NCBI GenBank assembly: GCA_937936275.1
Contig: CALHCJ010000255.1
Coordinates: 1 to 35,413, forward strand
Source: an uncultured Flavobacteriaceae bacterium
Lineage (GTDB): Bacteria > Bacteroidota > Bacteroidia > Flavobacteriales > Flavobacteriaceae
Direction: 5' to 3'
Length of the DNA: 35,413 nucleotides
The notes beneath the pieces are model-generated. The model searched no databases. It was given only the letters and a program-made list of their open reading frames with translations, and had not been told where the DNA came from. The position numbers and the translations under genes are program-made. Positions 1 through 35,413 of this stretch are shown piece by piece. Positions within the stretch are counted from its first letter, which is position 1, and each line of letters begins with the position of its first letter.

Positions 1-1
1 T

Positions 2-706
2 CATCCGTTTGCAGAGAAAATTCGAATGAAAAATACGAAAATGGGCATTACGCTAAATCATTTACTTCGGATGCAAAGCGGACTCGAATGGAATGAGGAC
101 TATGCCACTATTTCAGACGTTACCGAAATGTTATTTATGGATGCTGATATGACAGCCAAACAAGGCGAAAAACAATTGATTGCGGCGCCTACTGAAGTTT
201 GGAATTATTCTTCTGGAACTTCAAACTATTTATCAGGAGTACTTCGGAAACAGTTCAAAACGCACCAAGAATATTTAGACTTTCCGTATACGGAGTTGAT
301 TGATAAAATAGGAATGAACTCGATGTTAGTAGAAACTGATATGTCGGGAAATTATGTAGGTTCTTCCTATGGATGGGCAAATACTCGCGATTGGGCAAAA
401 TTCGGAATACTTCACTTGAATAAGGGCAATTGGAACGGCGAACAAATTTTTAGTTCTGATTGGATTGATTATATCAGCAAACCTACTGTAAATTCTAATG
501 GTACCTACGGTGCCCATTGGTGGTTGAATGCTAAGGGAAAATATCCCGGTGTACCAAAAGACTTATATTCGGCTAACGGATTTCAAGGTCAACGTGTATT
601 TGTCATTCCCTCAAAAGACTTGGTGATTGTCAGAACGGGACTCGCTGAAGCGCCCGATTTTGATGAAAGCAAGTTTTTAAAAGAAGTGGTGGCGGCTTTT
701 GAGTAA
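2..706 (+). CDS. Serine beta-lactamase-like hydrolase (class C/PBP4* type), 5' end missing
   Basis: The reading frame is open to the left edge of the window, so the true start lies outside; an internal ATG at 26 is not the start. The visible part begins in the stretch usually written ITxxHLLxxxSGL (here ITLNHLLRMQSGLEW), which follows the SxxK nucleophile motif in this family, so the nucleophile is upstream and unseen. The tyrosine motif is visible as WNYSSGTSNYLSGVL, and the C-terminal segment SANGFQGQRVFVIP corresponds to the third active-site region near the end of the fold. Members hydrolyse esters or amides, often in the periplasm, and the substrate cannot be predicted. It ends at a TAA at 704-706 and is followed by 266 bp without a gene and then a terminator. 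Confidence 0.85.
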   Translation, partial: HPFAEKIRMKNTKMGITLNHLLRMQSGLEWNEDYATISDVTEMLFMDADMTAKQGEKQLIAAPTEVWNYSSGTSNYLSGVLRKQFKTHQEYLDFPYTELIDKIGMNSMLVETDMSGNYVGSSYGWANTRDWAKFGILHLNKGNWNGEQIFSSDWIDYISKPTVNSNGTYGAHWWLNAKGKYPGVPKDLYSANGFQGQRVFVIPSKDLVIVRTGLAEAPDFDESKFLKEVVAAFE

Positions 707-972
707 GTTGCATTGGTTCATTATTACTCTCTAAGAAATTACGATTACCTCTACCTTTTAAATCTGAGATAGGCTACAAATTATCGGTAAAAGAAAGGGT
801 CCAGAAAGCGTTCATTTGAAGGGTATTTCCTGCCAAATATCATTTTTTACAACGTTCACAACAAAAAACCATCACTTGACAACAATAATTTAGAATTACG
901 GCAGAATGCCCCTAAGTTTACTATGTAATAAAAAACGAATTAAATTTTTTCATTTTCATATAGTGTTCTCGT
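707..972. other. Intergenic stretch without a recognisable gene
   Basis: I find no convincing coding frame here. The only start-to-stop frame near the terminator is 22 codons at 906-974 and has no supporting feature. The region ends in the hairpin at 973-1005. It may be an untranslated 3' region of the hydrolase transcript or eroded sequence. Confidence 0.5.
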
Positions 973-1005
973 AAAAGAGCTCAATCGTAAAGATTGAGCT
1001 CTTTT
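973..1005. terminator. Two-way intrinsic terminator
   Basis: A perfect 14-bp inverted repeat (973-986 with 992-1005) encloses a 5-nt loop, GTAAA. The stem core is GAGCTCAATC, with A-runs at the 5' base and T-runs at the 3' base. Because A- and T-runs flank both sides it can end transcripts on both strands: the hydrolase from the left and menB from the right. Confidence 0.88.
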
Positions 1006-1142
1006 TAGTTCAAAGCGATTTTATTTTGTTTCTATTTCCTAAGCAATCTTTTCAGTTAATGATCATTGAAACAGTGATTATGTATAGTTTTAGCTTGTAC
1101 CTCCGTATAAGATGAGCTGGTAACTGCCCACTGCTACTTAAT

Positions 1143-1985
1143 TCAGGGTATCCATTTATTCTTACCAAAATCAGGTTTACGCTTTTCCAAAAAGGCATTT
1201 CGACCCTCTTTGGCTTCATCAGTACCGTAGGCTAAACGGGTAGCTTCTCCTGCAAATACTTGTTGCCCAACCATACCGTCATCGGTAAGGTTCATGGCAA
1301 ACTTTAGCATTTTTATAGAGGTGGGTGATTTCTCTAAGACCTCTTGTGCCCACTGATACGCGGTGGCTTCCAATTCTTCATGCGGAACAACGGCATTGAC
1401 CATACCCATTTCATAGGCTTCTTGTGCAGAATAGTTACGCCCTAAAAAGAAAATTTCCCGTGCTTTTTTCTGCCCTACCATTTTCGCTAGGTATGCCGAG
1501 CCGTACCCAGCATCAAAACTGGTCACATCAGCATCGGTTTGTTTAAAAATTGCATGTTCTTTACTCGCTAGAGTCATATCACAAACGACATGTAGGCTAT
1601 GACCACCACCAACGGCCCAACCAGGTACCACGGCAATCACTACTTTGGGCATAAAACGAATTTGCCTTTGAACTTCTAATATATTCAAACGATGCATGCC
1701 ATCTTCACCCACATAGCCTTGGTCTCCTCGTGCTTTTTGATCTCCACCACTGCAGAATGAATACACACCATCTTTGGTAGACGGACCTTCAGCTGAAAGT
1801 AGTACAACCCCTATTGAAGTATCTTCTTGTGCATCATAAAAAGCTTTATACAATTCGCTGGTTGTTTTGGGGCGAAAGGCATTACGAACGTTCGGACGAT
1901 TAAAAGCAATACGGGCGACACCATCACTTTTTGTATAGGTGATATCTTCAAATTCGATCGCCGTTTTCCAATTGGGAGTTTTCAT
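1143..1985 (-). CDS. menB: 1,4-dihydroxy-2-naphthoyl-CoA synthase
   Basis: This crotonase-fold enzyme closes the second ring of the menaquinone head group, converting o-succinylbenzoyl-CoA to 1,4-dihydroxy-2-naphthoyl-CoA in the cytoplasm. The 280-residue length and motifs fit MenB throughout: NRPNVRNAFRP near residue 29, FCSGGDQKARG at 78-87, the oxyanion region GWAVGGGHSLH at 122-132, and the C-terminal EGRNAFLEKRKPDF. The active-site segment reads QTDADVTSFDAGYG, with Asp151 five residues before Ser156. This places it in the Asp-containing MenB class known from Mycobacterium rather than the E. coli class, which has Gly there and uses bicarbonate. The ATG start at 1985 aligns with the family. 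It stands alone here; no other men genes are in the window. Confidence 0.96.
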   Translation of the reverse strand: MKTPNWKTAIEFEDITYTKSDGVARIAFNRPNVRNAFRPKTTSELYKAFYDAQEDTSIGVVLLSAEGPSTKDGVYSFCSGGDQKARGDQGYVGEDGMHRLNILEVQRQIRFMPKVVIAVVPGWAVGGGHSLHVVCDMTLASKEHAIFKQTDADVTSFDAGYGSAYLAKMVGQKKAREIFFLGRNYSAQEAYEMGMVNAVVPHEELEATAYQWAQEVLEKSPTSIKMLKFAMNLTDDGMVGQQVFAGEATRLAYGTDEAKEGRNAFLEKRKPDFGKNKWIP

Positions 1986-2285
1986 TTTTAAATTACATTT
2001 AGAAATATAAAGATACTAGTTATTTGGAAAGTCATAAAGGCTTTCTGGCTCATACGTATATACATCATTTTATAAAAATTGAGATCATCAGCACTTGTAT
2101 CATAATCAAGTAAAAAACAACTTACTTGCATATTTCTTTTTGAAGAGAATTCATTAGTAAGAAGAAAGAGAGTGTCATTTTTAAATTTCCTAAAAAGCAA
2201 TGGCTGCAATACCCTTATAATTCCGAATAATTACTATTTTAGTCGATTAGGTCATTATCTACGAACTATTGTTTAGTTAAATAAA
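1986..2285. other. Divergent intergenic region between menB and the SulP gene
   Basis: About 300 bp separate the two divergent starts, so both promoters should lie here. On the minus strand TATCTTTA, roughly 30 nt before menB, is one base off the Bacteroidota -7 consensus TAnnTTTG, but I see no clean -33 partner. A 73-codon frame on the minus strand (1988-2209) is probably not a gene. Confidence 0.4.
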
Positions 2286-4520
2286 ATGGACACTACGCCC
2301 CATAAAGGTATTAAGGGATTACTTCAAAATTGGAAAAGTGATTTAATCGCAGCGGTTAGTGTCTCGCTCATTGCTTTACCGCTTTCGCTGGGTATTGCCT
2401 TGGCAGCAGGAGCCCCTGCAATGTCTGGTATTCTTTCTGCAATCGTTGGTGGTGTGGTAACCACGCTGTATCGTGGTGGTCATATTTCGGTCAACGGACC
2501 TGCGAAAGGAGTTATTGCGGTTATTCTTTTAGGTATTACCTTGATGGATGATGGTTCAGGGCAGGCCTTTAATTATGTGTTAGCCGCAGTAGTAGTTTCT
2601 GGTGCTATTCAAGTCTTATTAGGCGTATTAAAATTAGGGCGATTGGCCGATATCTTTCACTCTTCGGTGATTCACGGTCTTTTGGCAGCCATAGGAATTA
2701 TCATTTTTGCTAAGCAGATTCATGTAGCTATGGGTACGCATTCTGATAGCCCGAGTATTATTCAAAACCTTATTGATGCTGTTTTATATCTACCACAAGC
2801 CAATCCTTTTGTGGTCATTATAGCTTTGGCGGGCCTGCTTTTATTATTGTTTCATTCTAAGATCACAAATCGGTTTTTTCATGTTTTACCGGCTCCTATG
2901 TGGGTTATTGCGCTATCTATTCCCTTTGTTTATTTTTTCAATTTTTTTGATCAACATACGCTGTCATTCTTTGGTAAGGCCTATGAGGTGGGTCCCAGTT
3001 TATTGCTTGACATTCCTGACAATATTATGGATTCTATAATGCATCCTAATTTTAGTAAAATTGATACCATTGAATTCTGGACCACCGTATTATCCATTTT
3101 AATCATTACAAGTATTGAATCATTGGCTATTGCAAAAGCCATCGACAAAATTGATCCTTATAAAAGAAAGACCAATTTAAATAAAGATTTGATAGGTATA
3201 GGCATGAGTACCATGGTTGCTGGTGCAATTGGGGGCCTACCGATCATTGCTGTGATTATTCGAAGTACGGTCAATATTCATAATGGGGCCAAGACCAAAT
3301 GGTCAAATATGTACCAAGGTCTTTTGTTGTTACTTTTTATTGTGGTATTGAGCCCAGTAATGCGACAAGTACCACTCTGCGCTTTTGCCATTTTACTAGT
3401 TTATACAGGATTCAAATTGGCTTCGCCTGCCGTCTTTAAACAAGTATACAATCAAGGAACAGAGCAATTAATATTTTTTGTTGCTACCATGATTTTGACT
3501 CTGTATACGAATCTATTAATAGGATTATTGGGAGGATTGGTTTTGGCCATGGTTAGTCATATGCTATTGGCACGTGTATCTATTTCTCAATTCTTTAAAA
3601 TGATCTATAAATCGGGTTCGAATTTGGTGATGCATTCAGATGGTAGTTACGATTTAAATATCAAAGGAGTTGCGAATTTTTTGGGCATATTAAAAGTAGA
3701 TAAATTGGTAGCACAAATTCCTTCCGGAGCAAATGTCAACATTGATTTGTCAGAAACTAAATTGGTAGGTATCACCTACATGGATTATCTCGTAGATTAC
3801 TTAAAAACACAAAATGATACTGGAGGTAAAGTCCATATAAGAGGTTTGGATTCTCATGTTTCATCATCAACCTACAATAGATCTTTAAAGATTTGCCTGA
3901 ACAATTCTGCTGCAAAATTATCACCTCGACAAATTCGATTACAAAATTTAGCGAATGAAAGAGAGTATCAATACGCGAGTGAAGTCAATTGGAATACGAG
4001 CTATCTAAAGGATTTCCATTTTTTTGAAGTGAGACCTATCGAGCGTAAATATAATTGTCTCAAAGGAACTTTTGAAGATATAGACGTATCCTGGGAAATT
4101 GCTGATGTAACCTTTAATGAAGGGCAGGCTTTTACAGCGGAGACTTTTAATACCACGTTAATGGTCTTAAGATTGAATAAGCAAATACCAGTCTTCACTA
4201 TGGAAAAAGAAGGTATGTTGGAAAAGCTATTTGATCGGGTGATGGCTTTTTCCGGCTATAAGGATATCGATTTTGAGATGTATCCTGATTTTTCTAAAAA
4301 ATTCTTGCTTATGGGAAATGAAGAATCTGAAATTCGATCATTTTTCACCCCAGAAATTATTGAATTTTTTGAAAATCAGCAGATTTATCATTTGGAGAGT
4401 AACGGTGAGGCTCTAGTCATTTTTGATAAAATTAAACTGGCACGAACAGATGAAACCATCGCATTCATAGATTATGGTGCGGCCTTGGCTAGGCTCTTAA
4501 ATGGACAGACGAACTCGTAG
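2286..4520 (+). CDS. SulP-family inorganic anion transporter with C-terminal STAS-like and extra soluble domains
   Basis: Residues 1-430 are a SulP/SLC26 membrane domain of about 12-14 hydrophobic segments. Visible signatures are ALPLSLGIALAAGAP, HISVNGPAKGVIAVIL and ESLAIAKAIDKIDPYKRK followed by GAIGGLPIIAVIIRS. The NGPAKG and DKIDPYKRK variants are common in the branch thought to carry bicarbonate or sulfate. Residues about 440-545 look like a STAS-type regulatory domain (NVNIDLSETKLVGITYMDYLVDYL). Residues about 555-740 form a further soluble domain with a pattern of the type CLKGTFEDIDV, PDFSKKFLLMGNEE, RSFFTPEIIEFFE, which I recognise only as an uncharacterised domain. No carbonic anhydrase lies next to it. 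Substrate is undetermined. The ATG at 2286 begins directly before the first amphipathic segment. Confidence 0.88.
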   Translation: MDTTPHKGIKGLLQNWKSDLIAAVSVSLIALPLSLGIALAAGAPAMSGILSAIVGGVVTTLYRGGHISVNGPAKGVIAVILLGITLMDDGSGQAFNYVLAAVVVSGAIQVLLGVLKLGRLADIFHSSVIHGLLAAIGIIIFAKQIHVAMGTHSDSPSIIQNLIDAVLYLPQANPFVVIIALAGLLLLLFHSKITNRFFHVLPAPMWVIALSIPFVYFFNFFDQHTLSFFGKAYEVGPSLLLDIPDNIMDSIMHPNFSKIDTIEFWTTVLSILIITSIESLAIAKAIDKIDPYKRKTNLNKDLIGIGMSTMVAGAIGGLPIIAVIIRSTVNIHNGAKTKWSNMYQGLLLLLFIVVLSPVMRQVPLCAFAILLVYTGFKLASPAVFKQVYNQGTEQLIFFVATMILTLYTNLLIGLLGGLVLAMVSHMLLARVSISQFFKMIYKSGSNLVMHSDGSYDLNIKGVANFLGILKVDKLVAQIPSGANVNIDLSETKLVGITYMDYLVDYLKTQNDTGGKVHIRGLDSHVSSSTYNRSLKICLNNSAAKLSPRQIRLQNLANEREYQYASEVNWNTSYLKDFHFFEVRPIERKYNCLKGTFEDIDVSWEIADVTFNEGQAFTAETFNTTLMVLRLNKQIPVFTMEKEGMLEKLFDRVMAFSGYKDIDFEMYPDFSKKFLLMGNEESEIRSFFTPEIIEFFENQQIYHLESNGEALVIFDKIKLARTDETIAFIDYGAALARLLNGQTNS

Positions 4521-4577
4521 TTAGCATCTAAATGAAAACAATATTAGCGATGCCTCTACCCAAACGAAGCAATCTAA

Positions 4578-5816
4578 TCATCTGTTTTTTTCTTCGATCC
4601 ATTTTGCCATGAATTTAGAACTGGACATCGTTTGATGGTGCAATAGGACACCCACAAAGTTTTGTTCGCGATGTTTATGGAGATTAGAAAGTAGTGTATT
4701 GACTTTCTTTGCAAAAACTTCATGTAAGTTTTCAATGTTGTAAATCTGATTTATAATAGACCTGCCGTTCTGTTGTGCTTGTACCCAAGCTACCTTATGA
4801 GTGTAAAGATTAATGCTGTCCTTAGCAAACTGTTCTGATGTGTTGGCAATACTACCACTCCAGTCTAAATCGCCATACATGCCCTCCACACCTATTGTAG
4901 TGGTAACACTTGGAGTGCCTGATTGCATGGCATCAATAAGTTTTCCTTTGATTCCCGCTCCAAAGCGTAAGGGTGCCAGATTGATTCTTGCATTATGAAA
5001 AACTACCGCTTTATTTTCTACCCAACCCTGCACAAAAAAACCAGTACTAGGCTTGTGCATCTGTTTGATATGTTCTGGGAGATAGGCGCCATAAATATGG
5101 AGATTTGCTTCAGGAAGGGCTTTGTGTATCAAAGGCCAAATCTCTTTTTTGAGCCAAACAATAGCATCTATATTAGGGGCATGTTTACCATTACCAATAC
5201 AAATAAAATCTTTTCGATTTTCAAAAGGGGGCCACGCATCACTTTGTTCTTTTGTAATCTTGGGTAGCATGAAAGGCAAATGCAATAAAAGGCTTTGGTC
5301 TATTTTGAAAGTACTTAAAAGCAATTCCATTTCATAGCTTGAAATGATTAGGGATAGATCAGAGCGATAGATACTAGCTATTTCTCGTTTAGTTTTATCT
5401 TCTTGTAACCAACCTGCTCTAGTGAAAGGCCTACCTTTTTTAAAAGCCATTTCTCGCGCATGACGCAGCGAATGCAAATCTTCGGTATCTAAAATTCGCA
5501 AGGCATTTGGGGCAAACTCAGCAACACGCCAGCCAAACTGTTCTTCGGTAATAAAACGATCGAATAGCACGACGTCAGGCTGTAATTCTTGAACAAATGT
5601 ATCAAAGCTTGAGTGATTCAATTGAATACACTCCCTTTTAATTCCTAGCGTATTTAAATCGAATGAAAGCTCTGATTTAGTTGCTGTGCTTGCCATGGTA
5701 ATTATATAGCCTTGGTCTAAAAAAAACTGCAGCAATTGCAATATGCGCCCTCCAGCAGCAGTAGCTTGCGGTTCTGGCCAATGGAGTGCGATAACAAGTA
5801 ATTTTTGTTGCTTCAT
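4578..5816 (-). CDS. GT-B fold glycosyltransferase (GT4/GT1-like)
   Basis: A 412-residue protein with two Rossmann-like halves. The N-terminal half starts KLLVIALHWPEPQATAAGGR, the usual acceptor-side opening with a glycine-rich loop. The C-terminal half contains FICIGNGKHAPNIDAIVWL, ANLHIYGAYLPEH, VQGWVENKAVVFHNARINLAPLRFGAGIKGKLIDAMQSGTP and TTIGVEGM, the pattern of the sugar-nucleotide-binding domain. It probably transfers a sugar from a nucleotide donor to an envelope glycan or lipid; donor and acceptor are unknown. It lies 77 nt downstream of the helicase gene on the same strand and converges with the SulP gene, 57 nt away. No other glycan genes adjoin it, so it does not look like part of a capsule cluster. 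Confidence 0.82.
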   Translation of the reverse strand: MKQQKLLVIALHWPEPQATAAGGRILQLLQFFLDQGYIITMASTATKSELSFDLNTLGIKRECIQLNHSSFDTFVQELQPDVVLFDRFITEEQFGWRVAEFAPNALRILDTEDLHSLRHAREMAFKKGRPFTRAGWLQEDKTKREIASIYRSDLSLIISSYEMELLLSTFKIDQSLLLHLPFMLPKITKEQSDAWPPFENRKDFICIGNGKHAPNIDAIVWLKKEIWPLIHKALPEANLHIYGAYLPEHIKQMHKPSTGFFVQGWVENKAVVFHNARINLAPLRFGAGIKGKLIDAMQSGTPSVTTTIGVEGMYGDLDWSGSIANTSEQFAKDSINLYTHKVAWVQAQQNGRSIINQIYNIENLHEVFAKKVNTLLSNLHKHREQNFVGVLLHHQTMSSSKFMAKWIEEKNR

Positions 5817-5893
5817 TTAAACAGAAAACTAGTAAACGGTTCGCAAAGGCAGTTTGCAGTTTTGTTCGAGCCTTATACACTGAATGCTATAAC

Positions 5894-7405
5894 CTACATT
5901 CTAGCAGCAAACATCTTCGAAATCTTAGAACGTAATTTTCGTTCATAATCTTCTTCGAGCCACTCCTTATAATTCTTGGTGTTATTCATGATACAGTAGG
6001 AATATTGACGTACGCGATACGAGATTTCTTCCTTCAACTGCTTTGCTAAAATTCGGGCGTCAAAAACATCCTCAGCATTTTCCATACAAATTTGAGCGTG
6101 CTGCTCGATACTTTTTTCTAAAACTAGTTTAGACTTACCACCTTTTGCAAATACCTTTTTATATTCCGCTTTAATATCAAATTCTATGTTATCAGACTTT
6201 GAGAATTGTTCTCTCAATTTAGCAGGCATTTCATAAACGAACTCGCGTTCTATATCTTCATCATTTTTGATGTTCTCTAAGAAAAAGTCTGGGAAATGGA
6301 AGATCTCTTGCCAGTCGATTGGAGCACTCCACATTCCAAAGCGAGCGACGTTATTTCCCATATCCACAACTGTAAACTCCTTCTTGTTTGGAAGTACACG
6401 TGACCCCCTACCAATCATTTGAAAATATAAGGTCAATGAACGTGTTGCACGATTTAATATAATGGTCTCAACGGTTGGTTCATCAAAACCCGTGGTCAAG
6501 ATACTTACTGATGAAAGAATAGCATCTGGAGTATTCGAAAACCAGTCTAGGATCTCACGGCGTTCGCCAGCACTGTTCTTATTATCTAAATGTCGCACAT
6601 TATAACCTGCCTTTTTAAAGGTTTCATAAACGTATCTAGAGGTATTGATTCCGTTATTGAAAATTAAGGTTTTAGTTCCCTTGGCAATCTCATTGTATGC
6701 TGCAAGTAGTTTGCCCAGCATGCTTTGATTTCCATAAAGTTCATCCGAGGACTTGACGGTATAGTCACCACTGATGCCAAGTTTCAAGTTTTGAAGACTA
6801 ACGTCATAATTATAAACGTTTGCCTTTGCCAAAAACTTTTTCTTGATTAACGATTGAATGGACTCCCCAACTATCAACTTCGAATAGTTGTCTTTCATGG
6901 GCAGTTTAATATTAGAACTTAGCGGAGTTGCGGTAACCCCCAATATCATTGACTTTTCAAAATATTTAAACAATTTTCGAAACGAATTGTAGTGTGCTTC
7001 ATCAATGATAACGAGTCCGATATTATTAATCTCTACCTTTTCTTCTTGCAGTCTATTATTGAGTGTTTCTACCATTGCAACAAAACAAGTAAACTCATCT
7101 TGATCGCGTAATTCTTTCACCTCGCTATTGATAATCTTATTGTGAACCCCAAAGCCTGTTAACATTTTGGAGGTTTGTGCGCTCAATTCAATACGGTGGG
7201 TCAGTACTACAACTTTTTTGCCAGTTTGTTCAATGTAACGGCGCGCAATTTCTGAAAAGACTACGGTCTTTCCTCCACCAGTAGGTAGTTGATATAAGAT
7301 GTTTGAGCCCTCTTCAGACTCATCTAGCGTTTTGAAAATAGTATTCAAATCCTCTAGTTGATAATCGTATAGCGTTTTCTCTTTTGTATCTTTTTGTACT
7401 TCCAA
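5894..7405 (-). CDS. Superfamily 2 DEAH-box helicase (RadD/SSL2-like)
   Basis: The 503 residues show the full helicase core: a Q-like YQLEDL opening, Walker A LPTGGGKT (39-47), DEAH (135-138), GVTATP (157-161), motif V STLLTTGFDEP-like segment at about 300-310 and motif VI QMIGRGSR (329-336). The architecture resembles RadD/SSL2-type DNA helicases with a lysine-rich helical C-terminal region of about 130 residues instead of a zinc finger. The likely role is ATP-driven remodelling of branched DNA during repair; that is family inference. There is no ATG near the N-terminus. The start is a TTG at 7405, preceded two codons upstream of TAC by an in-frame TAA, which fixes it. No nuclease or methylase neighbours are present, so this is not part of a restriction or defence system here. 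Confidence 0.85.
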   Translation of the reverse strand: MEVQKDTKEKTLYDYQLEDLNTIFKTLDESEEGSNILYQLPTGGGKTVVFSEIARRYIEQTGKKVVVLTHRIELSAQTSKMLTGFGVHNKIINSEVKELRDQDEFTCFVAMVETLNNRLQEEKVEINNIGLVIIDEAHYNSFRKLFKYFEKSMILGVTATPLSSNIKLPMKDNYSKLIVGESIQSLIKKKFLAKANVYNYDVSLQNLKLGISGDYTVKSSDELYGNQSMLGKLLAAYNEIAKGTKTLIFNNGINTSRYVYETFKKAGYNVRHLDNKNSAGERREILDWFSNTPDAILSSVSILTTGFDEPTVETIILNRATRSLTLYFQMIGRGSRVLPNKKEFTVVDMGNNVARFGMWSAPIDWQEIFHFPDFFLENIKNDEDIEREFVYEMPAKLREQFSKSDNIEFDIKAEYKKVFAKGGKSKLVLEKSIEQHAQICMENAEDVFDARILAKQLKEEISYRVRQYSYCIMNNTKNYKEWLEEDYERKLRSKISKMFAARM

Positions 7406-7549
7406 GTAGGGTTATTTCTTTATTATTGACTAAAAGTTTTGGTGTAAGGGGAATTTTGCAAAACTAACAGATTTTTATCCCTGAACGAAATAATATCTTG
7501 GGAATCATCGTATTTGTTGATTTCTTTTGAATTCTGATTTGATCACTTT

Positions 7550-8479
7550 TCAATATCCTTTGCTAGCAGAGATTAGGTTGAACAAGGTTCTGTTTGCCTT
7601 CATATTGCGATAGTTATTCACAATTTGGGGTATTACAGATGCTGTATCAGAGACACTAGCACAATGTGGAGTCATGTGAATTTTCTCATGTTTCCAAAAA
7701 GGATGCTCTTTGGATAAAGGTTCCTGATGATAAACGTCTAAGGTGGCTCCTGATAAATGTCCTGTATCAATCATATCAATTAGATCAGTATCGACTAAAT
7801 GTCCTCCGCGAGCTACATTGATGATAAATGCACCTTTAGGTAATTGTTTAAAAAGTTTTTCGTTTAAAATTCCGGTAGTCTCTTGCGTAAGCGGCAATAG
7901 GCAGACTAAAACTTCAGTAGCGGTTAAGAATTCATTCAGTTCTGCTTGTCCTGCAAGTGTAGTTACACCTTCGATGACCTTTTCAGAATTGGACCATCCT
8001 CGTGTTTGAAATCCGTATTGTATCAAATCTTTCGCCAACACAGTTCCTAAGGCTCCTAATCCCAGTATTCCGACGTTCACATCAGCTATACGATTGTAAG
8101 CATGTGGTTTCCAAAGTGCTTTGGTTTGATTGATTTTATAAGTGTAGAAGTTTTTCAAATGACTAAAAATAGCTCCGATTACATATTCTGACATGTCGCT
8201 AGCGAGCATTGTGTCAACCACCCTAGTAATGGGAAGATGCGAAGGTGCGGTTTCATCTTCAAAAATAAAGTCCACTCCTGCCCCACTCGATGCGATATAC
8301 TTCAAATTTGGATATTTAGTTAAACTTCCTTTGGGATGTTTCCAAACCAAAGCGACTTCAATATCCGCTATCGGATGTTCTTCCAAATAGCTATACACTT
8401 TCAAGTCTGGAGCGGCCTTTTGCAAGGCTTTCTTCCAAATATCTATGTTATCGTCTTGTCGAATAATAACTATACCCAT
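7550..8479 (-). CDS. ghrA: Glyoxylate/hydroxypyruvate reductase A-type D-2-hydroxyacid dehydrogenase
   Basis: A 309-residue NAD(P)H-dependent 2-hydroxyacid dehydrogenase of the GhrA branch. The nucleotide-binding fingerprint GILGLGALG is present, the catalytic Arg is in NVARGGHLVD, the Glu in YHQEPLSKEHPFW, and the His in MTPHCAS. The phrase PNLKYIASSGAGVDFIF is typical of GhrA. It should reduce glyoxylate or hydroxypyruvate in the cytoplasm. A TTG two codons upstream (8485) is also in frame, but the ATG at 8479 puts MGIVII directly at the first beta strand and is the better start. It follows the DUF6155-like gene by 23 nt and the pair may be cotranscribed. Confidence 0.9.
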   Translation of the reverse strand: MGIVIIRQDDNIDIWKKALQKAAPDLKVYSYLEEHPIADIEVALVWKHPKGSLTKYPNLKYIASSGAGVDFIFEDETAPSHLPITRVVDTMLASDMSEYVIGAIFSHLKNFYTYKINQTKALWKPHAYNRIADVNVGILGLGALGTVLAKDLIQYGFQTRGWSNSEKVIEGVTTLAGQAELNEFLTATEVLVCLLPLTQETTGILNEKLFKQLPKGAFIINVARGGHLVDTDLIDMIDTGHLSGATLDVYHQEPLSKEHPFWKHEKIHMTPHCASVSDTASVIPQIVNNYRNMKANRTLFNLISASKGY

Positions 8480-8502
8480 GTTCAATCTAATTTTCTAAGG
8501 TT

Positions 8503-9012
8503 CTAATCGATGATATCTAAGGCTCTAGAGAATTCTTCTTCAAACAACCACTGCTGTTCTTGTGTTTGACTGTATACTTTGATGATCCGAGTTTTGAATT
8601 CTGGAAGCAATCCGTTAGTAGAAACAAAATGAACAGCTTCCTTAAAACTGTTGGACATACTTTTGTAAAATGCATCCGGAACGTTTTTTTCTAGAGCATA
8701 GGATTGCGCTATTTCCATATTAAACAACATTACATCAGCAATTAATGCCGGTTCAACCCCCAGCTTATTAAAATGTTTTATGTATTTCTGAGCTACAGAT
8801 CGCCGTGCTTTGGGTCGTCTTCGTTTCAAAGGAAAATATTCATTCGAAATCTTGGTTTTAGCTTCTTGTACTAACTTATCTTCCTTCGGATTAAAGACAA
8901 AATCATAGTATTCTTTCACCACAGGAAAACGTAAGTACAAATCAATCAATTGTTCTTCTAATTCTCCCTTTTTTAGCTCCTTTAAATATTTCTGTAATGC
9001 CCTTTTGCTCAT
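8503..9012 (-). CDS. DUF6155-like conserved protein
   Basis: A 169-residue soluble, mostly helical, highly charged protein beginning SKRALQKYLKELKKGELEEQLIDLY. The opening and the segment FPVVKEYYDFVFNPKED match my memory of the DUF6155 family, which is widespread in Bacteroidota and has no known function. A basic patch, PLKRRRPKARR, near residue 75 might contact nucleic acid or a partner, but nothing else supports that. It sits 23 nt upstream of ghrA on the same strand and diverges from the sigma-factor gene across about 215 bp. Confidence 0.65.
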   Translation of the reverse strand: MSKRALQKYLKELKKGELEEQLIDLYLRFPVVKEYYDFVFNPKEDKLVQEAKTKISNEYFPLKRRRPKARRSVAQKYIKHFNKLGVEPALIADVMLFNMEIAQSYALEKNVPDAFYKSMSNSFKEAVHFVSTNGLLPEFKTRIIKVYSQTQEQQWLFEEEFSRALDIID

Positions 9013-9227
9013 CCTGTAGATTGTCTTTCAAAAATAGGACATGCATTTCAATAAACCATATGGACTGCAAACGAACAATTTTATAACCTGTTCTAAACCC
9101 TAATAAAATTTAGGATTCCCAATGTTTTGTAATAAATTTTGTATAAGATTATGACTATCTCTTTGGAAAAGAGGCTATAAAAATGTATTATGAGAAGATG
9201 TAGAACTTCGAAATCCAAAACAAATAT

Positions 9228-10091
9228 ATGAGGCAACTAAAAATCATCAAGCAAGTAACCAATAGAGAGTCCAAATCATTAGACAAATACTTGCAAGATA
9301 TTAGTAAGATTGATTTAATAAACGCAGCCGAAGAGGTAGAATTAGCACAGCGCATTCGCACCGGTGATCAATGGGCTCTTGAAAAACTAACTACCGCTAA
9401 CCTACGTTTTGTAGTATCCGTAGCAAAGCAATATCAAAATCAAGGATTAAAATTACCAGATTTAATTAATGAAGGAAACTTGGGGCTTGTTAAAGCTGCT
9501 AAAAGATTTGACGAAACAAGAGGGTTTAAATTTATTTCTTACGCCGTATGGTGGATTCGTCAGTCGATACTACAGGCATTAGCAGAACAATCAAGAGTGG
9601 TACGTTTACCACTTAACAAGATAGGTTCCATTAATAAAATAAAGAAGACTTTTTCATATTTAGAGCAAGCACACGAACGCCCGCCATCTGCAGAGGAAAT
9701 AGCCAAAGAGTTAGAAATGACGGTAAGTGAAGTAAAGCAATCGATGAAAAACTCTGGACGACATGTCTCAATGGATGCGCCTTTACGAGAAGGAGAAGAT
9801 TCGAACTTGTATGATGTATTGCGGTCAGGCGAATCACCACGACCAGATAAAGACTTAATGCAGCAGTCACTGAATACAGAAATTGTTCGTGCTTTAGAAA
9901 CTTTATCGCCACGTGAAGCAGATGTCGTAAAATTATATTATGGCATTGGTGATCAACAGTCTATGACTTTGGCTGAAATTGGACAGACTTTTGATTTGAC
10001 GAGAGAACGCGTGCGTCAGATTCGAGAAAAGGCAATTCGTAAATTACGTCACAATTCTAGAAGTAAATTGTTGAAGACATACTTGGGATAG
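9228..10091 (+). CDS. rpoD: Primary RNA polymerase sigma factor (sigma-70, Bacteroidota type)
   Basis: This 287-residue sigma-70 factor has region 1.2 ([27 protein letters not shown]), region 2 with [37 protein letters not shown] and [17 protein letters not shown], region 3, and region 4 ending in the helix-turn-helix [28 protein letters not shown]. It lacks the long acidic region 1.1 of the E. coli protein, as usual for the Bacteroidota primary sigma, which recognises the unusual -33/-7 promoters of this phylum. It starts at the ATG at 9228 and ends 21 bp before a strong terminator. Confidence 0.95.
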
Positions 10092-10111
10092 TTTAAGTTC
10101 CTTTTGGATTT

Positions 10112-10151
10112 AAAAAAAGCACCTTGAAGTTTACTTCGAGGTGCTTTTTTT
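10112..10151. terminator. Two-way intrinsic terminator after rpoD
   Basis: A 12-bp stem (10119-10130 with 10133-10144, one G-T wobble, effective tetraloop TTTA) is flanked by seven As on the left and eight Ts on the right. It ends rpoD on the plus strand. Read on the minus strand it has an equally good T-run and lies 24 nt past the stop of the last small reading frame at 10169, so it can also end a transcript arriving from the polysaccharide locus. Confidence 0.9.
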
Positions 10152-10168
10152 TGGGTATGCCAAAATGT

Positions 10169-10270
10169 TTAAGAATAATTCAATTTATTAATTTCAGAAT
10201 CTGTCAAAATTTCATTCAAGGTTTCAATGAAATTCATGTAAGCTGCATTGTCGGAATTTTGATTTGCCAT
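10169..10270 (-). CDS. Microprotein A, 33 residues, paralogue of microprotein B
   Basis: A 33-codon frame from ATG (10270) to TAA. The peptide has an Asn-rich start (MANQNSDNAA), then the core YMNFIETLNEIL and the end EINKLNYS; net charge is about -4. Over 24 aligned residues it shares 10 identities with microprotein B, plus several conservative changes, and both end two residues after a conserved L-[ND]-Y. Six of the ten identical residues use different synonymous codons, which argues for selection on the peptide. The sequence AAACCTAG precedes the ATG by 5 nt and is also found before B. It is 31 nt downstream of B and just before the terminator at 10112-10151. No signal peptide, membrane segment, cysteine or double-glycine leader is visible. 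Function unknown. Confidence 0.62.
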   Translation of the reverse strand: MANQNSDNAAYMNFIETLNEILTDSEINKLNYS

Positions 10271-10301
10271 AACTACTAGGTTTTTTAAGAACACTGAACG
10301 A

Positions 10302-10400
10302 CTACATATAGTCTAATTCGGTTAGTTCGTTTACACTTAAGATTTCGTTTAATTCTTGGAGGAAACTTAAATATTCCTCCCCGTAGGTGTCGTACAACAT
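10302..10400 (-). CDS. Microprotein B, 32 residues, paralogue of microprotein A
   Basis: A 32-codon frame from ATG (10400) to TAG. The core YLSFLQELNEIL aligns with YMNFIETLNEIL of microprotein A, and the tails NELTELDYM and SEINKLNYS also align. It is strongly acidic (six Glu, two Asp, no Lys or Arg) and its hydrophobic residues (Y, L, F, L, L, I, L) are spaced as in an amphipathic helix. The shared LNEIL is encoded with four of five codons differing silently from those in A. AAACCTAG lies 7 nt before the start. It is too short for standard gene callers. It could be a small regulator or subunit, possibly of the polysaccharide machinery encoded upstream; that is inference from position only. 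Confidence 0.65.
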   Translation of the reverse strand: MLYDTYGEEYLSFLQELNEILSVNELTELDYM

Positions 10401-10460
10401 GGTAATGCTAGGTTTAGTTTATTACTTGATTTGGGTTCAATAATTATACTACTAACTTAT

Positions 10461-10553
10461 CTATAACGTGAGATCGAAACAATTAATTGTGGTGTAGTTA
10501 TTAAATTTTGTTGTGAAATCGATGAATGACTTAGTGAAGGTTTCTTGACTCAT
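10461..10553 (-). CDS. Possible microprotein C, 30 residues
   Basis: A 30-codon frame from ATG (10553) to TAG, in line with B and A and of the same size, 60 nt upstream of B and 76 nt past the YaiO-type gene. The peptide begins MSQETFTKSF and carries FIDFTTKFNNY, which can be laid against YMNFIETLNEI with matching positions for the aromatic, the F four residues on and the following [LF]-N. The tail differs, it is not acidic like the other two, and AAACCTAG is absent. The resemblance is weak and could be chance. If real, it makes the set a triplet. Confidence 0.35.
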   Translation of the reverse strand: MSQETFTKSFIDFTTKFNNYTTINCFDLTL

Positions 10554-10629
10554 CTTTAGGGCATGTCATACGTCGGATTTATTGACAATATTCAAAAGAA
10601 AAATTAAAGAATATCATTGTTTTGACCGC

Positions 10630-12087
10630 TTAGAACCTTACTTGTGCCGTAATACCAGCAGATACGGCCCAATAGAAGTTATCTGAGTCGAAGAATAATT
10701 CTTGCCTTAAAACTCCCAGGTTAGCGCGATAGCTGTTTGAATTTACCCATCCTGTGAATTGGTACTCGAACTGCAGTTGTTGTGATTCTACATAGAGTAA
10801 AGTTTCTGCGATCAACTCATCACCAAAACGCAATTGTCTCAGTTCAGGTAGAAAGCCCATTCCGGCACGGAGTCCCAAATAGTTGTTTGCGTCCTTAAGA
10901 TACTTACGTGCTAAAATCTCGCCAGAAGCGCCTAAGTCTCCGTTCGGATTTGGTGTGACGTATGGTCGTAAGGAAAAATAATAGTTGCCAGAATATAACC
11001 CAAAAGAACCAGTATAAATGATAGCATTCGCATCAGCGAAGTCTAAATAACGGAAACCTGCAGAGGCTTCATACTTTTTAGCGAAGTTGGCATACAACTC
11101 TCCTCCTACTCTATGGTCAGGAAATATTGGCGAACTAGAGTAGCCGTAATTAAGGTAACCATAAAAGGTTTTTGAAAATTTAGGATAAAAATCAACCTCG
11201 TATTGAATACCATGCGTTTGAAACCGGTTGGCATAATTGATTCTTGGTATTATAGAACCTGCTTTAGTTTCTCTTTTGTACTCAATACTTGTATAAATCA
11301 TCGGGTCAAAAACCTTGTCGAAAACATCAAACGTGTTTGAAATAGTAACCTGATTATTTTTGGTTTTTTCTTCTTCCTTAACTTCTTTTTCTGGTAGTTC
11401 TACGCCATCCAGATCATCCTTGCCGTGTTGTTGGTTGATTTTCATGCTTGCATAAGCTTTCATGACCTTTAGATCGTCATCATCCTTTAAGAAGCTAAGC
11501 GCTTTGTTCGCTAAACCTAAAGCGACATAATATTCTTCTGCGTTTATTTCATTTTTGATGGCTGAGATCCAAGCTTTTCTATTGCCACGATCTTTAGAAG
11601 TTATTCTATTGTAATATTTGCGAGTCTCCTCGACACTTTCAGTTTTTGCGTAAACTTGACTAGTGATTTCTGACTTCAATTGTAAAAGATCTTCATCTCC
11701 GTCTAAAAAAGATAAAGCTTTGTTGGTTAGACCTAAAGCAATGTAAAACTCTTTTGCGTATATCTCATTTTTAATAGCGGCAGTCCATACCTCCTTATTT
11801 TTCCTTTCTTCGGAGGTTATTCTGTTAAAATGTTTCCGGGCTTCGTCGTATTTGCCATCCCAGCTTAAGGTTTTAGCCAGTAAGCTACGTACATCGGTAT
11901 ATTCAGGATATTCAGTTAAAATATGATTTAAAGTGTCACGAGCAACGGTTCTATGACCAGCAAAAGCTAAGTCTCGAGCCGTAAAAAATGAAGTGTCAGG
12001 ATTACCCGAATAGGCCAAGTCTTGTCCGTTAACTGACCAACCCAGCACGAGCATCATGAATGAAAGTAAGATTTTTTGTAATCTCAT
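10630..12087 (-). CDS. YaiO-family outer-membrane beta-barrel with periplasmic TPR head
   Basis: A signal peptide (MRLQKILLSFMMLVLGWSVNGQ) is followed by a helical repeat region (about residues 30-215), an acidic linker (about 220-245) and a beta-barrel of alternating strands (about 246-485) ending in Phe (TAQVRF), the usual outer-membrane insertion signal. The layout matches the YaiO outer-membrane family, which in E. coli sits beside a GT2 polysaccharide synthase, and it parallels TPR-barrel exporters such as PgaA and BcsC. Residues 84-143 and 155-214 are a clear tandem duplication (NRITSEERKN and NRITSKDRGN; ALGLTNKALSFL and ALGLANKALSFL). Its ATG overlaps the stop of the preceding gene by 4 nt (ATGA). 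Likely role: exit channel or outer-membrane anchor for the glycan made by the upstream synthase. Confidence 0.82.
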   Translation of the reverse strand: MRLQKILLSFMMLVLGWSVNGQDLAYSGNPDTSFFTARDLAFAGHRTVARDTLNHILTEYPEYTDVRSLLAKTLSWDGKYDEARKHFNRITSEERKNKEVWTAAIKNEIYAKEFYIALGLTNKALSFLDGDEDLLQLKSEITSQVYAKTESVEETRKYYNRITSKDRGNRKAWISAIKNEINAEEYYVALGLANKALSFLKDDDDLKVMKAYASMKINQQHGKDDLDGVELPEKEVKEEEKTKNNQVTISNTFDVFDKVFDPMIYTSIEYKRETKAGSIIPRINYANRFQTHGIQYEVDFYPKFSKTFYGYLNYGYSSSPIFPDHRVGGELYANFAKKYEASAGFRYLDFADANAIIYTGSFGLYSGNYYFSLRPYVTPNPNGDLGASGEILARKYLKDANNYLGLRAGMGFLPELRQLRFGDELIAETLLYVESQQLQFEYQFTGWVNSNSYRANLGVLRQELFFDSDNFYWAVSAGITAQVRF

Positions 12088-14468
12088 TCGTTGCTTGTGG
12101 TAGTTATTAAGTTCTCTTTTGGTGGGTTTGGGTTTATACCTAACGTTGATTCTTTAGAAATATGATGTTTTGCCCGTGTTATTTTTTGCTTTACATTCTC
12201 AGTATTAATTCCGTTCCGTTCTATTGCATCTAATAAGGCGAGTGTCTTTTCATTGGTATTTGCCCAAAAGTAGGTGTCTAATAAAGCGGCATATGCATCT
12301 TCATACTTGGGATATTTCCGAATAGCTTCTTTTAAAACTTCTTCTGATTGGGTGTACTGCTTCTGCCAAGAGTAAATACGACCCATTAAAATTTCAGTAT
12401 CCGCGTGTCTTGGGGTTTTATTGAGAATGTACTTACAAAGCAACAAAGCACGATCCCAGTCTTTATCAAAGGCCAAGTTTCTTGCGGTGTTGTATGCATT
12501 ATCGAAATCAATTCCATTGAAAACACTTTCCACCCAAATTATTTCTGTTTTAGAAAAGTCCGTTTTAGTAGAGGCTAACAAAGACTCAGACTGGGGAATA
12601 ATTTTGTCATTCTCAGTGATATATTTGTTTATAGATTTAAAATAGTTAAAACTGTTTTTTAGTTTTACTATCGAATCCTCATCTTCGGATAAGGACAAAT
12701 TTATATCTTTATCGAGTTGATAATATTCGCTACTAGACACATAATGTTTTCCTTTAATAAAATCTTGTATATTATTGATATCCCGAAATAAAGGAATATT
12801 TTTTTCAATATTAAAGGTTCTGTTGGTTATCAGAGAATTTCCTAGCCAAGCAACTTGTTTAGGTATGTTTAATTCGTAGTTCACATCTAAGAGCGAAACA
12901 AGCGATGGGGCAATATCAGCATGTGATGCCAAAGTATTTATAGTTCCTGTAGATTTAAGTAAAGGACTATATATCATAAACGGAACACGATACCTTCCCA
13001 GCTCATCTACTTGTGGTAGGTCGGTTAAATTATGGGTTCCAGTAATTATAAAAATTGTATTCTGAAACTCTGGACGTTTTTCGTATGCTTGAATAAAATT
13101 ATAAATGGCAGTATCGGCATACAACATACTTGCGAACACTTCTTCATTCTTTCTGATTAGTCGTTTTGCTTGGTTAGATAGTTCAAGTTTAGGGAGTAGT
13201 TGTTTTACTTTAGACTCTAATCGTTTCCTGCCTGGGACTAAAAACGGATTCTTGGTACTTAAGGTTAAAAAGACATTAAACTTAGGATCGGTCGACGCAA
13301 AGGATTGTGAATTCCATTTTTTAAAAAGCTGATCGTCTGCATATCCTAAAGAGATACCTGCTGCATCTTCTTCTTGAAGTTGGTAATCAGTTCCGAATGC
13401 ATTTCTATCTAAGATAAAATCGACCCGTTCTTCATCCAGAAATTTATCAATATGATTTAAAGCACTATTGCCTCCATAGTTAAAAGATGTTGTATATCCA
13501 TTCTTCTTAAGTATGCTGTAAAGGGTATGCCGATTCGTAAAATTTTTAATATTCGTAAATCCACTCTCCCCAAAAGGTAAAGAGCCAACAATCATCGGAA
13601 AAGATGCAAATCCCGTTCCACTATTGCTTACAAAGTTTTTCCAGTACAACGATTTTTTCCTTAGGGAATCTAGTTTGGGCGCAAAGCCTTTAAAACGGGA
13701 TTTATCTCCAATAAAATCTGATCCTAAACCTTCAATTATTAAAACAACAATATCTGGTTTCTGTTCTTTTAAATTGAAATGTGAGACCAGCGAGTTATCT
13801 TTTTTATAGGGTTTCAATAAAGGATATTCAAGCTTACCATCATAAGTATTAAAATCGAATACGCTATGTACAATACTGCTGATTAAATATTGCGTTTTGT
13901 TTTCATTAACTGGTTTTTTATCCGAATTGAGTGTAGCAAGAAAGAGGCTAAATAGAATAATAGTAAACGGATACATTCTACTAATTACCGTATAAAATGA
14001 AGCCGCTACTTTATGCAGGTAATGAAAAATTAATGTAGTAAGTAAAAGCATCAATACAATAGGTAGTAAAAAGAATCGAATATTTTCAGAGTCTGATATT
14101 CCGTAAATGTCCACTCCTAAAATTTCATAGTTCTGCACGTAAAAGGCAATAAGAAAACCTTCAATACCCAAAAGAACGATTAGAGTAATTTTGATAATCT
14201 TTACCCCTGAACCAGCTTTCTGGTTTTCTAGGTAATTGAATAGAAAGGCTAAAAATAGTGCCGCTAGAGCTGTAAAACCTGTATGATGTAAGACTAGTAA
14301 CCAGAAACTTTTATTGAAAACACTGTCTAATACGCCGCTAAAATAAAGGCGTAAATTTTGATAGATCGAGAGCACTACTAAACCACCAAAAAATGCTAGA
14401 ACCAAGGGAATGAAATCCCTTAATGTTTTGCGTTGAGTACGCGTTGTTATGTCGTTATCCACCTGCAT
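12084..14468 (-). CDS. LTA-synthase/sulfatase-like inner-membrane enzyme with C-terminal TPR domain
   Basis: Five membrane segments (about residues 21-37, 55-78, 91-111, 130-152, 161-181) precede a large periplasmic alkaline-phosphatase-superfamily domain. The nucleophile region is NSGTGFASFP (Thr285), with the metal-binding Glu246 in VVLIIEGLGSD. The site normally written ADH reads ITGTHN, so the usual metal-binding Asp is Thr478 next to His479; His516 is in ASHADIAPS. About residues 660-760 are TPR-like (ARNLAFDKDWDRALLL, GRIYSWQKQYTQSEEVL) and resemble the head of the downstream YaiO-type protein. Related enzymes transfer phosphoglycerol or phosphoethanolamine, so this one may decorate a polysaccharide, if active. 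An ATG at 14585 gives 39 extra residues, but these overlap the GT2 gene by 116 bp; the ATG at 14468, 1 nt past the GT2 stop, is the better start (794 residues). Confidence 0.8.
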   Translation of the reverse strand: MQVDNDITTRTQRKTLRDFIPLVLAFFGGLVVLSIYQNLRLYFSGVLDSVFNKSFWLLVLHHTGFTALAALFLAFLFNYLENQKAGSGVKIIKITLIVLLGIEGFLIAFYVQNYEILGVDIYGISDSENIRFFLLPIVLMLLLTTLIFHYLHKVAASFYTVISRMYPFTIILFSLFLATLNSDKKPVNENKTQYLISSIVHSVFDFNTYDGKLEYPLLKPYKKDNSLVSHFNLKEQKPDIVVLIIEGLGSDFIGDKSRFKGFAPKLDSLRKKSLYWKNFVSNSGTGFASFPMIVGSLPFGESGFTNIKNFTNRHTLYSILKKNGYTTSFNYGGNSALNHIDKFLDEERVDFILDRNAFGTDYQLQEEDAAGISLGYADDQLFKKWNSQSFASTDPKFNVFLTLSTKNPFLVPGRKRLESKVKQLLPKLELSNQAKRLIRKNEEVFASMLYADTAIYNFIQAYEKRPEFQNTIFIITGTHNLTDLPQVDELGRYRVPFMIYSPLLKSTGTINTLASHADIAPSLVSLLDVNYELNIPKQVAWLGNSLITNRTFNIEKNIPLFRDINNIQDFIKGKHYVSSSEYYQLDKDINLSLSEDEDSIVKLKNSFNYFKSINKYITENDKIIPQSESLLASTKTDFSKTEIIWVESVFNGIDFDNAYNTARNLAFDKDWDRALLLCKYILNKTPRHADTEILMGRIYSWQKQYTQSEEVLKEAIRKYPKYEDAYAALLDTYFWANTNEKTLALLDAIERNGINTENVKQKITRAKHHISKESTLGINPNPPKENLITTTSNE

Positions 14469-14469
14469 C

Positions 14470-15900
14470 TTAAGTTGCTTTTGCGAATCCCTTTCGAACT
14501 TGAGACCCCCAACCAGATTTAATCTTGAATAATTTTTTGTAATTACCTCGAATTGCAGACCAGACGACAATGGGGTGAAATACAATAGGTTCTACTATTG
14601 CGCAGAACATTAGCGTTAAAATATCTTTGGTTTTATTGTACTCGTTATAGGAATATACATCCCAAAGAATAGCATAAAATGAAAACATAATGGAATAGAG
14701 ATAAACAGCTGCTGTAATCGCGATAAAGAAATCCCAATTCAGAATTCCTAAAAAATAAAATAGAATGATGGTAAAAAACCCAAAAAATTCTAATATTGGA
14801 GCCAACCACTCATAAAAGAACCAATACGGATAGCTCAACATGCCTAGCTTGCCAAATTTTGGATTAAAGAACATGTCTTTGTGTTTGAATAAGGTTTCAA
14901 GATTTCCCCGACTCCAACGATCTCGTTGATTTACAAGAATCTTAAGATCTTCTGGAACTTCCGTCCAACATAACGGATCTGGAATATACTCTACGGTATA
15001 GGGTATTTTACGCTCGTGCATGTAGCGTCTCATCTTAAAAACAATTTCCATATCTTCTCCAACCGTATTAGTATCGTAACCGCCTACGGCTAAGGCAATT
15101 TCACGATCGAAAAAACCGAACGCACCAGATATGATTAAAAGGCTATCTATGCGCCCCCAAGCCATTCGCCCTAAAATGAATGAGCGTGTATATTCTAATA
15201 ATTGAAATCGAGCCAACCAGTTTTTAGGCAATCGAATTTCTTCTAACTTTCCACCATCAATAATGCAAGAATTTGCAACCCTAATCACTCCTCCTACGGC
15301 AATCACTTGTTTTTCAGATCGTTGGTAAAATGATTTCACCACATGCAATAGGGCATCAGGAAGTAATAAGCAATCCACATCAATGCATCCAACATATTTA
15401 TTCGTTGATAATGCAATGCCTGTGTTTAAAGCATCTGACTTTCCGCCATTTTCTTTATCAATTACGGTAAGTTTTGAGAATGCTCGATGAGGAGATTTAT
15501 AAATGCCACGAATGGTTTTATTCTTCCAATTCGGATCGATTTTTTGTTCTATTTTATAGAGATCATAAGCTTCAATCATTTTTTCGAGCGTATCATCTTT
15601 ACTACCATCATTGACTACCATGACTTCGAAGTTGACGTAACGAAGGGACATTAACGAACGAATATTTTCTACAATAGTCATACCCTCGTTATATGCCGGA
15701 GCTATAATGGTAATACTCGGTGCTAAAGGAGATGCCATGACCTTTGAGAGGTCATTGAAACTATTCTTATTTCTGTAGTGAATGGAATTTCTAGTGGCGA
15801 AATACGCCATTGCTGTGAACATAGAGAATAGCACCACTGTAAACATGAAAAACACAATGTTTATATACTCTAACAGGGTGCTAAAAAGTCCGCTATCCAT
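14470..15900 (-). CDS. Processive family 2 glycosyltransferase (polysaccharide synthase, PgaC/YaiP-like)
   Basis: A 476-residue inner-membrane synthase. A membrane segment at about 13-35 precedes a GT-A catalytic domain with APAYNEG (67-73), VVNDGSKDDT (95-104), the DVD nucleotide-sugar motif (174-176), the acceptor motif GED (281-283) and QRDRW (325-329). Three or more membrane segments follow (about 355-375, 385-425, 440-455). The D, D, D, QxxRW set is that of processive synthases that polymerise and push the chain across the inner membrane, such as PgaC, hyaluronan synthase and BcsA. The sugar cannot be read from sequence. The gene overlaps the HEAT-repeat gene by 8 nt and its stop is 1 nt from the next ATG, so it is translationally linked to both. 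Confidence 0.9.
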   Translation of the reverse strand: MDSGLFSTLLEYINIVFFMFTVVLFSMFTAMAYFATRNSIHYRNKNSFNDLSKVMASPLAPSITIIAPAYNEGMTIVENIRSLMSLRYVNFEVMVVNDGSKDDTLEKMIEAYDLYKIEQKIDPNWKNKTIRGIYKSPHRAFSKLTVIDKENGGKSDALNTGIALSTNKYVGCIDVDCLLLPDALLHVVKSFYQRSEKQVIAVGGVIRVANSCIIDGGKLEEIRLPKNWLARFQLLEYTRSFILGRMAWGRIDSLLIISGAFGFFDREIALAVGGYDTNTVGEDMEIVFKMRRYMHERKIPYTVEYIPDPLCWTEVPEDLKILVNQRDRWSRGNLETLFKHKDMFFNPKFGKLGMLSYPYWFFYEWLAPILEFFGFFTIILFYFLGILNWDFFIAITAAVYLYSIMFSFYAILWDVYSYNEYNKTKDILTLMFCAIVEPIVFHPIVVWSAIRGNYKKLFKIKSGWGSQVRKGFAKAT

Positions 15901-18874
15901 TAAATTTGTTAATTATTTTAGATGAAAAAGAACAAATTTGATTCATAATAGAATCTTGATTTGGTTTTTTAGGCTGGTTTTTAGAGTTTTCTTGAAGGTC
16001 GTCTGAAAATTCTAAATCAAAAGCAACATCGAACAACCCAGAGGAGGGCTGAGTGGTTTCAATTTCCAATTCCTCCATTAATGACGTGTACACTTGCGCA
16101 TCCTTTACATTCTTGGAAACAGGTTTGAAAGTTTGTGATTTATTTTCTCTCATGGCATCTAGCTTTTCTTCACTAGACAGACCAAGGTTCGTTTTAAGTT
16201 CAATTAAAACTTGTTCCGATTTTTCCCTGATAAGCTTGTTTTCATCATCCAATAGATCCTCTAAAAATGAAATGTCTCCCACATCTCCAACAATAGCTAC
16301 TTCATCAAGTAAGATGAGCTTCGATTCCGGATCACAAACTCGAAATAGATCTTCGAAGACATTAAATGGCTTAAGTTGAATATCTTTAGTAGACTTTATG
16401 ATAGGGCTTACTTTCTCTTCTACTATCTTAAAGCGTTGAATGAGTTTTTCAATTCGAGCAGATACGGTCTTATATTTTACATTTACCAACATTTCGTTCA
16501 ATAAAGGAATCTCGCGTTCATCTCCCATTTCATCAAGATCGTCTAGTAATTGCATTGTTGATTCTTCTGAATTATCTTCGATAAAATAAGGGGTATCAAC
16601 GATTTGATCTGATATAATTGCGTTGGGAATCTTAAGCTTTGTAGAAGATATTACTTTTGATTCCTCGTTATTTGGTACGTCTTCTGATGGGTTCGGTTCT
16701 TTATTACGAACTTCTTCAACAATGGGAATAAACGTGATATCAATATCATTATCAGATGGGGTCAAAGAAGATTCTTTTGATGTATGGTTGTGGTCTTCAT
16801 TATGCTCTTTGCTTTCTAGGTGAATAATGGAATTGATAATTTTTTTGAACCTTGCTTCATCTTGAGGTGTCATCTCTACATCTGTTTTTGTTTTTGTGGT
16901 ATTCGTATTGAACTGTACGTTCATAGGTTCATCTTTCATTTCTTTTACTAGAACAGAAAGAAAAACAGGGTCTATTACTTCAAAATTTAAAATATCCTCA
17001 GGTTTAGAGTGTGGGACGGCTACTTCTTCATAAGTAGTTTTAAGAGCTAAAATTTCGGGAGTATTGTAACGTTCGAATGTGTTCATATTGAGGTTAGCGG
17101 CAAGATATTTATCACTAGAAGCAGATACCTCTTCAAATAGTACTGTTATAGATAATGCATCCGATCTCTGTGATTTTGAAGAATTGTTAACTGATTCTTC
17201 CGCCAAACTGTTATTTTCTACAACAATAGGTAGAAAAGCAATATCTTCTATGGTTAGTTGATGATGCGAATATGCTAATTCATCCTCTTTAAATTCATTT
17301 ATTGGCTCAGAGTTGTCTTGCTCATGAGAGCGCTCTACTTCATATGATACCACTAATTCATTAACAACTGAAAGGTCGGTCTTGAAATCTTGATAAATTT
17401 TTTCTTCTACTCCAGTTGATTTTGACATTACAATAGGTAAGAAATCGAGGTTTACCGTTGAAACTGTTGCAGGCTCCTGCTTTTCCGTTCTTTCGATGTC
17501 AATTTCTACAAGTACTTCTTCATATTCAATCGCTATATCTTCCACCGTTTTTGGTATTTGTTGCTCTCTTTCCTCTTTTTGCATTTCTAAAGCCTCCTCA
17601 GGTTTGACACTTAATTTTGGGGCATCAAAAACGGTTACATCTGGCTCTACTTCAGGTTTCGATTTGAGTTTTTCCTGTTTGTTCGAGATGTCGGAATTAC
17701 GATCTTCGGAAACGGTTTTTTCTTCAGTATCGCCTTCGCTTATATCATCTTGAACAGTTTCAATCTCCATGGGTAAATCATCAGGGATTATATTTCTTGA
17801 AGCATCCACTATGTCTTTTGTGGGCAGCATACGTTCGGGAGATATTGCATTGATAGCGCTTATCGCTTTACTTTTTACAGCAAAATTGGATACTTTTTTA
17901 TCAATTAATTCAAGAAAAGCAATATCATCCTCAATCCCTAGATCTCCAATTGCATCTAAAATTGCAATCTTTAAGTCTGTAGAACTCTTCCAAAAAATCA
18001 ATTTTAGAGTGTCCATAGCCTCCTGAACGTGAAACTCTTTGATACATGCAATAGCCTCCAATTTGATATTTGAGTTCTTATGTTTAAGTAATTCTACGAG
18101 TGAAGCATTCGCATTGTTTTGATGGTAAAACTTTATAAGTCGAAGTGCAAATAGTACAACGTGATTGTTTGATGATGTCAGCCAGGCACTAAAAGAGGGA
18201 GGGTTGTAATCTTTTTGGTTTCGAATTACATCTAACAATTTTAATTGCTGCCACTCTGATATCTTATATTTTGTACTATCGAGAAAGTAATTGATACCTT
18301 CATATTTAAGGGTAACTGTGGCAATTTCAGCTTGCTTTCGAATCGTTGATCTTTTGTCGTTAATGAATTTTGTTATGAAACCGTAGGCCTCAGACACTTG
18401 CATTTTGGTCAAATCTTGAATAGCTTTCGACACAACTTCCCATCGCCAACTTTTCAGTTTTTTGAACGCATCTTTGTGTAGGTCTAAGTCTTGATATAAT
18501 CCGAAAAGACGTTTTTGAGTGTCTCCAGATAAATCTTTACGTAAATCTAGAAGTACATCAGATAGGACTTTTCTGTTGAATGAATTTTTAATAAGATCTC
18601 TAATCTCAACTTTTAAGTTCAGATAGTGTGTCTTGTCTTCTTTTGATGCATCATCTTCGTAAAACAAAAATTCACTGATCATAGGTGCAAGCTCATTTTT
18701 GCGTAGCTTGATCTTTTCTAATCGGGCTTTAAGCCTTTTTTTATGAATGAAAACAAGTGAAAAATATATTACAGATAAGCCTATGAATAGAAATGACAAG
18801 TCCCAAAGTAAATCTGTGTGGATTTTTGGGGCTGTAATCGCTAGTAGGTTATATGTAGATTTATAAAGTATCAA
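15893..18874 (-). CDS. Membrane-anchored HEAT-repeat protein with long acidic linker
   Basis: A 993-residue protein. One membrane segment (about 23-43, LLWDLSFLFIGLSVIYFSLVF) is followed by basic HKKRLKARLEK, so most of the chain should be cytoplasmic. Residues about 60-350 are helical HEAT-like repeats (for example VELLKHKNSNIKLEAIACIKE). Residues about 360-750 are an acidic, low-complexity linker with recurring motifs: FLPIV, FLPIV, FLSVL and FIPIV near 470, 545, 635 and 710, alternating with YEEV-like motifs. Residues about 760-900 return to HEAT-like helices. The start is a TTG at 18874, 1 nt past the response-regulator stop; no in-frame ATG precedes the membrane segment. Position between the signalling genes and the synthase suggests a scaffold carrying the signal to the synthase (inference). 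Compare PilZ or GGDEF inputs in other systems, which are absent here. Confidence 0.75.
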   Translation of the reverse strand: MILYKSTYNLLAITAPKIHTDLLWDLSFLFIGLSVIYFSLVFIHKKRLKARLEKIKLRKNELAPMISEFLFYEDDASKEDKTHYLNLKVEIRDLIKNSFNRKVLSDVLLDLRKDLSGDTQKRLFGLYQDLDLHKDAFKKLKSWRWEVVSKAIQDLTKMQVSEAYGFITKFINDKRSTIRKQAEIATVTLKYEGINYFLDSTKYKISEWQQLKLLDVIRNQKDYNPPSFSAWLTSSNNHVVLFALRLIKFYHQNNANASLVELLKHKNSNIKLEAIACIKEFHVQEAMDTLKLIFWKSSTDLKIAILDAIGDLGIEDDIAFLELIDKKVSNFAVKSKAISAINAISPERMLPTKDIVDASRNIIPDDLPMEIETVQDDISEGDTEEKTVSEDRNSDISNKQEKLKSKPEVEPDVTVFDAPKLSVKPEEALEMQKEEREQQIPKTVEDIAIEYEEVLVEIDIERTEKQEPATVSTVNLDFLPIVMSKSTGVEEKIYQDFKTDLSVVNELVVSYEVERSHEQDNSEPINEFKEDELAYSHHQLTIEDIAFLPIVVENNSLAEESVNNSSKSQRSDALSITVLFEEVSASSDKYLAANLNMNTFERYNTPEILALKTTYEEVAVPHSKPEDILNFEVIDPVFLSVLVKEMKDEPMNVQFNTNTTKTKTDVEMTPQDEARFKKIINSIIHLESKEHNEDHNHTSKESSLTPSDNDIDITFIPIVEEVRNKEPNPSEDVPNNEESKVISSTKLKIPNAIISDQIVDTPYFIEDNSEESTMQLLDDLDEMGDEREIPLLNEMLVNVKYKTVSARIEKLIQRFKIVEEKVSPIIKSTKDIQLKPFNVFEDLFRVCDPESKLILLDEVAIVGDVGDISFLEDLLDDENKLIREKSEQVLIELKTNLGLSSEEKLDAMRENKSQTFKPVSKNVKDAQVYTSLMEELEIETTQPSSGLFDVAFDLEFSDDLQENSKNQPKKPNQDSIMNQICSFSSKIINKFNG

Positions 18875-18875
18875 T

Positions 18876-19247
18876 TCATGTTTTATTCAGTTCTCTTGCC
18901 ACTCGAACCAATAGTTCAGAAGGACTAACCGGTTTTGGGATAAAATCGTTTGCGCCTAATTCAAAGGCATTCAGCACATTTTCTTCATTCCCTGCTGAGG
19001 AAATTATAATGATGGGTACCTGGGAGTTTAGTTCTTTTCGCACGTAAGCAATAAGTTCCATTCCAGAAAAGTAAGGCATCATGATATCGCTTACGATTAT
19101 ATCAGGTATTTGTTGAGCAAGATGTTCTTTTACTTCTCTACCATCACGGCTTATTTGTACGTCATAACCACCTTTGATCAGTCGAAAATTCAATAATGAA
19201 GCTAAGAGCTCATCGTCTTCGGCAAGTAAAAGTCTTTTCTTATTCAT
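18876..19247 (-). CDS. Single-domain response regulator
   Basis: A 123-residue stand-alone receiver (REC) domain. The acidic pocket is E10-D11-D12, the phospho-accepting Asp is D54 (IVSDIMMPYFSG), the switch Ser is in IIIISSAGNE, and Lys105 is in FIPKPVSP. All residues needed for phosphorylation are present and there is no output domain. It lies 7 nt after the hybrid kinase gene and 1 nt before the HEAT-repeat gene. It is the natural acceptor for the phosphate from the kinase's HPt domain, and would signal through protein contact, most simply with the HEAT protein or the synthase. Confidence 0.93.
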   Translation of the reverse strand: MNKKRLLLAEDDELLASLLNFRLIKGGYDVQISRDGREVKEHLAQQIPDIIVSDIMMPYFSGMELIAYVRKELNSQVPIIIISSAGNEENVLNAFELGANDFIPKPVSPSELLVRVARELNKT

Positions 19248-19254
19248 TTAGCTA

Positions 19255-21030
19255 TTATTTTTTTAGTGCTTTAACCTGTTCCTCAATAGCGGCTTCAACT
19301 ATTGGATATTCTTTAACGAAGCAATCAAATAAGAATTTCAAGTGTTTTCTATCTCCATTCGCTTTGCAAATACCATGCATTTGAACAACGATACGATGAA
19401 GACTTTCCGATTGCATCATTGCCAAACCTGATTTGATTTTATGGGCAGCACTCGCCATAATATCCATGTTTTCAGTTTCTAAATGCATTCGGATAACACC
19501 CATAAACTCTAAAGCATTTTGTTTGTATAGAATTATCAATTCTTCTAGCAAATCAATTTGTCCCATACAATCTTCTAGAATTACCGCGAGGTTGACCTTC
19601 GTTGCGTCGGGATAGACTTCGGCTTCAGGATTGATTACTTTAGACTCAAGTCTTAAGGTTGTTTTCATAGATTTATGATTTTTAATTAGTTTCGATTTTA
19701 ATTCATCAGGGGCGTATGGCTTCAAAATGAAGTCATTTATTTTGTATTCCTTGCTCCTTTCTTGGTCTTGAATGGTAAAATCGGCTGTCAATACTACTAT
19801 GGGGACTTGACTTATTTTCTTGTTTTTAAAATTTCGGATGCGCTTGGTGATTTCAAAACCGTCCATATTGGGCATCTTAAGGTCCATGAGAACCATATCG
19901 ATGGTGTGTGTTTCTAAAATATGAAGGCCATAAAGACCATTATCTGTAACATGAGGTATACATTCCCATGATTTTAAGCGTTGTTCGATAAGCTTTTGAT
20001 TCAAGGTATTATCTTCAAAAACCAAAACTTGCATGCCTTTCACTGATAATTCCTTAGTATCATTAGGTGCTGTTTTCTTTGTTATCAAAACATTTTCGGA
20101 GCTACCTTCGGCATATGGTAATAAAAATTTGAATGTAGTACCTGTATTAAGCTTACTAGAGACTGCAATATCTCCACCCTGATTTTCAATAATTTGTTTT
20201 ACTATACTTAATCCTAGTCCAGTTCCACCGTATTTCACATAAGTGTCTTTCTCGGCCTGTTGGAAAGAATCAAAAATGTGTTTTAAATTTTCTTCGGATA
20301 TGCCTATTCCAGTATCTACAATTTCAAATTCTAGAAAATGAATATTCGCTTTTTGTTTTTTTAATGAAATATTTAATTTTATACTTCCTTCCTCAACGAA
20401 TTTTATCGCATTGTTAAGCAAGTTTAATAGTACTTGAGAAAGTTTTGACGGGTCACCTATGAGCGTAGTCGGTATATTGGTATCGATGCTAGCTTCTAGT
20501 GAAACAGAACTGTTTGTCATCAATGTGTTGCATAAATACATCACGTCATTCACTAAGCCATTAAGGTTAAAATCAACAAACTCAAATTTTTCCAGTCCCG
20601 CGGAAAGTTTGGAATAATCTAACAGTTCATTAATAATTTCTAAAAGAGAATAAGATGCTGTCTGAATCGCATTGACGCGCTCAAGTTGTAATTCGGTCAA
20701 GCTATCTTCCTTCAACAAATCACTAAACCCAATAATTCCGTTTAATGGGGTGCGTATTTCATGGCTTACTTCTGCGATGCGTAAGTTTGCGTCTTTAAGG
20801 TTATTGTCTTGTTTCTCTGTTTTCACCTGTTTATGATCTCCGTAGTCATTGTTATCAATTCTAATAGTATTGCTGGTAGGCTGAAATATCTTTTCTTCGA
20901 GATGTTGTCTGAAAGCATCAAAAGACTTCTTCAACAGTGAAGCTTCGGAGGCGCTAAGTTCTTCAAATGAAAAATCATTCAAAGAATACTCTAACGATGA
21001 TAATTGAGAAAGTAGGTCTTTCGGTTTCAA
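19255..21030 (-). CDS. Soluble hybrid histidine kinase with receiver and HPt domains
   Basis: A 591-residue kinase without membrane segments. Residues 1-80 are a helical region with no known sensor fold. HisKA follows with H90 in VSHEIRTPLNGIIGF, then HATPase_c with NLLNNAIKF (N box), VDTGIGIS (G1) and GGTGLGLSI (G2). A receiver spans about 333-450 with D383 in LMDLKMPNMDG and K437. A C-terminal HPt domain carries H530 in AAHKIKSGLAMM. This is a complete H90-D383-H530 relay in one chain, needing only the separate receiver encoded 7 nt downstream as the last step. No ATG is available at the N-terminus; the TTG at 21030 is the likely start, since an in-frame stop lies about 14 codons upstream with no ATG between. 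It is the first gene of the proposed six-gene transcript. Confidence 0.92.
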   Translation of the reverse strand: MKPKDLLSQLSSLEYSLNDFSFEELSASEASLLKKSFDAFRQHLEEKIFQPTSNTIRIDNNDYGDHKQVKTEKQDNNLKDANLRIAEVSHEIRTPLNGIIGFSDLLKEDSLTELQLERVNAIQTASYSLLEIINELLDYSKLSAGLEKFEFVDFNLNGLVNDVMYLCNTLMTNSSVSLEASIDTNIPTTLIGDPSKLSQVLLNLLNNAIKFVEEGSIKLNISLKKQKANIHFLEFEIVDTGIGISEENLKHIFDSFQQAEKDTYVKYGGTGLGLSIVKQIIENQGGDIAVSSKLNTGTTFKFLLPYAEGSSENVLITKKTAPNDTKELSVKGMQVLVFEDNTLNQKLIEQRLKSWECIPHVTDNGLYGLHILETHTIDMVLMDLKMPNMDGFEITKRIRNFKNKKISQVPIVVLTADFTIQDQERSKEYKINDFILKPYAPDELKSKLIKNHKSMKTTLRLESKVINPEAEVYPDATKVNLAVILEDCMGQIDLLEELIILYKQNALEFMGVIRMHLETENMDIMASAAHKIKSGLAMMQSESLHRIVVQMHGICKANGDRKHLKFLFDCFVKEYPIVEAAIEEQVKALKK

Positions 21031-21218
21031 ATTTGGGGGAGTCTTTTTAAAATTAATTAGTGAAGCATGCTACAACAAATGAAATCTACTCACTAAATCA
21101 CTAGTTAACGTACATGTTAAAAATCTCTAAATAAAGCAGGGGATACAATTAAATGTTACCTATGCTTCCATAAGTGTTGTCAAATAGCTTTATTTGTAGG
21201 TGTGTAAATCTTAATATC

Positions 21219-22508
21219 ATGAAAAAACTACTTTTTTTACTACCCATTTTAATCATCACTGCCTGCGGAGAAACTCAACAAAAACCAGAAATGAGCATAG
21301 AAGAGCGTGCAAAATTGATTCATGAAAAAGTAATTACCATTGATACCCACGATGATATAAATATTAAAAATTTTACGGATAGTATAAACTATACCCAGCG
21401 TCTAGATACACAAATCAATATTCCAAAAATGGAAGAAGGTGGATTAGATGTGGCTTGGTTAATTGTTTATACAGGCCAAGATACTTTAACTGCAGCGGGT
21501 TATGATAAGGCAAAACTCAATGCCATGGCAAAGTTTGATGCTATTCACAAACTTTGTGAAGAAATTGCCCCAGAAAAAATTGAACTTGCTTTAACCTCGG
21601 CCGATGTAAAACGAATTGATGCTGCCGGAAAAAAGGTGGCTATGATTGGTGTTGAGAATGCATACCCCATGGGAACGGACTTATCAAATTTTGAAAAATA
21701 CTACGAATTGGGTGCTAGATATATATCATTAGCACATAATGGACATAGTCAATTTTCAGATTCAAATACCGGAGAAGCTGATGACGTATGGTTATATAAT
21801 GGTTTAAGTGATTTAGGTAAAGACGCTGTAAAAGAGATGAATAGACTTGGTATTATGATCGATGTTTCCCACCCATCTAAAGAAGCTATGAAACAAATGA
21901 TTGCCTTATCTAAGGCACCAATCATAGCTTCCCATTCTTCAGCAAGAGCTTTGTGCGACCACAGTAGAAATTTAGATGACGAGCAGCTAAAGTTAATGAA
22001 AGAAAATGGTGGTGTTGTACAAACTGTGGCTTTTAGTTCTTATTTAAATACAGAGAAGCATGAAGCTCGAAATGAGAAAATTAAAGAAATAGAAAAGCAG
22101 GTAATGGATTCTTTAGGAGTGAAGTGGTTAGAGCGAAAAGACATCATGTCTTTACCTAACGATGAACGCGAGGCCTATATCGATAAATATATAGCAATGA
22201 ATAAAATTGTTAAAGAAAAGACCAAAACAATGGCAGGTCTACCTCCGGCTGTAGACGTTTCTGATTTCGTAAACCATATTGATTATATGGTAAAGCTAAT
22301 TGGTATTGATCACGTGGGAATAAGTTCTGATTTTGACGGTGGAGGAGGTATTGAGGGATGGTCAGATGCTTCGGAAACCTTTAATGTAACCTTAGAATTG
22401 GTTAAAAGAGGATATACTGAAGACGAAATTGCCCAATTATGGGGCGGTAATTTAATGCGTGTATTGGACGAAGTACAAGCAATTGCTAAAACGATTCAGG
22501 CAGGTTAA
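21219..22508 (+). CDS. Membrane dipeptidase, peptidase family M19, lipoprotein
   Basis: A zinc dipeptidase of the renal-dipeptidase family, here a lipoprotein: MKKLLFLLPILIITACGE has a lipobox with Cys16, so it should be anchored to the cell envelope and exposed to the periplasm or surface. Zinc-site motifs are visible in order: TIDTHDDI, GVENAYPM, MIDVSHPS and IASHSSARALCDH, then ISSDFDGGGG near the C-terminus. Such enzymes split dipeptides, including some with D-residues. An ATG at 21174 would add 15 residues in front of the signal peptide and is unlikely; the ATG at 21219 puts the signal peptide at the terminus. The stop shares the palindrome TTAA with the stop of the convergent thioesterase gene. 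Confidence 0.92.
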   Translation: MKKLLFLLPILIITACGETQQKPEMSIEERAKLIHEKVITIDTHDDINIKNFTDSINYTQRLDTQINIPKMEEGGLDVAWLIVYTGQDTLTAAGYDKAKLNAMAKFDAIHKLCEEIAPEKIELALTSADVKRIDAAGKKVAMIGVENAYPMGTDLSNFEKYYELGARYISLAHNGHSQFSDSNTGEADDVWLYNGLSDLGKDAVKEMNRLGIMIDVSHPSKEAMKQMIALSKAPIIASHSSARALCDHSRNLDDEQLKLMKENGGVVQTVAFSSYLNTEKHEARNEKIKEIEKQVMDSLGVKWLERKDIMSLPNDEREAYIDKYIAMNKIVKEKTKTMAGLPPAVDVSDFVNHIDYMVKLIGIDHVGISSDFDGGGGIEGWSDASETFNVTLELVKRGYTEDEIAQLWGGNLMRVLDEVQAIAKTIQAG

Positions 22509-22906
22509 ATCTGCTCATCCTTTGCTAAACGATCTTTTACGTATTCTATTTTAGTTTTACCATGTGCTTGGGGTTTACCATTTTCACCAAGATTGACTAA
22601 AATAATATTGTCTACAGTGACAATAGTTTCTCTTGTCATTTTGTTTCTTGCTTCACAATTTAGGGTTAACGAGGTTTTTCCGAATTTGACAACTTCAATA
22701 CCAATCTCGATAATATCTCCTTTTTCGGCAGAACTCATAAAATTAATTTCTGACATATACTTTGTGACAACCCTTTTGTTTTCAAGTTGAACGATCGCAT
22801 AAAGGGCTGCTTCTTCATCAATCCAAGCGAGTAACTTACCCCCGAAAAGTGTTTCATTAGCATTTAAATCTTCTGGCTTTACCCATTTTCTAGTATGAAA
22901 TCTCAT
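22505..22906 (-). CDS. Acyl-CoA thioesterase, hot-dog fold (YciA-like)
   Basis: A 133-residue single hot-dog domain. The motif NANETLFGGKLLAWIDEEAALYA contains the conserved Asn-x-x-Gly-x-x-hydrophobic-x-x-x-Asp/Glu active-site helix of acyl-CoA thioesterases of the YciA/BACH type, followed by the strand MSEINFMSSAEKGD. It should hydrolyse acyl-CoA in the cytoplasm; chain length is not predictable. Its stop overlaps the dipeptidase stop by 4 nt, and its start lies 40 nt past the stop of the DUF72 gene on the same strand, so the two may share a transcript. Confidence 0.88.
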   Translation of the reverse strand: MRFHTRKWVKPEDLNANETLFGGKLLAWIDEEAALYAIVQLENKRVVTKYMSEINFMSSAEKGDIIEIGIEVVKFGKTSLTLNCEARNKMTRETIVTVDNIILVNLGENGKPQAHGKTKIEYVKDRLAKDEQI

Positions 22907-22946
22907 CTGTAGACATTTAGACTACAAAGTTAAGAAAGAAATAGTC

Positions 22947-23843
22947 TCAGAAGAGTGTTGGGCCCGATTCTCCAAGCGTTTTAGGGATATGAAGATTGCT
23001 TCCCAATTTCTTGTTCAAATTCTTAATAAAATGTACCGATAATAATGGAGATTCTAATTCCATGTTCTGATGAATAAAAAAATGGATATTTCTCAATCCT
23101 TTTGCTTTCCAATCGGCGAGTTTATCTACCCAGTCATTCAAACGATCATAATCAGAGGGGTGATTAGATCCAACATATCGAATAAAAGCTTCATTTTTAG
23201 TTAAGCGCATATGCATAATGTCTCGTCTTCCTGCCGTATCTACTAGTGTATTTGAAATGTTATTTTCTTCTAAAAGATGATATAATTCTTCAGCTACCTT
23301 TTTATCATTGAACCAATCTGTATGCCGAAACTCCATTGATAATTGAAATTCTTTAGGCCAATACTTGACAAAACGTACTACGCGATCCCAATTTTTTGGT
23401 CCGAAATTGTTATGAAGCTGTAAAAATATGGTACCTAACTTATCTTTAAAGTTTGAAGTCGCGTTAAGATATTGATCTAGAATGGGATACGCCTCATCAT
23501 TTAAACGTCTTAAGTGGCTTACATTCTGAACAATTTTAGGAAAAAATTTGAAATTATCAGGCGTTTTATCATACCATTTTTGATGCGTTTCAGCCGGAAA
23601 TATTCTATAAAAAGTGGCATTCAATTCAATACAATTGAATTGAGTGGCATAGTAGGCTAATTCATCTTTTGTTCCTCTTGGATAAAAGTTCTTTAAATCT
23701 TGCCTATTCCATTTGGCACAGCCTACGAAAATATTAGTTTCTCCAACTTTCTTTGTTTTGTTGAGAACAACCTCTGTTTGAGGGTGGTCTTCAGGAATAG
23801 TAAAATCTATGATCTCAGGTCGCTCAACCTTTCCAAATTTCAT
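22947..23843 (-). CDS. DUF72 family protein (YecE-like)
   Basis: A 298-residue protein of the DUF72/YecE family, a TIM-barrel group without a proven reaction. Family landmarks are FVGCAKWNRQDLKNFYPRG, FNCIELNATFYRI, PDNFKFFPKIVQNVSH, LGTIFLQLHNNFGP, LSMEFRHTDWF and FIRYVGSN. An N-terminal extension of about 35 residues before the first barrel strand is common in flavobacterial members. It is divergent from the gene at 23977 across about 130 bp. Confidence 0.88.
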   Translation of the reverse strand: MKFGKVERPEIIDFTIPEDHPQTEVVLNKTKKVGETNIFVGCAKWNRQDLKNFYPRGTKDELAYYATQFNCIELNATFYRIFPAETHQKWYDKTPDNFKFFPKIVQNVSHLRRLNDEAYPILDQYLNATSNFKDKLGTIFLQLHNNFGPKNWDRVVRFVKYWPKEFQLSMEFRHTDWFNDKKVAEELYHLLEENNISNTLVDTAGRRDIMHMRLTKNEAFIRYVGSNHPSDYDRLNDWVDKLADWKAKGLRNIHFFIHQNMELESPLLSVHFIKNLNKKLGSNLHIPKTLGESGPTLF

Positions 23844-23976
23844 AAGCTTGAATTTGTTTAAAATTAATAATAATTAAAGGAGTTACGAACCTTTGTTCAT
23901 AAACTGGTTAAAAAGAATATGTGACACCCCAATATAAGGCTATCGTATTTTCTAAATTTGGATAAAACCCGACAAG

Positions 23977-24384
23977 ATGAGTGAAAGATCTTCTAATCTT
24001 AAAAAAGTACGACCTCAAATTTCATCCGCAAAAATATCAGAATTAACGAGTGAAGATGAACGTTTTCAAAATGTTACCCTTCGCCCAATTATCAAATTAC
24101 AGAATGAGCTGTTATTGGTAGTTTTTCAAAATTATATTTCCAAACGTAAAAACACGTTTTATGAACTTACAATAGAAAAAAGAATGCATTATGTTACCCA
24201 TGCAATACAAAAAGATCTCAAACTGAGAAATTCGATGAAGGGCATGGTGATTGGTCAATTTACAATAGAGGAATATCAAAATTATGTCAATAGTTCTTCG
24301 GCATTAAATAAACGTATGATGAATATGGTCATTAAACGCATTCAAGATCAAATTCAATATTTCGAAAAAACAATGCTAGTTTAA
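23977..24384 (+). CDS. Conserved flavobacterial protein of unknown function
   Basis: A 135-residue, basic, helical, soluble protein. It contains TLRPIIKLQNELLLVVFQNYISKRKNTFYELTIEKR-type helices and the segment NSMKGMVIGQFTIEEYQNY, then ALNKRMMNMVIKRIQDQI. I recall close relatives in flavobacteria being labelled glyoxalase, but no glyoxalase metal-site pattern or beta-alpha-beta-beta-beta fold is visible, so that label looks wrong. The ending overlaps the convergent DUF2461 gene by 9 nt. Function unknown. Confidence 0.75.
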   Translation: MSERSSNLKKVRPQISSAKISELTSEDERFQNVTLRPIIKLQNELLLVVFQNYISKRKNTFYELTIEKRMHYVTHAIQKDLKLRNSMKGMVIGQFTIEEYQNYVNSSSALNKRMMNMVIKRIQDQIQYFEKTMLV

Positions 24385-25056
24385 AAGTGATTCTCCGTTT
24401 AGATTGGTGGTTAAAATATCACTCATTAAATCAAAATAAGGACGAATTGTTTTGAAAGATTGACTTATTTCTCGAATAAAGCCTGTGTCTAAAACCTCTT
24501 TGTCAGTAAAACTCCTGGTAAAAATAAATTGTTTTTTGCGAATTAAATCTATGTCTGAATGTTCTTTGTCAAAGCCCTTAGGTGCTGTTTTCAATTCCTC
24601 ACCTTCCAAATTTCCCCAAATAGTTTTAAAATTCTTTTGACCAATTACAGTTCTGAACTCCGAAGCATCAAGTTCTAGTTCCTTTCGTATTCGCAGTAAA
24701 TCTTCTTTATTTGGTTGCCAAAAGCCAGCAGCAATAAAACTTCTATCAGGCTGAATATGTGTATAATAGCCACCCCTTAAATGAGCTCCTCCCCTTGTTA
24801 AAGAGCTAGAAAAGCTAGTTTTATATGGTGTTTTATCTTTCGAAAATCGAACATCACGATAAATTCGGAATACCTTTACTTTTTCAATCGTATCATGAAG
24901 TTTTACCTCCTCTCCTAACGCATTAAAAACCTGCTTCATTGCCGTTTCGTATGCCTTGAATTCAGGTTTATGTTCTGTAAACCATTCTCTATTGTTGTTC
25001 TTTTCGAGCTTTTTTAAGAAAGAAAATACGTCTCTGGTAATTACGGGGAGCGCCAT
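24376..25056 (-). CDS. DUF2461 family protein
   Basis: A 226-residue soluble protein of the DUF2461 (TIGR02453) family. Landmarks are FLKKLEKNNNREWFTEHKPEF at the N-terminus, the segment KVFRIYRDVRFSKDKTPYKT, and GGYYTHIQPDRSFIAAGFW in the middle, all typical. The invariant Arg, Asp and Lys residues in YRDVRFSKDKTPYK hint at an enzyme or a nucleotide/phosphate site, but no activity is established. It diverges from cysE across 95 bp and overlaps the convergent upstream gene by 9 nt at the stops. Confidence 0.88.
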   Translation of the reverse strand: MALPVITRDVFSFLKKLEKNNNREWFTEHKPEFKAYETAMKQVFNALGEEVKLHDTIEKVKVFRIYRDVRFSKDKTPYKTSFSSSLTRGGAHLRGGYYTHIQPDRSFIAAGFWQPNKEDLLRIRKELELDASEFRTVIGQKNFKTIWGNLEGEELKTAPKGFDKEHSDIDLIRKKQFIFTRSFTDKEVLDTGFIREISQSFKTIRPYFDLMSDILTTNLNGESLLN

Positions 25057-25102
25057 GCGACTTAAGGTTTGAAAATTTACACTAAAGTTAACTATTTAAA
25101 AG

Positions 25103-25131
25103 TTTTACTTCTAGATTATTAGTTAATTTTG
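25103..25131 (+). promoter_or_regulatory. Possible Bacteroidota-type promoter for cysE-cysM
   Basis: TAATTTTG at 25124-25131 matches the phylum's -7 consensus TAnnTTTG exactly. A weaker TTTTA at 25103-25107 lies about where the -33 element (TTTG) is expected. The -7 box ends 20 nt before the cysE ATG. Support is sequence match and position only. Confidence 0.38.
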
Positions 25132-25151
25132 AGCTTTAATCTACCTAATCT

Positions 25152-25946
25152 ATGGACAAAGCTTTGATTATAAAAAAAATCGTTGAACACAAAAAACAAC
25201 CCAACCTCAGGTACCAACTTAAAGAGCGAACGGAAGTTTTTACCAATCTGCTTTTTTATACCTTGTTCGATATTGATACCCCAGTCGGATTGAACTTAGA
25301 ACGGTTAGAGAAGGAATTTGACACCTTAGTGAACCTCGCTTGTTGGGATACTGAAAAACCATGTAAAAAAGTTTGGGAAAATTACGTTCAGAAGCTTCCA
25401 GAAATTCTTAAAAAGTTAAATCTCGATGCGGAAGCTACCGTGAATTGTGATCCTGCTTCCCTTTCTATTGAGGAAGTCTATATGGCATATCCTGGCTTTT
25501 ATGCAATTGCTATTTACAGATTAGCACATGAGCTTTATGCGATCGGTTTTCCTTTGGTACCCAGGTTAATGACCGAGTATGCACATCGACAGACAGGTGT
25601 AGATATTAATCCGGGTGCCCGAATTGGAAATTCTTTCCATATCGATCACGGCACAGGGGTGGTTATTGGCGAAACAGCGGTCATTGAAAACCATGTAAAA
25701 ATTTATCAGGGAGTTACCTTAGGAGGTCTATTTGTTGCAAAGCACCTGCAAAAGACAAAACGACATCCAACCATAAAGAACAATGTTACGATTTATGCGA
25801 ATGCCACTATTTTAGGTGGAGAAACAGTCATTGGAAAAAACTCTATCATTGGAGGAAATGCGTGGCTAACAGATTCTGTGCCGGCAAATTCTAAGGTTTT
25901 CCATACTCCTGAAATTAAAATTAAAACACAGTCAAATGTCTCATAG
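25152..25946 (+). CDS. cysE: Serine O-acetyltransferase (EpsC/CysE type)
   Basis: The enzyme acetylates L-serine with acetyl-CoA, the first step of cysteine synthesis. The 264 residues comprise a helical N-terminal domain (about 1-140) and a left-handed beta-helix of hexapeptide repeats. Active-site landmarks are [31 protein letters not shown] (Asp165, His166), IYQGVTLGG and KRHPTI (His205). The longer N-terminal domain with [27 protein letters not shown] is typical of the EpsC branch. The stop lies 11 nt inside the cysM gene, so the two proteins are made from one transcript, as expected for consecutive steps. Confidence 0.95.
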
Positions 25947-26814
25947 TTTATTAGACTTAATAGGAAATACCCCGTTAGTACGCTCCAAGGTTTTAAATAC
26001 AAATCCGAATGTTACCTTATTATTTAAATTAGAGGGACACAACCCTGGTGGTAGCGTGAAAGATCGAGCCGCATTCAACATGCTTAAAAGTGGACTCGAA
26101 CGTGGTGATTTTGATAACAATTCAAAATTAATAGAGGCTACTAGTGGTAATACTGGAATTGCATTGGCCATGATTGCTGGAATTTACGGGTTAAGCATAG
26201 AACTGGTAATGCCCGAGAATTCTACCATTGAACGCGTGCAAACCATGCGAGCGTATGGTGCGAAGGTTACCTTGACTCCCGATGGAATTGAGGGAGCCCG
26301 TGATTATGCAGAAACAAAAGTAAAAGAGGATGGTTTTATTATGATAAACCAATTTGCCAATCATGACAATTGGAAAGCCCATTATAAAACTACAGGTCCT
26401 GAAATATGGGAGGATACGAATCATAAAATCACTCATTTTGTTTCTTCGATGGGCACAACTGGAACCATTATGGGTACTTCAACGTACCTCAAAGAACAAA
26501 ATTCCGATATTCAGATTGTAGGAGTTCAACCTACCGATGGCTCCAAGATTCCAGGAATTCGGAAATGGCCACAGGAATATTTACCTAAAATTTTTAATCC
26601 GAAGAAGGTAGATCAGGTAATGGAGGTTAGTGAAGATGAAGCCCGGCATATGGCCCGTAAACTAGCACAAGAAGAAGGTATTTTTTCAGGAATGAGCAGC
26701 GGAGGCGCTGCTACTGCCGCATTGCGTCTAGCTGAAACTTTAGATACTGGAACCATAGTTTCTATAGTTTGTGATCGCGGTGACCGCTATTTATCTTCAG
26801 GGTTATTTGATTAA
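25936..26814 (+). CDS. cysM: Cysteine synthase B (O-acetylserine sulfhydrylase)
   Basis: A PLP enzyme that replaces the acetyl group of O-acetylserine with sulfide to make cysteine. The PLP lysine is K42 in [10 protein letters not shown]; the substrate loop is TSGNTGIAL; the phosphate-binding glycine loop is [11 protein letters not shown]. The ending [14 protein letters not shown] and the IGNTPLV opening point to the CysM type rather than CysK. It overlaps cysE by 11 nt, forming a two-gene cysteine operon. Its stop is only 4 nt from the convergent hydrolase stop, leaving no room for a terminator between them. Confidence 0.95.
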
Positions 26815-26818
26815 TTTT

Positions 26819-27616
26819 TTATTCCAAAGCAGTTTCCATCCCTATTTTAAAGGCGTCATAGTCTTGTAAGTAATTATGACCACCCCCTTCAATAGAATAA
26901 AATGCTTTTCCATCACCAGGGATAGCTGCATATAATTTTTTCGCAAATTTATAAGGAATAACCCTATCCTCTGTTCCATGAAAAATAAAGACGGGACATT
27001 TGACTTCTTTCATATATTCCGTAGAGGGAAATCTAAATTGTGATAACAAAGAGACTGGTAAAATTGGAAAACGATGCTTACCCAAGTCCACCGCACTAGA
27101 AAATGGAGATTCGAGTATCAGCTTACAAGGATTATTTTTTGCAGCCAAACGTGAAGCGATACCCGTACCAAAAGATCGTCCGTAGAGTACAATTTCATTT
27201 TCTTCGTAGCTTTTCAAAGCATGATCATAAAACAGCTGAGCATCACGGTTTAGTGCATCTTCGCTCATGTCTCCGGTACTCTTGCCATACTTACGATAAT
27301 CAATTAGAATAGCATCATAACCTTTGCGTGTTAACAGATTGGCTACATGTGTTAAATGTGAAATATTTCCTGAATTTCCATGAAAATAGAGCACCACACC
27401 CTTTGTGGAGTTGTTTTGAATATGTACCGCATTTAGTTTTGCACCATCATCGGTATTTAAAAAGAACTCCTCAAACGGTTGGCAGTACTCAAACTCATGC
27501 TGAGGGGGCATTTTGGTAGGAAAGAAAATAAGATATTCTTGAAAATAGTAAGCAGAAACCACTAATAGGATGTAGAAAACGCCTAGAATAATACCAATCT
27601 TTTTAAGCCTTCGCAT
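26819..27616 (-). CDS. Membrane-anchored alpha/beta hydrolase (ABHD/BEM46-like), second of a tandem pair
   Basis: A 265-residue serine hydrolase with an N-terminal membrane anchor (about residues 7-25) and an outward-facing or cytosolic catalytic domain. The oxyanion-side motif is YFHGNSGN (77-84), the nucleophile elbow GRSFG gives Ser148, the acid is Asp217 in HGTEDRVIPY, and the base is His247 in GGGHNYL. The family includes YqkD- and BEM46-like lipases or peptidases; the substrate is unknown. It is paralogous to the upstream gene, whose last 14 nt it overlaps. Confidence 0.88.
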   Translation of the reverse strand: MRRLKKIGIILGVFYILLVVSAYYFQEYLIFFPTKMPPQHEFEYCQPFEEFFLNTDDGAKLNAVHIQNNSTKGVVLYFHGNSGNISHLTHVANLLTRKGYDAILIDYRKYGKSTGDMSEDALNRDAQLFYDHALKSYEENEIVLYGRSFGTGIASRLAAKNNPCKLILESPFSSAVDLGKHRFPILPVSLLSQFRFPSTEYMKEVKCPVFIFHGTEDRVIPYKFAKKLYAAIPGDGKAFYSIEGGGHNYLQDYDAFKIGMETALE

Positions 27617-28478
27617 TTGCTGGTTTAGAGGAATGTTTTATGTCAATACTTGAGCCCTCCAAGTTAACTTTTTTTGGTTTTGTAGTGATAATATCACTTA
27701 ATATCTTATGATAAGATTCAAAAGTATTGAGATTTTTATGTCCTCCACCAATGATACTGTGTAACGTAGTTTGTTTGGGTCGTATTTTCGATAATTTCAC
27801 ACTGGTTTTATAGGGAATAAGTTTATCATCTGTGCCATGAATTATATGTATGGGACACTCCACATATTTCATCCATTTATAGGTGGGCATAGGAAACTTG
27901 ATTAATATGGATAAGGGCATAAAAGGCATATATCGCTTTGCTACTTTGCTGAGACTGTAATATGGCGCATCTAAAATCAACATTCTGGGATGATTCATTG
28001 AAGCTAATTTTGTGGCAAAACCAGAGCCTAAAGACCGACCGTAAAGAATGATGTATTTTTCATCTGCATTCTCTTTAATCTTATTGTAAACTACTTGTAA
28101 ATCACGTTTAATAGCCTTTTGGGTTCGACGCCCTGTACTTTTTCCAAATCCACGGTAATCAATCATCAAGACATCGTACCCGAGGCGCGTAAAGTCAACG
28201 GCAAATTTACCCCAACCTTTGATACTCTTAGAATTTCCTTTTAAATAGAAAACAATACCCTTAGGGTCTTTCACTTTAAAACGGAGTCCATTGATTGTAG
28301 CTCCATCTCTTGTTTCTACGTTATACTCCTCTATTTCTTGATTTTCATAGTGAAACTGGAAATCTTTTTCCAGTTTCTCTGGCTTAAACATTAAATAATC
28401 TTGAAGAAAGTAAAGCAAAATACTTATTCCAACGTAAACGCCTAAAATAATAAGAAATATGTAAAGCCAATACGGCAT
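27603..28478 (-). CDS. Membrane-anchored alpha/beta hydrolase (ABHD/BEM46-like), first of a tandem pair
   Basis: A 291-residue paralogue of the next gene, with membrane anchor at about 5-25, nucleophile Ser149 in GRSLG, acid Asp218 in HGTDDKLIPY and base His247 in GGGHKNL. The triad is complete. The segment that reads FHGNSGN in the partner is LKGNSKS here, so the oxyanion-side histidine is replaced by lysine. It also has a Lys/Ser-rich tail of about 30 residues lacking in the partner. It lies 55 nt after corA on the same strand. The pair most likely arose by tandem duplication. Confidence 0.86.
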   Translation of the reverse strand: MPYWLYIFLIILGVYVGISILLYFLQDYLMFKPEKLEKDFQFHYENQEIEEYNVETRDGATINGLRFKVKDPKGIVFYLKGNSKSIKGWGKFAVDFTRLGYDVLMIDYRGFGKSTGRRTQKAIKRDLQVVYNKIKENADEKYIILYGRSLGSGFATKLASMNHPRMLILDAPYYSLSKVAKRYMPFMPLSILIKFPMPTYKWMKYVECPIHIIHGTDDKLIPYKTSVKLSKIRPKQTTLHSIIGGGHKNLNTFESYHKILSDIITTKPKKVNLEGSSIDIKHSSKPANAKA

Positions 28479-28533
28479 GCAAGGTAGTTTTGTTCAAGAT
28501 ACAAAATCTTCGCTTGTAGTATATTTTTGGTGG

Positions 28534-29625
28534 TTATAACCATTTCTTTCGCTTGAAGTACACTAGCATTGCAATGAATAGCGAAATCATCACTCCCCAA
28601 ACGATAAAATATCCATTTTTGGCATGAAGTTCAGGCATATAGTCGAAATTCATTCCATAAATACCCGCAATGAAGGTAAGTGGAATAAAAATCGAGGCCA
28701 TAATCGTTAGTACTTTCATCACTTCATTCATTTTATTACTCATTGTACTCATATACATTTCCATCAAACTCATTGACATTTCACGATATATTTGAAGGCT
28801 TTCGTTGATTTCAATACAATGGTCTAGAGCATCGCGTAAATAAATTTTAGTGTCCTTGGTAATAAGATCGCTTTCTGAATCAATTAGTCGGCTTACTAAG
28901 TCACGAACAGGAAAAATAAAACGGCGTACTTTTAGTACTTCCTTTTTCAAGAATTGAATACGTTGCGCGATATCTGGAGATGGATTTTCGTAAACTTCCT
29001 CTTCTAAGGTCTCAATTTTAGCATGAATATTTTCTAGAACGAAAAAGTAATTATCAATCAAGGCATCTATCAAAGCAAAAAATAGGTAATCTGCACCTCT
29101 GGTTCGTATACGACTTTTCTCAGCCATAATGCGTTTACGTACCCCATCAAAAACGTCTTCCTCTAATTCCTGAAACACAAGAACACTATCTTTAAACAAA
29201 ACCATGGCGACGTGTTCGTTCACCAAGACCTTATCAGCATCGAGGTATAACATTTTAAAAACTCCGAAAATATGATCTTCATATTCATCTACCTTAGGGC
29301 GCTGTTGTGTATTCACGGCGTCTTCTAATAAAAGGGTATTTAAATCTAAACGCTTACCTAGGTTTTCAATAAATTTTTCATCGTTGATTCCCACAACGTC
29401 CATCCAAGTGGTTTCCTTCTTGTCTTTAGATCTTATCAGCTCCTCAATATTCTTAGGATAAAATTCATCAAAAGAATCCTCATCGTAATTAATGACGTGA
29501 ATTACACTATCTGTTTTCTCTCGATATCCCAAGTATGTAACGGTACCTGGGGCTTTTCCAACCTTTTTATTCGCTCTAGAAATCTTGGGTTTACCGTTGA
29601 ATGGTTTTGGTTTTTTGATTTGCAT
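28534..29625 (-). CDS. corA: CorA-type magnesium/cobalt transporter
   Basis: A 363-residue CorA channel. The large soluble N-terminal domain ends in long helices; the two C-terminal membrane segments flank the ion-selectivity motif YGMN (GMN at 324-326), followed by the expected MPE loop and the basic tail YFKRKKWL. CorA pentamers carry Mg2+ into the cell, driven by the membrane potential. An extended basic N-terminus (IKKPKPFNGKPKISRANKK) precedes the first domain and is common in flavobacterial members. It lies 42 nt after the TruA-like gene on the same strand. Confidence 0.94.
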   Translation of the reverse strand: MQIKKPKPFNGKPKISRANKKVGKAPGTVTYLGYREKTDSVIHVINYDEDSFDEFYPKNIEELIRSKDKKETTWMDVVGINDEKFIENLGKRLDLNTLLLEDAVNTQQRPKVDEYEDHIFGVFKMLYLDADKVLVNEHVAMVLFKDSVLVFQELEEDVFDGVRKRIMAEKSRIRTRGADYLFFALIDALIDNYFFVLENIHAKIETLEEEVYENPSPDIAQRIQFLKKEVLKVRRFIFPVRDLVSRLIDSESDLITKDTKIYLRDALDHCIEINESLQIYREMSMSLMEMYMSTMSNKMNEVMKVLTIMASIFIPLTFIAGIYGMNFDYMPELHAKNGYFIVWGVMISLFIAMLVYFKRKKWL

Positions 29626-29667
29626 TATACTTGGTTTGAATTAAAAGTACTAAAGTTATTTTTTAAA

Positions 29668-30450
29668 TTATTCGAATTCTAAGGAATTCAAAAGGAGTCC
29701 TGAGCCTGGGGCAACGTAAGTCAATTGTATAGTACTATCTGCTTTTAAGGAGTTCTCAATATCGGTCAAAGTCAACGCTCCCTTGCCAAGTTGTATTAAA
29801 GCACCCATGATCATCCGCACTTGATATCGCATAAATCCTTTACCGGTAACATGTAGCGCATAGCTTTCATCTGGAAAGAAATTAGCTTTCAATAGTTCAT
29901 TACGCCGAATGAGACAACTATCTATAGTTCTCACCGACCGCGTATTTTTTTGTATTCTAGCGGTATAGGCAGAAAAATTATGTTCTCCTTCAAATAGTTT
30001 TGTAGCTTCTTGCATGAGCTCTAAGTCCAACTGGTCCAAAATAGTAGTCACAAAGGGAGCCGAAAAAGGATGGCTTTTGACTCCGAATGCAAATAAATAC
30101 ACATACTCTTTGAATTTGCTGTTTTGTATAATATTAAATGTTTTATCGGTTTCTCTAATTTCTGTCACTCGAATATCTGGAGGGAGGTTTTTATTCAAAA
30201 CATCTATAAAAGGGGCTAGTTGGTGAACCCGATACTCTGTAAACAGCTCAAAAGCACCATCTAAAGCAGATACTTTTGCATCCGTTCTTCCCGCACCTAA
30301 AATCTTAATTTTCTGATTGGGCAGCACAAACTTTAAGGTTTTTAGAAGCATTTGTTCAATGGTCTTTTGACCTGGTTGTTTTTGCCATCCGCTAAACCTA
30401 AAACCTAAATACTGTAGTCGAATTAGGTAATAAAATCTTCTTTTTTCCAT
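29668..30450 (-). CDS. TruA-like tRNA pseudouridine synthase with a variant active-site motif
   Basis: A 260-residue protein of the TruA pseudouridine-synthase fold. The catalytic segment is AGRTDAKVSA with Asp57 present; canonical TruA has AGRTDAGVHA, so the Gly-Val-His stretch is changed to Lys-Val-Ser. Other landmarks are YLGFRFSGWQKQP near residue 14, the conserved tyrosine in KEYVYLFAF, FEGEHNFSAYT, GKGFMRYQVRMIMGAL, and the C-terminal APGSGLLL. Canonical TruA modifies positions 38-40 of tRNA. Because of the altered loop this may be a paralogue with another target; whether the genome has a second, standard truA cannot be told here. Confidence 0.82.
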   Translation of the reverse strand: MEKRRFYYLIRLQYLGFRFSGWQKQPGQKTIEQMLLKTLKFVLPNQKIKILGAGRTDAKVSALDGAFELFTEYRVHQLAPFIDVLNKNLPPDIRVTEIRETDKTFNIIQNSKFKEYVYLFAFGVKSHPFSAPFVTTILDQLDLELMQEATKLFEGEHNFSAYTARIQKNTRSVRTIDSCLIRRNELLKANFFPDESYALHVTGKGFMRYQVRMIMGALIQLGKGALTLTDIENSLKADSTIQLTYVAPGSGLLLNSLEFE

Positions 30451-30580
30451 GAGTAAAATAATCCATCATAAATGTACTATTTCTCGAACTGGAGAACCCT
30501 CATACCGCCATAAAAAAATATGGAGGCACTATATCTGGTTTTTTTGTACTTTGAGTACTTAATCAACAAAACCAATTATT

Positions 30581-31021
30581 ATGACAGCTAATGAAACTAC
30601 AAAACCACCCATGTGGTTTTGGATTGTAAGTGTTTTAGCACTTCTTTGGAATTTAATGGGTGTTTATGCATATCTCATGGATGCTTACATGAAAGATGAA
30701 ATGATGGCTTCTTACTCTGAGGCTCAAAAGGCTATTTTTGAAACCCAACCAACATGGCTAACGGCTGCTTATGCCATAGGTGTTTTCGCAGGGGCTTTAG
30801 GTTGTATTGGACTCCTAATAAGAAAAAAATGGGCGAAGCCAGTATTCGTGTTATCCCTTCTTGCCGTTTTAGCTAGAACTTTATATTATTTTTTTATGAC
30901 TGATGCTACTGAAGTTTTTGATATGATCCAAGGCACCATATTGCCAATAGTAGTGATTATCGTTAGTGGCTTATTAATTATTTTAGCTAGAATAGCCGAA
31001 GAACGAAAATGGATTAGATAG
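30581..31021 (+). CDS. Small four-segment membrane protein, unknown function
   Basis: A 146-residue hydrophobic protein with four predicted membrane segments (about 12-32, 60-80, 88-107, 118-138) separated by short charged loops, and a basic end, EERKWIR. The opening PPMWFWIVSVLALLWNLMGVYAY is familiar from flavobacterial proteins annotated only as hypothetical or, without basis, as sugar transporters. It diverges from the TruA-like gene across 130 bp. No reaction or substrate can be assigned. Confidence 0.72.
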   Translation: MTANETTKPPMWFWIVSVLALLWNLMGVYAYLMDAYMKDEMMASYSEAQKAIFETQPTWLTAAYAIGVFAGALGCIGLLIRKKWAKPVFVLSLLAVLARTLYYFFMTDATEVFDMIQGTILPIVVIIVSGLLIILARIAEERKWIR

Positions 31022-31177
31022 CAAACTTAATTTTCAGCTTAAAAAAGTATTTTCGCAACAGGTTTTAGGGTATACTCAACAATTTGTGCGCTTCATCGAA
31101 TATTTCCAATAAAAGGAAATAAAGGGGCGTTTTATAAAACCAAATGGGTCCCCCAAAGCCTGAAACCTACCGATATT

Positions 31178-31657
31178 ATGAAGTCTATTTTGCAAATTTT
31201 AACTCTAAAGCGTAGTTTGATACTTTCTGCGGTTGTGTTAGGATTCTTGATCATATTCAACTTTTATGGTCCTTATACCAATAAATTCTATTTTTTTAAG
31301 GTGAGTAATTATATTCTACCCGTTTTAGCAATCGTACATTTTACTTTTCTGTATGTTTTATGGTTTAAGACTACCGAGCATGAGGAGACAGACCTACCGA
31401 TGCGGAATCTTGAGTACGCCTTGTACGGACTCCTTTTGGTTTACGCATATAAAACTTTCGAAAGTATATATGTCTTATCAACATATTCTGATTATGAAAG
31501 TCATGTGATGCCCGGTTTATTTTTACCTCTCGGTGTGCTTATACTTATTTTATACGTAGTGCTGATTAGTTTAACGCTAATTCTTATCAAATACCGCAAA
31601 GAACATGTTGGTGAATATAAATTTGATGACATGGATCATATAGATTCATGGGAATAG
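31178..31657 (+). CDS. Small membrane protein, unknown function
   Basis: A 159-residue protein with four hydrophobic segments (about 13-30, 42-62, 80-100, 112-138) and a charged tail, KYRKEHVGEYKFDDMDHIDSWE. I do not recognise the family. It lies 156 nt downstream of another small membrane protein on the same strand and is followed 24 bp later by a terminator, so the two could be cotranscribed. Confidence 0.62.
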   Translation: MKSILQILTLKRSLILSAVVLGFLIIFNFYGPYTNKFYFFKVSNYILPVLAIVHFTFLYVLWFKTTEHEETDLPMRNLEYALYGLLLVYAYKTFESIYVLSTYSDYESHVMPGLFLPLGVLILILYVVLISLTLILIKYRKEHVGEYKFDDMDHIDSWE

Positions 31658-31681
31658 TAGATTTGCCATCCTGAAACATAT

Positions 31682-31716
31682 AAAAAGCCTTGAAACTTAA
31701 TGTCTCAAGGCTTTTT
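31682..31716. terminator. Two-way intrinsic terminator
   Basis: A perfect 12-bp inverted repeat (AAAAAGCCTTGA at 31682-31693 with TCAAGGCTTTTT at 31705-31716) and an 11-nt loop. A- and T-runs lie on both sides. It serves the membrane-protein gene ending at 31657 on the plus strand and the lipoprotein gene ending at 31747 on the minus strand. Confidence 0.88.
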
Positions 31717-31746
31717 CAATCAACCAAACACTAAACAATATCTTTC

Positions 31747-33645
31747 TTAATTTGCGGTAATTGTCACTTTTACTAGGTTGTACCCTCCTCTTGGATCTTC
31801 ATAACCTACGACTCCCGCTGGTGAAATGATGAGCCCTTTGCCAAATTGAACGTCATTTATTTCACCAACTCTACGAATACTGTTATTCTCGTCTGAGGCA
31901 CCCGAATTCGGTCCTGCTTGGCGCATGGGTTGATCAGCACCAAAACCTACTTCTTGATCTATTTCAGTACCTGCATCATATAGATAAGATTTTTCTGTGG
32001 CGCCTATTCCACTTTTCGCAGTTCCATCTTCATTGAATAATTCATAACCAGCATTATTATATGCCAAAAACCAATCATTGGTATTTACAAGCATCGTGTT
32101 ATATCCGAACTTGTATCCAACAGGAACATTTTCTAAAGTAAACGTAAAGCTTTGACCCGGACCGATAGGCATTGCTTCATTGCTTTTCGCTACTGGAAGA
32201 TCTAAGGTTGAATTGATGTAGTCAAAAATCACTTGATTATTACCATCTTCAGCACTTTCTTCAATTCCACTTCCTTCGATCGCAGTCTCACCTTGAGTAA
32301 ACACGGGATCACTCTCTGTATCAAAGGCATAAACTACTGCAGGTGCAAAAACGCTTAACGAAGATGACAACCGTAACGGTGCTCCAGTACTTCCAGTTTC
32401 AGTGAACCATCCAAAAAGATCTGCAGGGTTACCTTGAACAGCTATTTTAGCTAAACCTAAGGCACGATCTACTTCTCCTTCTGTAAATAAAGGGTTCTCT
32501 TGGGCGTGGATAACACTGATTCCGGGTGCTAAAATCACCGGGGCTTCTGCATCATCAGCGCCTCTTAAATTCGTAATAACTAAACGAAATAATCTGGTAG
32601 TCGAGTCATAGGCTAGGCTTACCTTAACCATACTTGATACCTCTGTGGTGACAATTCTTACCGTATCATCATCATCGGGCTCCCCTGCTTCAGCACCGCC
32701 TGGCACCGAGGTAATTGTTGCAGCATCTTCTTCTTCTGTACCTGAATCCCAAAGATAAATCTGATTCGTAATATCGCCTGTTACTGGAGTTCCTTCTTCG
32801 AATAGGTCAATCCCTACCCCTGAAGGAGCATAGAACCAATCATTCGAAACAACTTGCATAGTAGCAAAGCTTAATTTCGAACCAGGAACAGCTTTAAAAT
32901 CAAACCAATACGAGCCACCAGCACTTGTAACCGGTCCTGGTTCAGAGGCACCATCGGGAGTGTTAAATATTTGGACTCCTAAATAATTGATGATATTACT
33001 AATGGTAATGTTAAAACTGCTTGTGATAGCCTCAGTTATCACGTTCATTTCCCCAAAACTTAGGCTGGTTGTTTCTGCCCAATCACTAGCGGCATCTCCT
33101 TCTCCATCATAAGCGATGGCGTTGTTAGCATTAGAAACAAGAGCAACAAACTCTCCTGCAATCCACTGCTCTGCTGCTACCGCTATATTTTCACGAGCAC
33201 TACCTGCTGCTCCCCATTGTACAAAATCTACAAGTGCTTCTGCGTTAGTGAAATCATTGGTGCTGTATAAGCCTAAGCCACCTTCATTATCTGGTAAATT
33301 AGAATTTAAAACTAGATATTCGCCTGAAGCTAAGTTGACTTCACCACTAACTGGTGTAAGTCCGCCCACTTGAACATACTGACCAGGACCTAAACATAGC
33401 CAGTAATTCGACAAGTCAATACTAGCTTGTCCGTTGTTTAATAATTCAATGGTATCCTCTCCTTGAAAACGTACTTCATTGATGACCACAGAAGTTGTTT
33501 CCTCAGACATAGGTTGTTCTTGGGGTTGTTCTTGTTCCGGCTCTTCCGCTACTGTAATAACTTGATCATCATCATCTTCACAGGCTATTAATCCGAAGAT
33601 TAGGGTTGCAGCGCAAATGCTTTTAAAGAAATTAATTTTTTTCAT
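31747..33645 (-). CDS. Surface lipoprotein with lamin-tail domain and two spondin-type domains
   Basis: A 632-residue lipoprotein. The signal ICAATLIFGLIACEDDDD has a lipobox Cys near residue 22 followed by acidic residues, a pattern linked to surface export of lipoproteins in Bacteroidota. An acidic, Pro/Glu/Gln-rich spacer follows, then a lamin-tail (LTD) domain at about 50-200 (VVINEVRFQGEDTIELLNNG, LSNYWLCLG). Two spondin_N-like domains span about 210-435 and 440-632; matching landmarks are VVSNDWFYAPSG with VNTNDWFLAYNN, YLWDSGTEEE with YLYDAGTEID, and ENPLFTEGEVDR with SDPVFTQGETAI. The domains are adhesive in other proteins; a role at the cell surface is likely but unproven. It lies about 200 bp past the type IX cargo gene on the same strand. 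Confidence 0.85.
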   Translation of the reverse strand: MKKINFFKSICAATLIFGLIACEDDDDQVITVAEEPEQEQPQEQPMSEETTSVVINEVRFQGEDTIELLNNGQASIDLSNYWLCLGPGQYVQVGGLTPVSGEVNLASGEYLVLNSNLPDNEGGLGLYSTNDFTNAEALVDFVQWGAAGSARENIAVAAEQWIAGEFVALVSNANNAIAYDGEGDAASDWAETTSLSFGEMNVITEAITSSFNITISNIINYLGVQIFNTPDGASEPGPVTSAGGSYWFDFKAVPGSKLSFATMQVVSNDWFYAPSGVGIDLFEEGTPVTGDITNQIYLWDSGTEEEDAATITSVPGGAEAGEPDDDDTVRIVTTEVSSMVKVSLAYDSTTRLFRLVITNLRGADDAEAPVILAPGISVIHAQENPLFTEGEVDRALGLAKIAVQGNPADLFGWFTETGSTGAPLRLSSSLSVFAPAVVYAFDTESDPVFTQGETAIEGSGIEESAEDGNNQVIFDYINSTLDLPVAKSNEAMPIGPGQSFTFTLENVPVGYKFGYNTMLVNTNDWFLAYNNAGYELFNEDGTAKSGIGATEKSYLYDAGTEIDQEVGFGADQPMRQAGPNSGASDENNSIRRVGEINDVQFGKGLIISPAGVVGYEDPRGGYNLVKVTITAN

Positions 33646-33787
33646 GGTAATTTTTATGTTTAATTATTTTAATGCAAAGAAACCATGGCAACATAACAGC
33701 GTTATAACATACATATATAGTTTTTGGGATATGTTGAAACAGATTTGTGAGATTTAAATTCTATTGTGATACTTCTGAAATGCATAT

Positions 33788-33822
33788 AAAAAAATCGCCT
33801 CCGGACTAAGCCGAAGACGATT
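33788..33822 (-). terminator. Intrinsic terminator after the type IX cargo gene
   Basis: A 12-bp stem (33793-33804 with 33811-33822, two G-T wobbles, 6-nt loop) followed on the minus strand by a run of seven Ts. It lies 23 nt beyond the stop of the repeat-protein gene ending at 33845. Confidence 0.83.
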
Positions 33823-33844
33823 TCAGAACTACCTAAAACAACTT

Positions 33845-35413
33845 CTACTGAATAATCACTTTCTTAGAAACGGTTTTACCTTCTGCATTGCTAATATTGA
33901 GAATATAAAGCCCGGCAGGTATTGATTTTACATCTAAAGAGATTGCATTGTCGATAACTTGTTTTGATTTTCTTTGAATTGCATTACCTGCCAAATCTAT
34001 CATCGTTACATTAACATCGCTATTTCCGAAAGCAGATAAGGAAACATTCAGTACATCAACTGCGGGAATTGGAAACGGAGTTGCCCCAGTTTTACCACTT
34101 ATAGCAGCTGCTCGAACTACTTCAATGGCATTTGATAGGTCAAAACATCCTTCTAAAGCGTCACGATTACCATCAGCTTCCAAGCCAACAATTCCATCTT
34201 CATAGCGAACATGATAAATAAAGCATGTACCGACACCAGCACCATCGAAGTTTACACCTCTTACAGCTTCTAAGCTCGGAGGTAGCCCTAAGATTTTACC
34301 TTGATCATCAGTAATCATAAATGTGCTGTTTGTTCCCGATCTATTACCAATTAAATCAATATCCGTTACATTATCTACCTCTCCATCAACAATAAATTCA
34401 TATGGACCACCCACTAACTCACCTGCTTCGGGTTGGTTACGATATACCGGAATTTCATTTGAAAAGTCAAACACACCTACCAAATCAGTTAATGCATTAT
34501 TACCAGCTTCAAGACCTTGAAGCCCATCTTCGTAACGTAGATACCATATCAGACATAGCCCTGCTCCTGCTCCGTCAAAGTCAACAGCTTCGGGCGTTGG
34601 TGGTAAGCCTAAAATCTTTCCAGATTCATCAGTAACCACCCACTGTGCATTGGTTCCTATACTTCCAGAGACTTCTATACCAGAAACATTATCAGCAACT
34701 CCATCACCAACACAAAATTCAAATGGACCACCACTGATGGTTCCTCCATCTACTATTACTTCTTCACTTCGCACAACAGTTACTGCATTGGAAAGATCAA
34801 AGCATCCTTCTAGAGCGTCACGATTACCATCAGCTTCTAATCCAACGATTCCATCTTCGTAACGTAAGTGGTAGATAAAGCATGTTCCTGCTCCTGCTCC
34901 GTCAAAGTTTACACCTTCAACAGCTGCAAGACTTGGTGGTAAGCCTAAGATTTTACCATCCTCATCAGTAATCATCCATATACTGTTTGTACCTGAACGC
35001 ATACCTGTTAAAGCAATACCTGAAACCATATCAGGGGTGCCATCTACTGTGAAATAGTACGGACCACCAGTTAGCGTTCCACCTTCTGTTTTGTTACGTA
35101 CTACTTCTACAGGGTTGGATAAATCAAAAGTACCAGATAAGTTGTTTGCGTTTAAGTCTGGAGCTAAACCTTCCAAACCTTCTTCATAACGTAAATACCA
35201 GATCAGGCATGTACCTGCACCTGCACCATCAAAATCTACACCTTCAACGGCTTCTAATGTTGGAGGTAATCCTAAGATTTTTCCTTGATCATCTGTGATG
35301 ACCCAAGAACTTAAGCTACCTACACGATCACCAGTAAGTGAAAGGCCAGAAACCATATCCGGAGATCCGTCTACACAGAACTCGAAAGGTCCTCCAACAA
35401 TCTCACCAGCTTG
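33845..35413 (-). CDS. Type IX secretion cargo with tandem repeats, N-terminus beyond the window
   Basis: The frame is open to the right edge, giving 522 visible residues; an ATG at 35356 is inside a repeat and is not the start. About the last 80 residues are a Por_Secre_tail sorting domain (FPIPAVDVLNVSLS, MIDLAGNAIQRKSK, IPAGLYILNISNAEGKTVSKKVIIQ), which directs export through the type IX system and attachment to the surface. Before it are four repeats of about 106-112 residues, each with the order GGPFEF, VSGI, ITDDxGKILGLPP, VxFDGAGAGTC, RYEDG, FDLSN. The repeats alternate between two kinds. Such repeats occur in very large flavobacterial surface proteins; their ligand is unknown. More repeats probably lie outside the window. 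Confidence 0.9.
   Translation of the reverse strand, partial: QAGEIVGGPFEFCVDGSPDMVSGLSLTGDRVGSLSSWVITDDQGKILGLPPTLEAVEGVDFDGAGAGTCLIWYLRYEEGLEGLAPDLNANNLSGTFDLSNPVEVVRNKTEGGTLTGGPYYFTVDGTPDMVSGIALTGMRSGTNSIWMITDEDGKILGLPPSLAAVEGVNFDGAGAGTCFIYHLRYEDGIVGLEADGNRDALEGCFDLSNAVTVVRSEEVIVDGGTISGGPFEFCVGDGVADNVSGIEVSGSIGTNAQWVVTDESGKILGLPPTPEAVDFDGAGAGLCLIWYLRYEDGLQGLEAGNNALTDLVGVFDFSNEIPVYRNQPEAGELVGGPYEFIVDGEVDNVTDIDLIGNRSGTNSTFMITDDQGKILGLPPSLEAVRGVNFDGAGVGTCFIYHVRYEDGIVGLEADGNRDALEGCFDLSNAIEVVRAAAISGKTGATPFPIPAVDVLNVSLSAFGNSDVNVTMIDLAGNAIQRKSKQVIDNAISLDVKSIPAGLYILNISNAEGKTVSKKVIIQ
34105..35413 (-). repeat. Four tandem ~110-residue repeats in an A-B-A-B order
   Basis: Boundaries lie near 35086, 34749 and 34430. 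Units 1 and 3 (from the right edge) read TCLIWYLRYE or LCLIWYLRYE. Units 2 and 4 read TCFIYHLRYEDG or TCFIYHVRYEDG and then share GIVGLEADGNRDALEGCFDL. The DNA of units 2 and 4 in this stretch is nearly the same apart from mostly silent changes, so the duplicated block was probably a two-unit A-B pair. Confidence 0.85.

Follow-up and report, generated by a model that had tools for sequence, protein, structure and literature searches.

Two paralogous microproteins of Flavobacteriaceae behind a putative LytTR-type promoter shared with candidate small RNAs

Introduction

Do two adjacent frames of 32 and 33 codons, lying on the minus strand between a YaiO-type gene and rpoD in the genome of an uncultured Flavobacteriaceae bacterium, encode proteins, and, if so, what might control them and what might the peptides do? 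Genes this short are easily overlooked. An earlier note, made from the DNA letters, had proposed the two frames as a pair of undescribed paralogous microproteins and had suggested a link to the neighbouring polysaccharide locus. Both proposals are followed up here in the window, i.e., the whole stretch of 35,413 nucleotides that was analysed (assembly GCA_937936275.1, contig CALHCJ010000255.1), in other genomes of the family and in named genomes. The frames are called microA and microB, and the pair microAB.

Results

Two short frames conserved as proteins

Both frames are present on the minus strand as had been proposed (Table 1). The ten identities that had been counted between the two peptides stand, the span being 23 positions when ungapped (the search alignment covers 24, at 42% identity), and six of the ten identical residues do use different codons. 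The family profiles of microA and microB align over 24 columns (hhalign probability 95.5%, E 1.5e-8) and core residues are shared, so that the two are paralogues. No known family had been recognised for them, and none was found in Pfam at E 0.01 or in NCBIfam at E 1; a profile search of solved structures returned a single match, at chance level (E 0.51). A search of the literature, mostly without subscription papers, yielded no description of the peptides or of the regulon proposed below.

Table 1. Features of the window discussed in the text, with strand and basis of assignment
Feature	Position	Strand	Basis or remark
Second site of the microA type, one mismatch	855..884	plus	
-7-like TAAGTTTAC after the second site	913-921	plus	
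Candidate sRNA-like unit with terminator, about 80 nt	925..1006	plus	ends inferred
Core TTTTTTCATTTTCATATAGTGTTCTCGTAAAAGAG of the sRNA-like unit, 35 nt	945-979	plus	
rpoD, convergent neighbour	9228..10091	plus	name by reading; context only
Proposed bidirectional intrinsic terminator common to microAB and rpoD	10119..10151	minus	folding
microB, 33-aa paralogue of microA, MANQNSDNAAYMNFIETLNEILTDSEINKLNYS	10169..10270	minus	ORF, relatives and dN/dS
microA, 32-aa microprotein, MLYDTYGEEYLSFLQELNEILSVNELTELDYM	10302..10400	minus	ORF, relatives and dN/dS
Proposed 5' leader	10401..10450	minus	start site inferred
Leader motif TAAACTAAACCTAG	10408-10421	minus	also in sRNA-like units
Leader motif CCCAAATC	10428-10435	minus	also in sRNA-like units
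Proposed -7 element TAAGTTAGT	10451..10459	minus	family consensus TAnGTTTAC
Proposed -33 element TTG	10480..10482	minus	position matrix of 92 loci
Direct repeat 2 of the putative LytTR site, TACACCACA, at 21 bp from repeat 1	10488..10496	minus	
Direct repeat 1 of the putative LytTR site, TTCACAACA	10509..10517	minus	
YaiO family beta-barrel gene, upstream neighbour outside the microAB unit	10630..12087	minus	Pfam/NCBIfam

A profile search of 397 genomes of the family (E up to 0.02; some genomes are incomplete, and absence from a draft is weak evidence) found microA in 75 of them, i.e., in 79 minus four with weak hits only (G043, G125, G195, and G379). The hit in G043 (E 0.009), considered as a diverged microA, is taken as a chance match because it falls in another frame of a 762-codon gene; in the other three genomes the sole hits have E values above 0.007 and lie in frames of 213-526 aa. 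Among 98 genomes searched, microA is 91-100% identical in 12 of the 13 other genomes of the genus (the remaining one, G008, which is 84% complete, gave no match) and 84-97% identical in six genomes that represent six other genera of the family; a diverged copy with 42% identity is found in G034. For microB, a search of 59 genomes gave the same 12 genomes of the genus plus G014, G024, and G031, always just after microA. A scan of named genomes, which overlap with the 397-genome set, revealed 245 places that encode relatives, and the 80 kept as loci include Maribacter, Zobellia, Flagellimonas/Allomuricauda, Arenibacter, Euzebyella, Pseudozobellia, Croceitalea, Croceivirga, Ulvibacterium, Kriegella, Aurantibacter, and others. 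microB follows microA in all 79 of these loci with sequence beyond microA; in six of them LKDML replaces LNEIL, and a motif pattern missed the gene. The frames were neither missing from relatives nor broken at random, the two outcomes that the earlier note had named as speaking against it; conserved frames were found.

This conservation acts on the peptides. From 124 microA loci gathered, 113 were left after identical stretches had been merged, and 12 of the 32 positions of microA are invariant among 54 distinct proteins. The median dN/dS of microA is 0.042 (108 distinct sequences, 1,380 unsaturated pairs) vs 0.66, 2.5, and 1.8 in its +1, +2, and reverse control frames (5,777 pairs each); that of the 23-codon core of microB is 0.156 (99 sequences, 1,195 pairs). 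Variability at the three codon positions is 0.18/0.06/0.49 in microA and 0.30/0.21/0.52 in the microB core, and reaches 0.62 over the 25 nt that precede microA. The low dN/dS and the variability by codon position establish that microA and microB are proteins; the selection on the peptide that had been read from synonymous codons is thereby borne out, with no such signal in the shifted or reverse frames of microA. Hence, microA and microB are real, paralogous, protein-coding genes.

Promoter, leader and terminator of microAB

The words TTCACAAC, CACCACA, ATGTTTAC, and CCCAAATC are enriched upstream of 95 non-redundant microA genes, where a pair of repeats with the consensus TTCACAACA / TWCACCACA, 21 bp apart, precedes a flavobacterial -33/-7 promoter. 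Anchored on the second repeat, a single ungapped block is shared by 92 of the 95 upstream regions: TTYACAAC, TWCACCACAATTTATTG 21 bp on, TTG at -33, and TAnGTTTAC at -7. The three in which it was not recovered are L161 (G301), L165 (G108), and L058 (G034). The -7 word resembles TAnnTTTG, given as the sigma-A consensus of Flavobacterium psychrophilum in PMC9723704. A frame of 30 aa at 10461-10553 was set aside because it overlies this promoter block.

The proposed leaders contain several recurrent words: CCCAAA in 58 of 95 (3.3 in shuffles), TTAACC in 36 (3.2 in shuffles), and [AT]AACCTA in 24 (3.1 in shuffles). The last of these bears on the word AAACCTAG, which the earlier note had reported before both start codons. 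It does stand 7 nt before the ATG of microA, where it is an instance of the leader motif, and 5 nt before that of microB, where it is no feature of the family (AACCTA in 20 of 100 microA-microB spacers). Downstream of microB, the hairpin proposed as a terminator folds at -21.7 kcal/mol (z -7.55) on the minus strand and at -24.2 (z -7.98) on the plus strand; it is absent from the output of a consensus terminator scan. In G128, a hairpin-like GGACT/AGTCC repeat with a T run was read after microA.

Further sites and candidate small RNAs

With at most one mismatch allowed, TTYACMACA-N12-TWYACMACA was matched 65 times in five genomes vs 8 times for the reversed pattern used as control (counts are per pattern, not per promoter). 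The microA promoter as sole target had been suggested by two early patterns and was abandoned when later ones gave many more sites. A variable-spacing pattern matched in four of 12 genomes, i.e., at three microA promoters of the genus and elsewhere once, in G266. A pattern made up of the second repeat and the -33 and -7 elements had a single match in each of 12 genomes out of 20, always at microA. With fixed spacing and two mismatches, there were 293 matches in 20 genomes vs 120 for the reversed control. The sites that were read, a part of the 65, fall into several groups. One lies between the gene of a REC-LytTR regulator (Response_reg and LytTR domains) and that of the adjacent kinase (TPR, HisKA_2, and HATPase_c). 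Another accompanies one to three tandem sRNA-like units after a GTPase gene with matching Pfam domains, which we take to be of the hflX type (L340, L227, L229, L239, L241, L248, and L259, together with L228 and L264, where this gene lies outside the stretch examined). Others are found between rpiB-like and RNase R-like genes (named by reading the translations) and ahead of some other genes. At the 14 hflX-side sites listed, CCCAAA occurs 92-93 nt from the site start in ten and a CCTACTT-like word in 13, and the longest ATG frames have 0-28 codons. It is from a promoter site, a conserved core, and a terminator that these and the other units are regarded as sRNA-like.

The window itself holds a second site of this type, ahead of a candidate unit of the same kind (Table 1) that is closed by a hairpin with z -4.81. 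A shorter form of its core recurs in 36 distinct contexts around microA or beside the regulator, two of them overlapping (L135); the best site-like match upstream of these contexts scores 25-30 of 30, the lowest values overlapping the range of shuffles. Rfam at gathering thresholds gave nothing in the window and only Flavo-1 across the window and seven loci. This Flavo-1 RNA (RF01705) is located in L239 at 1166-1244, where it lies outside the unit, on the other strand, just before an hflX-side site.

Since the microAB leader has CCCAAATC and TTAACC motifs in common with the sRNA-like units, the microAB transcript might act chiefly as a regulatory RNA and belong to the sRNA family as a coding member comparable to RNAIII, with the peptides as a by-product or a second function. 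The conservation described above, however, lies in the amino acids, as the codon positions and the very low dN/dS indicate, so that a purely RNA role is insufficient, and we regard this reading as unlikely.

Two further protein genes may belong to the same regulon. A third microprotein of 33-35 aa, MEAQMNQ..RKLFML, called here microC, has the same site upstream and is encoded at G000:C282:6259-6363 in the genome of the window. It was detected in 69 of the 397 genomes (E up to 0.01), all 69 with both regulator and microA, and is lacking in four genomes with both. Among the best 30 of the 69 loci (L301-L330), 28 have a site with a score of 27-30 of 30 ahead of microC, and L311 and L324 have one with a score of 25; the best of 300 shuffles scored 26. 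CCCAAA occurs in only 15 of these 30 leaders. The other gene, also in the genome of the window (L335, G000:C86), lies downstream of a site and encodes a 56-aa protein of the DUF6747 family (PF20532, E 8.8e-28), a family to which neither microA nor microB was matched in the Pfam scan; in G006 (L258) the same frame start follows the site. In L331 (G000:C266), three half-sites in a row, i.e., two overlapping 21-bp pairs, were read before a gene with a PAS domain, itself preceded by a receiver-like frame.

Co-occurrence of the sites with a REC-LytTR regulator

The regulator (E up to 1e-60) is present in 82 of the 397 genomes; 73 of these belong to the 75 with microA, and in the other nine no microA was detected. 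G034 and G301, in which microA is diverged, show neither a regulator match nor the promoter block, and G108 has the regulator with a promoter region that fell short of the block. In 54 genomes outside the sets used for the fixed-spacing pattern and for the tighter one with up to one mismatch, sites numbered 288 vs 45 for the reversed control in the 23 genomes that have both regulator and microA, 52 vs 13 in the nine that have the regulator only, 16 vs 28 in the 20 that lack the regulator, and 1 vs 0 in G034 and G301 together. A clear excess of sites over the control is therefore confined to the groups that have the regulator; the comparison is not fully independent, because several of these genomes had already contributed their microA promoters to the block matrix, which may explain about one site in each genome. 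The co-occurrence of the genes is in part common descent, since regulator and microA share a clade, but common descent does not explain an excess of sites only where the regulator is present, genomes without microA included. Several further candidates per genome answered to the regulator query, and a LytTR protein other than this one could therefore act at the sites. Taken together, the sites have the marks of a LytTR-type promoter, i.e., paired direct repeats with a 21-bp period beside the -33 element, and a LytTR regulator co-occurs with them.

Predicted form of the peptides

AlphaFold models both peptides as single helices (mean pLDDT 76 for microA and 82 for microB, pTM about 0.4). On the helical wheel of microA, nine of the 12 invariant residues (Y3, Y6, G7, Y10, F13, L14, N18, L21, and N24) fall at 120-260 degrees, a face that also includes the near-invariant L17; M1, L2, and E9 are invariant and off this face. 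The variable positions 12, 16, 23, and 27 lie at 20-80 degrees, and the variable position 32 is on the conserved side. The helix is moderately amphipathic in microA (mu-H 0.41, shuffle P 0.011) and more weakly so in microB (mu-H 0.33, shuffle P 0.057). microA has eight acidic residues and no basic one, giving a net charge of -8 (-4 in microB), and the 18-mer with its highest moment has a mean hydrophobicity of 0.12. With this composition and no hydrophobic membrane-spanning segment, a hydrophobic type I toxin or membrane-active peptide was rejected. The models suggest that microA and microB would be acidic, leaderless, single cytosolic helices, and the location of most invariant microA residues on one face points to the binding and modulation of one partner protein.

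Small, leaderless peptides that are helical in models, carry these net charges, and form a paralogous pair behind a LytTR-type site might instead be secreted surfactant-like amphipathic helices, acting outside the cell in the manner of phenol-soluble modulins. We think this quite improbable: the amphipathic moment is moderate, and the invariant Tyr3, Tyr6, Gly7, Asn18, and Asn24, together with the dN/dS of microA, suit a specific binding face better.

Neighbouring genes and the polysaccharide locus

The genes of the window follow the order HK-RR-HEAT-GT2-sulfatase/TPR-YaiO and then microAB, which converges on rpoD. This order had led the earlier note to link the microproteins with the polysaccharide locus, in which they could serve as accessory subunits. 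The locus is indeed complete beside microAB in many genomes, and the 63 of 397 genomes with GT2 at an identity of at least 70% all have microA. However, the link does not hold in the other direction, as 12 of the 75 microA genomes are without this close glycosyltransferase and some carry microA elsewhere, away from rpoD. In the named genomes, 36 of 80 loci have no glycosyltransferase match, and without L133 and L134, which are at contig ends, there are 34 that keep microAB in its absence; a YaiO match is missing in 35 of 80, including L133, cut by its contig end. In G011 (L052), of the same genus, nothing from RR to YaiO is found between the kinase gene (45% identity) and microAB, and GT2 has no match in this genome at E 1e-150. 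Six loci of the Flagellimonas/Allomuricauda type (L090, L100, L103, L125, L155, and L158) have microAB intact beside shrunken kinase and HEAT-like genes, with 255-291 aa for the kinase and 117-130 aa for the HEAT-like protein, as compared with 591 and 993 aa in the window; the HEAT query matches three of them (L125, L155, and L158). As read from these six loci, the kinase remnant keeps the N-terminus and an Hpt-like C-terminus and has lost the kinase core. L151 and L138 retain a 594-aa kinase with a HEAT-like protein of 587 or 408 aa, and Arenibacter amylolyticus (L113) gave no match to either protein.

The other neighbour, rpoD, is matched in 77 of the 80 named-genome loci, and one of the remaining three (L118) stops just after microA. 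L126 and L143 have microAB and gave no match to rpoD over the 4.8 kb and 10 kb, respectively, that lie downstream. Among 21 further loci, microA is at other places in G128, G338, G034, and G301, and neither microB nor rpoD was found beside it in these four genomes or in G108. A role as accessory subunits of the polysaccharide locus is thus largely refuted on the gene content of these genomes, with G128 and G338 carrying microA elsewhere and microAB having a promoter block of its own, and we consider it very improbable. Still less credible, and likewise largely refuted by the arrangement of the genes, is that these short frames ahead of a terminator are leader peptides controlling a downstream gene by attenuation, as the next gene in the window, rpoD, is convergent, the unit appears to end at the bidirectional terminator, and both frames are conserved over their length.

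Discussion

The reading that we favour, with a probability of roughly 0.7, is that microA and microB are the two cistrons of one short unit, which has a promoter with a LytTR site and a terminator of its own and is co-regulated with sRNA-like units, microC, and a DUF6747 gene, and that their helices modulate one partner. In this mechanism, the TPR-containing histidine kinase would signal to the neighbouring REC-LytTR response regulator, which would bind the pair of 9-bp direct repeats, spaced by 21 bp, that immediately precedes the -33 element and, once bound, activate the transcription of microAB; the transcript would end at the hairpin that faces rpoD. The same LytTR switch would also drive the sRNA-like units, microC, and the DUF6747 gene. 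The peptides, if expressed, would adopt the predicted helix in solution, through which they may bind and modulate their partner.

This proposed circuit resembles known ones. In Staphylococcus, AgrA is a LytTR regulator that directly controls RNAIII/hld and the phenol-soluble modulins. The likeness lies in a LytTR regulator over an RNA that encodes a tiny peptide and over small helical peptides; the difference is in the kinase, since the TPR, HisKA_2, and HATPase_c make-up of the one beside the flavobacterial regulator is unlike that of AgrC. Another example is the VirR regulon of C. perfringens (VirR boxes, VR-RNA, VirT, and VirU), for which PMC2838878 describes a pair of repeats immediately ahead of the -35 element and a set of direct targets that includes regulatory RNAs. 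The flavobacterial layout is similar, with paired repeats by -33 and sRNA-like units; it differs in its host and in that several targets encode microproteins, and the likeness is one of layout. The comparison with VirR and AgrA thus suggests an analogy rather than membership of either regulon. Within the same bacterial family as the sRNA-like units described here, sRNAs have been mapped in F. psychrophilum (Rfp1-89, including Rfp18) with TAnnTTTG promoters, according to the main text of PMC9723704, in which neither LytTR nor TTCAC occurs.

On a broader view, for and against which we see even odds, these elements would make up an undescribed circuit of the VirR/AgrA type in a marine clade of Flavobacteriaceae, running from a TPR kinase to a REC-LytTR regulator, with tandem sRNAs and microproteins (microA, microB, microC, and DUF6747) as its main outputs and with microAB as near-invariant helical adaptors to one partner. 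A 32-residue protein at 84-100% identity across seven genera is in itself an unusual find. The promoter that is shared gives microAB a testable regulator, together with a set of co-regulated candidate RNAs and microproteins, and the site ahead of the DUF6747 gene provides a possible regulator for a Pfam family of unknown function. Finally, the arrangement suggests that the regulator-sRNA circuits of Firmicutes may have a counterpart in Bacteroidota.
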